Shown piece after piece: positions 1 to 64,000 of a stretch of DNA of 64,000 bases. The notes below the pieces were generated by a model. It was not told where the DNA came from. It did not search any database and was given only the letters and a program-made list of their open reading frames with translations. The stretch lies in contig NZ_BMXE01000007.1 in assembly GCF_014651595.1 (NCBI RefSeq), positions 1 to 64,000 on the forward strand. The letters run 5' to 3'. A program made the translations under genes and the position numbers. How positions within the stretch are numbered: position 1 is the first letter of the stretch; every line of letters begins with the position of its first letter. This DNA comes from Pseudovibrio japonicus. Lineage in GTDB: Bacteria > Pseudomonadota > Alphaproteobacteria > Rhizobiales > Stappiaceae.

Positions 1-237
1 AGCAACGGCATCCTGTGTCTCGGTGTGCTGAACAATGGTGCCAACCGGTAGCATTTCAATGTTCACGCGATCACCAGTAATCACGCCAACGCGCTCTGCC
101 CATGCCTGTTGGAGTTCAAAATTTGGGTTACCAGCCGGGTCGGAAGACTGGAAGCGCAGCGAATAATCTGCTGCAAGTGCCGTGGTGGCAGTGGACGCTG
201 CAATGACGGTTGCAGCTACAAATTTCAAAAGTTTCAT
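1..237 (-). CDS. TRAP transporter solute-binding protein, DctP family (3' part missing)
   Basis: The first 79 codons run off the left edge of the window. The start ATG ends at 237 behind a GGAGGT ribosome-binding site. The first 22 residues are a Sec signal peptide with an ALA-A cleavage site. The mature start (DYSLRFQSSDPAGNPNFELQ) followed by an IEMLPVGTIVQHTETQDAV segment is typical of periplasmic DctP/TakP proteins of TRAP transporters. It lies 43 bp downstream of the gluconokinase gene on the same strand, so it probably binds gluconate or a related sugar acid. That substrate is inferred from context only. The TRAP membrane subunits should lie to the left. Confidence 0.88.
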   Translation of the reverse strand, partial: MKLLKFVAATVIAASTATTALAADYSLRFQSSDPAGNPNFELQQAWAERVGVITGDRVNIEMLPVGTIVQHTETQDAVA

Positions 238-280
238 ACTCACAGTACCTCCCTGAAGAGTATTCAGTTTTTTGGCGGCG

Positions 281-811
281 TCAGGCCGCGTTTTTCGAAA
301 TGATCTGATGCAGAATTTGATCAATGATTTCAGTTTTCGCACCGCTCACGTCGACGTTAATGTGCAGCTCGTCCGAGGACGGGGGCTGTAATGTTTCCAG
401 TTGGCTGTCGAGCAGTTCAAGCGGCATGAAGTGATCCTGGCGGCTCAGCATTCTTTCGCGAATGAGAGCCTTTGGGCCTGAAAGGAAAATGAAACAGGCT
501 TGCGGCACATGACTGCGGATGATGTCGCGGTAGGACCGCTTGAGCGCGGAGCATGCCACAACAACAGCAGGTGTCGCCTCTTGTTTGCTTAGATCAACAA
601 TGGCTTGAGAGAGATCGTTCAGCCAGGGCCGGCGCATTTCATCTGTCAGCGGATGTCCGCGACCCATTGCTTCAATATTGTCTGCAGGATGAAAATCATC
701 GGCCTCGACATAGGTCGCCGGTAAACAGGTCGCCAGAGCACGCGCAACTGACGTTTTTCCGACGCCACACACTCCCATGACGACAAATATCGGTTTTTTG
801 TAGTCTTCCAC
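281..811 (-). CDS. gntK: Gluconokinase
   Basis: ATP-dependent phosphorylation of D-gluconate to 6-phosphogluconate in the cytoplasm, feeding the Entner-Doudoroff or pentose phosphate pathway. The 176-residue protein has the usual length of the GntK family. It carries a P-loop (G13-S21, GVCGVGKTS), the substrate segment EADDFHP and the family signature RQDHFMPLELLDSQ. The reading frame is open to 976, but I chose the GTG at 811 because a GGGAGG ribosome-binding site precedes it and the kinase fold begins at once; the upstream codons overlap the regulatory region. It is divergent from the LacI-type regulator and followed by a TRAP binding protein, which makes a gluconate uptake operon likely. 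Confidence 0.93.
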   Translation of the reverse strand: MEDYKKPIFVVMGVCGVGKTSVARALATCLPATYVEADDFHPADNIEAMGRGHPLTDEMRRPWLNDLSQAIVDLSKQEATPAVVVACSALKRSYRDIIRSHVPQACFIFLSGPKALIRERMLSRQDHFMPLELLDSQLETLQPPSSDELHINVDVSGAKTEIIDQILHQIISKNAA

Positions 812-844
812 GCCCAAGTTTTCCTCCCAAGAGAATTTGATAGT

Positions 845-864
845 AAATGATTGCGCAATCATTT
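845..864. promoter_or_regulatory. Perfect 20-bp palindrome, likely operator of the LacI-type regulator
   Basis: AAATGATTGCGCAATCATTT is its own reverse complement. It sits between the divergent gntK and gntR starts. LacI-family proteins bind such palindromes with a central CG or GC step, so this is the best candidate for the gluconate-responsive operator controlling both genes. No experimental support is available from sequence alone. Confidence 0.7.
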
Positions 865-920
865 TGCAAGCGCTATCTGAAATATCTAAAAAGGCGCCTA
901 GGAACAGGGAGCAATTGTCG

Positions 921-1919
921 ATGCCAAAACCAACGCTTGTAGATGTTGGACGCGAAGCGGGAGTTAGCGCAATCACGGTTTCTCGCGCACTTCGCTCACC
1001 TGAAAAGGTGTCTGAAGCGCTGCGCAGAAAAGTGGATAGGGCTGTGAAAAAACTGGGTTACGTGCCCAATCAATCAGCGTCTACTCTTGCATCAAACAAG
1101 TCCAACTCCATCGTTGTGATGGTGCCTTCTATCTCCAACAACGTCTTCACAGATGTGCTGGGGGGAATCAGCGATGCACTGCATGGTTCCCGTTTCAACA
1201 TGCAAATCGGTTACACCAACTATGATTCGCTGGAGGAAGAACGAATCCTGCGATCGTTCCTGAACCCAACCCCCTCCGGTGTCATCATCTCTGGTCTTGA
1301 GCAGACTGAGGAAACCAGACAGATCCTTGCAAATGCGGGCGTTCCGGTTGTGCAGATTATGGACATCAGTCCGGACCCAATCGACATGATTGTGGGCTTT
1401 TCTCATGATCAGGCGGCAGAAACAGCAACACAGCATCTGGTGGATGCGGGGTATAGGAACATAGGTTTCATCGGCGCGCAGATGGATCCGCGTTCGCAAA
1501 AGCGCTTGGCTGGGTTCAAGAAGGCAATCAAGGCTAATGGAACATTGCTTGAGCAAAGCATTGCGGTGACCAACAAGCCTTCCAGTGCGCATATGGGCGC
1601 TGTCTTGCTGAGCAAGCTGACTTCCCAGTTTCCTGAGTGCGATGCTGTTTTGTGTAACAACGATGATTTGGCGGTTGGTGTGCTGTTTGAATGTCAGCGC
1701 CGTGGGATCAAGGTGCCGGAAGAGTTCGGTATCTGCGGCTTCAACGATTTAGGAATATCCTCAGAGACGGTCCCAAGCATCACATCAGTGACCACCCCCC
1801 TACGTGAGATAGGTCGTCTCGCTGCTGCGATGGTGATTGGTGAGGAGGAAGAGTCTTCAAGTCCGATTGTAGACTTGAGCTACAATATCTCCGTGCGCGA
1901 AAGCACACAGAGAGTTTAA
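921..1919 (+). CDS. gntR: LacI-family transcriptional regulator, GntR type
   Basis: The 332-residue protein starts at MPKPTLVDVGREAGVS, which places the LacI helix-turn-helix (VDVGREAGVSAITVSRALR) at the N-terminus as the family requires. An AGGGAG ribosome-binding site lies about 9 bp upstream of this ATG. A longer frame from 837 would prepend 28 residues and run through the operator, so I rejected it. The rest is the periplasmic-binding-protein-like ligand domain, ending FNISVRES-like (SYNISVRESTQ). It is divergent from gntK and most likely represses gluconate genes until gluconate binds. The ligand is inferred from the neighbour. Confidence 0.9.
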   Translation: MPKPTLVDVGREAGVSAITVSRALRSPEKVSEALRRKVDRAVKKLGYVPNQSASTLASNKSNSIVVMVPSISNNVFTDVLGGISDALHGSRFNMQIGYTNYDSLEEERILRSFLNPTPSGVIISGLEQTEETRQILANAGVPVVQIMDISPDPIDMIVGFSHDQAAETATQHLVDAGYRNIGFIGAQMDPRSQKRLAGFKKAIKANGTLLEQSIAVTNKPSSAHMGAVLLSKLTSQFPECDAVLCNNDDLAVGVLFECQRRGIKVPEEFGICGFNDLGISSETVPSITSVTTPLREIGRLAAAMVIGEEEESSSPIVDLSYNISVRESTQRV

Positions 1920-2052
1920 TCCGGAGCGTTGATTGGCGCTCGTGGAACGGCAATCCCTGCAACGAGGAGGAGTATCTTGTTGGCCTCCCCGTCCTTGCAA
2001 TCAAACGCAGGAGCCTTCGCAGAAACGTGCACGAAGGCCGCTGGTGTCTTGC

Positions 2053-2541
2053 TTATGGACGGTTTTCGATCCAGGCTTTCAGGGCTGCTACGTCTGGTTC
2101 GATAAACTCGGCAATACCGCCGGAGAATTCCTTGAATGCATCAATGTTGATGTCATTGGTGCCCACCAGAACATCTGCGCCGGTTTCCAGAGCCTTTACA
2201 ATCAGGTCACGAAAACCACTGCCATTGGCTTCTTGTTCGCCAAACTTGTTCAGAATGAAAACATCAAAGGGCTCGTCAATACGCTGCGCCACCTCTCCGG
2301 CGGCTTGCGCGAGTGCTGCGGTGTTCAACCGGCAGCCTGAGGCCTCTTTGCCAAGAGATTGAGTGATGGAGATTTCAGGGCCATCTGGTAGGACGCGCAC
2401 TTCCATGTCGCAGCGGTGCCGGTCTGTGGTCACTGATTCTGCCTGCACGATACCGCAGGTCCGGATGCCCGCTTCCCGAAGCGTTTCGGAAAGTTCTGTC
2501 AGCACCAGTTTTCCTTTTGGCAGGGTGTAAGCAATTCTCAT
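2053..2541 (-). CDS. DUF2478 family protein
   Basis: The 162-residue protein resembles the DUF2478 family, P-loop-fold-related proteins often found near molybdenum or nitrogen-oxide genes. Recognisable parts are the MRIAYTLPKGKL start, a strand-helix region with DVFILNKFGEQEANGSGFRDL (a Walker-B-like KFGxxE motif), and a C-terminal helix ending AWIENRP. It has no classical Walker A motif at its N-terminus. No partner gene is adjacent: the LacI regulator converges on it and the FeeM-like gene lies 187 bp upstream on the same strand. The biochemical function is unknown. Confidence 0.72.
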   Translation of the reverse strand: MRIAYTLPKGKLVLTELSETLREAGIRTCGIVQAESVTTDRHRCDMEVRVLPDGPEISITQSLGKEASGCRLNTAALAQAAGEVAQRIDEPFDVFILNKFGEQEANGSGFRDLIVKALETGADVLVGTNDINIDAFKEFSGGIAEFIEPDVAALKAWIENRP

Positions 2542-2728
2542 CTGGGGTCTTCCTCGCGCTTCTGGTTTTCGCCTATGTGAAAGCTCTCATATCAAATTGC
2601 ACAATTTCTGGCTTGATCTGCGCAAGGTTCCTCCTGCGGCGAATGCGCACAATCCTCCTGTTTTGAAGAGCATTTGCGCATTCACATCATGACGCAGAAC
2701 CCGGTTTTCTCACTGCGGGTGTAGGCCC

Positions 2729-3997
2729 CTACCCTACAAAAGCCAGCTCGTTATCGTGATAATTTCGTACTTCAGATAGGGCAGCTTGTCGAGGTTGCAA
2801 AGCTTTACCTGCGTTCGTGAGTAGCGCCGTGATTGCAGGTGATGAGGCTGCATCATACCGCAGTGTGGCCTCTGAACCTCCGGTCAGCGTGACTGACTGA
2901 AGTGTTGTCGGTGGCTGGAACTTACTGTTGTGCAAGAGCTCAAGTTCCCTCCCCTCAAGTAGTTCGTAGGGCCGCTCACATGTCACATGGATCCGGTCTT
3001 CCTCAATGCGGCGCACAACAACCGGTGTTGTATTTTGCGACTTGAGGCGAACGAATCCGGCAGCGTTTGCGTCTACCAGAGCGGAGGGTTCCGGCAGGCT
3101 GTAGCGGTTGAAAATCCAATCATAATCGCGCGACGGATAGCGACGCCGGAGCAGTTCAAGTTCACTGCGGGTCAGAGCGCTGGCACCTTGCATTGGTCCG
3201 TGGAGGAACAGGTCAAGGTTCGTGGGACTCCAGCGATTGCCGTTATAAGTCGAAACCACCTTGTCCGGGCGCTGGAAACTGTCAAACTCATATTCCATGT
3301 AATATTTGAAAAGGTTGCGTTGCTCCGGGACGCCCTGATAAGTCGCAGCGTAATCCTTACGCATCTCTGTGAGGTTGAGATGCCCACCCACCGCTGGGGC
3401 ACCGTTCACATAATCGAAGGTATCGATCACCTCTTCGCTCAGCCTGCGGAACAGGAGCAATCCCTCATAAAACGCTCTATGTGTGGGGTTAGATGCCATC
3501 ACGATGTCATGGAGCCCCAGATCTTCCCGTGCGAGCTGAAACGTGTATTTCAGGAGGGCGTGAACAAGTTCGCCATTGCGTGATCGGTGATCGGGATGAA
3601 TGGCCAGTGTGCCGCCCTCTGCGATGCGGCGATTCCATTGTTGAATAGGGGAGAGTGAGAAAATCTTTTCCAAAGGGAGGTCTTCGCGCGATTTCACTAT
3701 GAGCGTTGTCGTAGCAATCACGGTATCGCCTGTCTTGGCGATGAATGTGTAGCACGATGGCAGGACGTAGTATGGGATGAACCTGTAGCCAGTCCCATTT
3801 TCCGTCATTAACCCAGCGCTCGTGTAGGAATCGTAGAGCAACTTGCTGACCTGGCTCAGTTCATCAGGCGTTTCAACTTGTTTGAAGATAACGTTCTCAG
3901 GCGGCTTGTTTTGTAATCTTACCCGCCTTCTTTGCACGGAAACCCGACGTGCCTTCGTGGTTTCACAGGCTGTCCCTGTCCTTATCGTATCACTCAT
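2729..3997 (-). CDS. FeeM-like N-acyltransferase with C-terminal beta-rich domain
   Basis: The first ~250 residues have a GNAT-fold core of the FeeM/N-acyl amino acid synthase type: FKQVETPDELSQVSKLLYDSY, then IAEGGTLAIHPDHRSRNGELVHALLK around the acyl-carrier binding region, then MASNPTHRAFYEGLLLFRRL. Such enzymes transfer long acyl chains from acyl-ACP to amines. Residues ~300-420 form a beta-rich tail (FVRLKSQNTTPVVVRRIEED) that could be PilZ-like, which I hold loosely. I chose the ATG at 3997 with an AGG six to eight bases upstream; a TTG two codons earlier is possible. The divergent neighbour is a ThiF-like E1 enzyme, 256 bp away. Confidence 0.75.
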   Translation of the reverse strand: MSDTIRTGTACETTKARRVSVQRRRVRLQNKPPENVIFKQVETPDELSQVSKLLYDSYTSAGLMTENGTGYRFIPYYVLPSCYTFIAKTGDTVIATTTLIVKSREDLPLEKIFSLSPIQQWNRRIAEGGTLAIHPDHRSRNGELVHALLKYTFQLAREDLGLHDIVMASNPTHRAFYEGLLLFRRLSEEVIDTFDYVNGAPAVGGHLNLTEMRKDYAATYQGVPEQRNLFKYYMEYEFDSFQRPDKVVSTYNGNRWSPTNLDLFLHGPMQGASALTRSELELLRRRYPSRDYDWIFNRYSLPEPSALVDANAAGFVRLKSQNTTPVVVRRIEEDRIHVTCERPYELLEGRELELLHNSKFQPPTTLQSVTLTGGSEATLRYDAASSPAITALLTNAGKALQPRQAALSEVRNYHDNELAFVG

Positions 3998-4100
3998 GAT
4001 CAAAACCTATACTTAAAAGACTTAGCGGGACTAATAATAAATATGTATTGTCCCAGGGTAATGATCATGCAAATAATGTAAAAATTAAATAGATTATATT

Positions 4101-4120
4101 TAATATTAACGTTAATATTA
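4101..4120. promoter_or_regulatory. Perfect 20-bp AT-rich palindrome between divergent feeM-like and thiF-like genes
   Basis: TAATATTAACGTTAATATTA reads identically on both strands and contains an HpaI-like GTTAAC-type core. It lies in the 256-bp AT-rich intergenic region, 104 bp from the acyltransferase start and 140 bp from the ThiF start. A shared operator is the simplest reading, but AT-rich DNA makes palindromes more likely by chance. Confidence 0.45.
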
Positions 4121-4259
4121 TTATTATAGTTGACTTGTGTTTGTCAGATGCAAACTTTGCATTTGAAAGTTGCATGATGAACTAGGTTCTCATGATAAAT
4201 ATTGAGTTCTTGTTTATTTGTACTTGTCTTACTTTTGTTTTTATTAGTGGAGGAAGATA

Positions 4260-5162
4260 TTGACTGTTCTAGCTGCATCTCAGGTACAGGAGTCTTCAAC
4301 GGATGGTTGTGCAGGCTTTTCCTATGACGCTGCCTTTTCTCGCAATATTGGATGGGTTACGCGTGAAGAGCAACAGAAACTACGAGGCAAGCGAGTTGCC
4401 ATTGCTGGTATGGGCGGCGTCGGAGGAATTCACGCCATAACACTGGCACGATTAGGGATTGGTGCGTTCAGCATCGCTGACTTTGATCATTTCGACGTTG
4501 TCAACTTCAACCGCCAGATTGGCGCCACCGTTAGTACGCTGCAGGAACCCAAGGTCTCAGTGATGGCTGAGCAGGTACGCAACATCAACCCAGAAGTTGA
4601 TCTGCGGGTTTTCTCAGAGGGCGTTACCAATGAGAACATTGATGCGTTTTTGAATGGCGTCGATCTGTATGTCGACGGCTTCGATTTCTTTGCACTGGAC
4701 ATACGCAGAAAGGTCTTTGCCAAATGCCGTGAACTGGAAATTCCCGCCGTCACGGCTGCTCCCCTCGGCATGGGTACGGCCTATCTGTGCTTTACACCCG
4801 ATGGCATGAGCTTTGAAGACTACTTCCAGTTTGAGGGAGAGGATGAGCTCGGCCAGTACTGTCAGTTTTACTTGGGCCTCGCCCCAAGTGAACTGCACCG
4901 CTCTTCTCTGATGGACAGCTCTCAACTCAACCTGAAAGAAGAGCGCGGCCCTTCCACTGCCGCCGGATGTCAACTGGCGGCCGGAGTCGCTGGCGCGCAA
5001 GCGGTCAAGCTTCTGCTTGGTCGCGGCCCTTTGAAACCAGCACCCTGGTATCATCATTTTGATGCCTACGAAGGTGAGTTTGTAACCAAACGCCTGCCCT
5101 CGGGAAACAAAAATTTCTCTCAGAAACTGAAACTTAAGAAGATGAAGGAGCAGTTTGCTTAG
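4260..5162 (+). CDS. ThiF/MoeB-like E1 adenylyltransferase
   Basis: The 300-residue protein has the E1 fold: a nucleotide motif at residues 50-56 (GMGGVGG), the DFDHFDVVNFNRQ adenylation segment near 75-90, and the helix STAAGCQLAAGVAGAQAVKLLLG near 235-260. E1-like enzymes adenylate the C-terminus of ubiquitin-like proteins such as ThiS or MoaD, or of peptides as in MccB. The paired CxxC zinc motifs of ThiF and MoeB are absent and no ubiquitin-like protein is encoded nearby. The TTG start at 4260 follows a strong GGAGG. Its divergent neighbour is a FeeM-like acyltransferase, so a joint role in making a modified small molecule is plausible but unproven. Confidence 0.82.
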   Translation: MTVLAASQVQESSTDGCAGFSYDAAFSRNIGWVTREEQQKLRGKRVAIAGMGGVGGIHAITLARLGIGAFSIADFDHFDVVNFNRQIGATVSTLQEPKVSVMAEQVRNINPEVDLRVFSEGVTNENIDAFLNGVDLYVDGFDFFALDIRRKVFAKCRELEIPAVTAAPLGMGTAYLCFTPDGMSFEDYFQFEGEDELGQYCQFYLGLAPSELHRSSLMDSSQLNLKEERGPSTAAGCQLAAGVAGAQAVKLLLGRGPLKPAPWYHHFDAYEGEFVTKRLPSGNKNFSQKLKLKKMKEQFA

Positions 5163-5314
5163 TTTCTGCGTGACTGCAAAAATAGAGGTGCGCGGGAGGC
5201 CTGCTTTTTAAAAGGTAGGTCGCGTGGTGGCGGGCAAAACATGCGGTGCTCGCGTACCTCTACGCAAAGTTACGCACTTTCGGCAAATTTAATATGAGTA
5301 TATCACTCAGGTTA

Positions 5315-5328
5315 TTGACTTTTGTCAA
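5315..5328. promoter_or_regulatory. FNR/NnrR-type binding site
   Basis: TTGACTTTTGTCAA is a perfect inverted repeat (TTGAC-N4-GTCAA) of the CRP/FNR-family form TTG-N8-CAA. It lies 95 bp upstream of the importer operon that ends in nnrS. In alphaproteobacteria such boxes serve FnrL, FixK or NnrR; the nnrS gene favours an NO-responsive NnrR-like regulator. No such regulator gene lies in this window. Confidence 0.72.
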
Positions 5329-5422
5329 TTAACTGAGGGAATGAACGTGATCTACAAGAATTGCAACTCATTCGCATTTGCGACTCGCTCGTTTTCTATC
5401 CCCTTCCGATGGAAACCCTAAT

Positions 5423-6412
5423 ATGATCACGCGCCGTTCTTTTCTTTCACAAACCGCAGGCTTCACTGCTGCCGCTTCGATAGGCACCTCAGTGCCGGTT
5501 ATGGCTGCGGCGGGCAGTCCGGTGCTGAAGCTTTATGGTCCGCCAGTGGGCCCCTCTGTTGTACTGTCTTACATCGCCAACAAAGGCTTGCTTTCGGACT
5601 ACACGCAGAACGTGGACTTTACCGTCTACAAATCCCCCGATGTCCTGCGCGCTGGCTTTATTTCCGGTGACTGGCAGCTGGCTGGCACCCCCTCTTATGT
5701 TGCTGCAAACCTTGCCAACAAAGGACTTCCCGTAAAGATGCTGAACATCATGAGCTGGGGCATGCTTTATGTGCTCAGTTATGATGGCTCGGTTACGTCA
5801 CCGGCGGATCTGGCTGGCGAACAGGTTGGTATGTTCTTTCGTAATGACATGCCTGATTTGGTGTTTGGAACCGTCATGGAGCAAAACGGCCTGACGGCGG
5901 GCAAGGACTATACGCTCCACTATGTGAGCACCCCGTTTGAGGCGCTGCAATTGCTTCTCTCCGGTCGCATCAAACACTGTGTTTTGCCCGAACCAGCTGC
6001 AACGGCAGGCATGGTCAAAGGCAAGACGGTTGGCAAATCGGTCTATCGCTCCATCGATCTGACGAAAGAATGGGCGTCTGTAACCGGCGGCAATGGCCGC
6101 TTTCCGATGGCGGGCATGATGGTGCACGAAGATCTGCTCAATGAACAGCCCGAGTTGGTGGAAGGTTTTCAAAAAGCGTGTGTGACCGGCACAGAATGGG
6201 TCAAGGCAAATCCGGAGGAAGCAGCAGCTGTTTCCTCCGATAGCATCCCAATGCCTGCCGATATGATCGCACAGTCCATACCCCATACGCACCTGACAGC
6301 AGAGCGTGCCAAAGACATTCGCGGCGAGCTGGAACAGTTTTACTCCATTTTGGCACAGAAGAACCCATCAATCATTGGTGGGAAACTCCCCAACGCGGAT
6401 TTCTACCTGTAG
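5423..6412 (+). CDS. ABC transporter substrate-binding protein, NMT1/SsuA-like, Tat-exported
   Basis: Periplasmic binding protein of the nitrate/sulfonate/thiamine-precursor class. I start it at the ATG of MITRRSFLSQTAGFT, a twin-arginine signal with a hydrophobic stretch and AxA-type cleavage near residue 30. The frame opens 45 bp earlier without a good start. The mature part (LKLYGPPVGPSVVLSYIANKG, then DLAGEQVGMFFRNDMPD) follows the NMT1 fold. Permease and ATPase genes follow 76 bp and 848 bp further on, then nnrS. The ligand cannot be told from sequence. An NO- or anaerobiosis-linked substrate is suggested by the upstream FNR-type site and by nnrS. Confidence 0.85.
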   Translation: MITRRSFLSQTAGFTAAASIGTSVPVMAAAGSPVLKLYGPPVGPSVVLSYIANKGLLSDYTQNVDFTVYKSPDVLRAGFISGDWQLAGTPSYVAANLANKGLPVKMLNIMSWGMLYVLSYDGSVTSPADLAGEQVGMFFRNDMPDLVFGTVMEQNGLTAGKDYTLHYVSTPFEALQLLLSGRIKHCVLPEPAATAGMVKGKTVGKSVYRSIDLTKEWASVTGGNGRFPMAGMMVHEDLLNEQPELVEGFQKACVTGTEWVKANPEEAAAVSSDSIPMPADMIAQSIPHTHLTAERAKDIRGELEQFYSILAQKNPSIIGGKLPNADFYL

Positions 6413-6488
6413 CGAAGCAGGCTCGGCGGGCCGTCCCAAGGTTACGGTCACCTGGCCTGCTGAGCCCCAAACAACGAGAACGTACCTG

Positions 6489-7271
6489 ATGAACCGTCAC
6501 ATGCTATCGACGTTGATGAGCAGACTTTGGAGTGGGTGGGGCACTATGGCCGGGGTATGTCTCATTTTCGCGCTGTGGCAGATCGGCTTTGAAACCTTCG
6601 GCCCATTGGTGCTACCCGCACCACTGGACGCGTTGGAGCGTTTGGCCCACATAGTCGCCGTGCCATCGGGGCTGGACTACATTTTGATCACCGCCAGACG
6701 TGCTTTTGCAGGCTTCTTGCTTGCCAGCACCGTCGGCATCTTCTTTGGCCTGATTGCAGGCTGGTCGAACACACTGTCCCTGCTTTGCAAGCCGTTCATC
6801 ACCGTGGCACTTGGTGTGCCGCCGATTGCATGGATCGTGCTTGCATTGCTGTGGTTTGGCGGTGGGGACGGCACGCCGGTCTTTACGGTGTTCATCTCCA
6901 CGATCCCGTTGATCTTCGCAGGCGCTCTGCAAGGCGTGCGGATGCGGGAGAAGGAGCTTGATGAGATGGCACAGAGTTTTCATGTGCCGCTGCTCCAACG
7001 TTTCTGGCAGGTGCAGGCGCCGCAGATTGTCTCATACCTGTTTCCAGCGTGGGCCACCGCGTTGGGGCTCAGCTGGAAAGTGGTCGTGATGGCGGAGTTG
7101 CTTTCAAGCACGCGCGGCATTGGCGCGGGTCTTGCGGAGGCGCGGGTTAATATCGATACCGCCGCTACCATGGCATGGATTGTCGTGATTGTCGGGCTGC
7201 TGCTGGTGATCGAGGGCATATTGCTCAACCCTGTTAAAGACTATGTGGAGGGCTGGAAGCATGCCGACTGA
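6489..7271 (+). CDS. ABC transporter permease, SsuC/TauC-like
   Basis: The 260-residue inner-membrane permease has about six predicted membrane segments. The cytoplasmic coupling loop reads EKELDEMAQSFHVPLLQRFWQVQAPQ, matching the EAA motif of nitrate/sulfonate/taurine importers. The start at MNRHMLSTLMSRL gives the usual length; the frame is open back to 6306 but that part overlaps the preceding gene. Its last 11 bases overlap the ATPase start, so the two are translationally coupled. It works with the binding protein and ATPase of the same operon. Confidence 0.9.
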   Translation: MNRHMLSTLMSRLWSGWGTMAGVCLIFALWQIGFETFGPLVLPAPLDALERLAHIVAVPSGLDYILITARRAFAGFLLASTVGIFFGLIAGWSNTLSLLCKPFITVALGVPPIAWIVLALLWFGGGDGTPVFTVFISTIPLIFAGALQGVRMREKELDEMAQSFHVPLLQRFWQVQAPQIVSYLFPAWATALGLSWKVVVMAELLSSTRGIGAGLAEARVNIDTAATMAWIVVIVGLLLVIEGILLNPVKDYVEGWKHAD

Positions 7272-8073
7272 GACTGCCCCCTTGCTTTCTGTTATGCCCA
7301 GTGTCTCATCAGAAACACAGCCTTCCGTCTTGTCCGTCTCGGTCACAGACCACCGCTATCATCCCCTTCAGCAAACACTGGCGCCATGTGCGCTGGAGCT
7401 GAAAAAGGGCGAGGTCGTTAGCATCATAGGCCCATCCGGCTGCGGCAAGTCCACTTTCCTGCGGATCGCTGCCGGATTGATTGAGGCGAGTGCGGGAACA
7501 GTCACAAGCATCGCCGACCGCACGGCAATCCTGTTTCAGGAGCACCGGTTGCTGTCGTGGAAGAGCCTGTTAAACAACATCAGCTTTGGCCTTCAGGGAC
7601 AAAAGCTTTCCAAGCTCGAGCGCATGACGAAAGCGCGAACCGTCGCCACTGCGATGGGTTTTGCCGAGGAGGACCTGATCAAATACCCCTCCGAGCTTTC
7701 CGGCGGCATGCGCCAGCGTGGGGCTTTGGCCCGTGCAATGGCGATTGAGCCAGACCTGCTGTTTCTGGATGAACCCTTCAGCGCTCTGGACATTGGACGC
7801 CGCCGCGATCTTTATCGGCTCGTGCTGCATGAAGTTGATCAGAAGCAGTGCTCCGTTTTGATGGTCACGCACGATGTAACCGAAGCCTTGGCGCTTAGCG
7901 ACCGTGTCTTGATTATGGCCCCAGATCCCGGACACTTTTCCAAGGAATATGAAGTGCCATTGATGCGCTCCGAGCGCACACGGCGAAACCTCATGGACCT
8001 TGAGGCGAGCTTGCTTGCCGATGACCGGATCGCGCACCTGTTCAACATGAGAAATTGGGAACGGCTGGTATGA
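7261..8073 (+). CDS. ABC transporter ATP-binding protein
   Basis: The 270-residue ATPase energises the importer encoded just upstream. Motifs appear in order: Walker A GPSGCGKST, Q-loop LFQEHRLLSW, signature LSGGMRQRGALARAM, Walker B LLFLDEPFSALD, and the switch His in MVTHDVTEAL. I chose the ATG at 7261, which overlaps the permease stop by 11 bp, over a start six codons earlier. The TGA stop overlaps the nnrS start as ATGA. The SsuB/TauB/NrtD group is the closest by architecture. Confidence 0.92.
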   Translation: MPTETAPLLSVMPSVSSETQPSVLSVSVTDHRYHPLQQTLAPCALELKKGEVVSIIGPSGCGKSTFLRIAAGLIEASAGTVTSIADRTAILFQEHRLLSWKSLLNNISFGLQGQKLSKLERMTKARTVATAMGFAEEDLIKYPSELSGGMRQRGALARAMAIEPDLLFLDEPFSALDIGRRRDLYRLVLHEVDQKQCSVLMVTHDVTEALALSDRVLIMAPDPGHFSKEYEVPLMRSERTRRNLMDLEASLLADDRIAHLFNMRNWERLV

Positions 8074-9260
8074 CGGACTTTGTACGTATCCCTGACCAGA
8101 AACGCTCTTTGTTTGAAGCGCCTGTATTTTCTGAAGGGTTCAGGGTCTTCTTCCCACTGACAGCGCTTTACGCTCTGTTTTCCATCGTGATTTGGGGGCT
8201 GGTGCTTGCGGATGTGCTGCCGATGCCGTTCGATGCAGATCCATTGCTCTTCCATCAGTACGAGATGTTCTTTGGCGTCTTTGCCGGGGCAATGGCAGGT
8301 TTTTTGACCACAGCGCTGCCATCGTGGTCCAACACACCAAAAATAGCGGGTGCACAACTGGCCGGTCTGGGTGCTCTCTGGCTGGCAGGCCGTGTTGCCT
8401 TCTGGCTGCTCGGGGTTCTCCCTGCCCCAGCTGTCTTCGTGGTTCAGGCTCTGTTTCCCGCCGCGGTTTTGTTCATTGTACTGCCAAGACTCTGGCAGAC
8501 CAAGATGCGTCATCTCCTATGGCCGGTGCTGTTGCTCTTCGCGGCGCAGCTTATGAGCTTTTGGGAGTTGTCGGTGTTTGGCGTCTTCGAGCGGGGGCTT
8601 GCGGTTGCCGAAGGGGCGCTTGTCCTGATGGTGCTCACCTCGCTGGCACCGATCACTATGGTGATTGTGAATGACGCCTTGTCTACGCGCAAAGATGGAG
8701 CGGTCTTTATTCCGCGCCCGCCAATGAGACGGGCTGCCCTGTTCTGCATCACTGCATTTACCCTTGCCAAAGTGCTGGGTGCATCGGATGCCCTTCAGGG
8801 ATGGCTTGCACTGGCGTCTGCATGTGCGGTGCTCAACATGCTGCAGGACTGGCATCTGCCCGGCGCCTTAAGAACCCCGTTCGCCAAGGCGCTTTACCTG
8901 ACCTATTGGTTTTTTGGAATTGGTTTTGCCATGCAAGCTGGTGGCTTGTTGGAGCTACTGCCTGCAGGGGCTTACGTATCCGGCCAGCATATGCTCTTCA
9001 TCGGCGGCCTGTCACTGGCGACCTTCATGGTTCTGATTATCGCCGGCCTGCGTCATGCCGGATACTCCCTGAAACTTCCCAAGCTGCCGGGAGTCGGAAT
9101 TCTGGCTCTCATCGGTGCGTGCCTCGTGCGCTCGCTGGGACCGCTGTTTGTGCCTGATCTGAATATCATGCCACTCGCCTGGTCTCTGTTTGCTTTGGCC
9201 TTCACCTTGTACCTGATCCACTTCCTCCCGGTGTTCCTTCGTGAAAACGCTGTAGAATAA
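8070..9260 (+). CDS. nnrS: NnrS family heme-copper membrane protein
   Basis: The 396-residue polytopic protein has about twelve membrane segments and the NnrS hallmarks: FHQYEMFFGVFAGAMAGFLTTALPSW near the N-terminus and a Met/His-rich C-terminal half (GQHMLFIGGLSLATFMVLII). NnrS proteins bind heme and copper and help cells tolerate NO stress or denitrify. It starts on the ATGA overlap with the ATPase gene. Co-transcription with an ABC importer is unusual and suggests that import and NO handling serve one process. A second nnrS copy is at 31741. Confidence 0.93.
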   Translation: MTDFVRIPDQKRSLFEAPVFSEGFRVFFPLTALYALFSIVIWGLVLADVLPMPFDADPLLFHQYEMFFGVFAGAMAGFLTTALPSWSNTPKIAGAQLAGLGALWLAGRVAFWLLGVLPAPAVFVVQALFPAAVLFIVLPRLWQTKMRHLLWPVLLLFAAQLMSFWELSVFGVFERGLAVAEGALVLMVLTSLAPITMVIVNDALSTRKDGAVFIPRPPMRRAALFCITAFTLAKVLGASDALQGWLALASACAVLNMLQDWHLPGALRTPFAKALYLTYWFFGIGFAMQAGGLLELLPAGAYVSGQHMLFIGGLSLATFMVLIIAGLRHAGYSLKLPKLPGVGILALIGACLVRSLGPLFVPDLNIMPLAWSLFALAFTLYLIHFLPVFLRENAVE

Positions 9261-9272
9261 AGGCAATTGACG

Positions 9273-9497
9273 ATGTTTTCTCTCTCTAGATTTTTAGTGT
9301 CAAAGAAGCGCAAGTGCTCGGAAGACCTGGCTACAGATGTCCCGCAGTCCTGCCCTGTGACAGGAGACACCTGCAATATGAATGACAGGGAATCTTGTCA
9401 CGACGCCCGGTGCTGCATCCTCTCAGGCCTTGCTTTTCAGTCAGGCACTGATCAACACCAGTTCGTCGACGATATCTGGTCCGTCGAGAAGCGCTGA
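9273..9497 (+). CDS. Small cysteine-rich hypothetical protein
   Basis: A 74-residue reading frame follows nnrS by 12 bp, with AAAGG about 9 bases before the ATG. It has a basic N-terminus (MFSLSRFLVSKKRKC) and then seven cysteines within residues 15-49, including DVPQSCPVTGDTCNMNDRESC and DARCC. The cysteine cluster could bind a metal or form disulfides. I recognise no family. The position at the end of the ABC-nnrS operon and the ribosome-binding site favour a real gene, but codon evidence is limited. Confidence 0.45.
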   Translation: MFSLSRFLVSKKRKCSEDLATDVPQSCPVTGDTCNMNDRESCHDARCCILSGLAFQSGTDQHQFVDDIWSVEKR

Positions 9498-9688
9498 GAC
9501 GATGGTCGTGCTTCTTCAGCGGGCCCCTTCAAACCGCCTGATCTGACCGAGTAGAGTTTCGGTCAACTGTTCTTTGCCTCTGGCCTATGATAATTTCCGG
9601 ATGTATTAGTCCATGATACTCGCGCAAGGTGTGCTGATTGCTCTTGATGGGTCAGCTTGCTTAACGCAGCGGCTTTGGAAGGTGGACG

Positions 9689-10780
9689 ATGACGAAGAAT
9701 ATCGTGGTGTTTTCAGATGGGACCGGTCAGGAGGGCGGTGAGGGCCCGGACACGAACATCTACAAGCTCTTCAAGATTTGCGAAAACAGAACCAAGCGGC
9801 AGGTGTTGTTTTATGACCGGGGTCTGGGTACAACAGCCCATTGCTCCCGTTTTGTGCGGTTTCTTGCCAACATCACTGGATTCGGCATCAGCAAGAACCT
9901 GAAGGAATGCTATCAGTTCATCTTCGATAATTATCAGGCCAAGGACAAGATTTTCTTGTTCGGTTTCAGCCGCGGAGCCACCACAGTGCGTAGTCTGGCA
10001 GGCTTCATCGAAATGTTCGGCATCCTGCCAAAGTCACGCCCCGAGCTGATTGCCAAAGCCTATAGGATCTACCAGATCAGTGACCCTGAGCGCCGCAAGA
10101 TCAAGGCCAGGGAATTTCGAGAAAAGCACCACAATATGTGGGTAGAAATCGAATTCCTCGGCGTATGGGATACGGTTGCCGCGCTTGGGCTTCCATGGAA
10201 GCCGCTTTCAGCTGCCGTCAACAAGATCCCCGGCTTCAAACACGAGTTTCATGACCTGACTTTGCCGCCTTCGGTGAAAAATGCCTACCATGCTCTATCC
10301 ATTGACGATGAGCGCGAGGTGTTTCATCCCGTATTGTGGAACGAGGCCACCGCTCCCAACCAGATCATGCAACAGACATGGTTTGCAGGTGTGCATACGG
10401 ATGTGGGTGGCGGGTATGCGGACGCGCGTTTGTCTGACATCACCTTCAAATGGATGCTCAAGCATGCGGAACGCAGTGGCCTGCGTATTCATGGAGGCAG
10501 CCGCAAAGTACTGAGTGCCAAGCTGACCCCGGATGAGGCGGGGACCATCCATAACCCGCGTGAAGGCATCTTTGAGTATATCTACAAGGTCAAACAGCGA
10601 GACTGGCCGCAGCAGGATGAAAACGAGCGGGCACGTGGTCAGCCTCATGTCCATGCCAGCGTGTTCGAGCGGGTGAACAACCCGGAGATGAACTACAAGC
10701 CATGGATAGTGGATCATAACCCGATTGAGGAACCAGCAATCCGGCGCACGGCTCCTGTAGAAGAGACGGAAACCTCGTGA
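9689..10780 (+). CDS. DUF2235 domain alpha/beta hydrolase
   Basis: The 363-residue protein belongs to DUF2235, the fold of the Tle1 phospholipases and of many uncharacterised cytoplasmic hydrolases. Visible features are the N-terminal IVVFSDGTGQEGG, the nucleophile elbow GFSRGA at 92-97 (Ser94), and the acid/histidine region WFAGVHTDVGGGYADARLSD. There is no signal peptide and no type VI secretion gene (VgrG, immunity lipoprotein) nearby. A secreted-toxin role is therefore not supported here and a housekeeping esterase or phospholipase is more likely. The gene stands alone, convergent with the cytochrome b gene. Confidence 0.88.
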   Translation: MTKNIVVFSDGTGQEGGEGPDTNIYKLFKICENRTKRQVLFYDRGLGTTAHCSRFVRFLANITGFGISKNLKECYQFIFDNYQAKDKIFLFGFSRGATTVRSLAGFIEMFGILPKSRPELIAKAYRIYQISDPERRKIKAREFREKHHNMWVEIEFLGVWDTVAALGLPWKPLSAAVNKIPGFKHEFHDLTLPPSVKNAYHALSIDDEREVFHPVLWNEATAPNQIMQQTWFAGVHTDVGGGYADARLSDITFKWMLKHAERSGLRIHGGSRKVLSAKLTPDEAGTIHNPREGIFEYIYKVKQRDWPQQDENERARGQPHVHASVFERVNNPEMNYKPWIVDHNPIEEPAIRRTAPVEETETS

Positions 10781-10783
10781 AAC

Positions 10784-10815
10784 AAAAAAGCCGGGGCAAC
10801 TGATGCTGCTCCGGC
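10784..10815 (-). terminator. Rho-independent terminator of the cytochrome b operon
   Basis: Read on the minus strand, a 9-bp stem (GCCGGAGCA pairing with TGCCCCGGC, one G-T wobble) is followed by a run of six T. It lies 21 bp beyond the stop of the cytochrome b gene, within 4 bp of the convergent DUF2235 gene. Confidence 0.8.
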
Positions 10816-10835
10816 CAGAATTCTTGCAGGAAAAG

Positions 10836-11438
10836 CTATGACTTTCGGTGACCTGTGATCATCGGTGTCACCAGATCCTCACGTTTCCATATGCGGTAGA
10901 AGAAGATCGCTGCCACATGCAGTCCCATCAAAATGAGCGTGGCGCGGGCCAAAATGCCGTGCCATGCCAAGGCTGTGCGGGCACCGTCGATACCCACCCA
11001 TGACGCCAGAGGGCCCACATTGATGTAGTCTTCCGGGTCGACGAATAGGCCGAGTGCCGCCTGCGCTCCGATCAGCCCAAGCAGCAGTAAGACGAACAAC
11101 CCACCAAGAGGATTGTGGCCCTTCCAGTTGCACGGCTGTCGGCTTGGCAGTTTGAGCATGTAGGACAGGATTGCTTTTGGGCCAAAGATGAAGCTTGAGA
11201 ACCGGGAGGTCTCGGAACCAACAAAACCCCAGATCAGACGAAACGCAATGAGCGCGAGCACTGCATAGCCAAACCAGAAATGCAGCGTCATAACGTCAGG
11301 TCCGAATTCACCCAAACCCCATGCGGCAACAACACTGCTTGCAAACAGCCAGTGGAACAGGCGCAGGGGCAAATCCCATTTACGGGTGGCTTTGCTCCTC
11401 TGCGTTTCCATAGAATAGTCAGTGCTCGCAGTTGTCAT
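10836..11438 (-). CDS. Cytochrome b561-type di-heme membrane protein
   Basis: The 200-residue protein has four membrane helices with the histidines expected of the b561/Ni-Fe-hydrogenase cytochrome b group: RLFHWLF, MTLHFWFGY, ALAWHGILAR and GLHVAAIFF. Such proteins pass electrons between quinol and a periplasmic partner. The upstream gene, separated by 3 bp, encodes a cytochrome c'-like protein, so the two probably form one electron-transfer unit. The donor and acceptor are not evident from sequence. Confidence 0.88.
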   Translation of the reverse strand: MTTASTDYSMETQRSKATRKWDLPLRLFHWLFASSVVAAWGLGEFGPDVMTLHFWFGYAVLALIAFRLIWGFVGSETSRFSSFIFGPKAILSYMLKLPSRQPCNWKGHNPLGGLFVLLLLGLIGAQAALGLFVDPEDYINVGPLASWVGIDGARTALAWHGILARATLILMGLHVAAIFFYRIWKREDLVTPMITGHRKS

Positions 11439-11441
11439 CGC

Positions 11442-11903
11442 TTAAAAGTCCTTGGAGCGGTAGTCGGAGTGACAGCCCTTGCAAGAACCACCCAGTTTGC
11501 CCAGTGCCTTGCCCAATGCGGCACGACCTTCGCCTGCTGCTTCATTCATGGCAACGAGCGCTTCATTGGTCGCATCGGCTTTTGCGTGAAGGCCGTCCAT
11601 ATCTTCCCAGATTACAGGCAGCGCGCGTGTTTTGCCCGGCATGTCTGCGTTGGATGTGCCAGCTGGGTAAAGACGTTCAGTGTCGTACTTGCCAAGAAGC
11701 ATCATGTTGGCAACAGCGGTTTTTGCAGTGTCGGCGTTGTATTCAATCTCGCCCTTTGCCAAGGCAGACAATGTCGCCATGTCATGACCGAGCACTCTGT
11801 AATAAGCGCGGCGTGACTCTACCGCGTCTTCCTTGGTGATCCCGGCAGCGAGAGCTGAAGTTGCCGTCATTGCGATGACTGCCGAAATAAGTAACTTACG
11901 CAT
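11442..11903 (-). CDS. Cytochrome c'/c556-like protein
   Basis: The 153-residue precursor begins with a signal peptide (MRKLLISAVIAMTATSALAA) and carries its single heme motif CKGCH at 141-145, close to the C-terminus, as in the four-helix cytochrome c' family. The start at 11903 follows GGAGAGATCC; a frame open 90 bp further upstream lacks a ribosome-binding site. Cytochromes c' bind NO and can protect denitrifiers, though c556 members act in electron transfer. It is followed directly by a cytochrome b gene. An inverted repeat lies 18 bp upstream. Confidence 0.9.
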   Translation of the reverse strand: MRKLLISAVIAMTATSALAAGITKEDAVESRRAYYRVLGHDMATLSALAKGEIEYNADTAKTAVANMMLLGKYDTERLYPAGTSNADMPGKTRALPVIWEDMDGLHAKADATNEALVAMNEAAGEGRAALGKALGKLGGSCKGCHSDYRSKDF

Positions 11904-11920
11904 GGATCTCTCCGCAAATG

Positions 11921-11937
11921 TAATACTGAAAGTATTA
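11921..11937. promoter_or_regulatory. 17-bp inverted repeat upstream of the cytochrome c' gene
   Basis: TAATACTGAAAGTATTA has perfect 7-bp arms around GAA. It lies 18-34 bp upstream of the cytochrome c' start codon, where a repressor could block initiation. The regulator is unknown. Confidence 0.45.
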
Positions 11938-12159
11938 TATTGTAGTTTTCCGCCCTTATGTAGGTGAATAAAGATAATATTGGTCAATAGCAAATATGTT
12001 GCTTTACTTATTTTAGTTGTACTTAAGTGTATGTCCTTATATATCGTTATTTGTGTTCGTTATTAAGAGGATCAGGTAAGCTAATTCAAGGTTCAATACT
12101 AATAGTGTAATAGTTTGTGGCAGAATATAACGAGAGTTTGTTGTGTTGGATTGGTTGGG

Positions 12160-12876
12160 TCATGCTGGTACAACTTCGTCGACCAAATGACCCTCGTCCA
12201 TGGTCAAAATTCGGTCTGCCAACTGCAAAATCCGGTTGTCGTGGGTGACCATGACCGTGGTTATCCCACGTTTTTCACCAAGCTCCTTGAGCAGTTTGAC
12301 AACAGTCAAGCCGGTGTCCTTATCAAGTGCGGCTGTTGGTTCATCCGCAAAGACAATATCGGGCGAGGCGACAAGCGCACGTGCAATGGCAACACGCTGC
12401 TTTTGACCGCCGGAAAGATGGGCGGGCATATAGTCAAGTCGATCTTCCAACCCGAGGAGGGACAGGATGTGGCGTGCAGCTTTGTTCTGCTGTTCTACAT
12501 CGACTGTTGCCCTTACCCCGCTCTGGTGCACCTGCAGGCCCATCAACACATTCTGTGTTGCTGTCAGGCTTTCATGCAGGTTGTGGGCCTGAAAGATAAA
12601 GCCGAGGCGTCGCCGCAACATGATCTTCATGGTCTCGTCTGCACCATGGAGTTCGTGCCCCAGCAGAGAGAGTTGGCCCTTCTGCACGTCTCTCAGGCAG
12701 CCCATGAGCGTGAGCATTGTAGTTTTGCCGGAGCCCGACGGCCCCATCAGCACGGTCAAGCTGCCTTTTTTGATCGCGAAGTCGATGTCAAAAATTGCTT
12801 GCTTGCGCGTTTCTCCTTCACCAAACCAATGACTAAGGCCAGAAACGCTGATCGGGCTATGTGGTGTGTATGTCAT
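12160..12876 (-). CDS. devA: ABC exporter ATPase, DevA family
   Basis: The 238-residue ATPase has Walker A GPSGSGKTTM, Q-loop FIFQAHNLHESLTATQNV, signature LSGGQKQRVAIARAL and Walker B IVFADEPTAALD. It is close to the LolD/MacB/DevA group. With the upstream permease (9 bp gap) and the membrane-fusion gene it makes a DevBCA-type tripartite exporter. In cyanobacteria DevBCA exports glycolipids; the substrate here is unknown. The outer-membrane TolC partner is not encoded in this window. Confidence 0.92.
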   Translation of the reverse strand: MTYTPHSPISVSGLSHWFGEGETRKQAIFDIDFAIKKGSLTVLMGPSGSGKTTMLTLMGCLRDVQKGQLSLLGHELHGADETMKIMLRRRLGFIFQAHNLHESLTATQNVLMGLQVHQSGVRATVDVEQQNKAARHILSLLGLEDRLDYMPAHLSGGQKQRVAIARALVASPDIVFADEPTAALDKDTGLTVVKLLKELGEKRGITTVMVTHDNRILQLADRILTMDEGHLVDEVVPA

Positions 12877-12885
12877 GCGCTCCCC

Positions 12886-14061
12886 CTAGAACAGATCTGC
12901 CGGATCAGCATGTGCCAATCGCCGTGTTGCGATGGTGCCGGAAAGTGCGCAGGCGGCCAGCGTTCCGATAAAAACCATTAGGCCACTGGCAAGTGTCAGC
13001 TCCACAGGCAAACCGGATTTCAGGACGAGCAAATGGTAAATGCCGGCGGCTGCTAACACGCTGGGAAAGAACCCGAAGACTGCGAGGATTATGGCCTCTT
13101 CAAAGATGATGCTGAGGAAAAAGCCTTCACCAAACCCCATGGCCTTGAAGGTGGCATATTCTTTGAGGTGGTCAGCCACATCTGTACTGAGAACCTGATA
13201 GACAATGACGATGCCCACCAGAACACCAATAACGGTACCAAAACCGAAAATGATGCCCACCGGCTTCTCAGAGGTCTGATAGGCCTGCTCATCTGCCGCT
13301 GCTTTGGCAAAGCTGCGGATTTTCAGGGTCTCCGTCGGCAAAACCTGCTTAAGAAGTTCGACCGTCCTATCAATGGAGGCACCCGGCTGCACCTGCAGCA
13401 AAATGTGGTCCGGCGCTCCGGAACTGCGGGAGGGTGACAGGCGCAAGACGCTTTGGTCAGACATTACAAGATTGCCATCCGCACTGAACCCGGCCCCATT
13501 CTGCAAGGTGCCGATCAGCTTGATCTGGCGGTTTTTCATCTCAAAGACAGCAGGCGTCTCCGGCGAGAGGGAATTGAAGAATACTTCTGTGCCACCGCGT
13601 GTTTTGCGGTCTATCAGCGCCGTGTCAGGCAATGCCAGTTGCAAAAACTGAGGGCGCAGCACCGGTGCCATGAAATCAATGGCTTCAATAGGCAGGCCGA
13701 CCAGTTGTAAAGCGGAGGTCTGGTCTTCCTGCACCCGCCAGTCAACCATGGAGATGTAAACGGGTGCGGCCGACGCAACTTCCGGCACAGCCAGGGCGTT
13801 CAACATGTGGACACGGGCAACGTTACCGCCTTCTGTCAGCGACTTAGAATCAGATGAAGAGATCAAGATATCTGCTTCGAAAAGCTGATAAGGCTGAAGC
13901 GTGGAGCCTGTGAGCGCTCCCATCATTCCAAGCTGCACAAACACTAGTACATTGGCAAAAGCAACGCCCGCCAGTGCAGCAGCAAAACGGCCTTTGTTGT
14001 GTGTCAGCTGCAGCCAGCCAATCGGGAGCCGTCCCAAAACCCATGTGAGAAACCGGGTCAC
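12886..14061 (-). CDS. devC: ABC exporter permease, DevC family (FtsX fold)
   Basis: The 391-residue membrane protein has one N-terminal membrane helix (GRFAAALAGVAFANVLVFVQLG), a periplasmic domain of ~200 residues, and three C-terminal helices, as in DevC/MacB permeases. GGTEVFFNSLSPETPA lies in the periplasmic part. Its start overlaps the stop of the membrane-fusion gene by 4 bp (ATGA). It pairs with DevA and DevB in one exporter. Confidence 0.91.
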   Translation of the reverse strand: MTRFLTWVLGRLPIGWLQLTHNKGRFAAALAGVAFANVLVFVQLGMMGALTGSTLQPYQLFEADILISSSDSKSLTEGGNVARVHMLNALAVPEVASAAPVYISMVDWRVQEDQTSALQLVGLPIEAIDFMAPVLRPQFLQLALPDTALIDRKTRGGTEVFFNSLSPETPAVFEMKNRQIKLIGTLQNGAGFSADGNLVMSDQSVLRLSPSRSSGAPDHILLQVQPGASIDRTVELLKQVLPTETLKIRSFAKAAADEQAYQTSEKPVGIIFGFGTVIGVLVGIVIVYQVLSTDVADHLKEYATFKAMGFGEGFFLSIIFEEAIILAVFGFFPSVLAAAGIYHLLVLKSGLPVELTLASGLMVFIGTLAACALSGTIATRRLAHADPADLF

Positions 14062-15287
14062 TTGATGGCCTCGTTATTAGCTGGCTGGAAATAGCCAAGG
14101 ATCTCCAGATTGGTGAGGTTTGCAGCTAGTTCCGAGGAGGTTTCGTCCAGCGTGACTACGACTGTCACCACACGCGCGTCGGTGTTTGCTGCAGGATCAA
14201 CGCTGATGATGTTCTGGCGGCCCACAATGAGCCCGATCTCCGTAAGGGTGCCACGAAGCTCCTGAGCCAGAGCCTCTGCCCGCAGTGTGACAGCGTTACC
14301 TATGTTCAAACGACCGATCTGGTTCTGGTAGATCTCCATCTCCGCTGTCATCAGGCGGGTGTTGCCGAACTCGATCAGTCCTGCGGAGGCTGGACGTTCT
14401 CCGGGCTGCACCAAAAGGTCCAGAACCGTGCCATCAAATGGTGCGCGGACGACAGATTTTTCAAGGTTCACTTCAGCGGTGCGCAACGCGACCTGCGCTG
14501 CGTGCAATTTGCGTTTAGCCAGTTCCACATCAGCCTGAGAAATTTCCGTGGAGCTGCTGTATCGTTTGAGCGTCGCCGCCTTACGCGCCACATCCAACAA
14601 AGCACTCTCCGCTTCTGCTTCCGCACGATCCAGCTGGGCCTGCGTCACCACCTTGCGGGCAAACAGAGACTTGGTGCGTTCCAGCTCAGCCTGTGCCAGA
14701 TCCGCATTGGTTCTGGCCCGGTTCAGGTCAGCCTCATTCTCCACCTGACTGGCCGTGGTAGACAGCTGTACCTGTCGTAGCGAGGCTTCGGATACCGCGA
14801 TCTCTGCTTGTGCTGCTTCAACGCTCGCTTCAAGTGAAGGACGGTTGTCAAGCGTCGCCAGAACGGTGCCTTTCTCGACCCAGTCGCCAACGGAAACCGG
14901 TAGATCCGCAATACGTGCATCCCCTGCCCCAAATGGCAGCGCGATGGTTGAGACACCATCCCGTGGGATCAACTTTCCAAGTGCAACGACAGCACCCGCC
15001 TGCAGTGCTGAGATGTCTTCTTTGGTGACTGTTGTATTGATTGGAACAGCGATTTTCAAATCACTTCCACCACCAGGTTCCAGACCTGTCATCTCATAGA
15101 ATAGGCGCAGGCCAGAAGGCTGAAAGTACATTCCCATAACACCGCCGGTAAACATTATAGCGATGACAACAGGGACAAGCAGAATGACCCGCTTGAATGG
15201 CAAGCCCTTGCGGACCCTCCCAGAAATGGAGGATATGCCTGTGTCTTCCAAAGGCAAATCGTTGTTTGGAGCATGGTGATGGGTCAC
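14058..15287 (-). CDS. devB: Membrane fusion protein of DevBCA exporter
   Basis: The 409-residue HlyD/RND-like adaptor has an inner-membrane anchor (VILLVPVVIAIMFTGGVMG) near residues 34-52. A lipoyl half (VSVGDWVEKGTVLATLDNRP) follows, then a long coiled coil of alternating Ala, Glu and Arg (~residues 150-260), and the second lipoyl half (VVRAPFDGTVLDLLVQPGE). The C-terminus shows the DevB-type periplasmic domain. It is the first gene of the devBCA operon. Three related decamers lie in its upstream region. Confidence 0.92.
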   Translation of the reverse strand: MTHHHAPNNDLPLEDTGISSISGRVRKGLPFKRVILLVPVVIAIMFTGGVMGMYFQPSGLRLFYEMTGLEPGGGSDLKIAVPINTTVTKEDISALQAGAVVALGKLIPRDGVSTIALPFGAGDARIADLPVSVGDWVEKGTVLATLDNRPSLEASVEAAQAEIAVSEASLRQVQLSTTASQVENEADLNRARTNADLAQAELERTKSLFARKVVTQAQLDRAEAEAESALLDVARKAATLKRYSSSTEISQADVELAKRKLHAAQVALRTAEVNLEKSVVRAPFDGTVLDLLVQPGERPASAGLIEFGNTRLMTAEMEIYQNQIGRLNIGNAVTLRAEALAQELRGTLTEIGLIVGRQNIISVDPAANTDARVVTVVVTLDETSSELAANLTNLEILGYFQPANNEAIK

Positions 15288-15303
15288 AGGATCCCCTCTG
15301 CTG

Positions 15304-15386
15304 TGACTTGTAAACTGTTATATTCTATTGTTCTAAAATTAGGTGCGTGCAATTTAAAAACTGTATTGATTTGTAATGATTTGTAA
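15304..15386. repeat. Decamer repeats upstream of devBCA
   Basis: TGATTTGTAA occurs twice in tandem at 15367-15376 and 15377-15386, and a one-mismatch copy TGACTTGTAA lies at 15304-15313, all on the plus strand. The 10-bp period of the tandem pair would put both copies on one DNA face. They may be binding sites for a regulator of devBCA or of the genes on the plus strand. Confidence 0.4.
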
Positions 15387-15423
15387 CGCAGCTGGATTTT
15401 GGGATTTGGCTTAGGAGGAGTTT

Positions 15424-15660
15424 GTGCCTGCGCGTCATCTTAGTAGCCTCAACGGTAGACACTGGATGAACGCGGCAATGTGGCTTCCCGCAGTCATTCT
15501 GGGCTCGTTGGTTTCAAACGGTTCGGCCCTGTCTTTTCGTCGAGTATCTGCCTTAAGATTTCTCCTGAGGGTTGTGTTTCGCTACACTTTTATACATACG
15601 AACAGAGCTCACTCTAGTTGTGCTGTCTTCGATCAACGGCGCATGAAGAAGGCATCTTGA
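15424..15660 (+). CDS. Possible small exported hypothetical protein
   Basis: A GTG-started frame of 78 residues follows an unusually strong TAGGAGGAG ribosome-binding site. Residues 1-37 look like a signal peptide (basic start, then WMNAAMWLPAVILGSLVSNG). The remainder is basic and rich in Phe, Arg and Thr, unlike a typical secreted domain. It lies 18 bp upstream of a real small secreted protein. I would not be surprised if only the translation signal is genuine and the frame is decayed. Confidence 0.3.
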   Translation: MPARHLSSLNGRHWMNAAMWLPAVILGSLVSNGSALSFRRVSALRFLLRVVFRYTFIHTNRAHSSCAVFDQRRMKKAS

Positions 15661-15678
15661 GCTTGATAGGGATTATTT

Positions 15679-16071
15679 ATGATTAAGTATTTTTTGAGTG
15701 CTGCCATCGTTATGGCGGGGGCAGGCGCAGCATTTGCCGAAACACGTTCCGGTGATGTGCGAGCCAATCGCTCGTCGATTGTAAACCGGCATTTTTACTA
15801 TGATGCGCAGTTGTGTAGCTCGGGGCCGATTGCTCAGGTAAAGCTGAAAAAAGAGCCAAAGCATGGCACTGTTAAGATTGTCAGAAGTGCTTGGGTTCCA
15901 GAAAAGGGGAAGTGTAAGGGCAAGAAATTCAAGGGTGTCGATATTATTTATACGCCCAAGAAAGGGTACCGCGGACCTGACGAGTTTGCGACAAAGTACT
16001 CTATGCCGCAATACACCAACCGAAGCACGATGAGATACCTTCACGACACCTACGAGGTCAATGTGAAGTAA
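15679..16071 (+). CDS. Secreted hypothetical protein
   Basis: The 130-residue protein has a clear signal peptide (MIKYFLSAAIVMAGAGAAFA, cleaved before ETRSGD). The mature domain is small and basic with two cysteines (QLCSSGP and KGKCKGKK) that could form a disulfide, and repeated Gly/Pro/Lys turns (KKEPKHGTVKIV, TPKKGYRGPDEF). The pattern suggests a beta-sandwich of about 110 residues in the periplasm. I recognise no family name. A strong terminator follows. Confidence 0.8.
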   Translation: MIKYFLSAAIVMAGAGAAFAETRSGDVRANRSSIVNRHFYYDAQLCSSGPIAQVKLKKEPKHGTVKIVRSAWVPEKGKCKGKKFKGVDIIYTPKKGYRGPDEFATKYSMPQYTNRSTMRYLHDTYEVNVK

Positions 16072-16093
16072 GTTCTACCAGTATCAGATATAA

Positions 16094-16130
16094 CAAAAGC
16101 CCGAGGTGCAATGCATGCCTCGGGCTTTTG
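16094..16130. terminator. Bidirectional rho-independent terminator
   Basis: A perfect 13-bp stem (CAAAAGCCCGAGG with CCTCGGGCTTTTG) encloses an 11-base loop. A-rich and T-rich flanks on both sides let it serve the secreted protein gene and the convergent lipoprotein gene. Confidence 0.9.
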
Positions 16131-16145
16131 CGTCATGAGACAGAT

Positions 16146-16541
16146 CTAGGATGTCGCCATGGTTTTTGAAGGTGCTACTGGCTTACATCTCTTCTTAGTC
16201 GCCGCAGCCTGCAAGGCGTCGTATTCGCCCTTCAGACTCGCCAGTTCTTCTTTGTTGTCGTCTGTCGCAGCAAGCAGGAAGAGGCTTGGCCAGAACACCA
16301 GCAGGCCGACGCCCATGATCAATGCATCGGCAGTTGCGGCGTCCTCTTGATCGCCGGTCACCTCTTGAACTCTTGCACCAACTGCAACGAGTTCCTCATT
16401 GATTTCCCGACACTTAAAAGAGTTATACTTACTCGAAGAGACATAGTTTGCCTTGATGCTGCTTGGTGACGATGCACAACCAGCGACAGCAGCCATCAGA
16501 CACGCTGATACGGCTACATTAATAACTTTCCGCAAAATCAA
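16146..16541 (-). CDS. Small lipoprotein of unknown function
   Basis: The 131-residue protein has a lipoprotein signal: a basic start, a hydrophobic core (VAVSACLMAAV) and the lipobox VAGC with Cys22. A central membrane-like stretch (ADALIMGVGLLVFWPSLFLLAA) follows, then a charged helix (NKEELASLKGEYDALQAAATKKRC). This lipobox-plus-hydrophobic-helix layout recurs in small alphaproteobacterial envelope proteins without a known role. It converges with the secreted protein gene. Confidence 0.78.
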   Translation of the reverse strand: MILRKVINVAVSACLMAAVAGCASSPSSIKANYVSSSKYNSFKCREINEELVAVGARVQEVTGDQEDAATADALIMGVGLLVFWPSLFLLAATDDNKEELASLKGEYDALQAAATKKRCKPVAPSKTMATS

Positions 16542-16710
16542 AATGTTACCCCAACTTCGAATTAATTTATTTCAATCCAGAGTTGCTTTTCTCTCAGTCC
16601 GATACCTTTTGTCTACTGAAAAATAATGGATTAGACCTAAATACTAGTATATCGGGACAGTCCTGAGAGTACCTGCTGTTTCCATGTGCAGAGGGGCCAC
16701 AGGCACGAAA

Positions 16711-16742
16711 AAGCCCCGAAGTGGTTTCACACTCCGGGGCTT
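16711..16742 (-). terminator. Terminator of pntAB
   Basis: On the minus strand a stem AAGCCCCG-AGTG paired across GAAAC is followed by TTTTTC. It lies 24 bp after the pntB stop. Confidence 0.85.
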
Positions 16743-16765
16743 CCCATATTAATCGATAGTTGGAA

Positions 16766-18154
16766 CTAGCTGATCTTACCAAGCAGGTTGTCCATGGAAG
16801 ACTTTGCATCACCGTAGTACATGCGGGAGTTTTCCTTGTAGAACAGCGGGTTCTCGATGCCGGAGTAACCAGTACCCTGACCACGCTTGGAGATGAACAC
16901 GTGCTTGGCTTTCCACACTTCCAGAACCGGCATGCCGGCGATTGGTGAGTTTGGATCTTCCTGAGCTGCCGGGTTCACAATGTCGTTTGCGCCAATGATG
17001 ATGACAACATCTGTATCCGGGAAATCATCGTTGATCTCATCCATTTCCAGAACGATGTCATAAGGCACTTTTGCTTCAGCAAGCAGCACGTTCATGTGGC
17101 CTGGAAGACGGCCTGCGACCGGGTGGATTGCGAACCGAACGTTCTTGCCTTTGGCACGCAGACGCTTGGTCAGTTCAGAAACGGACTGCTGTGCCTGAGC
17201 AACAGCCATGCCGTAACCCGGTACAATCACAACGCTATCTGCATCGTTGAGGGTCTCAGCCACAAAGTCCGCATCCGTTGGAACCATCTCGCCTTCGATT
17301 TCCTGTGCCGGACCTGTTGTTGTGCCAAAGCCGCCAAGAATAACGGAAACAAAGTGCCGGTTCATCGCCTTACACATGATGTAAGAGAGGATCGCACCGG
17401 AGGAACCAACCAGAGCACCTGTCACGATCAGCAGATCGTTGCCGAGCAAGAAACCTGTCGCTGCAGCTGCCCAACCGGAGTAGGAGTTCAGCATGGAAAC
17501 AACAACGGGCATGTCCGCCCCACCAATGGCCATAACCATGTGCCAACCAATGAAGAAGGCGATCAGGGTCATCAGGTAGAGTGTCCAGGAACCGGCGTGG
17601 TTCATGTACATGATCAGCAGGATGATAGAGAGTACCAACAGGCCCGCGTTCAGGGCATGACGGCCCGGCAGAAGCAAAGCCTTACCGCCGATCTTTCCAG
17701 CCAGCTTACCGTAAGCGACGATAGAGCCGGTGAAAGTGATCGCGCCGATGAAGACGCCAATGAAGATCTCCACCTCGTGGATGACCAGCTCAGCGCCTGC
17801 CAAACCTTCTGGTGGAGCGATATCTGAGTTGATGCCGATGAAGACAGCTGCCAGACCCACGAAGGAGTGCAGAGCAGCCACCAGCTGCGGCATGCCAGTC
17901 ATTTCAACGCGTTGCGCGACGACTACACCAGCAGCAGCACCTGCTGCAACAGTGATGATCAGCATGATCGCAACGGCAGGGCTTGTTAGATCAACACCTG
18001 CGCCAAAGATCGTTGCAAGCACAGCCAGTGCCATGCCGACGATACCAAACCAAACAGCGCGTTTTGCGCTTTCCTGATTGGACAGACCACCCAGAGACAG
18101 GATGAACAGTACGGTTGCCGCAATATAAGCGGCGGTTTGAAGTCCGATAGACAT
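16766..18154 (-). CDS. pntB: NAD(P) transhydrogenase subunit beta
   Basis: The 462-residue protein has nine predicted membrane helices followed by the NADP(H)-binding domain III. Domain III shows [15 protein letters not shown] (the GYGxAVAxAQ loop), [22 protein letters not shown] and [18 protein letters not shown]. It forms the proton-translocating transhydrogenase with PntA, making NADPH from NADH at the expense of proton-motive force in the inner membrane. It lies 18 bp after pntA, with a GGGGAGGG ribosome-binding site. Confidence 0.97.
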
Positions 18155-18172
18155 AATGCTTCCCTCCCCCGC

Positions 18173-19741
18173 TTAAGACTTGTTGAACATCTGGAGCATA
18201 CGGCGCGTAACCATAAACCCGCCGACGATATTGATCGATGCAATGAGCACCGAGATGCCTGCGAGGAAATAAACGATCCAGCTGCCAGAGCCGAGCTGCA
18301 GCAGGGCACCGAGAATAATGATGCCGGAGATCGCGTTGGTAACCGCCATAAGTGGCGTATGCAGTGAGTGAGCCACACCCCAGATGACCTGGAAGCCGAC
18401 AAATACTGCAAGGACGAATACGATGAAGTGTTGCATAAAGTCTGCCGGTGCATAGGCGCCAATCAACGCCATAATAGCGGCACCACCGACCAGCAAACCA
18501 ATCTGCTTGCGACCAGCAGCCTTGGTTGCTGCTTCCTCTTCAGCCGCCAGTTCCTCAGGGGTTTTCTCAGGAGCTTTTGGCTTTTGGGCAGCAATTGCAG
18601 CAACTTTTGGCTTTGGCGGCGGGAAGGTGATTTCGCCGTCCTTGGTTGCCGTCGCACCGCGGATAACGTCATCTTCCATATTGATGTTGGCCTGACCGTC
18701 CTTCTCAGGGGTCAAGTCCGTCATCATGTGGCGGATGTTGGTTGCATACAGCGTTGAAGACTGGTTTGCCATGCGGGATGGGAAGTCTGTGTAGCCGATT
18801 ACGGTGACGCCGTTTTCGGTAACAATCTTCTCGTCCATCACGGTCAGTTTACAGTTGCCGCCCTTCTCAGCAGCAAGGTCAACAATCACAGAACCCGGTT
18901 TCATGGACTGAACCATGTCCTCGGTCCAGAGCTCAGGCGCATCGCGGCCCGGGATCAGAGCTGTGGTGATGACGATGTCCACATCCGGTGCCAGCTCGCG
19001 GAATTTCGCCAACTGCGCTTCGCGGAATTCTGGAGAAGAAACAGAAGCATAGCCGCCTGTTGCTGCGCCGTCCTGCTGCTCTTCCTCAAAGTCCAGATAG
19101 ACGAACTCAGCGCCCATGGACTCGACCTGCTCAGCCACTTCCGGGCGAACGTCGAAGGCCAGGGTGATAGCGCCCAGAGACGTGGAGGCACCAATTGCGG
19201 CAAGACCGGCAACGCCAGCGCCGATGACCAGCACTTTGGCAGGTGGTACTTTACCAGCAGCGGTGATCTGACCGGTAAAGAAGCGGCCAAAATTGTTGCC
19301 TGCTTCGATAACAGCGCGGTACCCGGCGATATTTGCCATGGATGACAGCGCATCCATCTTTTGCGCACGCGAGATACGCGGCACCATATCCATCGCCAGC
19401 ACGTTGACCTTCTTGTCTGCAAACTGCTGAAGAAGCTCGCCATTTTGCGCTGGCCAGAAGAAGCTGATGAGGGTTTGTCCCTCGTGTGTCAATTGCAGTT
19501 CAGAAGCTTCGGGTGGACGAACTTTGATAACAATATCAGAAGTATCCCAGAGCGTTTTTGCGTCTGCTACAACCTTCACGTCAGCGTCTGTATAGTCTTT
19601 GTCAGAGAAGTTTGCCGCTTCACCTGCGCCGGCTTCGATAGCGCACTCGTAACCCAGCTTTTGCAGCTGTCGGGCGCTGTCCGGAGTCAACGCGACCCGA
19701 CGTTCCCCGTCAAGGACTTCCTTGGCAGCCCCTATGATCAT
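18173..19741 (-). CDS. pntA: NAD(P) transhydrogenase subunit alpha, fused alpha1-alpha2
   Basis: The 522-residue protein contains the NAD(H)-binding domain I (start [20 protein letters not shown], Rossmann motif [15 protein letters not shown] around 168-182) and, after an Ala/Pro/Lys linker near 370-400, four C-terminal membrane helices. Many alphaproteobacteria split this subunit into PntAA and PntAB; here it is one polypeptide as in E. coli. It is the first gene of pntAB and balances NADH and NADPH pools. Confidence 0.97.
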
Positions 19742-20771
19742 GTTCTAACCTCTTGCCTGTTAAATGGGTTTCCAGCAGAAATCGCTCGTTACCAACTGTT
19801 CCAATCGTTCTTTATTCTCTTTCCCAGCGTAGTAGCTGGGTCGGTTTTTGTGCAATGCACCAAAGGCCCTAAACTTGATGCAAGTGTTCAAAGGAATCTC
19901 TTTGACCAATCTTGCCCGAAAGGCAGGGTAAGCTCCTTTGCGTAAACCGCAAGTCTCTCCTGAAAACTTCGGAAATCCCTTCATCTTTAAAATGGACCCC
20001 GTTCAAATCACAGTAGGGTAAAGCACTATCTGAATGGCAGAGATTGACCTTTCCTGCACGGCGTCGGATCAAACTAAAGAATGAGGTGGAAAAGTGAAAT
20101 TGAAGGAATCTCAACAAGACTCACGTAAAAATGATTTCCGGTGAGTATAATGCTGATTTTTCACAGGTTTTTGCTGGAATTACTTACGCTTTCTCTTGGG
20201 TGTGGAGAGGAAAACCATACCCAAAGCGACGAATTAACTAAAATATATTTATAATGAGATCTGAGCTGGCAGTTGGATGTACCACTCGATCGTTTCGCTG
20301 GATGCGACAACCTGACATAGCAGCAAGCCTGTGGGTGTTCACAAACCAGCCCCAAAACACTTGCGTTACCCTGTGCGTTACTTTGAGCAATTCAGCGTTT
20401 TTATGCGTTGCTACGTGAAAATGACGCGTGAAATTGGTGTTTGGGACAGAGGACTGCCCTCCCCACTCGCCTCAGCAGACCAGCAAGACCAGAACAAAAA
20501 CAGAAACGCTGCACCGCGGGGATAAGACCGAACTGGCTTGGATGGATACCCCCGCGATCATCGATGGGTCAGTGATTTCTCCATGAGGTATGTTCTCGGT
20601 TTGCCGATTTCGGAGGTCTTTGGAACTTTAAGAGCCTTACCAGCAATATGCGGGTCTCAGGTTGAGTGTATTTCAGTGCTACCTATTAGCTGGCAGGAAA
20701 GATGTCTCTCTTAAAAAGCCTGCTTGAGTGGACTATTATCAAAACATTTAGTCTTTACGAAACTATATAAT
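19742..20771. other. 1-kb stretch without a recognisable gene
   Basis: This is the upstream region of pntA followed by DNA that drops in GC toward 20771. The short frames in it (for example 19760-19984 and 19869-20117 on the minus strand, 20331-20525 on the plus strand) overlap each other, lack ribosome-binding sites and resemble no family. I see no tRNA-like cloverleaf and no repeat. The pntA promoter must lie near 19750-19850. Confidence 0.6.
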
Positions 20772-21560
20772 TCAGAAGATGGGCGGAAATATTCCGGGGT
20801 GGCGCAGCCGAAGTGCGTCGAAAATAGTTTTCCAAGGGGCAATTTGTCTTGGGCTCAGCTTTACTGCCCCTCTGAGACTCTTGATATCTTGACCAGAAAA
20901 GCAATGAAGTAGGAGTGGAGTTAGTTCTTGATTCATTTTTAACTGTCTAGCTAAATCGTGCTTTATTTTCCGATAGTTAAAATGATAAATATTATTTCTC
21001 TTCGGAAATAATTTGGCCTGCATATAGTCTAATCGATCCCTGCTTGTAAAAATATAATATTTAGTTGAATTATTAAAGTATTCATCAAGGCTATGTATTT
21101 TGTAGTGTTCAATATCTTGGGTATAGTTAACCCATCTAGTCTCAAATGGTACTATCTCCGGCTTAACGCTGTACTGAGGAACAAATGAGACTGAAACTTC
21201 AATCGTCAAAAATTTCGTTGCGACTATTGATAGGAAACCGCCCATGCTATTCCCAAGGCAAAATAACTTTTTGTCCTTAGATACTCTTAAAATGATTTTC
21301 TTTAATAGATCGAAATTAATATTGTTACCCCAAGACCTACGACGGTCTGTTACGAAAATGAAGTTATCAAAATTCTTTCCAGCGCCGAAAAATTCCGGCT
21401 TCTGGACATCTATGCCCCCCAATTTATGACCGACTCCGGTGAAGGAAATGAGTACAGTATTGCTTTTTGCGTCTGTTTCTCCGCGTTCTGTGATTATCAG
21501 ATTTTCATCCTCGAAAAGCACTTGCATAACTTTAATACTTCTCCTTGTTGGACTATTCAT
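20772..21560 (-). CDS. Alpha/beta-hydrolase-like protein in AT-rich DNA
   Basis: The 262-residue protein has a nucleophile elbow GNSMGG at 103-108 (Ser105) after a hydrophobic strand (KKLFCLGNSMGGFLSIVATKF), which points to the alpha/beta-hydrolase fold. The N-terminal part (LIITERGETDAKSNTVLISFTGVGH) could be the first strands. The later part (HSLDEYFNNSTKYYIFTSRDRLDY) resembles accessory sugar- or capsule-linked hydrolases of Proteobacteria. Its base composition is clearly more AT-rich than the surroundings and rare codons such as ATA and AGA are common, which suggests acquisition from elsewhere. Confidence 0.7.
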   Translation of the reverse strand: MNSPTRRSIKVMQVLFEDENLIITERGETDAKSNTVLISFTGVGHKLGGIDVQKPEFFGAGKNFDNFIFVTDRRRSWGNNINFDLLKKIILRVSKDKKLFCLGNSMGGFLSIVATKFLTIEVSVSFVPQYSVKPEIVPFETRWVNYTQDIEHYKIHSLDEYFNNSTKYYIFTSRDRLDYMQAKLFPKRNNIYHFNYRKIKHDLARQLKMNQELTPLLLHCFSGQDIKSLRGAVKLSPRQIAPWKTIFDALRLRHPGIFPPIF

Positions 21561-21641
21561 GCATCAGTCCTAGAAAGATACTGCGGGTAACGACATATCT
21601 ACAGGCAGTAAATAAATCATAGTATGAGTGATTGTTAGATC

Positions 21642-22037
21642 TCATTGAGATGATAGCCATAAGGATGCATAAATCAGCAAAATTCCTAAGATCATCATCA
21701 AAGGAAAGATGTAGTTAATATCATCAACATCCTGAAATCTCGCGACTTTTATCTTCCTCTCCAACAGGTAGAGAGAACCGCAACTTGTAAGTAAGGATCC
21801 CACGAACAATACGCACATAAGAACCAGATCCCCAGTGGGTGACCCCGTTTGAAAATACATGAAGAAGAAGTACAGAAAGCATACCGCTGCGCCAACAATC
21901 TGGTTGGCAAATCTATCATACATATAGATAACCTTTTCGTATCTTTGAGTATGTTCATATTTCTTGATGACGGTCCTCCTCCTTAGTTGGCCTCTTACAA
22001 AAATGTAGGCGCTTTCATCACACTCGGGAATCTTCAA
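21642..22037 (-). CDS. Four-helix membrane protein of unknown function
   Basis: The 131-residue protein has four predicted membrane segments, in two pairs: QIVGAAVCFLYFFFMYF with DLVLMCVLFVGSLLTSCGSLYL, and INYIFPLMMILGILLIYASLWL after a charged loop (ERKIKVARFQDVDD). The N-terminus is cytoplasmic and charged (RGQLRRRTVIKKYEHTQ). It lies 81 bp upstream of the hydrolase-like gene on the same strand and shares its AT-rich composition, so the two may have arrived together. Confidence 0.65.
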   Translation of the reverse strand: MKIPECDESAYIFVRGQLRRRTVIKKYEHTQRYEKVIYMYDRFANQIVGAAVCFLYFFFMYFQTGSPTGDLVLMCVLFVGSLLTSCGSLYLLERKIKVARFQDVDDINYIFPLMMILGILLIYASLWLSSQ

Positions 22038-22219
22038 CCGCTAATCTTCGGTTGAAACGCACCGTCTAATCTGACTCCATGATCGGAGCTCCTAAATTAC
22101 TGTAAAATGCTGGTTGAATAAGTAAGACCTACACCTACCTTAACGAGATAAAAGCACAGCCACATTTAAAAACTTGAACTTTGTGCAACTGGCCAAGATC
22201 CGGGGGGAGCCCAGTGTTG

Positions 22220-22720
22220 ATGCATGCTATTCGTTTCTTGATATTGCTTATTTTGTTTGTAGGGCCTGTGAGTGGCGGTGCCCACGCGCAAACTGAAGAT
22301 AGCCTTTTTGATAGGCTTCGAGTGCTCGACCAGCGCCTGTTTGCGGTTGGTTTCAATAGGTGTGAAACGGAGGTCTTCGGCGAGCTGGTTGCCGAAGACC
22401 TGGAGTTTTACCACGATCAAAGCGGCATCACAGTTTCTAAAGCGGCCTTTATTGGTGGGATCGAAAACGGTCTGTGCAAGTTAGACTACACCGCCAGAAG
22501 AGAGCTTAAAGAAGACAGTCTCCAAGTCTTTCCCCTTTACAATAATGACAGTCTGTACGGCGCCATTCAAACAGGCGAACACAGCTTTTACGCCATTTAT
22601 GAAGATGGGCGCAATGAACTCACGTCAACAGCGCGCTTTACCCATCTATGGCGGTTAATTGATGGTGAATGGCAGCTCTCCCGCGTGCTTAGCTTTGATC
22701 ATAGCTCCCCAGTGGAGTGA
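22220..22720 (+). CDS. Secreted NTF2-like (SnoaL/DUF4440) protein
   Basis: The 166-residue precursor starts at the ATG of MHAIRFLILLILFVGPVSGG, a signal peptide, with GGGGGGAG upstream. The mature domain has the cone-shaped NTF2 pattern: an early helix (LFDRLRVLDQRLFAVGFNRC), FGELVAEDLEFYHDQSG, and final strands TARFTHLWRLIDGEWQLSRVLSFDH. DUF4440-type proteins bind small ligands or act as enzymes. The location is periplasmic and no partner is obvious. An earlier GTG would destroy the signal peptide. Confidence 0.75.
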   Translation: MHAIRFLILLILFVGPVSGGAHAQTEDSLFDRLRVLDQRLFAVGFNRCETEVFGELVAEDLEFYHDQSGITVSKAAFIGGIENGLCKLDYTARRELKEDSLQVFPLYNNDSLYGAIQTGEHSFYAIYEDGRNELTSTARFTHLWRLIDGEWQLSRVLSFDHSSPVE

Positions 22721-23022
22721 CTTCACTTCGGGCTCAGCAAGAACAAGAGGTTGCTTCTCGAAATATTCAACTGCTCTCAAAGTATCTTTCTGGACCGCCT
22801 GCCAAGAATATGAACTGTCCACGTGCGCTCCTGTTTCATGCGAGGTTTCAGATTTCTCTTAAAGACATTGTAAGGACCAAACCCATTATTGTCGGGCTGC
22901 GACTTCACATGAACAGGTCATAGCCGCGTCTTGCTTGGTCAAAATTTCGTCGGTTGTTGTCATGTAAGCTCGCCAGGTTAATTCTGCGGCCTGACCCTAT
23001 GGTTTTTTGGGAGCACTTCACA
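22721..23022. other. Intergenic region, nothing recognised
   Basis: The stretch between the NTF2-like gene and the flavoprotein gene has only short frames overlapping the end of the former. It must hold the promoter of the flavoprotein gene. I see no strong hairpin or operator-like repeat. Confidence 0.5.
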
Positions 23023-25092
23023 ATGCCCAACCAAGAACGCTTATCTTCCCAGAATAAAGCTAAGCCCTTGACTCCCAGCGATACGGATGGAGGAACAGGT
23101 GCCTCTTCCTCATCATCCGCTCATCCGGCAGATGAGCCAGTCTCTGACACTGTGGATTGGCAGTGTGAGGCGGATGTGGTTATTGTCGGCGGCGGCTGTG
23201 TTGGGCTGGTTGCTGCGATACGGGCGCGTGATCTTGGTGCCTCGGTTATTTTGATCGAACAGAACTTCGACCTCGGCGGAAAATTGTCTCACAGTTTGGG
23301 GCGTGCGTCACTGGGCGGCGGAGACCCCATACAGGAACGGGACCGTCTTGGGCTGGACCCTGAAGATATGGGGCTGACTGAGCCTCTCATACCGCCGGAA
23401 GATCTTGAGGACGATCCTGACCGCCTGTTCACTGACTACACGGATTGGTCCGTGGTGAACGAAGGGGCATTTGCCGAATATCGCTACAACGACCCTAAGC
23501 TGCATCGTGCTCTTGCCGACAACGCAAGCGCTGTCCGGCAGTTGATGCTGGACAACTATGTGCGCTTTTCACGGATCACCGGAACGCACCTTGGCGGCGG
23601 CATGACGCGGGCGCGCGCGCCGTGGGCAATCATGAAGCTCTCTGACAAAACAGATATCGAGGCGGGTGAAGTCACTCTTGAAGATGCCGGCAGCATAGAA
23701 GAGGAGCGCAGCTCCCCTTTTAACCCGCAAGTGTATGGTCCAGCGCCATCTGCTAGTGATTTTGGGGCTCCGGGCTGGGTCGTGGGCGGGTTTGCGATTG
23801 CACGGCCATTGGAATACAGCGCCCGAAAAAAGGGCGTCCGCATTTTGCTCAATCGCCACATGGATGAGCTCATTCGCGAGCAGCCGTTTGCGGGCCGTGC
23901 CATTGGCATCAAAGCAAGCTACTCACCGCGCTTTCATCCAGAAACGGGTGAGCGGTTGGAAAGTTTCTGGACGCAGAACAACATCGATGACCGCAGGGAA
24001 ACACTCTGCATTCGTGCACGGCGGGCCATCATTATAGGCAGTGGTGGCTATCAGGGAAATGTCCATTTTCGCAGTATGTTTGATCCAAGAATGAGAGAGC
24101 CCTCGATTCAATTTGGCTCCTCACTGATGGGGCCGCGCCATGGTGATGCCAGCGGCATAATCGCCGCGATGAAAATCGGCGCGAACCTGGCGGGCATGAT
24201 GCAACAATACGGACATGATCTTGGGTCGCCCCGTCTCAGCGATATTATCGGGTCTTCCGATGCGAACGACGCTGTCTTTCCGGGTCATCCTGCTTTCCAT
24301 TTCTGCCGCGCCTACGGCATTAAAATCGGGGCTGACGGCTGGGAACATCTGATTGCAGTCAATCAGGTGGGCGAGCGGTTTTATGACGAAATGTCGATCA
24401 GCGCCAATGTTGAAGCGCACGCAACGTATCCTCCAGGTGGTGGCACACCACTCAACCATTTTGTGCTTCCCGTATCCACCGCGACACGCAATCCGTTTCG
24501 GCAGCGGGATTGGAGAAATTCTTCCGTCAGCCATATCAAGCAAGTCTATAACCACGGTGCCGCTTCTGATGCAGCGCTTGGCCTGAATAAGGGCTCGGTT
24601 GCGCCGGATTTTCTGACTGGGCCCGTGTGGGCGATCTTCGATCAGGCTGCCGTGGAACGAACGGGGTGGCAGATACGCTATCCCTTTATTGCGGACCCAC
24701 CGGATGGCTTCTTCATTAAAGCAGATACCATAGATGAGCTGGCCCGGTTGATGGCGCAGAACCCCTTCCAAAAGGAGGTTCCGGCACATCTTGCGCAGAC
24801 AATCGCAAACTACAACAAATTCTGCGAGAAGGGACATGACCCGGATTTTGACAAGCCCGCCCTGCACCGCATAGACCAGCCCCCCTATTACGCCGCGATT
24901 ATTCCGCTGGCAGTAACTGACTCCTATGGCGGTCTGCGCATCAATGAAAAAGCCCAGGTGGAGGACACCGCTGGCAATGTCATTGAGGGACTTTATGCAG
25001 CAGGTGAAGCATGCGGCGGCAGCGGCCAGCATGGTATCGGCCTTGCCTCAATAACCGGCTTCATTGCAGCGACCAATGCGGCTTCTAACTAG
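23023..25092 (+). CDS. FAD-dependent oxidoreductase, fumarate reductase / ketosteroid dehydrogenase superfamily
   Basis: The 689-residue flavoprotein has a dinucleotide motif DVVIVGGGCVGLVAA at ~51-65 and an acidic strand end (VILIEQN). The C-terminal FAD signature is GGLRINEKAQVEDTAGNVIEG with LYAAGEACGGSGQHGIGLAS. These place it among FrdA-, 3-ketosteroid-delta-1-dehydrogenase- and urocanate-reductase-like proteins. No Tat signal or heme motif is present, and a Ser/Thr-rich low-complexity stretch (GTGASSSSSAHPADEP) precedes the fold. I chose the ATG at 23023 with GGGAG upstream over 22954. The substrate is unknown; the divergent-facing LysR and GST operon next door suggest aromatic or terpenoid catabolism. 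Confidence 0.82.
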   Translation: MPNQERLSSQNKAKPLTPSDTDGGTGASSSSSAHPADEPVSDTVDWQCEADVVIVGGGCVGLVAAIRARDLGASVILIEQNFDLGGKLSHSLGRASLGGGDPIQERDRLGLDPEDMGLTEPLIPPEDLEDDPDRLFTDYTDWSVVNEGAFAEYRYNDPKLHRALADNASAVRQLMLDNYVRFSRITGTHLGGGMTRARAPWAIMKLSDKTDIEAGEVTLEDAGSIEEERSSPFNPQVYGPAPSASDFGAPGWVVGGFAIARPLEYSARKKGVRILLNRHMDELIREQPFAGRAIGIKASYSPRFHPETGERLESFWTQNNIDDRRETLCIRARRAIIIGSGGYQGNVHFRSMFDPRMREPSIQFGSSLMGPRHGDASGIIAAMKIGANLAGMMQQYGHDLGSPRLSDIIGSSDANDAVFPGHPAFHFCRAYGIKIGADGWEHLIAVNQVGERFYDEMSISANVEAHATYPPGGGTPLNHFVLPVSTATRNPFRQRDWRNSSVSHIKQVYNHGAASDAALGLNKGSVAPDFLTGPVWAIFDQAAVERTGWQIRYPFIADPPDGFFIKADTIDELARLMAQNPFQKEVPAHLAQTIANYNKFCEKGHDPDFDKPALHRIDQPPYYAAIIPLAVTDSYGGLRINEKAQVEDTAGNVIEGLYAAGEACGGSGQHGIGLASITGFIAATNAASN

Positions 25093-25153
25093 GTGCGCTC
25101 CGGCGGTGAGCGGGAGTGTTCTTAACCGCATAAGGTGATCCGGTGCCGGTTGC

Positions 25154-26035
25154 TCAGCGGTCCGCACTCATCAGATTGTCCCAGATGGATTGCGCGACAA
25201 CGCCGACGTCTCTGTCGCGTTTGCGGATTTGGAACAGGCGGGATTGGCGCGGCTGGAAGCCCTCAACGTTCAACTGAACCAGTTCACCGCGTTTGAGTTC
25301 GTCCTTGATCATGTGTTCGGGAATGCCACCCCAACCGAGTTTGGCCTGCAGGATTTCCTTCTTGGCGGCAAAGTCTGTCACTGTCCAGCGCAGCCCGCCG
25401 GGTAGCAGGTCGCGGCTTTGTGTGAGGGCACCGCTGCCACTGTCGGCCACGACAATCTGCGTGTAGGTTTGCATTTCTGTGATGGTTTTCATGTGCTTGC
25501 TCTGCGCAGGCTCGAACTCGGGGTGTGCAACGGGCAAAATGGTGACATCAGCAAAGCCCACGGCTTCCACCTGTTCAACGGGAACGCCGTCCATGCTGGC
25601 GACAATAATATTAGCGCGGTCATTGAGCAGTCGTTCGATGGGGCCGCTCATGCTCTCGCGGGCCAGATGGATGTGTGTTGCCGGGAATTTTGCCCGCACT
25701 TGGCCGATGACCTCCAGGATTCGTTCCAACGGCAGGGTAGCTGCAATTGCGAGGGAGACTTCGGCTTCCTGTGCGGCGTTGAGCGTTTTGGTCAGGCTAC
25801 CCAGTTGGTTCATCTGCTGCATGACGCGGATGGCTTGCCGGAAGAAAACTTCTCCGACAGGCGTCAGTTTAGGGCGATACGCCTCTCTGGACAGCAAGAC
25901 CATATCAATTTCGGCCTCAAGCTTCTTCAGCGTGTGACTGATGGCAGACTGAGACTTGTGCAGTCGCTCCGCCGCTCCGCGAAAAGTCCCTTCCGTCACA
26001 ATCGCATGTAAAACAACCAGTTGCTCATAATTCAT
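25154..26035 (-). CDS. LysR-family transcriptional regulator
   Basis: The 293-residue regulator has the N-terminal winged helix-turn-helix (LVVLHAIVTEGTFRGAAERLHKSQSAISHTLKKLEAE, residues 5-41) and a two-subdomain effector region. It is transcribed divergently from the GST/NTF2/tautomerase operon, 126 bp away. LysR proteins typically activate such a divergent operon in response to a pathway intermediate. A 21-bp inverted repeat in the shared gap is its likely site. Confidence 0.92.
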   Translation of the reverse strand: MNYEQLVVLHAIVTEGTFRGAAERLHKSQSAISHTLKKLEAEIDMVLLSREAYRPKLTPVGEVFFRQAIRVMQQMNQLGSLTKTLNAAQEAEVSLAIAATLPLERILEVIGQVRAKFPATHIHLARESMSGPIERLLNDRANIIVASMDGVPVEQVEAVGFADVTILPVAHPEFEPAQSKHMKTITEMQTYTQIVVADSGSGALTQSRDLLPGGLRWTVTDFAAKKEILQAKLGWGGIPEHMIKDELKRGELVQLNVEGFQPRQSRLFQIRKRDRDVGVVAQSIWDNLMSADR

Positions 26036-26053
26036 AGAATACGCCGCCTAAAC

Positions 26054-26074
26054 ATGATTACTATTTCTAATCAT
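26054..26074. promoter_or_regulatory. Likely LysR binding site
   Basis: Perfect 7-bp arms ATGATTA and TAATCAT flank a 7-bp centre, giving the T-N11-A architecture of LysR boxes. It lies 19 bp upstream of the lysR start and 88 bp upstream of the divergent operon, a standard position for autoregulation and activation. Confidence 0.65.
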
Positions 26075-26161
26075 TATCCTGAATAATCAATATTATCAAT
26101 CAATCATGAAAGGCGTTACTTCCTCAATGCATAGGAACAACAAACTTGAGGAACGCTTCCA

Positions 26162-26770
26162 ATGAAACTGTTTTACAAACCCGGCGCATGTTCACTGGCA
26201 ACACACATCACGCTCAATGAGATTGCCGCCACCTACGAGATTGAGAGCGTAGACACCGATGCAGGCAAAACCAGCACCGGCCTCGATTTCAAAACAATCA
26301 ACCCGAAGGGCTACGTGCCTGCCCTTCAGCTGGCCTCCGGAGATGTGCTGACGGAAGGTGCTGCGATCCTGCAAAACCTTGCGGATACTCATTCGGAATA
26401 CGGTCTTGCCCCCAAACCTGGCAGCGTTGCGCGCGCCCGTTTGCAGGAGTACCTGAATTACACCAGCTCAGAAGTGCATAAGGCGTTCACTCCGTTCTTC
26501 ACCGCATCTGCAACCGAAGAGGACAAAGAAAAGGCCGCGAAGAACGTGGCTGGCAAGTTCAACTATCTTGAGACCTTGTTCGCTGATGGCAGAGCTTACC
26601 TGCTGGGCGCAGACTTCTCAGTTGCAGATGCCTATCTCTTCGTCGTCTGCAACTGGTCGAACTTTGTTGGCATTGATCTAAAGGGCTGGCCTTCGCTCGC
26701 CGCCTTCGTAGAGCGCACAAGCCAGCGTCCATCTGCACAGGCTGCAATGAAAGCGGAGGGCTTGATCTGA
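26162..26770 (+). CDS. gst: Glutathione S-transferase
   Basis: The 202-residue protein has the thioredoxin-like N-terminal domain of beta-class GSTs (MKLFYKPGACSLATHITLNE, with the conserved CS pair at Cys9-Ser10). The glutathione-binding segments NPKGYVPAL and LTEGAAILQNLAD follow, and then the helical C-terminal domain (FSVADAYLFVVCNWSNFVGIDL). It conjugates or isomerises substrates using glutathione in the cytoplasm. It is the first gene of a three-gene operon, with a 1-bp overlap into the NTF2-like gene. Confidence 0.93.
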   Translation: MKLFYKPGACSLATHITLNEIAATYEIESVDTDAGKTSTGLDFKTINPKGYVPALQLASGDVLTEGAAILQNLADTHSEYGLAPKPGSVARARLQEYLNYTSSEVHKAFTPFFTASATEEDKEKAAKNVAGKFNYLETLFADGRAYLLGADFSVADAYLFVVCNWSNFVGIDLKGWPSLAAFVERTSQRPSAQAAMKAEGLI

Positions 26771-27159
26771 TGAGCGACTCGCAAACCTTTGGAGAGATCC
26801 AGAAAGTGATGAAAGGCTACTTTGACGGCCTCTACCATGCCGACACGAAAGCTCTCACCAAGGTTTTCCATCCCGACGCCCGGTACGTCAACATGATTGA
26901 AGGGGACTACATGAACAAGTCCCTGAGCGCGTACTTCGAGATGGTGGACCGGCGGGTTCCGCCCGCGAGCAAAGGGGAGCCGCGCAACGATTGCATCCAC
27001 TTCATCGAATTTGGTGGCACTCAGATGGCTTTTGTAAAAGCCTCAATGACGATGATGAAACGTGAGTATCTGGACTTTCTCACCCTGACGAAAGACCAGC
27101 ACGGCTGGCGGATCATGACCAAAATCTTCACATACATCGCAACGCCGGAGACAAGCTGA
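26770..27159 (+). CDS. NTF2-like protein
   Basis: The 129-residue cytoplasmic protein has the NTF2/lumazine-binding-like pattern: FGEIQKVMKGYFDGLYHAD at the N-terminus, then LTKVFHPDARYVNMIEGDY and a terminal KDQHGWRIMTKIFTYIA. NTF2-fold proteins in catabolic operons are often isomerases, dehydratases or ligand binders. It overlaps the gst stop by 1 bp and the tautomerase start by 1 bp, so all three are translated together. Confidence 0.85.
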   Translation: MSDSQTFGEIQKVMKGYFDGLYHADTKALTKVFHPDARYVNMIEGDYMNKSLSAYFEMVDRRVPPASKGEPRNDCIHFIEFGGTQMAFVKASMTMMKREYLDFLTLTKDQHGWRIMTKIFTYIATPETS

Positions 27160-27380
27160 TGCCTTATGTAAACATCAAGATCACCAAGGAAGGCGGGCCA
27201 GAGGGGAACGGTCCGACGGCTGGCGAAAAAGCCGAGCTGATTGAGGGCGTGACGGAGCTTCTATCGCGCGTGCTCAACAAAAAACCAAGCACGACCTTTG
27301 TGGTGATTAATGAAGTTGCCCTTGAAGACTGGGGTATCGGCGGGTTGCCCGTCATGCAGTATCGCCAGCAAGACGCCTGA
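27159..27380 (+). CDS. 4-oxalocrotonate tautomerase family protein
   Basis: The 73-residue protein begins MPYVNIKITKEGG; removal of Met exposes the catalytic N-terminal Pro1 of the tautomerase superfamily. The helix AELIEGVTELLSRVLNKKPSTTFVVINEV and the final GIGGLPV strand match the family. It is slightly longer than classical 4-OT (62). It should convert keto and enol forms of a pathway intermediate. It ends the gst operon and is followed by a strong terminator. Confidence 0.92.
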   Translation: MPYVNIKITKEGGPEGNGPTAGEKAELIEGVTELLSRVLNKKPSTTFVVINEVALEDWGIGGLPVMQYRQQDA

Positions 27381-27393
27381 GTGGTTGCAAACA

Positions 27394-27422
27394 AAAACGC
27401 AGGGTTTTGGCCCTGCGTTTTT
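27394..27422 (+). terminator. Terminator of the gst-NTF2-tautomerase operon
   Basis: AAACGCAGGG pairs perfectly with CCCTGCGTTT around a TTTTGG loop, followed by more T. It lies 14 bp after the tautomerase stop and can also serve the convergent RidA gene. Confidence 0.92.
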
Positions 27423-27459
27423 TGGCTTGTCGTCTCTTGGGTATTTGCACCCAGTCTGA

Positions 27460-27813
27460 TCAGGCAGCAACGGCGGCTGTGATGAGGATTTCGACTTTCA
27501 GACTGTCCAGCGCCAGTTTGCATTCGCCGCAGGCGCGCGCTGGTGTGTTTTCCGGGTCAACCCAAGCGTCCCAAACGGCGTTCATCTCGTCAAAGTCGGC
27601 AACATCATTCAGCCAGATGGTGGCTTGCAGAATGCGGGATTTGTTGGAACCGGCTTCTCCCAGCAGTGTTTCGATGTTTGCAAGAATGGCGCGGGTCTGC
27701 TCGGTTACGGTTTCGCCTTCAAGGTCAACCTGACCGGAAAGGTGTACGATGCCGTTGTAAACGACGACCTGGCTCATGCGTGGGCCTTTGCCCAAGCGAA
27801 GAATGTCAGACAT
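27460..27813 (-). CDS. RidA family enamine/imine deaminase
   Basis: The 117-residue protein has the RidA fold: VVVYNGIVHLSGQVD, then TRAILANIETLLGEAGSNKSRILQATIWLND, and TPARACGECKLALDSLKVEI with the conserved Arg. It hydrolyses reactive enamines or imines formed by PLP enzymes and flavin amino-acid oxidases. I start it at MSDILRLGKG; the upstream 70 codons are not RidA. It lies 16 bp after the amino-acid oxidase-like gene, whose product would be an imino acid, so the pairing makes chemical sense. Confidence 0.92.
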   Translation of the reverse strand: MSDILRLGKGPRMSQVVVYNGIVHLSGQVDLEGETVTEQTRAILANIETLLGEAGSNKSRILQATIWLNDVADFDEMNAVWDAWVDPENTPARACGECKLALDSLKVEILITAAVAA

Positions 27814-27829
27814 GGGAATTCCTATGTTT

Positions 27830-28933
27830 TTAAGTGAAACGGTTCGGTGAAAGAGCTGCCAAAGTCTCCTCCGGTAGTTCGGTGGGGCGACCCAGGCAAA
27901 GATCCGCTGTGAGGCGGGAGAGCGCGGGGCTGGTCTGAATGCCGTAGCCTCCCTGCCCTGCCAGCCAGAAGAAACCTTCTGCGTCCGGCGCAAAGCCGAC
28001 CACCGGACTGCGGTCCTCCACAAAACTGCGAAGGCCAGCCCAGCTGTGTTCCACGCGAGTGATAGAGAAGTTTACCGCATGTTCAAAATGGTGGAGCCCC
28101 TCTGCGAGCACCATGTCATCCACAAAGGCGTCATGGGGCTCAACGGGGACCTCATCTGCGGGTGAAACAAGCAGCTTGCCCGCTTCGGGCTTGGCGTAAT
28201 ACGACTCACCGGAGCTTTCAAAGACCGGCCAACTGCTGCAATCAACACCCTCTGGTAGTGGCACAATGGCCAAGGTGCGGCGTTTCGGGACCAAGCCAAC
28301 GGGTCTGATACCCGCCAGTTCGGCGATCTTATCCGCCCATGCGCCTGCTGCATTGATCAAAATAGGCGCGCTAAACTTGCCCTTGGGTGTTGTGACAGTC
28401 CATTGGTCGTCAGTGTGTTCAATTTCCATGGCGGGTGCCGATAGGATAATCTCGCCGCCGCGCGACTTGAGCAAACGGGCGTAGCCCTGAAACAACCGGT
28501 CCACGTCAATATCGAAGGCATTGGGTTCATAAAGAGCTGAGGCAATTTTGCTCGGGTCAAGGATCGGGACCATCTTCAACGCTTCTTCTACGCTGCGTTT
28601 TTCCAGACCAACGGCGCCTTCTTCATAAGTCTCAAGCAGATTTTCATGCCCTGCCTCATCCAGCAACATCAAAACACCACGGTGGGAAAGAACGGAGCTG
28701 TCGCAGATGCCCTCGGGGTTCATGAGGGTTGGTTCTGAGACCGCGTTCAATGCGCGAATAACCGCGTTGCCATAGTTGCCGATGAAGACGGCAGCAGATC
28801 GCCCCGTGGAGTGGTGACCAATCACGTCCTCCATCTCCAGCACGGCTGTCTTGCCATGTTCTGCCAATTGAGAGGCTCCACTGATGCCCGCAATTCCGCC
28901 GCCGATGATCAGAAAATCGAAGTGCTGTGTCAT
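27830..28933 (-). CDS. FAD-dependent amino-acid oxidase/dehydrogenase (DAO family)
   Basis: The 367-residue flavoprotein has the DAO pattern: FDFLIIGGGIAGISGASQLAEHG at the N-terminus (GxGxxG), HHSTGRSAAVFIGNYG over the flavin, APILINAAGAWADKIAELAG, and a C-terminal WLAGQGGYGIQTSPALSRLTADL. It should oxidise an amino or N-methylamino acid to an imine, releasing ammonia after hydrolysis. The ATG at 28933 follows GAGG; a GTG four codons upstream is weaker. It is co-transcribed with a RidA gene that would speed imine hydrolysis. The substrate cannot be fixed from sequence. Confidence 0.88.
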   Translation of the reverse strand: MTQHFDFLIIGGGIAGISGASQLAEHGKTAVLEMEDVIGHHSTGRSAAVFIGNYGNAVIRALNAVSEPTLMNPEGICDSSVLSHRGVLMLLDEAGHENLLETYEEGAVGLEKRSVEEALKMVPILDPSKIASALYEPNAFDIDVDRLFQGYARLLKSRGGEIILSAPAMEIEHTDDQWTVTTPKGKFSAPILINAAGAWADKIAELAGIRPVGLVPKRRTLAIVPLPEGVDCSSWPVFESSGESYYAKPEAGKLLVSPADEVPVEPHDAFVDDMVLAEGLHHFEHAVNFSITRVEHSWAGLRSFVEDRSPVVGFAPDAEGFFWLAGQGGYGIQTSPALSRLTADLCLGRPTELPEETLAALSPNRFT

Positions 28934-29067
28934 GATGAGCCTCACAAATGAATTCTGCGTAGCTCTGAAATATTTCTGATTTGGCGCAGGGATGCGAGCA
29001 AAAAGTAATTCTACGCACGCTTATATTGTGACTGTAACAATTCTCAGGAAAGCGATGTGCGTTGGTG

Positions 29068-29856
29068 TCAGTCTGGTTCGATCTTGATTCCGAGGCCCTG
29101 AAGCAGGATGTGCTGCTGGCTGGCGGACACCACCATTCCGCGATAACCGCGCAGGCTGGTCAGGAACAATGCACCCAGATTTGCGCCTCTCAGGTCCGCA
29201 TAGGTCAGATCCAGATCATCCGTTTCTGCATCAGACAGGGTGGAGCGCTTTAGGTCGGCGTTGGTCAGGTTCGTGTTGCTCAGATTGCTGCTGGTCAGGT
29301 CGCATTCAGTCAGGATGCCCTCTTCCAAATCCAGATCAGAAAGAGTGGCGTAGTTGAGCTGGCAATCGGTGAACGTTGCGCGCGGTTTCAAGGCGCGCCG
29401 GCCCGCTACCTTGCCAAAGTCACACCCTTCCAGTGAGGCGCCGGTTAAACGGCAGTTCTGGAACGCAATGCAAAACATCTGCGAATAGGGAAAGATCGTG
29501 AGACGCAGGTCACAGTTGTGAAACTCCACGTCGCTTAAGTCTGCATGACGAAAGCAGGCCCCTCCCCGCGTGTCTGCGTAGTAAAAGCTGCAATTCTCAA
29601 ATTTCGCCTCGCGCAGATCGCAGCTTTTGAACATACCTGCCGGAAATTCGGTGTCTTTCCAGACGCTTTCGCGAAAGTCGATGCTGTTGAACTCACTTTC
29701 CGGCTCAAAACTGCAATTGCAAAACTCCGCATCGCGCAGGTCTTTACCGTCCAGCCAGGTTGCATCCAGCTCCACATTCCTGATGGGTTTGCCCGAGGAT
29801 AGAAGAGCGGAGAATTCATCATAGGTGAGAGTTAATGAGGCTTCAGAGGTTGTCAT
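29068..29856 (-). CDS. Pentapeptide repeat protein
   Basis: The 262-residue protein is built mostly from A(D/N)LxX pentapeptides. Examples are CDLREAKFENCSFYYADTRG in the middle and TSSNLSNTNLTNADLKRSTL toward the end. Such sequences form a right-handed quadrilateral beta-helix about 40 residues per ten coils. Cys recurs at the central position (CNCSFEP, CSFYY, CDLRL), unusual in frequency. The role may be protein binding or DNA mimicry as in Qnr, though the usual Qnr loops are not evident. It stands alone. Confidence 0.88.
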   Translation of the reverse strand: MTTSEASLTLTYDEFSALLSSGKPIRNVELDATWLDGKDLRDAEFCNCSFEPESEFNSIDFRESVWKDTEFPAGMFKSCDLREAKFENCSFYYADTRGGACFRHADLSDVEFHNCDLRLTIFPYSQMFCIAFQNCRLTGASLEGCDFGKVAGRRALKPRATFTDCQLNYATLSDLDLEEGILTECDLTSSNLSNTNLTNADLKRSTLSDAETDDLDLTYADLRGANLGALFLTSLRGYRGMVVSASQQHILLQGLGIKIEPD

Positions 29857-30339
29857 GTGAGTACCGTAGTGAACGCGAGGAATCTCACTCTGCCATGTGC
29901 AGAATATGCGATCAATCCGGCTGCTTCAATTTGGCAAGAAAAGACCGGCATCGCCTCTTGAAATATGGAAGGCTAAGCCGGCTAAAAAATAATTTGTAAT
30001 ATATGCAGGTGGCTCGTTTCCCAAGCAAACAAACCACCAAATAGCAAACTCAAGGACCGAATTGCGATTGAAGGTTAGCCTTCTGTGCCAAGACTACCTT
30101 CGAAAACTTTGCTCCCGACGCCTCTTGTTTGCTGTTTTAAATGTACATAGATTTTCATCAAATGACTTGATGCAATTGCACTAGTTGACTGCAAAAAAAC
30201 ACGAATTTCTAAAATTTGATGATAACATTATGTTTTGTCTAGAAAAATGGTTCTAGTTTTTTATTCCATATACATGTCTGATGCATGAAATTTTGAAATC
30301 TGTGAGGGGCGACTGCGGGAAATCCCTCAGTAGGTTGCC
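29857..30339. other. Intergenic region with weak hairpin
   Basis: The stretch between the pentapeptide protein gene and the LuxR gene is AT-rich from about 30110 and holds no convincing frame. CTAGAA (30239-30244) and TTCTAG (30251-30256) can pair and are followed by TTTTTT, a weak terminator-like element on the plus strand with no gene to serve. Confidence 0.5.
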
Positions 30340-31485
30340 TCAGCCTTGCCACGGAAAGCGTGAGAGCGTTGTCATCACCAGCCGCACGATCTCCGTTTGT
30401 GAGCCAACCTCTAACCGGCGCGACACATTTGCAATGTGATTGCGGGCGGTGTTGTAAGAGATGCCGAGCTGCTCAGCCGCATCCCGTGCCGATGCTCCGT
30501 TGGTCAGCGCCTTGACCACTTCGGTCTCTTTCGGCGTCAGATTCAGCAGATGGCTGATCATCTTGTCAGGCACATCGGAAAAATCTGTTGGATCAAACAC
30601 CATCAAAAGACAGTTGGATGGTGGCTCTAGAAAATGAGAGAGATATTCAGGGGCGTCCTGCTCGCCCTCAATGGGCTGTACAAAGATTAGGGTGTTTGGC
30701 CCGAACTCATTGCGGATAATCACGGGCGCGGCAGGCGTGTTGGTGAAGATGGATTGTCTGACGCTGCTTTCCAGTGTAGCTGCTTCATCACCGGCTTTGG
30801 CGGTGACCCGCTTATACCTGCCAACCTGCAAGTTGGCATGGGTGCTCAATAGGCGCTCGGCGCGCTTGTTCATGACCTGAACGCAGCAGTTTTCATCCAC
30901 CACCAGCGCACTAAAGGGCATTTGCTCCAGCCAGAACTTGCCCAGATCTCGTGTGGGTGCGATCGCATCACGCATGCGCCGCTGCAAGGCCAACTGAAAT
31001 GCATTGCGGAAGAATGGTTGCAGGAACTTCACTTCCTCAAAGAGCTGCTCTTCGTCGTGCTCGGATGCAGCGCCTGGTAGGGAAATGTTGACGTAACAGC
31101 ACAGGCTGTCGTGCCGATCAATGATCAGTGAAATGGCGCGGTCGATCTTATTGTTGACGTCCAGAAACGAGCCAACATACTCCGGGTGGATCTTTTCTTT
31201 CGGAAAGAGGCGGTGAACACGGCACGGCTCATCTATATCGGCTTCCTGTAAGATAGCAGGCAGTGGGTTCAGGTTGGCAACCGGCGCAAAGGTGTCGTGG
31301 AACTCCTGCCCGACGTTCAGGACCGTCCGATAGTTATAATTCTGGTCGTTCAGGCTCTGCACGTTGATCGCAAACGGAAACTCAGAATATTTCGTTTGCA
31401 GTTGTTTCAGCGCATTTTCCAGCGGCTCTTCGTTAACGAAGGTCCGGAAGATATCGCTGATACTCTGATCAAGGAGCGGGGTCAT
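30340..31485 (-). CDS. LuxR-type transcriptional regulator with PAS-like sensor region
   Basis: The 381-residue protein ends in a LuxR/GerE DNA-binding domain: LTPKETEVVKALTNGASARDAAEQLGISYNTARNHIANVSRRLEVGSQTEIV, about residues 315-370. A PAS-like region (FSALVVDENCCVQVMNKRAERLL) precedes it near 190-220, and an N-terminal helical region carries a conserved-looking Cys pair (DSLCCYVNI). No autoinducer-binding signature (WxxxD) is present. It lies alone, upstream of the second nnrS gene across about 250 bp, and its signal is unknown. Confidence 0.86.
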   Translation of the reverse strand: MTPLLDQSISDIFRTFVNEEPLENALKQLQTKYSEFPFAINVQSLNDQNYNYRTVLNVGQEFHDTFAPVANLNPLPAILQEADIDEPCRVHRLFPKEKIHPEYVGSFLDVNNKIDRAISLIIDRHDSLCCYVNISLPGAASEHDEEQLFEEVKFLQPFFRNAFQLALQRRMRDAIAPTRDLGKFWLEQMPFSALVVDENCCVQVMNKRAERLLSTHANLQVGRYKRVTAKAGDEAATLESSVRQSIFTNTPAAPVIIRNEFGPNTLIFVQPIEGEQDAPEYLSHFLEPPSNCLLMVFDPTDFSDVPDKMISHLLNLTPKETEVVKALTNGASARDAAEQLGISYNTARNHIANVSRRLEVGSQTEIVRLVMTTLSRFPWQG

Positions 31486-31709
31486 AATTATGGGTCTGCA
31501 ATATCTCGATTTAAGGGGTCCAGATCGGTCTTTATGGATTTCTAATTTAGTAAACCATGTGAGTATTGAGCAGTCTGTCTGTTTAAATCAAGTAAGTTGA
31601 CCGTTTGGTCGGAAAAGAAGGTAACGTTGCGATATATCGGCAACAGTACCTAATTGTATACTGGGGGTCGTTCTGGATGGACCAACATGGGCGGGGGAAT
31701 GCGGACATA

Positions 31710-31734
31710 AAAAAGCCCGGAGAACCGGGCTTTC
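31710..31734 (-). terminator. Terminator of the second nnrS
   Basis: AAAGCCCGG pairs with CCGGGCTTT around AGAA; on the minus strand a T-run follows. It lies just beyond the nnrS stop at 31741. Confidence 0.9.
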
Positions 31735-31740
31735 CTGTCG

Positions 31741-32985
31741 TTAAAAGAGGGATTTTGGCCGGGTAACAATGCCCCAATACTTGGCAGTAAAGAGGCCAAA
31801 AGCGCCAACCCAGCACAAGGCTGACAGGCCCAGTATCATGAAGTAGCCCTGCGGATAGAGGAGGATGCCAAACACCCGCACCGCTGCGCTCATGACAATG
31901 AGATAGTAGATGGCGACTTCTACCCAAGTGGCGATGAGCGGCTTGCCGGAGTGTCCCAGCGCACTGCGTGTCATCATGGCCAGCATCATGCCCGCAATGG
32001 AGCCGACGGTGATTGCGTGAATGGCCAGCACCTGATCCCATGGCGCATCCAGCAGAGCCCCTGCCCTGAGCAGCAGCGCAATTGGCAGCCACGCATAAGA
32101 GACCGGCAGAATCCAGAGAATTGGGTGACGCCATGTCATTTGCGGACGCCATAGGCCAATCTTGACGATGTGCAGTGCGGCAAGAACAAGCAGTCCAACC
32201 GCCCGCAGGGTTGCTGCTTCATAGCTCATGCCGAAGTAGATATCGCTGACCAGCAGCAGTACCATGCCAATGCCGATGACATCTTCAAGGCGCTGGTTTC
32301 GTACTGCTCGTTTGACACCAAGCGCATTGTTGGTGAACAGAGGAATGATGCGGCCCCCGATCACGGTCACGAAGATGGCAAAGACATCCACCGCCCACAT
32401 GAATACGTCTGCTGGAAGATAGCTGATGAGACCCAGTGCGATAGCGTGGAAGAGTGCATTGGCCGCTGCGAGTACCAGCAAGAGCCCAACAACAAAGTAA
32501 TTGCGCTTGTTCTGTGCCTGATAGAGCGGGATCGCGACGCCAAGCGCTGCCAGTGGCAGGAACAGCAGATCTACAATCTGCGCAACAGGCCCGCCGCCCA
32601 CGAACAAAAGCACCCTCGCTGCAAGCCATAAGGCCAGCAGGCCACCAAGGGCCAGGCCATTGGGTGTGGGGCGTCCGGTCCAGTTGGGTACTGCGGTGTA
32701 AAGGAAGCCAACAAGAATGGCCACGGCAAAGCCGAAGATCAGCTCATGGGAATGCCAGAGCACGCCTTGCAGCGGGCCGTTGATTTCAACAAAACCGATA
32801 ATGGAAGCCACCCACAACGGAACGCTGATGGCCGCATATGCAGCGCCTGCAATATAAAACGGGCGAAAACCAAGGGACAGGAAAGCCTCCCAGGAAAACC
32901 CCGCGTTTACTCTGGGAGGATTTGGGAAGGTTTGAGTTTGCTGCATATATTCAGTCCCGGTCGGCGAAGGTAAGCCTTCGCTCAT
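31741..32985 (-). CDS. nnrS: NnrS family heme-copper membrane protein (second copy)
   Basis: The 414-residue polytopic protein carries the NnrS signature LGFRPFYIAGAAYAAISVPLW, then LWHSHELIFGFAVAILVGFLYTAVPNWTGRPTP and IHAITVGSIAGMMLAMMTRSALGHSGKP. This is a more typical NnrS than the copy at 8070. It is monocistronic. A perfect TTG-N8-CAA box lies about 100 bp upstream of its start, matching NnrR/FNR control. NnrS relieves NO toxicity during denitrification; the molecular step is not settled. The start may instead be MQQTQTFPNPP at 32946. Confidence 0.95.
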   Translation of the reverse strand: MSEGLPSPTGTEYMQQTQTFPNPPRVNAGFSWEAFLSLGFRPFYIAGAAYAAISVPLWVASIIGFVEINGPLQGVLWHSHELIFGFAVAILVGFLYTAVPNWTGRPTPNGLALGGLLALWLAARVLLFVGGGPVAQIVDLLFLPLAALGVAIPLYQAQNKRNYFVVGLLLVLAAANALFHAIALGLISYLPADVFMWAVDVFAIFVTVIGGRIIPLFTNNALGVKRAVRNQRLEDVIGIGMVLLLVSDIYFGMSYEAATLRAVGLLVLAALHIVKIGLWRPQMTWRHPILWILPVSYAWLPIALLLRAGALLDAPWDQVLAIHAITVGSIAGMMLAMMTRSALGHSGKPLIATWVEVAIYYLIVMSAAVRVFGILLYPQGYFMILGLSALCWVGAFGLFTAKYWGIVTRPKSLF

Positions 32986-33084
32986 TTCTCACTTAAGCTG
33001 AGGAAACGCCCCGACCAGATGTAGATGGAGCGATGGTCGGATTTCCGTTAGCTGCCCTTATAAACCTGAAACTAATACTCATAT

Positions 33085-33098
33085 TTGCGCAATGTCAA
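33085..33098. promoter_or_regulatory. FNR/NnrR-type binding site upstream of nnrS
   Basis: TTGCGCAATGTCAA fits TTG-N8-CAA. It lies 100 bp upstream of nnrS on the minus strand and 148 bp upstream of the divergent DUF930 gene, so it could serve either. NnrS under NnrR control is established in Rhodobacter. Confidence 0.65.
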
Positions 33099-33245
33099 TT
33101 AATTCTAAAATCCCCAATGTCGCAGGGGCCTGCACGCCCACTGAAAACACTTGCGGATAACGCGATTTGCGGTGCTTCTGCCAGACTTTCGCCTTCTTCT
33201 GCCTCAAGGTTTGCCACAAATTAAAAAGTGGGCAGGTGTGATTCT

Positions 33246-33953
33246 GTGCAGATCTTGCAAGCCGAAAGAAACAGCGCTGTGGTGGCAGACTCTGATAAGC
33301 CCTATGCCGCGCTGATAACAGTCTCGTTGCTGGCGCACCTGCTGGCCTTTTCGCTGCTTGCGATGACCACCCCGCCGCGTGGCTTCAGGGCGCGGCCGGT
33401 CAAGAATATTGGTGTGGACCTGATTGGCGCTGCGGAGTTTGAGAAGCTGTTCTCACCACCGCCCGTAGAAGAACCACCCACCACCTCCGTTTCCCCAACT
33501 GTGGTGGCGCCGGAGACCCCGCAAGAGCTTCCGCCACCGGTGGTGAGAAAGCCCGAGGCAAAAGCACCGCAACCGGTCATCGCGCAGAGCTTGCAACTGG
33601 GCCGCCTGCTGGATGCGCCTGAAAATCGGGAGCTGAAGGAGTCTCTGGTTCTGTTTGACCCTTCGGAACAGCGAGAGCAACTGTGCAATCTTGAGGTGAT
33701 GGAGCAGATCCAGCTGTGGAACGGAAGCTTCAACCCCGAGCGCGTGGTTGCCTTTGCCTACAAGGACCCGGTGGCCTTCGCCGATACTGTAACTGCCGAG
33801 GGTGCTGCTTTCCGCAGCAAGGGCGAGTGGTACCACCTTTCCTACAAATGCACCTGGGACCCCAGCACAAACCTTGTCACCGCTCTGGAGTTTCTTGCTG
33901 GTGAACTCATCCCGCACAGCGAGTGGGACGACCACTTCCTGTTTGCTGATTAG
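33246..33953 (+). CDS. DUF930 family protein with membrane anchor and proline-rich linker
   Basis: The 235-residue protein has one N-terminal membrane helix (YAALITVSLLAHLLAFSLLAM). A TonB-like periplasmic linker rich in Pro and Glu follows (KLFSPPPVEEPPTTSVSPTV), then a C-terminal DUF930 domain of ~110 residues with two Cys (EQLCNLEVMEQIQLW and HLSYKCTWDPSTN) that probably form a disulfide. DUF930 occurs in alphaproteobacteria without an assigned role. The GTG at 33246 is preceded by GCAGG; the GTG at 33228 is an alternative. It converges with the flavoprotein gene. Confidence 0.8.
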   Translation: MQILQAERNSAVVADSDKPYAALITVSLLAHLLAFSLLAMTTPPRGFRARPVKNIGVDLIGAAEFEKLFSPPPVEEPPTTSVSPTVVAPETPQELPPPVVRKPEAKAPQPVIAQSLQLGRLLDAPENRELKESLVLFDPSEQREQLCNLEVMEQIQLWNGSFNPERVVAFAYKDPVAFADTVTAEGAAFRSKGEWYHLSYKCTWDPSTNLVTALEFLAGELIPHSEWDDHFLFAD

Positions 33954-33994
33954 TGGTCTTGCGTTCAGTCGGTTTCCGACTTGCTTTGGGCCTC

Positions 33995-36046
33995 CTATCG
34001 ATACCTATCGTAATTGTCGCTTGGCGCAGCCAGCAGGTTTTGGGCGTAGGAATGACCGTCATAAACAGCCGCTGCAATTGTTCCGGGTGCCTTGCAGTCG
34101 CCAACTCTTGTGACAGCTTCGATCCCATTATCGGCCCATTGCGCTTCCCTGCTCTGAAGCTCCTGCCAAAGATGGTCGGAAGGAAGGCGTGATGTGACCG
34201 GCACAAGGGTGGCGCACTCCAGCCTTTTTGTTGCGCCGGAGTAAACGCATTCGAGTGTTAACTCACCCCCCTCAAAACCAGCCAACTGATACAGCGGGAT
34301 GATTTCGACATCGAGCTCCATCAAACGCTGTTGGATACGGGCTTGTTCGAGGGTATGTTCCGTCCACGGAGCGACGATGGGAGAAGGCGTGACGAAGGCC
34401 ACTTTGTAACCTGCGGAAACCAACATCTCCGCGAAAGCGCTGGCCATGTAGTAGTGATCATCGTCGAAGATCACGACCCTACCAGACTTGGAGATAGCAC
34501 CTGCACCCTTCTGAAGCAGATCATCTACCCCAACAACGGCGTCGCTCGGCAAGAATGGGAGTGGTAAGCGGTGCACGCGCCCGACACCGTCGGTTCGCCA
34601 CGTTGCTCCCGTGGCAAGCACAACCTTTTGAAATTGATAGGCAATGATGTCGTCTGCAGTCAGGGGGCTATCGAGATACAGCTCCGCGTTGGTGGCTTGC
34701 CGGAGCTGTGACATCCTCCAGTCACTGACGCGCGCCCATGTCGCAAGACCGGGCAGTTTGGATTCGTGTGAGACGCGTCCACCCCACTGCTGGCTTGCCT
34801 CGGCAACAACCACTTCTGCGCCGCGCTGCGCAAGCGCTCGTGCAGCTTCCAAGCCTGCCGGACCGCCGCCTACGACGAGGACGGATTGAGGTTTGCCAAG
34901 GCTCGGGATGACTTCCGGGTGCCAGCCTTTGCGCCATTCTTCGCCAATTGATGGATTCTGGGTACACCGCAATGGAACGCAGGTATTGTCACTTGCAACG
35001 CAAATGTTGCAGCCAATACATTCGCGGATGTCGTCAATCCGGCCTTCCTCAATCTTCTTCGGCAAAAAGGGATCTGCTATGGAAGGGCGCGCTGCGCCGA
35101 TAAGGTCCAGAATTCCCTTCCTGATCGCCCGCACCATGCTATCGGGCGAGGTATAGCGACCAACACCGACAACCGGTTTTGTCGTCAATGATTTCACGAA
35201 GGAGACGTAGTCTTCCTGATAGCCTTCCTGCGAGAACCGCGCGGTTTGGCTGTCGTTTGACCAGTTTGACAGATTGACGTCCCAAAGGTCAGGTTCATCC
35301 GCCAGCGCCGCAACAACATCCCGCCCTTCTCCGGTATGCTCAAGTCCGGCAGGACCAAGCAGCTCCTCAACGGCGAACCGAACTGCTACGGCACAGCTAT
35401 CTCCAACCGCATCACGCGTATCCGCCAGCACTTCGCGAAACAGGCGCAGGCGGTTTTCAAAACTACCGCCATATTCATCACTGCGGGAATTGTAGCGCTT
35501 CAGCAGGAAATGCTGGAGCAACGTCATGTCATGCCCCGCGTAGACATAGATGATATCAAAGCCTGCCTTCTTGGCCCTGAGCGCCGCATCGCGGTGCCAC
35601 TTTCTGAAGGCAGCGATATCGGCCTTGTCCATAGCGCGGGCCTGCACGGGATCAGTTACATCAACAACCACATCGGAAGGCCCATAAGGGGCGATGCGGC
35701 TTAAACGATTGGCAGTATGGATGCCGTTATGGACGAGCTGAATAGCCGCAAGACTGCCTTTTTTGTGAAGCGTCTCGGTCATTTTGCGTAGCCGTGGCAA
35801 GTCGCGGTCATCCCATATCCGCCCTTGATTAGAGGGCGAGAGGTCTGAGGAGGGATGTATCTCTGTTTCCTGCGTAGAGATCACGCCCCAGCCGCCCTCC
35901 GCTTTCATGGAACGCATGGCCAAGTCAGCTTCAGGATACCTGTGCCCCATGCCGCTACAGTGCGGGACCTGAAAGAAACGATTGCGGGTCGTTAACGGAC
36001 CAATCTGTACAGGCTCGAACAGTATATCGTAACGAGGGTCTCTCAA
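33995..36046 (-). CDS. Trimethylamine dehydrogenase-like iron-sulfur flavoprotein
   Basis: The 683-residue protein aligns by eye with trimethylamine/dimethylamine dehydrogenase. It has an N-terminal TIM barrel with Cys30 in QVPHC, the site of the 6-S-cysteinyl FMN in that family. A 4Fe-4S motif C343-x2-C346-x2-C349-x11-C361 follows, then an NAD(P)-like domain (SVLVVGGGPAGLEAARALA). The barrel residue that is Tyr60 in trimethylamine dehydrogenase is Glu60 here, while the Trp of the NW262-type position remains. The substrate is therefore likely a different N-methylated compound, such as a betaine or N-methylproline. The TTG start follows AAGGA. A BetI-like regulator is divergent. Confidence 0.86.
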   Translation of the reverse strand: MRDPRYDILFEPVQIGPLTTRNRFFQVPHCSGMGHRYPEADLAMRSMKAEGGWGVISTQETEIHPSSDLSPSNQGRIWDDRDLPRLRKMTETLHKKGSLAAIQLVHNGIHTANRLSRIAPYGPSDVVVDVTDPVQARAMDKADIAAFRKWHRDAALRAKKAGFDIIYVYAGHDMTLLQHFLLKRYNSRSDEYGGSFENRLRLFREVLADTRDAVGDSCAVAVRFAVEELLGPAGLEHTGEGRDVVAALADEPDLWDVNLSNWSNDSQTARFSQEGYQEDYVSFVKSLTTKPVVGVGRYTSPDSMVRAIRKGILDLIGAARPSIADPFLPKKIEEGRIDDIRECIGCNICVASDNTCVPLRCTQNPSIGEEWRKGWHPEVIPSLGKPQSVLVVGGGPAGLEAARALAQRGAEVVVAEASQQWGGRVSHESKLPGLATWARVSDWRMSQLRQATNAELYLDSPLTADDIIAYQFQKVVLATGATWRTDGVGRVHRLPLPFLPSDAVVGVDDLLQKGAGAISKSGRVVIFDDDHYYMASAFAEMLVSAGYKVAFVTPSPIVAPWTEHTLEQARIQQRLMELDVEIIPLYQLAGFEGGELTLECVYSGATKRLECATLVPVTSRLPSDHLWQELQSREAQWADNGIEAVTRVGDCKAPGTIAAAVYDGHSYAQNLLAAPSDNYDRYR

Positions 36047-36486
36047 TTATCTTTATCCTTGATGCCAGCCCGGTCGCACTCAACGGACTATCGTTTTTTT
36101 CTGGGGTTAGCTGGGTGGGCTACGTCCCTGATCACGAAAGACTATTTTTGTGGCCGCCTTTCGCCCAAATTTCATCTCACGCGTAGCGAAGGTTATGCTT
36201 CTCTTTTCCCGGGCAAGATCAGTAACCCCATTGAGCACCTCGTGAGATCCAGAACGATCAGAAGGCCGGTAACTGCGATTGCAGCTCATTTTTTGACACA
36301 ACACTCCCCCAGGTGCGACTGTAGGGCTGATTTGTAATCCGCGTCGGATTCTTGTCTCTTGCGATTCATTTTTCAGCCGTAAGCGACTAGGCTATGCAGT
36401 TGATAATATTACGCAAGGGTATTGCGAAAATTTTTTAATCATAGGTTTCGTTCAGTAAACGGAAGCGTCAGGAGGTCTCTAAGTTA
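36047..36486. promoter_or_regulatory. Divergent regulatory region of the amine dehydrogenase and tetR genes
   Basis: The 440-bp gap holds the promoters of both genes. CGCAA-GGGTA-TTGCG at 36412-36426 is a short perfect inverted repeat, about 60 bp upstream of the tetR start, suited to a TetR operator. A frame at 36059-36337 lacks any family resemblance. Confidence 0.45.
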
Positions 36487-37134
36487 ATGCCCGCCCAAAG
36501 AAAAAACTCTGCCGAAGGTGATCGGAAACAAGACTTGGTTGAGGCAACGTTACATTGCATATCCGAGAAAGGGATACAGGCGACCACATTACGCGAGGTT
36601 GCTGCACGGGCTGGCGTGAGCAATGGCCTGATCAGACATCACTTTGGCTGCAAAGCGCGCCTCATTACTGCGGCATATCGAAAAACGATTGAGCTGATCA
36701 CCGCGAATACAATGGAAGTCCTTCTCTCAAAGGACGGTTCTGCCCATGAACGCATGCGAAGGTTTGTAGGGGCTACGTTGAGCAGTCCAGCATCTGACTA
36801 CCAAATACTATCACTTTGGGCGACATTTGTGAGCCAGAGCAGAGTAGACCCGCTCATTGCTGCTGTGAGGGACGAGAGCTACTTGCAACTGCGCCGCGCC
36901 ACCGAACCGCTTCTGGCAGAGTTATTTGAAGCGGAAGGCCGGCCACTTCCGCCACAGGAATTGGAAGAAACCAGCATTATCGTTCACGGCGTTCTGGACG
37001 GCCTATGGATTGAGGCCTGCCTCGATGAAAATGCCGGAGGCAAAGAAAAGCTCATTGGCCTCGCAATCATTGCTCTTGAAAAGATACTGGAAGTCAACCT
37101 GAGCACGGTGAAGCGCCTGAAGGCCGTCTGCTAG
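36487..37134 (+). CDS. TetR-family regulator, BetI-like
   Basis: The 215-residue protein has the TetR helix-turn-helix TLREVAARAGVSNGLIRHHFGCKARLI (residues ~36-62), with the GLIRHHFG and CKARL variants that mark the BetI branch. BetI represses choline-to-betaine genes. Here no bet genes are present; instead the divergent gene is an amine dehydrogenase of the trimethylamine dehydrogenase group. I infer control of a methylated-amine or betaine catabolic step. The C-terminal TetR_C region (SLWATFVSQSRVDPLIAAVRD) fits BetI-type proteins. Confidence 0.88.
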   Translation: MPAQRKNSAEGDRKQDLVEATLHCISEKGIQATTLREVAARAGVSNGLIRHHFGCKARLITAAYRKTIELITANTMEVLLSKDGSAHERMRRFVGATLSSPASDYQILSLWATFVSQSRVDPLIAAVRDESYLQLRRATEPLLAELFEAEGRPLPPQELEETSIIVHGVLDGLWIEACLDENAGGKEKLIGLAIIALEKILEVNLSTVKRLKAVC

Positions 37135-37188
37135 CAGGCTCGTTGCGACGAGGTCTCAACCTGTCAAAAACTGCGTGAGCTTCTTCGC

Positions 37189-37827
37189 TCATAGTTTGGC
37201 GAGGATTTTTTGGGCGAGTTCTGGCGGCTCGGTTGATTCTGGATAGTATTCGAGCAGCGTGCCGTCGGGGGCCACCAGATAGATGTAGCTGGTGTGATCC
37301 ATGAGGTAGTACTCGGAAGTGTCTGATTGATCTGATCGCTCATAATAAGCTTTGAAGACTTCGGAGAGTTCTTTGATCTGATCGTCATCTCCGCTCAGCC
37401 CAAGGAAGCCTTCGCGGAATGCGCTGAGGTATTCTTTAAGAAGCTCTGGCGTGTCGCGCTGCGGGTCTACGGTCACAAAAATTGGGTCTGGCTCAATCCC
37501 CTTTTCCTGGAGGATGTCGAGCGCTTCGCCAATATTCAGGAGGCTGACCGGGCATATTTCCGGGCAAAACGTGTAGCCAAAGAAGACCAGTCGGTGTCGC
37601 CCGGAAAGGCTCCCCCACTTGGTGGAGGTGCCCTCGTGTGAAGTCAAAGTGATCCTCTGGGCATCCGGGCCATCAACATTGATGGTGGTGGACAGCGTAG
37701 GCTTTGTGCCTGTGCTTTTCTGCAGAGGTCCCTGTGAAAAGTAGCCAACGGAGGCACCCAGCAAAGCGATAATGGCGAAACTGGAAGCCGCCACCAGGAC
37801 GCTGATTTGCCTACCTGCTACTTTCAT
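37189..37827 (-). CDS. SCO1/SenC family copper chaperone
   Basis: The 212-residue protein has an N-terminal membrane anchor and a thioredoxin-fold domain with the copper motif Cys88-x3-Cys92 (FCPEICP) and a later His (YLMDHTSYIYLV). SCO proteins deliver copper to binuclear copper or heme-copper enzymes. It is the last gene of the group nirK-nirV-cytochrome c-SCO on the minus strand, 22 bp after the cytochrome gene. A role in copper insertion into NirK is likely, in addition to oxidase assembly. Confidence 0.92.
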   Translation of the reverse strand: MKVAGRQISVLVAASSFAIIALLGASVGYFSQGPLQKSTGTKPTLSTTINVDGPDAQRITLTSHEGTSTKWGSLSGRHRLVFFGYTFCPEICPVSLLNIGEALDILQEKGIEPDPIFVTVDPQRDTPELLKEYLSAFREGFLGLSGDDDQIKELSEVFKAYYERSDQSDTSEYYLMDHTSYIYLVAPDGTLLEYYPESTEPPELAQKILAKL

Positions 37828-37849
37828 GACTTTTCTCCGTCTTAAACGC

Positions 37850-38215
37850 TTACTTCAGTGTGTCCAGGTAGGCGAGAAGGTTGTTCATATCGTCATCCTT
37901 CTTGATGCCAGCAAAGGACATCTTGGTTCCCTTAACGAATTTTCTTGGAGACTTCAGGAAGTGTGCAAGGTTCTCGTCATCCCAGACAATGTCGGATTTT
38001 TTCATTGCCTTGGAGTACTTGTAACCCTCGATAGCTGCAGCATGGCGCCCAACAACACCAAACAGGGATGGGCCCATTTTGTTCTTACCTTCTTCAGGTG
38101 AGTGGCAAGCTGCACACTTTTTGAAGACTTTTGCACCTTTGACAGCATCGCCTGCTGCGTAAACCGGGCCGCTCAGCAACATTACGGAGAGCAGTGACAA
38201 GACTAGTTTTCTCAT
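37850..38215 (-). CDS. Small class I cytochrome c
   Basis: The 121-residue precursor has a signal peptide (LVLSLLSVMLLSGPVYA), one heme motif CAACH about residue 34, and a C-terminal Met ligand in GTKMSFAGI (CycA/cytochrome c2 type). The start lies 8 bp downstream of AGAGG and overlaps the nirV stop by ATGA. A periplasmic electron carrier encoded next to nirK is the natural electron donor to the copper nitrite reductase. The start at 38410 in a longer frame is not a cytochrome. Confidence 0.94.
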   Translation of the reverse strand: MRKLVLSLLSVMLLSGPVYAAGDAVKGAKVFKKCAACHSPEEGKNKMGPSLFGVVGRHAAAIEGYKYSKAMKKSDIVWDDENLAHFLKSPRKFVKGTKMSFAGIKKDDDMNNLLAYLDTLK

Positions 38216-39051
38216 GTTTTTCCTCTTATTTTGAGATCTTCGGTAGGAAGGAGGTTGGAAAGGAGCGGTTCGGATGCCAGGTCGCGAACGACACGGAACC
38301 CGATATTCGCCGGAGGGAAACCGATGGAGCACCCTCCTGTTGGTACCACCCGGATTAACTCGGACTGGTAGGTCATGTGCACACCCGCCAGAACCCGAAC
38401 ACCGCGGCAATTCTTATTGATTTCCTGCTTTGGTCCCTCTGCGGACCTGCGCCAGCAACTCTGCGTCCATTCCCAGACATTTCCGGCAATGTCAGCAACG
38501 CCATTATCCTCGGTGCCGTGTAGACCGATGGATTGGGTGCGTCGCCCGGCGCGTTTGCCGAAGTTGGCGTAATCTGCGGCCCAGGCCATGCGCGGATCGT
38601 CAAACAACTTATCGACTTTTTCTTCGATCACATCGTCTGCAAGCACACGCCACTCGGTTTCAGTGGGCAACCGGTAGGTCTGGCCTGTCTCGTGAGACAG
38701 CCACGCCAGATATTGTTGCGTATCAAGCCAGCTGACGCCTGTAACAGGATGGTCATCCCGAACGTATTTGCGTCGCTTTGGCTGGTGCGTGCAGCCCCCT
38801 GCATCGACGCAGGCCTGCCAATCCCCAAAGGTCACCTCATACTTAGCCACCGCGATCCGCTTTGCGCCCCTTTCCGGGGTATCAATCCTGACCTCAACCA
38901 TCTGAGGTTGGGGTGCGTCCCCCGAGGAAGGCTCCTCGAGAGACGCAAGACGTGGCGAGATATCTGGAAGGTAGACTCTCGCCTTACTACCAGCCCAGAT
39001 GGAGGCAACTGCCACTCCTATAGAAAGGGTAACGTAAACTGACAGCTTCAT
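38212..39051 (-). CDS. nirV: NirV, formylglycine-generating-enzyme-like protein
   Basis: The 279-residue protein belongs to the SUMF1/FGE-sulfatase fold: VAKYEVTFGDWQACVDAGGC, then HPVTGVSWLDTQQYLAWLS, RLPTETEWRVLAD, DIAGNVWEWTQSCW and FPPANIGFRVVRD. An N-terminal membrane helix (SVYVTLSIGVAVASIWAG) anchors it in the periplasm. NirV accompanies nirK in Rhodobacter and other alphaproteobacteria; its reaction is unknown. It starts 31 bp after nirK and overlaps the cytochrome start by 4 bp. Whether it still modifies a cysteine is open. Confidence 0.9.
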   Translation of the reverse strand: MKLSVYVTLSIGVAVASIWAGSKARVYLPDISPRLASLEEPSSGDAPQPQMVEVRIDTPERGAKRIAVAKYEVTFGDWQACVDAGGCTHQPKRRKYVRDDHPVTGVSWLDTQQYLAWLSHETGQTYRLPTETEWRVLADDVIEEKVDKLFDDPRMAWAADYANFGKRAGRRTQSIGLHGTEDNGVADIAGNVWEWTQSCWRRSAEGPKQEINKNCRGVRVLAGVHMTYQSELIRVVPTGGCSIGFPPANIGFRVVRDLASEPLLSNLLPTEDLKIRGKT

Positions 39052-39081
39052 GTTATCTCTCCACGTCTCGAACCGACCGAC

Positions 39082-40266
39082 TTAGGAAGGAATAGGACCA
39101 GGCTTGGAAACCTGCTTCATTAAGTCATCGTCCCATTCGCCATCGACGATGACGTGTGAGGCGGCACCAAGTTCAACCGCTTCAATGAGATTGTGATTGA
39201 GGTATACGTAGACGCCCGGCTGGCGGAACGTATAAAGAGCTGCCCCGGCAGAGCCGCCGCGGATGAACCAGGTCTCAAGACCAGTCGCAGGATCGTCAGC
39301 AAAGGAGCCGGTTTCCCAGACGTAGTCGCCATGACCACCAATCAGGTGAGGTCGTGAATCGCGGTTTGACTGGGCGTGAATGAAGAGTGCTGTGCGGCCA
39401 ACTGCAGATTTGAGTGCGTGATCACCTGTCAACGCACCGACCTTGCCGTTGAAGACCACATGTGTTGGTGTCAGGGTACGCATGACCGGCATAACGTCAG
39501 CGAAGTTGTCGCCCGGTCCGTCATAGACCTTCCAGTCGCCGTTCTCGTCTTTCGGAATGTAGAAATCCTGCTCGCCAACGTAAAAAACATCGTCGTAAGA
39601 CAGCAGGTTACCGTCTTTGTCTTTCAGGCCTTCACGCGGCAGCACCATGACAGCACCGTTCATGCCGTGAACAACATGGTACGGGATCATCTGTCCCTCA
39701 GGCGCACAATGGTAGACGAAGACGCCTGACTTAACGGCCTTCCAGCGCAGCTTCACCTGCTCGCCCGGTAGCACATGTGTCAGGCCCGCACCACCAAGCG
39801 CACCGGTAGATGAATGGAAGTCAATGTTGTGTTCCATTCGGTTGTATTCTGGGTTGATCAGCGTCAGTTCTACGTAATCGCCTTCGTGGCAGACGATCAG
39901 TGGGCCCGGAACGGATCCTTCAAAAGTCAGCGCCCATGTTTCCGCGCCATGGTCGTCCACTTCCCAGCGCAGTTCTTTAATGGTCATCGTGACTTCGACA
40001 ACTTTCGGACCGCCCTTCGCAACCTGATCATGCTTCGGCGCAAACGGTGGAGCGACCAGCTCCTGTTTCACGCGAGGCAATGCAGCAATTTCTGCCTCGG
40101 TGAGTGAGACTTCCGCTTCCGCCGCACCGGCAGCAACCTCTTTTGTTGCCGCAACGGCCTGATTTGCTGCCACAGCAAAGGCACCAAACGCTGCGGTGGA
40201 TGAAGCAACTGTCGAAGCCTTTAGAAAACTGCGTCGGTCTAATCCATTTTTCGTATCTGTTGGCAT
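39082..40266 (-). CDS. nirK: Copper nitrite reductase, NO-forming (class II type)
   Basis: The 394-residue Tat-exported enzyme (twin Arg in DRRSFLKAS) reduces nitrite to NO in the periplasm. Ligands are visible: type 1 copper His146, Cys187, His197, Met202; type 2 copper His151 and His186 with a later His; catalytic Asp149 in EHNIDFHS. The segment [18 protein letters not shown] has the class II spacing (Cys to His ten residues). It is the first gene of nirK-nirV-cytochrome c-SCO. Two NsrR-like sites lie within 85 bp of its start, so NO-sensitive repression is likely. Confidence 0.96.
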
Positions 40267-40297
40267 TATGTATACCCCCCGGTTATTTGGTCAATTA

Positions 40298-40320
40298 AAC
40301 ATACACATCATATATATCTT
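40298..40320. promoter_or_regulatory. Possible NsrR half-conserved site, distal to nirK by 32 bp
   Basis: Reading on the plus strand, the site matches 16 of 22 defined positions of the E. coli NsrR consensus (AAGATGYATTT-N-AAATGYATCTT), by my own hand count. The right half ATATATATCTT is the better half. It sits 30 bp, about three helical turns, from the next site. Confidence 0.4.
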
Positions 40321-40327
40321 TCATTAA

Positions 40328-40350
40328 AAGATGTAAATGCGATATATCTT
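40328..40350. promoter_or_regulatory. NsrR-type binding site at nirK
   Basis: The outer parts AAGATGTA and ATATATCTT fit the NsrR palindrome (17 of 22 positions by hand count). It lies 62-84 bp upstream of nirK. The nsrR gene itself lies 270 bp further upstream on the same strand. Confidence 0.65.
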
Positions 40351-40620
40351 TAAACGCCCAAAAGCTATGAGGAATGCGTGGAAAGCTTCCCGCCCGACCA
40401 GGGGGAACTCCACCAACATACGATAATTTCATGATCCGCCAGGGAAGAGGGTAAGCCGAAAAACTAGGGAGGACGCCTGTTACGACAGGCGACCGCCAAT
40501 GGGGTACGTTCTTCTTACTAATACATATATGTAGTTAGTTCTATTAGGGGTCTCACGTAATGGATTCTCCCAAGTGAGTCCCCGTGCAAGTAGGGTTGAT
40601 GAGTTGTCTGGTCGGATACT

Positions 40621-41037
40621 TCAAAGCGAAAATGTGCTCTTGCGCAGACAAAGATCCGCTAGTGTGTATTTGCCGAGCGTTTCAAGAAAAGATGCCATTG
40701 CTTCGTTCAAAGGCCCTATTAATTTGCATGCTGGCGATAGCGGGCACGTATTGTGGGAGGTCATGCACTCCACGAGTTTGAAATCAGTCTCGGTGGTTAT
40801 CAGAACGTCTGCAAGATTAATCTCTTCCGGTTTGCGCCCAAGTCGCAATCCGCCAGAGCGTCCGCGCACAGATTCAAGATAACCTGCTTTTGTCAGCGCA
40901 TTGACAACCTTCATCATGTGCCCGCGCGAGACACGGTAATACGAGTTCATCTCGTCGATTGTGAAGAGATGATCCTGATTTGCTGCGGCGTACATGAGCA
41001 CGCGGAATGACAGGTCTGAGAAGCTGGTCAAACGCAT
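40621..41037 (-). CDS. nsrR: NO-responsive Rrf2-family repressor NsrR
   Basis: The 138-residue protein has an Rrf2 winged helix-turn-helix (FTIDEMNSYYRVSRGHMMKVVNALTKAGYLESVRGRSGGLRL). It also has the iron-sulfur ligands of NsrR: Cys91, Cys98 and Cys104 in ECMTSHNTCPLSPACK, plus Asp8 in SFSDLSFR, equivalent to the fourth ligand of Streptomyces NsrR. NO destroys the cluster and releases repression. It lies on the same strand upstream of nirK, and NsrR-type sites are found at nirK and at the divergent DUF2189 gene. Confidence 0.93.
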   Translation of the reverse strand: MRLTSFSDLSFRVLMYAAANQDHLFTIDEMNSYYRVSRGHMMKVVNALTKAGYLESVRGRSGGLRLGRKPEEINLADVLITTETDFKLVECMTSHNTCPLSPACKLIGPLNEAMASFLETLGKYTLADLCLRKSTFSL

Positions 41038-41389
41038 GTGAGCTTCCTTTTAAAACTAGGCCGTTGAAAAAGTGTAGGTCTATGCTTATTGAAACTATCG
41101 AAAGTAATATTAGAGATATCTAGTATATATGTTATTTTCTGAGGCCGCACTATCTCCAAGGATGACCCTGCGTTTTGTATGGGGTTGGGCACCAGCGTGG
41201 CATCTGAGCTCGCAAAAACCGCAAACGTGAGCATGGTGCTAAATAGGGGCGTCTGACAGGTCTCTCAGCTCCATCTCTGGTTTTACCTGTTTAGTCCTCT
41301 TGTTTTCCTGCCATTACGGGTAATAGTGATTGAAAAAGATGTATATTAAATGTATCTTTTAGTATCTTCTTTTTCATTCGGAGTCCGAT
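41038..41389. other. nsrR and DUF2189 divergent promoter region
   Basis: The 352-bp gap separates nsrR from the DUF2189 gene and holds their promoters. The strong NsrR-type site at 41336-41358 is close to the DUF2189 start. A frame at 41028-41234 is a shadow without homology. Confidence 0.6.
41336..41358. promoter_or_regulatory. Near-consensus NsrR site
   Basis: The 23-bp element begins AAGATGTATAT and ends AAATGTATCTT. It matches the E. coli NsrR consensus at 21 of 22 defined positions by hand count, the only change being one A for T. It ends 31 bp before the DUF2189 start codon, the position of a repressor site over the promoter. Confidence 0.85.
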
Positions 41390-42145
41390 ATGGTCACGAT
41401 CACGCACGCGGCGAAGCCCAGTTCCTGGAAATATGCTTTTGAACGTTGCAAAACCTGGTTACAGGCTGGCATCACCGACTTTAAAAAACGTCCCCTTGTC
41501 GGATTGCTCTCCGGCATCGGGTTCTTTTCAATCAGTTATCTGACAGTAGCGGGTCTGTACCTTCTGGATATGTCATGGATGCTCGTCCCGGTGTTTTCCG
41601 GCGTCACGCTGGTCGCTCCACTTTTGGCCATTGGTCTGTATCGCGCGGCACTTCAGGTAAAAGAGGGTCGCAGCCGCCCTATTGCTTCGCCCGGTCAGCT
41701 CGTGGTTGCCGGTGCCGTTCTTCTGCTGCTTCTAATCACCTGGGTTCGCGCGGCCGCAATCCTCTACGCAGTCTTCTTCGGCCTGAAGCCAGTGCCTGCT
41801 CTGGGTGAAACACTGCACATTCTTGCGCAGACCCCTACTGGATTAATTCTGTCACTTGTCGGTATTTCGGTCGGTGGTTTGTTCGCTTCCTTCACGCTCG
41901 CAGTTGCCGCCTTCTCTATTCCAATGCTTGTGGACCGCAAGGTTGATGCCTTCACCGCCATGGGTAGGAGCTTTTCAGCCTGTGCTCACAACTTCAAACT
42001 CGCGACTGCCTGGGGCGTCCTCACAACCGGCATCATGATCGCTGGCCTAGCAACAGGTTTCATCGCCACAATCATCCTCTTCCCCCTAGTAGGCTTCGCA
42101 ACTTGGCACGCTTACGATGATCTCTTCGGGGCCAGCGCAAACTGA
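41390..42145 (+). CDS. DUF2189 integral membrane protein, NsrR-controlled
   Basis: The 251-residue protein has about six membrane helices, beginning WKYAFERCKTWLQAGITDFKKRP and LVGLLSGIGFFSISYLTVAGLYL, and ending LFPLVGFATWHAYDDLFGA, which is the DUF2189 signature. DUF2189 proteins occur near respiratory and nitrogen-oxide genes in alphaproteobacteria. Their function is unknown. A near-perfect NsrR site directly upstream makes this gene a strong member of the NO regulon. It is followed by its own terminator. Confidence 0.9.
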   Translation: MVTITHAAKPSSWKYAFERCKTWLQAGITDFKKRPLVGLLSGIGFFSISYLTVAGLYLLDMSWMLVPVFSGVTLVAPLLAIGLYRAALQVKEGRSRPIASPGQLVVAGAVLLLLLITWVRAAAILYAVFFGLKPVPALGETLHILAQTPTGLILSLVGISVGGLFASFTLAVAAFSIPMLVDRKVDAFTAMGRSFSACAHNFKLATAWGVLTTGIMIAGLATGFIATIILFPLVGFATWHAYDDLFGASAN

Positions 42146-42184
42146 GCAGGTGTATCCGTAGATAAGACCCTGTCTTTGATCGCT

Positions 42185-42220
42185 GGGGCATAGACAGCGA
42201 AGCTGTTCTGTGCCCCTTTT
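42185..42220 (+). terminator. Terminator of the DUF2189 gene
   Basis: GGGGCA pairs with TGCCCC, and inside it GACAGC pairs with GCTGTT-type bases (one mismatch); TTTT follows. It lies 40 bp after the stop codon. Confidence 0.8.
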
Positions 42221-42262
42221 GTCGCGAAATACTAAAGTGTCATACTAAAAAGACACTGTTTG

Positions 42263-42289
42263 ACACCAATCTGATTGTCAGGTTGGTGT
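42263..42289 (-). terminator. Hairpin after the alpha/beta-hydrolase gene
   Basis: ACACCAATCTGA pairs with TCAGGTTGGTGT (one wobble) around TTG. On the minus strand it comes 67 bp after the hydrolase stop. A T-run lies some 20 bases further on, so termination is possible but not certain. Confidence 0.5.
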
Positions 42290-42355
42290 GCTTGACCAAG
42301 CCTGAGTGCGGAAACACCCGTCACTCGAATGTGTTAGGCGCATGGCAACTTCGAT

Positions 42356-43375
42356 TTAGAGGCCGAGCTGTTCGGCCATAGCGTCTATGATATCGTCATG
42401 GACGCTAGACCGATCCGTCCCTGCGGGGTCGGTGCAGACTGGGTCATCGTTTTCCTCAATCAGGATGGCTTCTCCCTCTGGTTTGCAGAGGGGCATCGCT
42501 GTAAAATGAAAGCTGGGGTCGAACCGCAAGATCTGCGCATCCGACAAGAGGCTTGCCATCCCGCTTTGATCAAAGTCTGTCGCCTGCATCCGGTCCTCCG
42601 CTCCGCCGAATCCGATAAGAAGCACATTGGGGATCAGCGTCGCTGCATTCTCGGCCGTCAGCCCCCAGACAAACCCTGGGTCGATTGCGGCGACATGGGT
42701 GATGCGGGCGTCCGCATAGCTGGCATTCCAGTCCACCGCTTCGAGGCCTTGCATGTTTACCGCGTCGGACAACAGAAGATCGCAGGCTTCCATTGTCTCG
42801 ATGAAATTGGTGCACGCGCCGACGATCCCAGTATGGTTGCCGCGCAGCCCGCCCAGGGACAGCGCGGTCCAGCCTCCGTAGGAAAAACCCGCAGCCATGA
42901 CACGAGACGGATCAATCCGCCCGCCAAAGTCGGGATCGTCCAGCAGAGCATCCAGCGCCTCTGACATATCCAGGGCGCGGGTCCAGTGCCGGACACCTTT
43001 GGTCATGTTAAAGTCGCCCCAGGTGGAATAGGCGTGGTTCACCGAAACGACGATGGCACCCCGCTCAGCTAAACCAGCGGCCAGCCATGCCTGCGCCCGA
43101 GCGGTTCCGCCCATGCCATGACTGAATAGGACAACGGGATAAACCCCGTCCCGAACCTCTGCATTCATAGCGGCATCTACCCCCTGAAAAACGGGGTTCT
43201 CGGCAAATATTGTCATGTCGCCTCCGCCGCCGTTGGGATACCAGATGGTTGCGCTTGCCTCCTTATCATGATGCGGCATGTCTATACTGGTCAGTCTCAG
43301 GCCAGCAGGGGCCGCGACAGCTTGCGAGGCTGTAGCGATTGTCAGCATCATGAGTGTGGTTGTGATCAGGTTCAT
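42356..43375 (-). CDS. Secreted alpha/beta hydrolase, dienelactone hydrolase / PAF-acetylhydrolase-like
   Basis: The 339-residue precursor has a signal peptide (LITTTLMMLTIATASQAVAAPAG) and an alpha/beta-hydrolase domain with oxyanion segment VVLFSHGMGGTARAQAWLA and nucleophile elbow MAAGFSYGGWTALSLGG. A C-terminal acid/His pair is likely in FDPSFHFTAMPLC. It resembles dienelactone hydrolase and platelet-activating-factor acetylhydrolase-like esterases. GC content is higher than in its neighbours. A cluster of three repeats lies about 60-105 bp upstream. It interrupts the nirK and cco regions without an evident link to NO. Confidence 0.82.
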   Translation of the reverse strand: MNLITTTLMMLTIATASQAVAAPAGLRLTSIDMPHHDKEASATIWYPNGGGGDMTIFAENPVFQGVDAAMNAEVRDGVYPVVLFSHGMGGTARAQAWLAAGLAERGAIVVSVNHAYSTWGDFNMTKGVRHWTRALDMSEALDALLDDPDFGGRIDPSRVMAAGFSYGGWTALSLGGLRGNHTGIVGACTNFIETMEACDLLLSDAVNMQGLEAVDWNASYADARITHVAAIDPGFVWGLTAENAATLIPNVLLIGFGGAEDRMQATDFDQSGMASLLSDAQILRFDPSFHFTAMPLCKPEGEAILIEENDDPVCTDPAGTDRSSVHDDIIDAMAEQLGL

Positions 43376-43434
43376 AAAATGTCTCCGTTGCCTGTCTTCC
43401 TGATCGCTTGATGAAACAAACAGCGGCTACGGGC

Positions 43435-43479
43435 GACCTAAAACCCGTTTTAGGTCGTCACGATCCGGTTTTAGGTCGT
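43435..43479. promoter_or_regulatory. Three-copy repeat upstream of the hydrolase gene
   Basis: GACCTAAAAC and GTTTTAGGTC form a perfect inverted repeat around CC (43435-43456). GTTTTAGGTCGT then recurs 21 bp later (43468-43479). Thus one unit is inverted and two are direct, with two-helical-turn spacing. This looks like an operator bound by two dimers on one DNA face, controlling the hydrolase on the minus strand. Confidence 0.7.
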
Positions 43480-43505
43480 TACTCTCCCACACCTTGCCCC
43501 AAAAA

Positions 43506-43557
43506 AAGAAAGGCCAGTGCAAGAGATCCTGAAGGGTCGCCTGCACTGGCCTTTCTT
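43506..43557 (-). terminator. Strong terminator after ccoS
   Basis: A perfect 16-bp stem (AAGAAAGGCCAGTGCA with TGCACTGGCCTTTCTT) encloses a 20-base loop. On the minus strand it is followed by TTTTTTT. It closes the long hemoglobin-to-ccoS transcript, 27 bp after the ccoS stop. Confidence 0.93.
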
Positions 43558-43584
43558 ATGGAGCAATCGCGCTCCGCCTATGTG

Positions 43585-43740
43585 TTACCTCAGCGGTACA
43601 TCATCACTGTCGTCCAGGACCCGATAGCTGTCGCCTTCCAGATCGTCAAACTGATCATCGCGCAGGCACCACCAGAACGCTGTGAGGGACAACACACCAA
43701 GAATCAATGAGATTGGTATCAGGTATACAATAGCTATCAT
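43585..43740 (-). CDS. ccoS: cbb3 oxidase assembly protein CcoS
   Basis: The 51-residue protein has one membrane helix (IAIVYLIPISLILGVLSLTAFWWCLRD) followed by QFDDLEGDSYRVL, the CcoS signature. CcoS is needed for cofactor insertion into CcoN. I start it at MIAIVYL; a frame 26 codons longer is open but only the short form matches the family. It is the last gene of the operon. The usual partners ccoG, ccoH and ccoI are not in the window, so they must be elsewhere, perhaps shared with a second cbb3 operon. Confidence 0.88.
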   Translation of the reverse strand: MIAIVYLIPISLILGVLSLTAFWWCLRDDQFDDLEGDSYRVLDDSDDVPLR

Positions 43741-43834
43741 TTGGCTCAGTCCGTAATTCTGGTTTGCGTCTTGAGGCAGGGCAGCTGACGTAAAAGTCTG
43801 GCCTAACGCTGACAGCAAACTTTTCCAGAGAATG

Positions 43835-43857
43835 CGGGCTGCCTTGGTGGCAGCCCG
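43835..43857 (-). terminator. Hairpin between the small gene and ccoS
   Basis: CGGGCTGCC and GGCAGCCCG pair perfectly around TTGGT. No T-run follows on the minus strand, so it may reduce rather than end transcription, or protect an RNA end, in the 210-bp gap before ccoS. Confidence 0.5.
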
Positions 43858-43950
43858 ATTAAGAGTGAAGGAGTTGAGTGTCTCAACGCGTTCATTGGTG
43901 GTCAGGGCGTCTGGTAGCTGTAAGAAGCTCCCATTGCCGCTGTGACCGGC

Positions 43951-44115
43951 TTATTTTGCGGCCAGTCCCTTTGGACCGCTGATTTGCTCGACGTCCCAGT
44001 GCTCAAAGGCCATGGCGACCATCTGATACTTGTAGATGCCGTAGGCGGCGACCAGTAAGACGAGCAACCCATAAATGATGTTTCGAAACCGCCGGTCAGT
44101 CTCAGTCTTCTCCAT
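43951..44115 (-). CDS. 54-residue single-helix membrane protein after ccoP
   Basis: This short gene begins inside the end of ccoP (14-bp overlap) and encodes a basic N-terminus (MEKTETDRRFR), one membrane helix (NIIYGLLVLLVAAYGIYKYQ) and a short tail (EHWDVEQISGPKGLAAK). Overlap with ccoP and the clean membrane helix argue for a real, co-translated protein. It is not CcoS, CcoQ or CcoH. I know no family for it; it may be an accessory subunit of this oxidase. Confidence 0.72.
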   Translation of the reverse strand: MEKTETDRRFRNIIYGLLVLLVAAYGIYKYQMVAMAFEHWDVEQISGPKGLAAK

Positions 44116-44968
44116 TGTCCTTGCTCCAGTTCAGATAAAGAACCAGCTTCTTGATGTCGGCGTCCTTCAGGCGCTTGTCCCAGCTTGGCATATGCCCTGC
44201 CCGGCCATTCTCAAGAGTTTCGAGAATGTCTTTGCGCGTGCCGCCGTAGATCCAGAATGAATCAGTCAGGTTAGGAGCACCAATTCCAACGCCTTCGCCT
44301 GTTTCGCCGTGGCATGCGGAGCATTCATTCTCGAACACTTCAGAGCCAGCCTTGGCGAGTGTGGCGTCATGTTCAGCGCCGGAGAGAGACAGCACATACT
44401 CAGCAACGTTCTTGATGTCAGCCTGTTCAAGCATTTCATCGCGTCCAAAGGCTGGCATTTCGCTGTAGCGGGTATCATCGTTGTTGGCGTTGATGCCATA
44501 ACGAATGGTCCACTCTATTTCGTCCAGATCGTCACCAAAGAGCCAGCTGTCATCCACCAGGTTCGGGAAGCCGGTTTGGCCCTTTAAATCGCGTCCATGG
44601 CAGGCCGCACAGTTGTCGGTAAACAGAACCCGAGCGGCGCTCTCATACTTTGCACGAATGGTCGGATCATCCACCAGATCGTAAAGATCACCGTCAATAA
44701 GGTCAGCCTCATCTTTTTCGCGGACGACTTCAGCTTCCTTCACCGCCTCCAGAACGTTGGCTCTGGAGGTTGTGCCGAATAGCCCGCGGGTGAAGTCTGA
44801 TCCCAAAGGAATAGCGGGGTAAAGAATCCATCCACCGAGGGCGACGAGTGAAGTGATGATGTAGGCCCATTTGGCCCACTTGGGCACCGGCGTATCAAGC
44901 TCTTTGATTCCGTCCCATTCATGGCCGGTTGTTTTTTGGCCTGACACCTCGTCATGCTCTATCTGCAT
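44102..44968 (-). CDS. ccoP: cbb3-type oxidase di-heme cytochrome subunit CcoP
   Basis: The 288-residue subunit has one N-terminal membrane helix (AYIITSLVALGGWILYPAI) and two periplasmic cytochrome c domains with heme motifs CAACH (120-124) and CSACH (216-220). The internal order, MPAFGRDEML and HMPSWDKRLKDADIKKL, is typical of CcoP. It accepts electrons from soluble cytochromes for CcoO and CcoN. Its start overlaps the ccoQ stop by 10 bp. Confidence 0.95.
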   Translation of the reverse strand: MQIEHDEVSGQKTTGHEWDGIKELDTPVPKWAKWAYIITSLVALGGWILYPAIPLGSDFTRGLFGTTSRANVLEAVKEAEVVREKDEADLIDGDLYDLVDDPTIRAKYESAARVLFTDNCAACHGRDLKGQTGFPNLVDDSWLFGDDLDEIEWTIRYGINANNDDTRYSEMPAFGRDEMLEQADIKNVAEYVLSLSGAEHDATLAKAGSEVFENECSACHGETGEGVGIGAPNLTDSFWIYGGTRKDILETLENGRAGHMPSWDKRLKDADIKKLVLYLNWSKDNGED

Positions 44969-45123
44969 GGCTTATCCCCATTATCTAGCGGTATTCTTGA
45001 GGCTCCTTCCAGCCCTTTTTTGCGGCTCGGCCAATAGGTCCAAACAGTCATCCCGATGAAAAACGCGAGGAGATAGAGCGCGCCCCAGGTTTTTAAAAAC
45101 ACAAGCCCTGCATCCTGGCTCAT
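44959..45123 (-). CDS. ccoQ: cbb3-type oxidase subunit CcoQ
   Basis: The 54-residue protein has a single membrane helix ([18 protein letters not shown]) preceded by KTWGA and followed by [18 protein letters not shown], as in CcoQ. It stabilises the oxidase core. The start overlaps the ccoO stop as ATGA and its end overlaps ccoP by 10 bp. It is short of typical frame-calling limits but secure from position and sequence. Confidence 0.92.
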
Positions 45124-45851
45124 CGCAGTACCTCCTCTTTTGAGAGTTCGTCAGTATCGACCAGCGTTCCCAGCATCTGCAGGTAAGCGACCAGAGCATC
45201 AAGCTCACTCACCATCTCGGGATTGCCATCGAAGTTCCGGACCTGAACGTTCTCGCCGTAACGCTCCTGAAGCTCGGTTTCATATTCTGCATCCGGATCT
45301 GCTTGTCTGGTTGCATCCAGCGCAGCGTCTTTGATCTGGTCGGCCGAATACGGGACACCTACACGTGCTAGAGCCGTCAACTTGTCAGGCAAACCGTCGG
45401 TATCAAGTGGTGTTTTTGCGAGGAATGGATAGCCCGGCATGACAGAACCTTTCACCACTTTGCGCGGTTCATTCATGTGTGCGACATGCCAATCATCGGA
45501 GTACTTGCCACCAATACGGGCAAGGTCAGGCCCTGTTCGTTTTGAGCCCCACTGGAAGGGATGGTCGAACTTGCTCTCAGCAGCGAGGCTGAAATAGCCA
45601 TAACGCTCCACATCTGTTCGCATTGTCCGGATCATCTGGCTGTGGCACGCATAACATCCTTCGCGGATGTAGATGTCGCGCCCGGCTTGCTCCAGCGGGG
45701 TGTAGGGCCGTACGCCCTCCACCTCTTCAACTGTGTTGTCGATTGTGAACAACGGCGCAATTTCCACTATCCCGCCGATTGATGCCACAAGCAGGATCAT
45801 CAGGGTAAAGCCAATGGCCGTCCGTTCTAGCTTTTGGTGAGAAAAAGACAT
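45120..45851 (-). CDS. ccoO: cbb3-type oxidase mono-heme cytochrome subunit CcoO
   Basis: The 243-residue subunit has an N-terminal membrane helix ([20 protein letters not shown]) and one heme c motif CYACH at 66-70, with the conserved sequence [24 protein letters not shown] and [22 protein letters not shown]. It transfers electrons to CcoN. A 6-bp gap separates it from ccoN. It ends [23 protein letters not shown], as usual for CcoO. Confidence 0.96.
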
Positions 45852-45857
45852 GACGTA

Positions 45858-47453
45858 TTACTCCGCAGGCACTGCAACCGCGTTCCCGGCCCGCGCGCGC
45901 GGCCCCTGAACGGTCATGTAAATGTTGAAGGCAAGCAGGCAGCCACCGATGAGGAAGAGCAGTCCGCCGATGGCACGAGCCCAGTAGTAAGGCTTCATCG
46001 CGATCACGGTGTCGATGAACGCATAGACAAAGTTGCCGTCGCCATCATAGGTCTGCCACATCAAAGATTGGGTGATGCCGCTGTTCCACATAGAGCCGAC
46101 GTAGATAAACGTGCCCAGAAGTGCGACCCAGAAGTGAATCGATGCCAGCTTGACCGAATAGATCTCTTCGCGCTGCCACACCCACGGGACGAGCTTGTAC
46201 ATTGCTCCGAAAGTCAGGAAGGCAACCCACCCGAGAGCCCCGGCGTGTACGTGTCCTACGGTCCAGTCTGTGTAGTGGCTCAGCGCATTCACAGGCTTCA
46301 GCGCCATGAATGACCCTTCAAAGGTAGCCAGTCCGTAAAACAGGACCGCAACCATCATGAAGCGAATTGCAGGATCTGTGCGGACCTTATCCCAAGCGCC
46401 GTTGAGCGTGAACAGACCGTTAAACACACTCGCCCAACTTGGCACCAGAAGAACAACCGACATGGTCATACCAAGAACCTGTACCCATTCCGGCAGTGCG
46501 GTGTAGTGGAGGTGGTGTGACCCGACCCACAGATAAAGGAAAGTAATGCCCCAGAAACCAATGATCGACATGCGGTAGGAATAGATTGGCCGATCCGCCG
46601 CTTTAGGCAGGAAGTAGTAGAGCATTCCGAGGAAGCCGGCGGTGAGCAGGAACCCGGCTGAGTTGTGCCCGTACCACCATTGGGTCATCGCATCTTGAAC
46701 ACCGGAGAACAGGGAGTAGCTCTGCGGTGAAGAGATGGAGACAGGAACTGCAAGGTTGTTCACCAGATGCAACACGGCGATCACCACGATAAACGCGAGG
46801 TAATACCAGTTCGCCACGTAGATGTGCGGCTCTGCACGGCGTGCCAACGTGCGCAGGTAAGTGACGAGGTAAGCGATCCAGATCACAAGCAGGATCAGGT
46901 CGGCATACCACTCAGGCTCGGCATATTCGCGAGACTGGGTAATGCCAAGTGGGTAGCCGGTCACCGCAAGCGTGACGAACAGGTTGTAATAGAGCATCAC
47001 CATCCAAGGCATGGTTTTGCCAGCCAGCCTTGCTTTTGATGTTCGCTGCACAACATAGAAAGAGGTCGCGATCAGAGCGTTGCCAGCAAACCCGAAGAGA
47101 ACACAGGTCGTGTGGATGGGGCGCAAGCGGCCAAAGTTGGACCAGCTCGTATCAGCGTTGAGGGACGGAATTGCCAGCTGCCATGCCAGAATATCGCCAG
47201 CAACGAAACCAATGATGGCCCAGGTCACGGCAGCAATGATGCCAATCTTAACGACATCATCATTGTAGGTCAGAGTCTTCTCAGACTTGGCGGTGCCCCA
47301 GTCATTGATCAGCCGCTTAACCGCAAAAATGCTGAATGCAACAATGATCCAGCCATGTGCCACATAACCGGTATCCTTACCAAAGCTGGTGATTGCAATT
47401 CCTAGAGCCAGAATTGGGATTACCACAAGGAACGAAAAGAACCTCTCGGTCAT
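45858..47453 (-). CDS. ccoN: Divergent cbb3-type oxidase catalytic subunit CcoN
   Basis: The 531-residue heme-copper subunit keeps the CuB ligands His263, His313 and His314, the catalytic Tyr307 at the correct +44 from His263, and heme ligand segments (SHYTDWTVGHVHAGALGW). It differs from ordinary CcoN at conserved sites. The His in the canonical SIVHFW segment (His243 in Pseudomonas stutzeri numbering) is Gly299. The AGPHH motif is VGSHH, and the STFEGP motif is ATFEGS. Some of these positions belong to the K-like proton route of cbb3 oxidases. I infer altered proton uptake and perhaps a specialised role with NO. The gene overlaps the cupin gene by 4 bp. Confidence 0.95.
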   Translation of the reverse strand: MTERFFSFLVVIPILALGIAITSFGKDTGYVAHGWIIVAFSIFAVKRLINDWGTAKSEKTLTYNDDVVKIGIIAAVTWAIIGFVAGDILAWQLAIPSLNADTSWSNFGRLRPIHTTCVLFGFAGNALIATSFYVVQRTSKARLAGKTMPWMVMLYYNLFVTLAVTGYPLGITQSREYAEPEWYADLILLVIWIAYLVTYLRTLARRAEPHIYVANWYYLAFIVVIAVLHLVNNLAVPVSISSPQSYSLFSGVQDAMTQWWYGHNSAGFLLTAGFLGMLYYFLPKAADRPIYSYRMSIIGFWGITFLYLWVGSHHLHYTALPEWVQVLGMTMSVVLLVPSWASVFNGLFTLNGAWDKVRTDPAIRFMMVAVLFYGLATFEGSFMALKPVNALSHYTDWTVGHVHAGALGWVAFLTFGAMYKLVPWVWQREEIYSVKLASIHFWVALLGTFIYVGSMWNSGITQSLMWQTYDGDGNFVYAFIDTVIAMKPYYWARAIGGLLFLIGGCLLAFNIYMTVQGPRARAGNAVAVPAE

Positions 47454-47776
47454 GCCCCCTCCTCGGCAGCACCTTTCGGCTGCTCTTGATTTGCTGAATA
47501 AAATTCAACAAAGAACCTTGCATCCTTGCTAGCGCGTGCGCTGTGCAAGGTCTCTGGCAGGATGACCTGCTTCTCACCAGTTTGGATCTCACGGGTCTCG
47601 TTGAGCTTCACGTCATGAAAAACAACAGAGCCAGAGGTCACACAAAGGACACCCCAGACGCCAGGCTTGGTCGAATGATCCCGTTCAAGGGCTTTGGGAA
47701 AGCTTCCCTCGGAAAACTCCTTGGTGGTGCTGTATTTCACAACACCGTCAGGAAGTTTTAGATCTAGGAGTGGCAT
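47450..47776 (-). CDS. DUF1971 cupin-like protein (TehB N-terminal type)
   Basis: The 108-residue protein has the DUF1971 beta-barrel: LPDGVVKYSTTKEFSEGSFPKAL, then GVWGVLCVTSGSVVFHD and EKQVILPETLHSARASKDARFFVEFYS. DUF1971 is related to the N-terminal domain of TehB-like proteins and occurs beside hemoglobin genes in NO-stress operons. The metal-binding His cluster of cupins is reduced to one His in ETLHSAR. It overlaps both neighbours (29 bp with the membrane gene, 4 bp with ccoN), so expression is tightly linked. Confidence 0.86.
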   Translation of the reverse strand: MPLLDLKLPDGVVKYSTTKEFSEGSFPKALERDHSTKPGVWGVLCVTSGSVVFHDVKLNETREIQTGEKQVILPETLHSARASKDARFFVEFYSANQEQPKGAAEEGA

Positions 47777-48212
47777 GGGACTCCTCCTCGAGTTTGAGAA
47801 AAATGCACGAAGCGATCAGCGCGAGGATCTTTAAGATCTCGATGCCGACGAAGACTAGATGCAAGTGGCTGGGCCCGACGGGTTCACCTGCAATGGTTGC
47901 TTCTGTGCGTACATTGAGCAAAGGCATGAGATAGCCTTGCTGAACAATCAGCGCAGTCAGGGCGAGCAGCAAAAAGCCTTTCACCAAAATGGAGAACTGC
48001 GCTCGGATAGGCGGGTATAGAAGAGGTAGGGTCAGGAGAGCTGCGAAGAGTATCTCAGCGTTTCCAATCCAGTAAAACTGAACCTGTCCCACCTCCAATA
48101 ACTGAGGGATGGTCAGTGAGGGAACCTGAAATTTCGCCGGGGCGACGATCAGAGAACCGCCGAGAACGACGCCAGCCCAGAGCGAGGCAAGAAGAAAGGA
48201 ATACTTCTTCAT
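47748..48212 (-). CDS. Four-helix membrane protein in trHb-cco operon
   Basis: The 154-residue protein has four predicted membrane segments: FLLASLWAGVVLGGSLIVAPAKFQ, then NAEILFAALLTLPLLYP, LVKGFLLLALTALIVQQGYLMPLL and LHLVFVGIEILKILALIASCIFL. It resembles DUF4149/heme-transport-linked small membrane proteins only loosely and I name no family. It lies between the truncated hemoglobin (4-bp overlap) and the cupin gene (29-bp overlap). Co-translation suggests a function with the hemoglobin or oxidase. Confidence 0.82.
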   Translation of the reverse strand: MKKYSFLLASLWAGVVLGGSLIVAPAKFQVPSLTIPQLLEVGQVQFYWIGNAEILFAALLTLPLLYPPIRAQFSILVKGFLLLALTALIVQQGYLMPLLNVRTEATIAGEPVGPSHLHLVFVGIEILKILALIASCIFLKLEEESHATPRSKTS

Positions 48213-48685
48213 AGGCCCACGCCTCCGAACATTGCCATTTGCAACCTTCCGGCGATGCGCTCTGCGCGGAACATCAGAAAGTCTGTTGCCTCGTCGGATT
48301 TGGTCGTGTCGCGAACAGTCTGTTTGAACAGGTCAAGCCAGAGCTCGAAATGCCATGGTTCGACGGATATCAGCTCCTGATGCACAGGGACTGGCTTTCC
48401 GGAGTAGGTGCCGGAATTCAGCGCAACCGAGGTCCAAAACGACTTCATTTTTGCAAGGTGCTCTGGCCACCGGTCGCCAATCGGTTCATCGAAGAGCGGC
48501 GCAAGAATTGGGTGTGCCTTCACGCGCGTGTAAAACTCTTCGACAATCTCATCAAGCACCTCCGGAGTGATGCCGATTTCCAGAACCGCAGACTGGTGCT
48601 TAAGCCTGCGCTCAAGTGCTTCGGGTGAGGTGCGCGCGTCTACAACCTTCACCGGTTTTCCATCAATGATTTGCAGCTGACCCAT
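48209..48685 (-). CDS. Group III truncated hemoglobin
   Basis: The 158-residue protein has the trHb3 pattern: LDEIVEEFYTRVKAHPILAPLF, RWPEHLAKMKSFWTSVALNSGTYSGKPVPVHQEL, and a C-terminal helix ATDFLMFRAERIAGRLQMAMFG. It is about 20 residues longer than typical trHb3 because of an N-terminal extension. Group III hemoglobins such as Campylobacter Ctb protect against NO or aid microaerobic respiration. As first gene of the operon with ccoNOQP it supports NO or low-oxygen physiology. Confidence 0.92.
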   Translation of the reverse strand: MGQLQIIDGKPVKVVDARTSPEALERRLKHQSAVLEIGITPEVLDEIVEEFYTRVKAHPILAPLFDEPIGDRWPEHLAKMKSFWTSVALNSGTYSGKPVPVHQELISVEPWHFELWLDLFKQTVRDTTKSDEATDFLMFRAERIAGRLQMAMFGGVGL

Positions 48686-48713
48686 TGTTTTTGCAACCTC
48701 TTTAATACGCTAA

Positions 48714-48736
48714 ATCATATATCTGAGATCGATCTT
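48714..48736. promoter_or_regulatory. Possible NsrR site ahead of the trHb3-cco operon
   Basis: The site matches 15 of 22 NsrR consensus positions by my hand count, best on one half (AGATCGATCTT). It lies 29-51 bp upstream of the hemoglobin start. No TTGAT-N4-ATCAA box is visible, which is unusual for a cbb3 operon. Evidence is weak without a matrix scan. Confidence 0.4.
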
Positions 48737-49497
48737 TTAATCAAATCGTTGAATAAAAATAATTCTAATAACCAGCGTTGGACTCTGTTTTCTCGAAGTT
48801 TTCCCAAGTGCAATCCGCACAAGGTGTGACAGAATGATCTTTCAATATAGGTCGACTACTTGTTTTGGATGCGCAGTTTTCCGGCACTTTCAGAGCACGA
48901 ACTCCCACGCCAAGCGCACCCCCTCCTTGTCGGTCGGGCGCAATGGAAATCGGTTTGGGACAGATTGACGCAGATCAAAAATGCAACCGCTTTGGCGGGT
49001 GTTTAAGCCCGGTCATCAGCTGCAACGTTGGTGGCCCTTACGCGTTATTCGGTTCTTTCGGACAGCCGTCGTGATCTGCGGTTGAGTTTCTTCTTTTAAC
49101 TGTTGGTTTGCGGGGGAGCTCTGAGGAGGACCAGATCCAGATGCCATGGGACAGCATCTCGCGACCATTCCCGTCAGAAGTGGTTCGCGGATATAGATTT
49201 CTTATCCGTGAAAGTCCATAGGCATGCGGGTTAGACCCCACAAATATCACAGATAGCTTCGCCAAATACTACTCGCCAAACGAGAGGCCGGTCAGCTTCG
49301 ACTGTCTTAAGCTTGTGCGTGTATTGCACGATTTTGCATGGCTCAGAACAGGTCGTGACCTAACGGAAATTTCTGAGCTGAAAACAGGACAAATGGCCAC
49401 GTATAGCTTGAAGAAAAATCGGGTTTTGCGGTAATATCCGGGTGCTAGGAATAGCCTGCATGCTAGTCAGGTCATAGTGATGAGAAGGAGTATTGAG
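48737..49497. other. Divergent intergenic region with hsp20 promoter
   Basis: This is about 760 bp between trHb3 and hsp20, apart from the possible NsrR site. Frames at 48865-49074 and 49038-49265 overlap oppositely and resemble nothing. TTGAAG (49408-49413) and TAATAT (49432-49437), spaced 18 bp, form the best hsp20 promoter; CTTGAA at its left end also fits a heat-shock sigma element but the spacing is long for that. Confidence 0.5.
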
Positions 49498-49992
49498 ATG
49501 GTTAATATTCTTCCCTGGCAACGTTCCAATAACCTGAATATCCGTAAGGAAAGAACACCGTTTTCTTCTCTTCAAGGTGAGATAAATCGGGTGTTTGATG
49601 ACTTCTTCAATAACGGATTCCCCGACATGCCGAACTTCCCCTCAGCGCTGGCAAAAGAACATATGCTGGCGCCTGCGGTGGATATCATCGAAGATGATAA
49701 AGGCTTTAAGATTGAAGCCGAATTACCCGGTCTCACTCAGGATGACGTTGATGTAACGATTACGGACAGTTACCTCACGATCAAAGGCCATAAAGAAGAT
49801 ACCAAGGAAACTAAGAGTGAGAACTTCGTTCACCGCGAAAGGTATTCGGGGGCTTACCAGAGGACTATCGCCTTACCCGAAACTGTCAATGCAGACAAAG
49901 CGAATGCCAGCTTTGACAAAGGCCTGCTTCGAATTGAAATTCCCAAGAAAACAGAAGCAGTGAAACAGGCGAAGAAACTCGAAATCAAATAA
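49498..49992 (+). CDS. Hsp20/alpha-crystallin small heat-shock protein
   Basis: The 164-residue chaperone has the alpha-crystallin domain (AVDIIEDDKGFKIEAELPGLTQDDVDVTIT, then NFVHRERYSGAYQRTIALPE and ANASFDKGLLRIEIPKK). It binds unfolding proteins in the cytoplasm. The ATG at 49498 follows an optimal AAGGAGT; a GTG-ATG start seven codons earlier is less likely. The N-terminus (VNILPWQRSNNLNIRKERTPF) is typical of the IbpA-distinct, class A type. A terminator follows. Confidence 0.95.
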   Translation: MVNILPWQRSNNLNIRKERTPFSSLQGEINRVFDDFFNNGFPDMPNFPSALAKEHMLAPAVDIIEDDKGFKIEAELPGLTQDDVDVTITDSYLTIKGHKEDTKETKSENFVHRERYSGAYQRTIALPETVNADKANASFDKGLLRIEIPKKTEAVKQAKKLEIK

Positions 49993-50402
49993 CTCGCTTT
50001 CCGGCCAGGGTCCCAATATCCGGGGCCTTGGCCGCTTTAATTTAGAGAACCGGCAGGCGAGCAATCCTTGCTCTCCGCACGGTTTAGCCTTGGTGCGTCG
50101 AGTTCAAGATGGGGTGTTCGTGCGGTGACGTGGACTTGCTTATCTGGACAGCTGAGTGCCGAACCTAACTCCATACACCTCCCATTCGTCGCTGTCTGGT
50201 TTTATTAATTGGCCCCGAGTAAGGATCAGGCCATCGAGAAATCAGGGGTTGATCGGGGCCCTGCCTTTGCAAACTGCGAAGGCACTTGCTCAAGACAACG
50301 AGATTAGGGCAGAATTGAAAGGTGGGGTCGTTCAGTTGGTGCTGCCTTACATTGATTGGGGCAATGGAATGCTACCTCAGCTTGTCCAATAACGGAGCGA
50401 TC
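49993..50402. other. Region after hsp20
   Basis: It begins with the hsp20 terminator at 50003-50033. The rest (a 78-codon frame at 50156-50392) shows no family resemblance and no ribosome-binding site. It leads into the promoter of the small kinase gene. Confidence 0.5.
50003..50033 (+). terminator. hsp20 terminator
   Basis: GGCCAGGGTCCC pairs with GGGGCCTTGGCC, with two wobble pairs, around an AT-rich loop, and is followed by GCTTTAATTT. It lies 10 bp after the stop. Confidence 0.75.
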
Positions 50403-50903
50403 ATGACTGCTAAAGAAACAAAGCTGCTACTGGTGTGTGGCAAGATTGCCTCTGGTAAGTCCACCTTGCTGGCGCATCAAGTCAAAGAACATGACGCGGT
50501 TCTGATCGACCAGGATGAATGGCTTGCGACGCTCTTTCCGGGAGAATTGAAGACACTGGAAGACTTTGTGAAGTATTCATCCCGCCTAAAACAAGCGCTG
50601 GGTCCGCATATTGTGACATTGCTTCAGCAAGGTGTGTCTGTTGCTCTGGATTTTCCGGCCAATACGGCACGTGACCGCCTGTGGTTACAAAACCTTTATA
50701 AGGCGGCGAATGCAACTCACGAACTGCATTTTCTCGATATTCCGGATGAGGTCTGCAAGGAGCGCCTTTGGGCGCGCAACAAGTCTGGCAAGCACCAGTT
50801 TACGGTGACTGAAGAGCAATTTGACCAGTTTACAAAGCACTTTCAGGCGCCTTCGAAGGACGAGGGTTTCAACGTTTTTATCCATGAGGTGGAGGCTGCC
50901 TGA
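50403..50903 (+). CDS. Small P-loop kinase (AAA/ATP-binding family)
   Basis: The 166-residue protein has a P-loop GKIASGKST at 13-21, a probable acceptor segment (VLIDQDEWLATLFPGELKTLEDF), and a late Arg-rich lid helix (VCKERLWARNKSGKHQF). It resembles the ATP-binding kinases grouped with chloramphenicol phosphotransferase-like or zeta-toxin-like nucleotide kinases. I infer phosphorylation of a small molecule but cannot name it. The ATG at 50403 follows ACGGAG. No antitoxin gene is adjacent, which argues against a toxin role. Confidence 0.8.
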   Translation: MTAKETKLLLVCGKIASGKSTLLAHQVKEHDAVLIDQDEWLATLFPGELKTLEDFVKYSSRLKQALGPHIVTLLQQGVSVALDFPANTARDRLWLQNLYKAANATHELHFLDIPDEVCKERLWARNKSGKHQFTVTEEQFDQFTKHFQAPSKDEGFNVFIHEVEAA

Positions 50904-50947
50904 TGTAACGGTGGCAGGGAGGTAAGGCGGTAGCGCTGAAGTATTAA

Positions 50948-51136
50948 ACCTCGGTTTCATTCAAGAATAAAAAAATTCGGCGCTATGAGAATGGCACCGT
51001 TAAAGTTCTGGATGAGTATGGCAAGCCCTTTGCTGTCACGAAAGATGCCCTCAAGGATATTGCAAGAGAGCTCGGAATTACCACAGCAGGTAACACACGC
51101 ACCCAAGGAATGCAGATAATAAATCACTTGAGTTGA
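50948..51136 (+). pseudogene. Fragment of a lost coding sequence (C-terminal part)
   Basis: A frame of 62 sense codons runs from a stop at 50945-50947 to TGA at 51136 and has no ATG, GTG or TTG near its beginning. Its translation looks protein-like: KKIRRYENGTVKVLDEYGK, FAVTKDALKDIARELGIT, then GNTRTQGMQIINHLS. Amphipathic helix spacing and ordinary codons suggest the remnant of a truncated gene, or less likely a gene with a rare start codon. I cannot name its parent family. Confidence 0.5.
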
Positions 51137-51262
51137 GCCGCAGTGATGGGCGCTGTGGCGGCAATTCTGGATCCAGTGTTGATTGAGATTTTCGCGGCGT
51201 CATTTTTCTCTTGAGCCGGACCATAGGTCATAGCGTAATGAAGATTCCCGAAGGAGTTTTCA

Positions 51263-52348
51263 ATGAACAGACATTGCCCGGATGAAGCTTTACTAACCGC
51301 AAAGGAATGCGCCGACCGAACTGGCCTAAGTATCCGTGCGCTTCGGCTCTACGAGAAACATGGCTTAATCTCTCCTCGTCGCACGTCCAAACGTTGGCGT
51401 CTCTACGGAAACGATGACATCGCCCGACTGAATGAGATTCTGGCCCTTAAATCTATTGGGCTCAGTCTTCGAAGTATTTCGGGGCTTTTGTGTGATCAAC
51501 CCACCGATCTTGCTCAAACTCTTATTCTGCAGCGAGATGCTTTGATGGACACAAAACATCGGGCGGAGCGAGGGCTGACTGTGGTGGAAGCTTTGCAGGA
51601 CAAAATGCGTCTGGGAACTCCTGCAACGATTGATGATCTGATGACACTCATGAGGGAAACAAATATGGCTGAGCCGTCGAGAGATAACGTGGCCTGGCGT
51701 CGCTACGAGCAGATGCGCCCGCGAACCGAAATTGCAGTAGATCCTGCATTATATGATGATTATGCCGGAGCTTACGAAACAGATGATGGAACGTTCTCTA
51801 TCGTGTCCCATCGTGATGGGCGGATCTTCTACCGGATTGTTGGAGGGGCGGATAATGAGATCTTTCCGGAGACCGAGGCCAAATTCTTTATGAAGGTACT
51901 GCCTGTACAGATAACATTCGAGCGCGATGAAAGCCAAAAGGTGAAGTACTTAAAGCACCATCAAAGTGGCTTCGTGGATCAAGCACTTCGAGCTGACTTG
52001 AAGCAGGCATTGCAGATTGAAAAAGAGGATCAACATCGAATTAATGAGCAGAAGCCCATTCCCGGCGGAGCAACTCTGTTGTGCCGAGTGATCGAAGAGC
52101 TTTCGAAACGGGAACCTGACCTCAGTAAGATGGCGCCAGCAGTGGCGGAACTCTTGGAAGAGCAGAAAGGCTCCATTCAGGTACAGTTGGAGGAGGCAGG
52201 TAAACTAAAGCAGCTTTCATTCAAAGGCGTTTCCCAGAATGGCTCAGATGTTTATGATGCAGTCTTTGAGAATTCAAAAATCGAATGGAATTTTGCTCTC
52301 ACTCATAGGGGTTTGATGAGCTACCTATATTTTCGACCAATACTGTAA
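51263..52348 (+). CDS. MerR-family regulator with large C-terminal domain
   Basis: The 361-residue protein has the MerR winged helix (LLTAKECADRTGLSIRALRLYEKHGLISPRRTSKRWRLY, about 10-48) and a dimer helix (ILQRDALMDTKHRAERGLTVVEALQD). Residues ~165-240 hold a DUF3471-like beta domain (YAGAYETDDGTFSIVSHRDGRIFYRI), a module more common behind beta-lactamase-type domains. The last 90 residues are helical then strand-rich. The fusion is unusual. The start follows GAAGGAG. Targets are unknown, possibly its own gene and neighbours. Confidence 0.85.
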   Translation: MNRHCPDEALLTAKECADRTGLSIRALRLYEKHGLISPRRTSKRWRLYGNDDIARLNEILALKSIGLSLRSISGLLCDQPTDLAQTLILQRDALMDTKHRAERGLTVVEALQDKMRLGTPATIDDLMTLMRETNMAEPSRDNVAWRRYEQMRPRTEIAVDPALYDDYAGAYETDDGTFSIVSHRDGRIFYRIVGGADNEIFPETEAKFFMKVLPVQITFERDESQKVKYLKHHQSGFVDQALRADLKQALQIEKEDQHRINEQKPIPGGATLLCRVIEELSKREPDLSKMAPAVAELLEEQKGSIQVQLEEAGKLKQLSFKGVSQNGSDVYDAVFENSKIEWNFALTHRGLMSYLYFRPIL

Positions 52349-52357
52349 TTAGTCCCG

Positions 52358-52396
52358 ACCGATTGCCAGTTACCAAAGATGGTTCCGGCAATCGGT
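52358..52396 (+). terminator. Terminator of merR
   Basis: ACCGATTGCC and GGCAATCGGT pair perfectly around a 19-base loop; TTTTT lies about 7 bases later. It sits 10 bp after the merR stop. Confidence 0.75.
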
Positions 52397-53021
52397 TCGC
52401 TTCCTTTTTGGGCAGCCGTATGATCTTCTCAGAAAGTACCACTCTCCTCAAAGCGGCCTTGGATTCATTTGGGTTGCAAGCATCAATCGATCATAGAACC
52501 TGACGCCTGAGCATTAGAATGTGCCGATAAACAGCCTTCTCAGCGCAGTTTTGATCGAGTGTATACATGGTCACTGGGCCTGCTGGTGAAGTTGCTGCAA
52601 GTTTATCTACTCACTGCGAAAAAGTTATCAACCGTCGACGGAGGGCTGCTGTACGTTTGAAAAGGGAGGTAGGTGTATGTGCGTGCAATTTTCCTTCGGA
52701 TTTGCGAGATATATGGAGGAAAACTGCGTGAGTACGTCATGCCGAGCCATTTTCATTCTCTAATTTCATGTGATTTCCGCCCGCAACAGCGGAAATAAGC
52801 ATGCTCAATCAGCAGTACAGAAGAAACGATGTACTTTTATACTTAATATAGTCAATAAATATACTTTATGAAGCTTCCTGCTTAATCCTATACTTTTATA
52901 GATACTTTTTCTATGGAATATCACGTAGCAACGGGGAAGAATAGCCGCTTGACACACAACTGAATGTGGTTTCATATGACTGTGCTATCAGATGATATGC
53001 AGTAAAGATGAGGATTAGGCC
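52397..53021. promoter_or_regulatory. tna operon promoter region
   Basis: A 625-bp stretch without a gene. TTGACA (52949-52954) and TCATAT (52972-52977), 17 bp apart, are the likely -35 and -10 of the tna transcript, giving a start near 52984 and a short leader before the TnaC-like frame. AT-rich segments around 52820-52900 may hold other elements. I see no repeat in the rest. Confidence 0.55.
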
Positions 53022-53126
53022 ATGAGCCGGTCACTGCTGGTTCTTCAGTATCACAATAAAGAAAGCTTGGCATGGTATACGCAAGATGTTCGTCTTGCTT
53101 ATGACTTTCCTCGCATGTGCGTATAA
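53022..53126 (+). CDS. tnaC: TnaC-like tryptophan-sensing leader peptide
   Basis: A 34-codon frame lies 338 bp upstream of tnaA, behind GAGG 8 bases before its ATG. It has one Trp, and relative to it an Asp at +4 and a Pro at +12: W18, D22, P30 in WYTQDVRLAYDFP. E. coli TnaC has Trp12, Asp16 and Pro24 with exactly this spacing. As I recall the Proteus leader, it ends similarly after Leu-Ala-Phe-x-Phe-Pro. In TnaC, these residues let tryptophan stall the ribosome at the end of the leader and keep Rho off the mRNA. I infer the same control here; stalling would place Pro30 at the P site four codons before the stop, so details may differ. Confidence 0.7.
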   Translation: MSRSLLVLQYHNKESLAWYTQDVRLAYDFPRMCV

Positions 53127-53464
53127 GCCTACAGGCCCATCAGTCCCTTTGAAAATTAAATGAACGACGCTCAGTCTACTTGAAGCCATAGGGTAAGTGC
53201 ATCCAGCCTTGTGTTTTATTGGGCAGTTTTACTTGGCCTGTCGTGGACAGAAATCAGGTCGACTGCGTCATTCATTCAGTTTCGGTGACTGCTGCCGCAA
53301 CAAGTCAATTCCACATTCAAACGCCTGCAATTTCAGGCACTTGAAACTTTCGCGCCAATGGCTGGAGAGCGACCCAGCCTGTGTGCAGCTGCGTATTCCC
53401 AAAGGTGGGAACCGGTTGTTGGAAGAAGAATGCGCAGTAAATATAGTATGCAAGGACTAACACA
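53127..53464. promoter_or_regulatory. tnaC-tnaA leader region
   Basis: This 338-bp spacer separates the leader frame from tnaA, similar in size to the 220-bp E. coli spacer. It is pyrimidine-containing and has no strong hairpin, fitting Rho-dependent rather than intrinsic termination, but I cannot prove a rut site. A frame at 53197-53460 ends near tnaA and resembles no protein. Confidence 0.45.
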
Positions 53465-54865
53465 ATGAAACGTATCCCTGAGCCGTTCCGCATCAAAATG
53501 GTTGAGCCACTTAAGATGACGAACTTCGCGGACCGCGAGAAGGCATTGGCTGAGGCGGGCTACAACCCATTCCTGCTCAAGAGTGATGACGTTTACATCG
53601 ACCTTCTGACAGACTCTGGCACGGGCGCCATGTCTGACAAGCAGTGGGCCGGTATGATGTTGGGCGATGAAGCCTATGCCGGGTCCCGCAACTTCTACAA
53701 CCTAAAAGACGCCGTCTATCATTTCTTTCGGTATGAATACATGGTCCCAACGCACCAAGGGCGTGGCGCAGAACAGATCCTGTTTCCTGCTTTGATCCGC
53801 CGCGCCAGGGAAGTCCGCGGCGCTGACAAGCACATCTTCATTTCTAACTATCACTTCGACACCACAGCCGCTCACGTGGAGCTGAATGGTGGCCAGGCGA
53901 TCAACGTGGTGGATGAACGTGCCTACGACACAACCACCTACTACGACTGGAAGGGTGATTTCGATCTGGAGAAGTTGGAAGCTGTGATTGCAGAACATGG
54001 CGCCAAGAACGTCACTGCGATCATCACGACTGTGACTTGTAACAGCTCCGGCGGTCAGCCTGTCTCCATGGCAAACATGCGTGCAGTTTACGAGATCGGC
54101 CAGAAATACGACATTCCGGTTGTGATCGACTCTGCCCGTTACTGTGAGAACGCTTACTTCATAAAGCAGCGTGAGGAAGGCTACGCGGATAAGTCCATCA
54201 CTGAGATCATCCGTGAAATGTACTCCTACGGCGACATGCTCACCATGTCCGCAAAGAAAGACCCGCTGGTCAACATTGGCGGCATGTGTGCGATCCGTGA
54301 GAAAAAAGAGCTGTTCCAGGCGGTTCAGACCCTTTGCGTGCCGATGGAAGGTTTTGTCACCTATGGCGGTCTTGCAGGCCGTGATATGGAAGCGCTGGCC
54401 CGTGGTCTGCATGAAGGCGCAGACGAGGACTTCCTGCATTACCGCATCGGTCAGGTGAAGTATCTTGGTGATCGCCTTGTGGAAGGCGGCGTGCCGATAC
54501 AGTACCCAACCGGCGGTCATGCGGTGTTTGTAGATGCCAAGAAGATCATGCCGCATATCCCAGGTGATCAGTTTCCTGCGCAAGCCTTGTGTAACGCGCT
54601 CTATCTGGAATCTGGTGTGCGACCAGTTGAAATTGGTTCCTTCCTATTGGGCCGTGATCCTGCAACCGGAAAGCAGAAAGAGTCTCCGCTTGAACTGATG
54701 CGTCTGACGATTCCGCGCCGTGTCTACACCAACGATCACATGGACTACATCGCCGATGCGCTCATTAATGTGGCGAACAACGCAAAGGACATCAAAGGCT
54801 TCGAGTTTGAGTACGAGCCTCCCGTTCTGCGCCACTTCACCGCGCGTCTGAAGCCAATCAAATAG
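53465..54865 (+). CDS. tnaA: Tryptophanase
   Basis: The 466-residue PLP enzyme splits L-tryptophan into indole, pyruvate and ammonia through 2-aminoacrylate. It has the TnaA start ([15 protein letters not shown]) and [12 protein letters not shown] binds Lys265 ([12 protein letters not shown]) and [16 protein letters not shown] lines the cofactor. At the specificity site it has [18 protein letters not shown], as in tryptophanase, rather than the Arg of tyrosine phenol-lyase. A ribosome-binding AAGGA lies 8 bases upstream. It is followed by tnaB, pdxY and ridA, a full catabolic unit. Confidence 0.96.
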
Positions 54866-54876
54866 GTTGGCAACAC

Positions 54877-54900
54877 GGGAGGCACGGCTCTGTGCCTCCC
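54877..54900 (+). terminator. Intercistronic hairpin tnaA-tnaB
   Basis: GGGAGGCAC and GTGCCTCCC pair perfectly around GGCTCT. No T-run follows. It probably stabilises the tnaA end of the transcript or lowers read-through into tnaB, rather than ending the operon. Confidence 0.6.
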
Positions 54901-54945
54901 CCAATTTCCTCACGGATATAACAAAACTTCACGGGAGAGAAGTAA

Positions 54946-56223
54946 ATGTCTGAGGGTTTACAAGTGGATGGTTTAGTAAAGGCCACCGCAACATCCAGCC
55001 CCTCGTTTCTGGGTGGTGCGATGATTATCGCAGGAACCGCTGTCGGTGCTGGCATGTTTTCCGTTCCAACAGTCAGCGCTGGCATGTGGAGCATCTGGGC
55101 CATTTTCGCGCTGGCCTTTACCTGGTTCTGTATGCTGCATTCCGGTTTGATGATTTTGGAAACGAACCTGAATTATCCGGTCGGCTCCAGTTTTGACACC
55201 ATGGTCAAAGACACCCTTGGGACAGGGTGGAATACCGTCAACAATATCTCGGTCGGGTTTGTCGGCTATATTCTGTGTTATGCCTACATTTCCGGCGGCG
55301 GCTCTATCGTGGTTCACACACTGGATGCAACACTTGGGGTCGAGCTTCCGCAAATGCTGGCCGGGCTGATCTTTGCGTTGGGTCTGGCATTCTTCGTGTG
55401 GTGGTCTACCAAGGCTGTTGACCGCATCACAACGATCCTTCTGGGCGGTATGATCGTCACGTTCTTCATGTCCGTGACTGGTTACACCTTCAACATGAAG
55501 GCCGCGATTTTCTTTGATGCTGGCAGCGGTATGGGGCTGGCCAGCTACTTCCCGTATCTGTTTGCTGCACTCCCGTTCTGTCTGGCCTCCTTCGGTTATC
55601 ACCACAACGTGCCAAGCCTGATGAAGTACTATGGCAAGGAGCCAAGGAAGATATTGCTGTGCCTTGGTACAGGCACTTTCCTTGCACTGGTACTTTACAT
55701 TGTCTGGCTGTTCGCCACATTGGGCAACATCTCACGAGCTGATTTTGGTCCGATCATCGAGCAGGGCGGCAACATCGGCGTGCTGGTGGAAGCTCTTGGC
55801 CGGGCCGTGCAAAACGACTCCGCCTCCAACATGTTGTCCGCGTTTGGCAACATGGCGGTGGCCAGCTCCTTCCTGGGCGTTTCACTGGGACTGTTCGACT
55901 TTCTTGCCGACTTCCTGAAGTTTGATGACAGCACATCAGGTCGTGCGAAAACCGCTGCAGCGACCTTCGTTCCTCCGCTGATTGGTGGCGTCTTCTACCC
56001 GGATGGCTTCATCATTGCGATCGGGTACGCGGGCCTTGCTGCAACAATCTGGACTGCGATTGTTCCTGCCTTGATGGTTCGGGTCAGCCGCAAGAAATTC
56101 GGCAATCCCCGGTTCCGTGTCTGGGGTGGTGAAGCTCTTGTCTGGGTGATCTTTGGATTCGGTATCTTAGTTGCCGGAAGCCACCTCCTTGGAATGTTCG
56201 ACGCACTTCCAGTCTATCCATAA
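54946..56223 (+). CDS. tnaB: Tryptophan/aromatic amino acid permease
   Basis: The 425-residue transporter has eleven predicted membrane helices and the HAAAP-family start GGAMIIAGTAVGAGMFSVPTVSAGMW, followed by LILETNLNYPVGSSFDTMV and the family segment LPFCLASFGYHHNVPSLMKYYG. It matches TnaB and Mtr. It imports tryptophan with protons. It lies 80 bp after tnaA, with GGGAGAG before the ATG, so it is the second gene of the tna operon as in E. coli. Confidence 0.94.
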   Translation: MSEGLQVDGLVKATATSSPSFLGGAMIIAGTAVGAGMFSVPTVSAGMWSIWAIFALAFTWFCMLHSGLMILETNLNYPVGSSFDTMVKDTLGTGWNTVNNISVGFVGYILCYAYISGGGSIVVHTLDATLGVELPQMLAGLIFALGLAFFVWWSTKAVDRITTILLGGMIVTFFMSVTGYTFNMKAAIFFDAGSGMGLASYFPYLFAALPFCLASFGYHHNVPSLMKYYGKEPRKILLCLGTGTFLALVLYIVWLFATLGNISRADFGPIIEQGGNIGVLVEALGRAVQNDSASNMLSAFGNMAVASSFLGVSLGLFDFLADFLKFDDSTSGRAKTAAATFVPPLIGGVFYPDGFIIAIGYAGLAATIWTAIVPALMVRVSRKKFGNPRFRVWGGEALVWVIFGFGILVAGSHLLGMFDALPVYP

Positions 56224-56248
56224 GCGCCGAGCAAGGCATAGTGCTGCG

Positions 56249-56274
56249 CTGAGGCTCGCGGGGGCGAGCCTCAG
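56249..56274 (+). terminator. Intercistronic hairpin tnaB-pdxY
   Basis: CTGAGGCTCGC and GCGAGCCTCAG pair perfectly around GGGG and are followed by TTT only. It may partially terminate after tnaB, or protect mRNA. Confidence 0.65.
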
Positions 56275-56295
56275 TTTCCAACAAAGGAAATTGAA

Positions 56296-57150
56296 ATGAA
56301 GGGCATACTCTCCATCCAATCCCACGTCACATACGGGCATGCCGGCAATGGTTGCGCGGTCTTTCCGATGCAGCGCATGGGGCATGAGGTATGGGACATC
56401 AACACGGTGCAATTTTCCAACCATACCCAGCACCCACAAGGTTGGACGGGGCAAGCCCATGCTGCGGACCATCTGAGCGAGATCTTTGAGGGGCTGGCGA
56501 AACTGGATGTGCTCTCTCACATCAATGGTATCGTAACCGGCTACCTAGGCGGTCCCTCGCACTGCGATGTGATTGTCGACATTGTGCAGGAAGTGCGCCG
56601 CCACAATCCCGATTGTCTCTACTTCTGTGATCCTGTGATGGGCGCGCCTGACAAAGGCTGCATCGTTAGTGAAGGGGTTGCCGAGCTTTTGGTGAGCAAG
56701 GTGATGCCGATTGCGGATGTGATTGTGCCCAACCAATTTGAACTCTCGCAATTTATCGGAGAACCAATCGAAACGCTGGAACAAGCTCAGGAAGCTTGCG
56801 ACAAGGCAATGGCAAAAGGGCCGAAGATGGTTCTTGCCAAGCACTTGCACAGCGTTTCGCAGGATGCCTTCACCATGATGTTTGCCAATGGCCAGGGAAG
56901 CCATCTGGCACAGCGCCCACACCTGCCGTTTGAGCGCCAGCCAGTCGGCGTAGGCGACCTGATCACATCTGTATTTGCCGCTGGTTATCTGAATGGACTT
57001 TCTGAAGTAGAAGCATTCGAGCACTGTAACAACGCGGTCTACGGCGTGCTCAAAGCCACGCAGGAAAAAGGCGAATGGGAGCTGCAAACAATTGCAGCAC
57101 AAGACGAATTCGTCTCACCAACTGAAAAGTTTGAACTAACAAGCCTATAA
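56296..57150 (+). CDS. pdxY: Pyridoxal kinase PdxY
   Basis: The 284-residue ribokinase-family enzyme phosphorylates pyridoxal to PLP, the cofactor of TnaA. Its start (MKGILSIQSHVTYGHAGNG) and its length (PdxY of E. coli is 287) fit. DPVMGAPDKGCIVSEG, the phosphate loop GVGDLITSVFAAGYLNG (with catalytic Asp) and YVPNQFEL-like VPNQFELSQFIG are present. Position after tnaB ties PLP supply to tryptophan breakdown. The ribosome-binding site is AAAGGAAA. Confidence 0.94.
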   Translation: MKGILSIQSHVTYGHAGNGCAVFPMQRMGHEVWDINTVQFSNHTQHPQGWTGQAHAADHLSEIFEGLAKLDVLSHINGIVTGYLGGPSHCDVIVDIVQEVRRHNPDCLYFCDPVMGAPDKGCIVSEGVAELLVSKVMPIADVIVPNQFELSQFIGEPIETLEQAQEACDKAMAKGPKMVLAKHLHSVSQDAFTMMFANGQGSHLAQRPHLPFERQPVGVGDLITSVFAAGYLNGLSEVEAFEHCNNAVYGVLKATQEKGEWELQTIAAQDEFVSPTEKFELTSL

Positions 57151-57164
57151 CAACAGGAGAAAAA

Positions 57165-57545
57165 ATGACTGCTATCGATACCTCCAAAGCCCCTGCAGCG
57201 ATTGGCCCGTATGTTCAGGGTGTAAACCTTGGCCAGATGATCATCACCTCCGGTCAGCTTCCAATCAACCCGGAAACTGGTGAGATGCCCGCAGATGTTG
57301 CCGACCAGACCCTTCAGTCTCTGAAGAATGGTTTGGCGATTGTTGAAGAAGCTGGCCTTGCTGCGAAGAACATCGTGAAAACAACCGTCTTCGTGAAAGA
57401 CCTCAACGATTTTGGCCGCGTAAACGAGGTTTACGGCAAGTTCTTTGAAGACAACAACGCTCCGTTCCCGGCGCGCTCCTGCGTGGAAGTTGCCCGTCTT
57501 CCAAAAGATGCGCTGGTTGAGATCGAAATGATCGCCTGCCCGTAA
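57165..57545 (+). CDS. ridA: RidA enamine/imine deaminase
   Basis: The 126-residue protein is a canonical RidA: APAAIGPYVQGVNLGQMIITSGQLP, TLQSLKNGLAIVEEAGLAAKNIVKTTVFVKDL, and the active-site Arg in FPARSCVEVARLPKDALVEIE. It hydrolyses 2-aminoacrylate to pyruvate and ammonia. Tryptophanase makes this compound, so its place in the tna operon is functionally apt. It lies 14 bp after pdxY behind ACAGGAG. The other RidA in this window (27460) is the more divergent of the two. Confidence 0.96.
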   Translation: MTAIDTSKAPAAIGPYVQGVNLGQMIITSGQLPINPETGEMPADVADQTLQSLKNGLAIVEEAGLAAKNIVKTTVFVKDLNDFGRVNEVYGKFFEDNNAPFPARSCVEVARLPKDALVEIEMIACP

Positions 57546-57562
57546 CGGTTTGCAACTCCCCT

Positions 57563-57592
57563 GCAATGCTCGCAGTCCAACGCGAGCATTGC
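57563..57592 (+). terminator. Hairpin closing the tna operon
   Basis: GCAATGCTCGC and GCGAGCATTGC pair perfectly around an 8-base loop, 18 bp after ridA. The following bases are not T-rich, so termination may need Rho or be inefficient. Confidence 0.65.
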
Positions 57593-57722
57593 CCTCTGGT
57601 ATTGTGACGGTGTGGCCTCAGACCGCGCTCAGAAAACGCAGTTTACCCCTTAGAATCCTACCTCAAAATAGACTGCGCAAAACAAGCAATCGCGAATATA
57701 GCGGCTACTCGTGAGCTCTGGA

Positions 57723-58907
57723 ATGCGGCAGTCTCTGACTGTGCGAACAGGTTTAAACATAACTGGCTGGTTGGAAGTTATCATTGTGTCTACCCTCTTG
57801 CTTGTGGTGGCGGGGTGCTCTGAAATTCCGGGACATGGCCCAAGTGCCTATCAGGTTGAGAACGCCACATCTCAAGGTGATGTGGATGCGCTTAACTATG
57901 TCATGTTGGATGTGGATGTACCGACAGTTCAGCACATCTCCAATTATGAAGAGGGCTTACCTCCTAAAGAATTCCGCGTTGGCAAAGGAACGCCCGGTGC
58001 AATCCGCGTTGGCTTAGGCGATCAGCTTCGGGTGGGGATATGGGAATCCATACCCAATGGGTTGTTTTCAACGGCCACTCAGAAACAAACTGAACTTGCG
58101 CTGGTGGTTGATGACAAGGGCAAGATTTATGTGCCATACGCCGGTGAAATCAATGTGCTCAATCGCAGTATCTCGGAGGTTCGCGAGCAGATCCTGACGA
58201 GCTTGGAGGGCAAGGCCGTTGATCCGCAAGTGGTTGTGAACCTGGAGGCAAACGGTTCGCACAAGGTCATTGTCATTGGTGAGGTAATGAAGCCGGGGCA
58301 GTATCGCGTGCATGAAGACGGGTTAAGCCTCGTAGAGGCGATCTCTGAAGCCGGCGGAACGCGTCACCCTGATTATGAATCGTTTGTCACGGTTGTCCGC
58401 AATGACCGCAAATTCCGCTTCAGTCTGGACGAAATCTCGGATCAACCCGTCAAGAACATCTGGCTGCGCCCAAAGGATATTGTCTCCATCTCTCACAAGC
58501 CGAAATCCTTCACCGTGTTTGGCGCAGTTGCTGCACGGCGCAAGTTCGACTTCGCAGCCTCGCGCGTAAACCTCTCTGAGGCCATTGGAATGTCGGGGGG
58601 CTTACATGATGGAACAGCAGATGCAACGGGTGTTTTCCTGTTCCGCTTTGAGAACAGGGACAAGGTGATGGCGCTCCTTCCTGCACACGAACAGGCGGTT
58701 AACTTTCCTACCGTTCCCGTTGTCTATCGCCTGAACCTGAAAGAGGCGAGCGGGATGTTTCTGACGCAAGCCTTTGAAGTGAAAGACAAAGACGTGATCT
58801 ATGTGGCCAACTCCTCTGTCTCTGAAGTCAACAAGGTAATCAATATCCTTGTGTCCCCACTGACCGGAACGATGAGCTCCGGTGCTGCACTGGCTGGTTT
58901 GCCCTAA
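57723..58907 (+). CDS. Wza-like polysaccharide export lipoprotein
   Basis: The 394-residue protein has a lipoprotein signal (LEVIIVSTLLLVVAGC, Cys32) and the Poly_export domain (GLGDQLRVGIWE, then LALVVDDKGKIYVPYAGEINV). SLBB-like beta-grasp repeats follow (VIVIGEVMKPGQYRVHEDGL and SFTVFGAVAARRKFDF). It is an outer-membrane pore component of capsule or exopolysaccharide export. No Wzc, Wzy or glycosyltransferase genes lie nearby, so it is an isolated copy. The start could be the GTG at 57711. Confidence 0.9.
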   Translation: MRQSLTVRTGLNITGWLEVIIVSTLLLVVAGCSEIPGHGPSAYQVENATSQGDVDALNYVMLDVDVPTVQHISNYEEGLPPKEFRVGKGTPGAIRVGLGDQLRVGIWESIPNGLFSTATQKQTELALVVDDKGKIYVPYAGEINVLNRSISEVREQILTSLEGKAVDPQVVVNLEANGSHKVIVIGEVMKPGQYRVHEDGLSLVEAISEAGGTRHPDYESFVTVVRNDRKFRFSLDEISDQPVKNIWLRPKDIVSISHKPKSFTVFGAVAARRKFDFAASRVNLSEAIGMSGGLHDGTADATGVFLFRFENRDKVMALLPAHEQAVNFPTVPVVYRLNLKEASGMFLTQAFEVKDKDVIYVANSSVSEVNKVINILVSPLTGTMSSGAALAGLP

Positions 58908-58960
58908 GCTTGTCTCGTGATTCATTTGGGTTGACGATAGCGGTGATCGGAGCTGCTGTT

Positions 58961-59686
58961 TTACTTTCGTGCTGAATGATTTTGCAAAAGCGCCTTCAGC
59001 GATCTGACCAGCTGCTCGTCGGTCTGCTTTGCCCCAGCATTTTCAAAACCAAAGTCCAGTAACCGCTGGTCCTGCGTATATGGTGCTGAGCAGCCCGCAT
59101 GAAGCTCGGTAAACTCTGCAGCCTGCAGGATTTGGGGTGCGGTTTGAACGTTCACACCTGAACCCGGCATGACCGAGAGCCTGCCAGCGGCGGCCTTATG
59201 CATTGCAACCAAGTTTTCAATTCCATCGATGGCTTTGAAAGCGCCGCCGGAACTGAGGATGCGTTCAAAGCCCAGCTCCACCGCAGCGTGGGTGGCTTCT
59301 ATAAGATCGGGCGCAAGGTCAATCGCACGGTGGAGCGTCATGCCAAGGCCTTCTGCGTGCTCTATGAGGGTCTTCAATAGGTTTGTGTCCAGCCCGCCAG
59401 TCTGCAGATTTGCGCCTAGAACCACACCCGCCAGTTTGGCGTTATGGACAGCATCGATCTCATGTTTCATGAGGTCGACTTCCTGCGAGGAAAAGATGAA
59501 GTCACCCACGCGCGGGCGGATCATGGCGTAAACCGGAATTGGCGCTTTAGTCGCCAGCTTCATCAGGCCGACCGACGGCGTCAGCCCGCCCATAGCGAGA
59601 CAGGAACACAGTTCGATCCGGTCGGCTCCGCCTGCAACAGCAGCGTTCAGCCCCGCGATGGTGTCAACACATACTTCCAGTTTCAT
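58961..59686 (-). CDS. cutC: CutC family protein
   Basis: The 241-residue TIM-barrel protein shows the CutC pattern: LEVCVDTIAGLNAAVAGGADRIELCSCLAMGGLTPS, then VYAMIRPRVGDFIFSSQEVDLM, LTLHRAIDLAPDLIEA-like MTLHRAIDL and SSGGAFKAIDG. Named for copper homeostasis, its true role remains debated. The ATG at 59686 overlaps the asparaginase gene stop by ATGA, so both are co-translated. A frame 28 codons longer is not CutC. Confidence 0.94.
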   Translation of the reverse strand: MKLEVCVDTIAGLNAAVAGGADRIELCSCLAMGGLTPSVGLMKLATKAPIPVYAMIRPRVGDFIFSSQEVDLMKHEIDAVHNAKLAGVVLGANLQTGGLDTNLLKTLIEHAEGLGMTLHRAIDLAPDLIEATHAAVELGFERILSSGGAFKAIDGIENLVAMHKAAAGRLSVMPGSGVNVQTAPQILQAAEFTELHAGCSAPYTQDQRLLDFGFENAGAKQTDEQLVRSLKALLQNHSARK

Positions 59687-60636
59687 GATAGTGCTTCCAC
59701 CTTTCCACTCAGCAAATCTTCTGCAAGGACTGCCCTGCGTTTTTCCGGCGTGCCCTGCTCTGCGGTCCACACCCAGTAAACAATCTCTTCATCGCATCCC
59801 ACATTGACGACACGGTGTTTGCCCATTGCATCAAGGGCGTGGATCACAACTCCGCCGATATAACCACTTTCCAGCTCTTGCAGTTCCGTGATCGCCAGTC
59901 GCAGTGCATCATCCAGCGAGATGCCCAGTCTCAGGGCGAGCACCACAGTGCGTGCGGTTCCGCAGCGCATGGTCATTTCGCCCGTATGGGTGCAGGCGGC
60001 GGCGCCATAACGGCTGTCGGCATAAAACCCTGCGCCGGGGATTGGAGAATCGCCCACACGACCCGGATACTTCCACGCCCACCCGGAGGTGGAGGTGGCG
60101 GTGCAAATGTTGTTGTGGCTGTCCTTGCAAAGGAAGACGGTTGTGTCCCGCACTTTTTCAGGATCGGTGATAGCTTTGGTGAGCGGTGCCAGATCTGTGT
60201 TGGGAAAGGCGGCCTTCTGCTCAAGTGTCATCACTGCTTCCAGCTTGCGCCACCACACCTTTTTGCTGTGCTCCAACAGAAAAGGATCTTTGGCGAGTCC
60301 CAGCTCATCAGCATAGCGCCGGGCACCCTCGCCCACCAGCATGGTGTGAGGCAGGTTGTCTAAAACAGCTTTTGCCAGACGGGTGACTTCCAGCGTCATC
60401 GGCACCCCGGCCACCGCCCCGTAATCGCGGGTGGTGCCATCCATCACGCTGGCGTCAAACTCCATATCTCCCAGTAGGTTCGGCCAGCCGCCATAACCGA
60501 CACTGCGTACTTTGGTCTCCGCTTCTACAAGAGACAGGCCGGGCACTAGCGCATCCAGTCCATGGGCTCCGTTTTGCAAGTGCTCTGCCGCGGTGCCAAT
60601 GCCGGGCCAGCTTTCAGAATTCCCTAGTACAATCAT
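59683..60636 (-). CDS. N4-(beta-N-acetylglucosaminyl)-L-asparaginase (glycosylasparaginase)
   Basis: The 317-residue Ntn hydrolase precursor should autocleave between Asp164 and Thr165 (RDTTVFLC), exposing Thr165 as nucleophile, as in human AGA and Elizabethkingia glycosylasparaginase. TATSTSGWAWKYPGRVGDSP and IPGAGFYADSRYGAAACTHTGE form the substrate site. It hydrolyses the GlcNAc-Asn linkage. Human AGA lies in lysosomes; this protein lacks a signal peptide and acts in the cytoplasm. Coupling with cutC recurs in related genomes as far as I recall. Its real substrate may be another beta-aspartyl compound. Confidence 0.92.
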   Translation of the reverse strand: MIVLGNSESWPGIGTAAEHLQNGAHGLDALVPGLSLVEAETKVRSVGYGGWPNLLGDMEFDASVMDGTTRDYGAVAGVPMTLEVTRLAKAVLDNLPHTMLVGEGARRYADELGLAKDPFLLEHSKKVWWRKLEAVMTLEQKAAFPNTDLAPLTKAITDPEKVRDTTVFLCKDSHNNICTATSTSGWAWKYPGRVGDSPIPGAGFYADSRYGAAACTHTGEMTMRCGTARTVVLALRLGISLDDALRLAITELQELESGYIGGVVIHALDAMGKHRVVNVGCDEEIVYWVWTAEQGTPEKRRAVLAEDLLSGKVEALS

Positions 60637-60834
60637 AGTGCCGCTCTTACCCTGCCTGAGAATAACTCACCGCAACATTTCAGTGCAGGCGTGCGTCTTG
60701 TCAATGAGACCAATCCGGCGCGCACTGTCCCATTCGCTGCAATTTGATTAGCTTAATTCAGACAACACGCTGTGATCTATAAGGAATTTACCGCGTAAAG
60801 TGGTAGTGTCACAACTTGTGGGCTCATATTGGGC

Positions 60835-61335
60835 TCAGTTGGTATAGCCGTTTGTCTCGTGTGGTGGTTTATATGGCGGCACCTGCCGCAGGACCATGCC
60901 GTATTTGTGATCGGCTTTATAACCGAGGCTCTCGTAAAAACCTTTGGTGCCCCGATCCTGTCCAGTCAGCAGCATGATCTTGTAGGCGTTGGCCGCCCAT
61001 GCCGCATCGCGCAGCGTATCCATGACCATGCGGCCAAAGCCCCTGCCCTGATAGGCTCTCAGTGTTACCACGTTCTCTGCGAGGCAATACGGGCGGCCCC
61101 CATAGGTCATGTTGGGCAGAATATGGAGCGTGGCGCAGGAAACGATGCGGTCGTACAGTTCCACGCCGAAAACCGTGGTGCCGTCATGTGCCAACAACTC
61201 GGCAAAGTGTTTGCGGCCTTCTTCACCTGCAGCGACGGGAATACCCTCCGTCAGCTCATTCAGCAGTGTGACCACATCCTTATAATCATCAATGGTCAGG
61301 CGGCGGACAACCAGATTTGGTGAAAGAACGGACAT
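60835..61335 (-). CDS. GNAT acetyltransferase, GNA1-like
   Basis: The 166-residue protein has the GNAT core with acetyl-CoA motif VTLRAYQGRGFGRMVMDTLRDAA (R/QxxGxG/A as YQGRGFG) and a C-terminal GTKGFYESLGYKADHKYGMVLR. Its closest pattern is the GNA1/glucosamine-6-phosphate acetyltransferase group, where the C-terminal FYxxxGF segment is typical. Substrate is unproven. The ATG at 61335 is preferred over the GTG at 61347. It ends 198 bp downstream of the asparaginase start and is transcribed in the same direction. Confidence 0.87.
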   Translation of the reverse strand: MSVLSPNLVVRRLTIDDYKDVVTLLNELTEGIPVAAGEEGRKHFAELLAHDGTTVFGVELYDRIVSCATLHILPNMTYGGRPYCLAENVVTLRAYQGRGFGRMVMDTLRDAAWAANAYKIMLLTGQDRGTKGFYESLGYKADHKYGMVLRQVPPYKPPHETNGYTN

Positions 61336-61617
61336 ATTGGGACCCACTCATACGTGCAGCTGAAGAATGTCGTGAGTTTAGCGCGAAGTTCCCCCGAGTC
61401 CCAGCCCTGAGCGTGATCGATCCCATTGAATTCGACCAAATGGCCAGAATTACCAAAGTAAGGATGGGATAATGCGGCGTTCAATGAGCCTTGGACCTGC
61501 GGATGCCCCATCCTGGACCAAAGCCGTTTGCTCTTGCTTCCTACAATGAAATAGGTATTTGTTACTAATACGCGAATTTACTTATTCTTGTACTCTGTAT
61601 TGCACAAGGCCTCCCAA

Positions 61618-62238
61618 ATGTTTGATTTGCTCGTTTTTATTCCGGCGTGTTTTGCGCTCAATCTTGCTTTTGGCCCCAATAACCTGCTTGCGATGACCCA
61701 TGGAGCGCAACAGGGCGTCGGCTTTTCGTTTATTGCGAGTACCGCAAGGCTTGTTGTTTTTGTGCCCATGATTGCAGCTAGTGCGCTTGGTTTGGGCGTC
61801 TTGTTGTCTACCTCTGCTTTTGTTTTCAATGTGGTCAAGATTATTGGAGCGGCCTATCTCATCTGGACGGGCATCAAACTCATCAGAACTGCGCAGGAGA
61901 AGACGGACTTAGACGCCGATTCCCGCGCGCCCACGCTTTGGAGGGCCTTTCGAAACGAAGCGCTTGTAGCAATGAGCAACCCCAAAGCAATCCTGATCTT
62001 CGCTGCCTTCTTCCCCCAGTTCGTGGACACAGCGAATTATTCGGCAAGCTATGCCTACCTTGGTGCGGTGTTCATCGCGTTGGAGGCTCTCGCCATCATC
62101 ATCTACGCCTCTGCCGGGCGTTTTGCAGCTGCGTTCGCTGCGAACAAACAGCATTGGTTTCAGCGGGTTTCCGGAGGCGGCATGATTGTGTTCGGCATCC
62201 TGCTCTTGCTCAGCCGCCGTTCTTCGCCAGCCGCCTGA
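61618..62238 (+). CDS. LysE family amino-acid exporter
   Basis: The 206-residue protein has six membrane segments and the LysE/RhtB start FDLLVFIPACFALNLAFGPNNLLAMTHGAQQG. The hallmark NPKAILIFAAFFPQF in the middle and VKIIGAAYLIWTGIKLI follow. It exports an amino acid or related metabolite from the cytoplasm. The start at 61618 follows AAGG; an ATG ten codons upstream is weak. It is not in an operon. Confidence 0.94.
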   Translation: MFDLLVFIPACFALNLAFGPNNLLAMTHGAQQGVGFSFIASTARLVVFVPMIAASALGLGVLLSTSAFVFNVVKIIGAAYLIWTGIKLIRTAQEKTDLDADSRAPTLWRAFRNEALVAMSNPKAILIFAAFFPQFVDTANYSASYAYLGAVFIALEALAIIIYASAGRFAAAFAANKQHWFQRVSGGGMIVFGILLLLSRRSSPAA

Positions 62239-62308
62239 GTTCCAGTAGAACGAAACGTTTTCTGGAGAAGATACGCAAAATTCATCTGGTCTCGCGACGG
62301 GCCCTGTC

Positions 62309-63475
62309 CTAGCACTGTCGTGCTTTTGTGCAGGCCTGTGCAACGGCGCGGGCAATCACTTGCTCTTCGTTGGTGGGTATGATGAAGACGGGCACTGGGC
62401 CTGTGCCGATTTCCGGTGCGTTGGCTTTGTTCTTTTCCGGGTCGATGGAGATGCCGAGGAACTCCAGTGGTTCGCACACTTTGGCGCGGACGTGTGCTGA
62501 GTTCTCGCCAATACCTGCGCTGAAGACCAATGCATCAATGCCTTTAAGGCTGGCGGCCATGGCCCCCACTTCCCGGCGGATCTGGTAGCAGTAATAATTG
62601 ATGGCCTGTTTGGCAAACAATGCGTCGGACTGCTCCAGCACACGCATATCGGAGGATTCCTCCGACAGCCCCAAGAGCCCGCTTTGGCGATAGATGATGG
62701 CCTCGATCTCGTCAGCCGGCAGCTTTTTCTCCTGCATCAGGTAAAGCATGACTCCCGGGTCGAGCCGCCCGCATCTGGTGCCCATGGGCAGGCCATCGAC
62801 GGCAGAAAAACTGGTGCTGGCGTTGACGGAGCGACCATTCTCCACCGCACACATGGAGGCGCCGTTGCCCAGATGGGCGATCACAAGGCGACCGTCCGCC
62901 ACATGCGGGTACTCCCGGCGCATCTCGCTGCTGATGTAATCAAAGGAAAGGCCGTGGAAGCCGTAGCGGCGTACGCCTTCCTCATAAAACCGACGCGGAA
63001 TGGCAAAGGCGTCATTGGAGAAGGTGTGGCCGGCATGAAAAGCTGTATCAAAACAGCCGATTTGTAAGACACCGGGAAACACCTGCTTGGCTGCACGGAT
63101 GGTTGACAGAGAATAGGGTTGGTGTAGCGGCGCCAGCGGAACCAACTGTTCCAGCTCCTCCACCACATTGGTCGTCAGTTCCGTTGGTTTGTAAAACGCA
63201 TTGCCGCCATGGACGATGCGGTGGCCGATGCCCACTACAGAGCGGCCTTTCAGGTAGGGTTCCACTTTTGCGAAGATAGTGACCACTGCGCTGGCGTGGT
63301 CAACCTGCCCCAGCTCTTGCTGGATGTCCCCGTCAGGTGCCTGCATTTTCAAGCGCGCAGAAGGGCCCAGACGCTCAATACAGCCGGAGATGAACAGCTC
63401 GGGCTCTTCCATAGCTTTATACAGAGCGAACTTGACGGAAGACGATCCGGTGTTGAGCGTAAAATAGAATGTCAT
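62309..63475 (-). CDS. ackA: Acetate kinase
   Basis: The 388-residue enzyme interconverts acetyl phosphate plus ADP and acetate plus ATP. It shows the acetokinase N-terminus FTLNTGSSSVKFALYK, HRIVHGGNAFYKP, the CFDTAFHAGH motif, RYGFHGLSFDYIS and the adenosine segment LVIAHLGNGASMCAV. It starts on an ATGA overlap with the preceding phosphotransacetylase-like gene (stop at 63472), so they form an ackA-pta unit for acetate or propionate metabolism. Confidence 0.96.
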   Translation of the reverse strand: MTFYFTLNTGSSSVKFALYKAMEEPELFISGCIERLGPSARLKMQAPDGDIQQELGQVDHASAVVTIFAKVEPYLKGRSVVGIGHRIVHGGNAFYKPTELTTNVVEELEQLVPLAPLHQPYSLSTIRAAKQVFPGVLQIGCFDTAFHAGHTFSNDAFAIPRRFYEEGVRRYGFHGLSFDYISSEMRREYPHVADGRLVIAHLGNGASMCAVENGRSVNASTSFSAVDGLPMGTRCGRLDPGVMLYLMQEKKLPADEIEAIIYRQSGLLGLSEESSDMRVLEQSDALFAKQAINYYCYQIRREVGAMAASLKGIDALVFSAGIGENSAHVRAKVCEPLEFLGISIDPEKNKANAPEIGTGPVPVFIIPTNEEQVIARAVAQACTKARQC

Positions 63476-64000
63476 GCTTTCTGGCTCGCAGCGTAAAGAA
63501 GCGCAACAGCGCAGGACATCAGACGTGCCTGATCGTCATCAGCGCGGCTCGTGAGGATCACCGGACACCGTGCACCCATCACTACACCGCAAACCTGCGC
63601 GTGGGCGACATAGGCCAGCTCCTTGGCCAGCATATTGCCAGATTCCAGATTGGGTACAACCAAAACATCGGCCCGGCCTGCAACCAGAGAGGTGATGCCC
63701 TTTGTCACGGCCGCATCAACATCAATGGCATTGTCCATGGCCAGCGGGCCATCCACAATGCCCCCTTTGATCTGGCCGCGTTCTGCCATTTTAGAAAGGA
63801 TGGCCGCGTCCATGCTAGATGGAATTTTGGTGTTCACCGTTTCCACGGCAGACAAAATGCCTACCTTGGGCTGGTGCTCGCCAAGGGCCAGCGCCAGATT
63901 GATGGCATTTTGTACAATGTCTACCTTGGCTTCCAGATCCGGCGCTATGTTGATGGCCGCATCAGTTATGAAGAGCAGATGATCAAGGCTCGGCACGTCC
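63472..64000 (-). CDS. Phosphate acetyl/butyryltransferase-like protein (5' part missing)
   Basis: The frame runs off the right edge and 176 codons are present. It has the Pta/Ptb C-terminal pattern: LLFITDAAINIAPDLEAKVDIVQNA, then VGILSAVETVNTKIPSSMDA and VADVLVVPNLESGNMLAKEL-like ADVLVVPNLESGNMLAKEL, with GARCPVILTSRADDDQARL. It transfers acyl groups between CoA and phosphate, supplying acetyl phosphate to the acetate kinase encoded downstream. The missing N-terminal half could include an enoyl-CoA hydratase-like (MaoC) domain, as in bifunctional members. Confidence 0.92.
   Translation of the reverse strand, partial: DVPSLDHLLFITDAAINIAPDLEAKVDIVQNAINLALALGEHQPKVGILSAVETVNTKIPSSMDAAILSKMAERGQIKGGIVDGPLAMDNAIDVDAAVTKGITSLVAGRADVLVVPNLESGNMLAKELAYVAHAQVCGVVMGARCPVILTSRADDDQARLMSCAVALLYAASQKA

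Follow-up and report, generated by a model that had tools for sequence, protein, structure and literature searches.

The tryptophanase gene of Pseudovibrio japonicus is preceded by a short open reading frame which is very probably a genuine tnaC, its product being a leader peptide that would arrest the ribosome in response to tryptophan; the arrest itself is argued from work on E. coli and Proteus. The frame lies in a 64,000-nt stretch of this genome (the window), is conserved at the amino-acid level and stands before a tna operon whose tnaA is of gammaproteobacterial type. With it, a textbook metabolite-sensing arrest peptide is placed outside the gammaproteobacteria. No description of an alphaproteobacterial TnaC was found among the literature matches listed, which is a statement about those matches and not about everything in print. 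The features of the region are collected in Table 1.

Table 1. Features of the tna leader and operon in the window.
Feature	Positions	Strand	Basis
Putative -35 TTGACA of tna promoter	52949..52954	+	read by eye
Possible -10 TCATAT of tna promoter	52972-52977	+	alongside putative -35
Shine-Dalgarno GAGGA of tnaC	53010..53014	+	7 nt before ATG
tnaC leader peptide gene	53022..53126	+	translation, locus alignment, conservation in genus
Predicted arrest core W18-P30, WYTQDVRLAYDFP	53073..53111	+	conservation; E. coli equivalents
C-rich, G-poor stretch past tnaC stop, candidate Rho-loading site	53127..53160	+	composition
Small stem-loop GCCTGCAATTTCAGGC in spacer, no T-run	53323..53338	+	folding
tnaA, tryptophanase	53465..54865	+	Pfam PF01212 2.8e-87
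Tryptophan permease (Mtr/TnaB family)	54946..56223	+	NF007789 593.3 bits, cut-off 515; PF03222
Pyridoxal kinase pdxY	56296..57150	+	NF004398 354.5 bits, cut-off 292
RidA-family enamine/imine deaminase	57165..57545	+	TIGR00004 165.9 bits, cut-off 106.25

Translation of the frame gives MSRSLLVLQYHNKESLAWYTQDVRLAYDFPRMCV followed by a stop, a peptide of 34 codons within the range of 24–36 codons given for TnaC (PMC3902921). It contains a single Trp (W18, codon 53073–53075), with Asp22 at +4 (53085–53087) and Pro30 at +12 (53109–53111), and translating both peptides confirmed the initial annotation in its claim that this is the spacing of TnaC from the tnaCAB operon of E. coli K-12 (MNILHICVTSKWFNIDNKIVDHRP). 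Leu25 at W+7 and Tyr19 at W+1 are further TnaC features, each of the 16 alphaproteobacterial cores having Tyr or Phe at the latter position. Four residues follow Pro30. The frame has its own ribosome-binding site and lies directly upstream of tnaA; the clear site and the 338-bp spacer reported initially correspond to GAGGA 7 nt from the ATG and to 338 nt between tnaC and the tnaA start at 53465. Further upstream, the putative -35 block is conserved across 13 genomes of the genus (three of six columns invariant, mean pairwise identity 0.90), and a consensus promoter scan did not list this TTGACA. Curated models recognize the peptide in part. TIGR02616 aligns its residues 17–30 to model positions 9–22, reaching the exact C-terminal end, with 16.4 bits (E 0.0071) under a cut-off of 23.55, and there is no Pfam match (PF08053 is the TnaC model). 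When four gammaproteobacterial leaders were compared with Pfam, that of E. coli passed, those of Yersinia and Enterovibrio gave no match and that of Morganella reached 18.3 against 25. The cut-off of a curated model is treated here as a labelling threshold and not as a defining feature.

The spacing of the three key residues is by itself weak evidence, since three stop-bounded frames with W-x3-D-x7-P (start no more than 40 codons before W, at most 8 residues after P) occur in the 64-kb window, where 40 first-order Markov simulations gave 0.55 on average. The tighter pattern W[YF]xxDxx[LIM]xxxxP has a single occurrence in the window, and no simulation out of the 40 produced it. It is position and conservation that lift the frame above chance. 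The conservation set comprised 13 genomes of the genus, the window's own and 12 others, several of which share coordinates with named Pseudovibrio loci; for two loci (L108 and L111) the start picked by the script is an inner ATG in the alignment display.

Over these 13 genomes the frame is real and under strong selection as a peptide rather than as DNA. Twenty of the 39 columns of codons 18–30 are invariant, compared with 4 of 48 in codons 2–17, 2 of 15 in the tail with the stop codon and 5 of 314 in the spacer up to 53440 (1 of 60 columns directly behind the stop, 4 of 254 farther on), while the block spanning the Shine-Dalgarno sequence and ATG retains 7 of 15. Of the 13 core codons, 10 never vary at their first position, 9 at their second and 1 at its third, the one invariant third position being explained by the single codon for Trp, and pairwise codon differences among the 10 distinct core sequences number 151 synonymous and 93 non-synonymous. 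After Pro30 the residues are free, numbering 2–6 and varying in kind among Pseudovibrio leaders. Selection thus ends at Pro30 and leaves a variable tail, as expected if arrest happens there. In the tnaA upstream regions of relatives, a check set beforehand, the W/D/P pattern is kept in 13 of 13 loci of the Pseudovibrio genus and in 3 of 3 Tistrella-type loci, and the Leu-Ala-Tyr-x-Phe-Pro tail noted initially is kept as LAYDFP in the same proportions. The initial annotation had held that loss of the pattern amid conserved surrounding DNA would tell against it; the reverse is found, the core being kept and the flanks far less conserved. The threefold occurrence of the spacing in the window is what speaks for a chance frame, or a relic without function, an explanation contradicted by the codon-position pattern, by the invariance over 13 genomes and by a distribution that agrees exactly with that of tnaA over 16 genomes, and to be regarded as vanishingly improbable.

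The genes behind the leader run on the same strand in the order tnaC–tnaA–permease–pdxY–ridA. PdxY supplies PLP and RidA removes the 2-aminoacrylate intermediate, so that both fit a pathway of tryptophan degradation. Among NCBIfam models, tnaA scores 745 bits with NF009709, above the cut-off of 285, and 796.6 bits with TIGR02617, under the cut-off of 825.8. In each of the 10 named Pseudovibrio loci all four genes found a match, that of the permease covering only 240 residues in one locus (L001). The permease matches those of Morganella, Yersinia, Photorhabdus and Citrobacter at 56–61%; no match to permease, pdxY or ridA (E 1e-10) was found in a flank of up to 3 kb past tnaA of Vibrio, Photobacterium and Shewanella. 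Ahead of the tna leader, and in the same orientation, lies a gene (51263–52348) for a MerR-type regulator with a DUF3471 domain; it had no match (E 1e-10) in the flanks of the 10 named Pseudovibrio loci.

Within the core, W18, D22 and L25 are predicted to form the tryptophan-sensing part and F29 and P30 the stalling part. W18 and D22 of the nascent chain, together with 23S rRNA (746, 748 and 752:2609) and residue 90 of uL22, would provide a pocket for one free L-tryptophan, and its binding would arrest the ribosome with Pro30 in the P site and residue 31 not added. Since arrest at Pro30 blocks the addition of residue 31, this would be an arrest of elongation as in Proteus vulgaris, and not of termination as in E. 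coli. The stalled ribosome would cover the C-rich stretch past the stop so that Rho could not load, and with Rho kept off RNA polymerase would proceed into tnaA–permease–pdxY–ridA. When free tryptophan is lacking, the ribosome would finish and leave, and Rho would end transcription in the 338-nt spacer.

An older type of switch could also be read into a Trp codon placed in a leader peptide upstream of tryptophan-related genes, namely classical attenuation as in trp leaders, with the ribosome pausing at that codon when charged tRNA-Trp is scarce. Here there is only one such codon, conservation is centred on D22 and L25–P30 besides the Trp, no terminator-like site was found in 52350–53600, and inducing a degradative enzyme upon scarcity of its substrate tryptophan would be physiologically senseless. 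Attenuation at the Trp codon is rejected as extremely unlikely, in favour of arrest induced by free tryptophan.

How that arrest would be transmitted to the operon is less firmly grounded, and the Rho step taken alone is rated as reasonably likely. Rho-dependent control is established for the E. coli tna operon (PMC8429421, PMC12218461). A terminator scan of 52350–53600 listed no terminator-like site, and the sequence around the stop is richer in C than in G (28% and 17% in 53120–53179); C is also more frequent than G over the 40 nt behind the stop in 12 of 13 Pseudovibrio leaders, a count that reflects composition only and has no control. Both observations are weakly consistent with a Rho step. 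The arms CCTG...CAGG of the small stem-loop in the spacer (3' arm CAGG) are present in 9 of 13 alignment rows. Two matches to known RNA families in the leader (E 0.057 and 0.99) were far under the gathering scores and were dismissed. It is also conceivable that TnaC arrests with tryptophan and that the switch works through an RNA structure, or at the level of tnaA translation or stability, and not through Rho termination. The spacers are long and variable (255–380 nt), that of the window folds somewhat better than its shuffles (z -2.06, 2 of 100 as good), and Tistrella-type leaders have a GC hairpin 8 nt past the stop, their first 60 nt folding at -21 to -22 kcal/mol. Against this, no part of the leader is conserved less than the spacer (53187–53440, mean pairwise identity 0.55), the window leader holds no terminator-like hairpin, and the precedent of Rho-dependent control in E. 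coli points the other way, which makes a switch of this kind unlikely beside Rho termination.

The proposed pocket can be compared with that of E. coli. There, one L-tryptophan sits between A752:U2609 and Trp12 of TnaC; pseudouridine 746, G748 and uL22 Lys90 bind the ligand's backbone, the last through a salt bridge to the carboxylate, and TnaC Asn14 contacts A2058 (PMC8429421). The 23S rRNA was read in eight loci from relatives in the genus (10 of the 16 genus genomes had a 23S match; the window's own assembly had none). Positions 2058, 2059, 2062, 2503 and 2609 are as in E. coli in all eight, as are 746–753 and 788 in six, the other two being masked, and the contacts U746, G748, A752, A2058, A2059 and U2609 are identical to E. 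coli where readable. At position 2586 all eight loci have C where E. coli has U, which, like the differences in uL22 and at W+2 described below, counts against tryptophan-induced arrest. A G2058-type ribosome, which would speak against TnaC, was sought and not encountered, A2058 being present in every one of the eight loci.

It is uL22 that differs. Residue 90 is Arg in all eight TnaC-bearing alphaproteobacteria examined, the window's genome included (the five genus genomes examined, out of 16, and the three of Tistrella type, read by eye), and Lys in all nine gammaproteobacteria examined (E. coli and eight others). In E. coli the replacements K90H and K90W abolish the TnaC response and K90D reduces it (PMC8429421, PMC9045200). 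Position 90 is described as variable but mostly basic, with changes that abolish E. coli TnaC arrest, and which residue stands there reportedly decides on which ribosomes another arrest peptide, MifM, can act (PMC9045200). No paper joining K90R with TnaC was found in the library searched. On the peptide side, 12 of 13 Pseudovibrio leaders have Thr instead of Asn at W+2, that of genome G014 keeping Asn. Owing to Arg90 and this Thr, TnaC might respond differently on the alphaproteobacterial ribosome, with shifted tryptophan sensitivity, an altered ligand range or partly constitutive arrest. The Lys90 salt bridge and the Asn14–A2058 contact in E. coli, the separation of Arg90 from Lys90 between the two classes and the role reported for this residue with MifM all lean that way. 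Against this, Arg is positively charged like Lys, the core retains its Trp, Asp and Pro, and the Tistrella-type genomes and Pseudovibrio G014 have Arg90 together with Asn at W+2, so that neither change is tied to the other. A different response, which does not exclude tryptophan-induced arrest by a genuine TnaC, is considered possible and rather doubtful.

The distribution of the leader follows that of its operon. Of 16 genomes of the genus, 13 have this type of tnaA and the same 13 have TnaC; the other three have neither. Among the 397 genomes sampled from the order, none of the 16 listed for other genera of the same family gave a TnaA match, and in a class sample of 385 genomes TnaA was matched at 1e-60 in 10, the window's genome included. 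A TnaC profile run on these 385 genomes gave four strong matches (1e-16 to 2.7e-10, the next at 2e-3), in the window's genome and in three others (G048, G177 and G275), all beside tnaA of this type. The window's own and the Tistrella peptides are rows of the profile, which makes these matches circular in part, but not the lack of matches elsewhere. TnaC is thus rare in the alphaproteobacteria, with 4 of the 385 class genomes sampled. The initial proposal of a TnaC-like leader before an alphaproteobacterial tnaA is supported, with the addition that such leaders are rare in the class and that horizontal transfer is the simplest account. In 398 genomes of the phylum, five entries passed 1e-3: the window, three new loci and one seemingly spurious. 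The three new loci, which are not rows of the model, lie directly before tnaA-like frames that are 70, 56 and 55% identical. At one of these (L207, genome G1085) the leader is AWYTQDIRLAYDFPRR, with Thr at W+2 like most Pseudovibrio, and TnaA is 70% identical. The seemingly spurious entry, a weak match in a genome of the same order (G566, E 8.8e-4), lies in a 2.1-kb locus that matches no tnaA and was set aside.

Other alphaproteobacterial tnaA-like genes (at most 55% identity) generally lack such a leader, no W/D/P frame being found at 38 of 40 fetched loci (L096–L102 and L115–L147) in the upstream 900 nt at most, or 1500 nt for L115–L121. Both exceptions are paralogues in P. exalbescens-type genomes. 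These paralogous tnaA genes (L115 in G006 and L117 in G015), about 52% identical and with a permease of their own, have a second TnaC-like leader, WH[VI]DDxTVAYDFPA, about 670–680 nt upstream; it is missing at five other fetched loci of the paralogue, and the paralogue has no match in the window's genome. Bare DFP frames with no preceding W-x3-D at L099 and L138 were dismissed. Beyond the class, no W-x3-D frame of at least 12 residues was found within 1000 nt of tnaA in Variovorax (betaproteobacterial, 62% identity), Fusobacterium and a Vibrio europaeus plasmid. Two further tnaA genes came from a plasmid collection (L189 and L190): that of Vibrio sp. THAF190c, 57.6% identical, has an upstream frame WYTLDHQISFHLSSE that lacks the Pro, and that of Aeromonas caviae, 56.6% identical, an upstream frame WFTLDHKIAFFFPL with the Pro. 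No TnaC frame was found within 1000 nt (less at contig ends) in Microbulbifer (three loci) and Parendozoicomonas (together L015, L022, L049 and L072), although their TnaA proteins are 75–80% identical.

A TnaA tree was built from 69 rows chosen among 137 loci with a TnaA match, its root serving for drawing only and the Tistrella composition and several long branches being flagged. The 10 Pseudovibrio rows form one clade (100/99), which is joined at 99/97 to 30 gammaproteobacterial rows from Vibrionaceae, Shewanella, Microbulbifer and one MAG; Enterobacterales and Parendozoicomonas fall outside this group. Tistrella lies outside the 49 gammaproteobacterial and Pseudovibrio rows with modest support (88/88) and inside a 52-row group excluding E. 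coli (96/92), and the other alphaproteobacterial TnaA rows stand apart (99/95). Since Pseudovibrio TnaA is placed among gammaproteobacteria, leader and operon were probably acquired by horizontal transfer, and the sequences point to a lineage of marine gammaproteobacteria as their probable source.

It is attractive to consider TnaC as a portable sensor, a view held tentatively: TnaC and its operon would have crossed class borders, probably twice since Pseudovibrio and Tistrella are not grouped in the TnaA tree, and would read tryptophan through a different pocket (uL22 Arg90 for Lys), with a sensitivity or ligand range unlike that of E. coli and a naturally hypersensitive Phe-Pro end. With the core under selection and one residue of the host pocket changed from Lys to Arg, nature offers a test of how portable a sensor is between ribosomes, and such natural pairs make the share of the sensor that resides in the peptide, as against the ribosome, directly testable. 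Tryptophan-inducible production of indole is predicted for Pseudovibrio. Members of this genus are often associated with sponges and corals.

Among the gammaproteobacteria, the leaders of Shewanella, Enterovibrio and Photobacterium have near-identical cores (WYNCDIQLAYDFP, WYNNDIQLAYDFP and WYNQDFRLSHDFP) and differ in having Asn at W+2 where the window has Thr, in uL22, which carried Lys90 in all four genomes of this kind that were read, and in showing no match to permease, pdxY or ridA (E 1e-10) in up to 3 kb past tnaA. The named gammaproteobacterial loci are the 70 closest after Pseudovibrio (L011–L080), from the best 80 of 316 matches, and among them 32 of 33 Vibrio leaders keep W-x3-D but carry Lys at W+12 in place of the Pro that is essential in E. 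coli, one (L053) having no such frame. Their core is W[YF]N[LIV]D[YF]xLSL[LQ][SN]K and the leader type WYNLDYCLSLLSK, and Vibrio TnaC may, to judge from its sequence, stall differently or elsewhere. Many Vibrio leaders (L011–L065) carry TTTCCT immediately past the stop and, behind it, a short hairpin of the type GGTGC-ACTC-GCACC. The annotation of V. cholerae includes a tnaC (PMC4332508), and no discussion of the missing Pro was found among the literature matches listed.

The nearest counterpart within the class is Tistrella mobilis (order Geminicoccales), where a leader ending in KAWYNQDIVLAYDFPRA precedes tnaA on plasmid pTM3 and uL22 has Arg90, as in the window's genome. The Tistrella-type core WYNQDIVLAYDFP precedes tnaA in 3 of 3 alphaproteobacterial loci. 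The leader differs in a longer N-terminus, whose start is uncertain, and in a 176-nt spacer with a GC hairpin; TnaA is 66% identical. Genome G275 is T. mobilis, its contig matching pTM3 at 100% over 1749 bases, and G048 and G177 belong to the same genus group. Plasmid pTM3 (T. mobilis KA081020-065) is typed as conjugative, and the G177 locus lies on a 4.9-Mb contig, so a Tistrella-type locus is not always on that plasmid. At all three loci (L093–L095) the strong hairpin starts 8 nt past the tnaC stop and has no clear T-run, and a scan of L095 listed no terminator on the + strand. The downstream switch is possibly different from that of Pseudovibrio.

The TnaC of Proteus vulgaris, from a gammaproteobacterial host, has Leu at the position of I19, as in the window. 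It is said, in a 2009 paper, to arrest elongation rather than termination. The P. vulgaris peptide continues past the Pro, and outside the core its sequence differs from that of the window. Its key residues are W20, D24, L27 and P32 (PMC3902921). That other TnaC peptides also have a short tail, as the initial annotation remarked, proves to be ordinary: every leader listed except that of E. coli has 1–6 residues after W+12, and two further E. coli-like leaders end at the Pro.

With the best studied system, that of E. coli, the window shares a leader before tnaA and a permease gene, an aromatic residue at W+1 and Ile or Leu at W+7, the equivalent E. coli residues being W12, D16, I19, R23 and P24 (PMC3902921, PMC8429421, PMC10941005). 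The two differ in their ends, the E. coli peptide stopping at Pro24 with arrest of termination and the window peptide continuing for four residues, and in their spacers, 220 nt by annotation in E. coli and 338 nt in the window. Furthermore, the window peptide has Phe and Leu where E. coli has R23 and I19. In E. coli TnaC, I19L behaves like the wild type and is near neutral (PMC3902921), and R23F lowers the tryptophan needed about 30-fold, Phe being common at this position in homologues (PMC8429421). Phe and Leu at these two positions therefore predict a sensitive sensor in Pseudovibrio.
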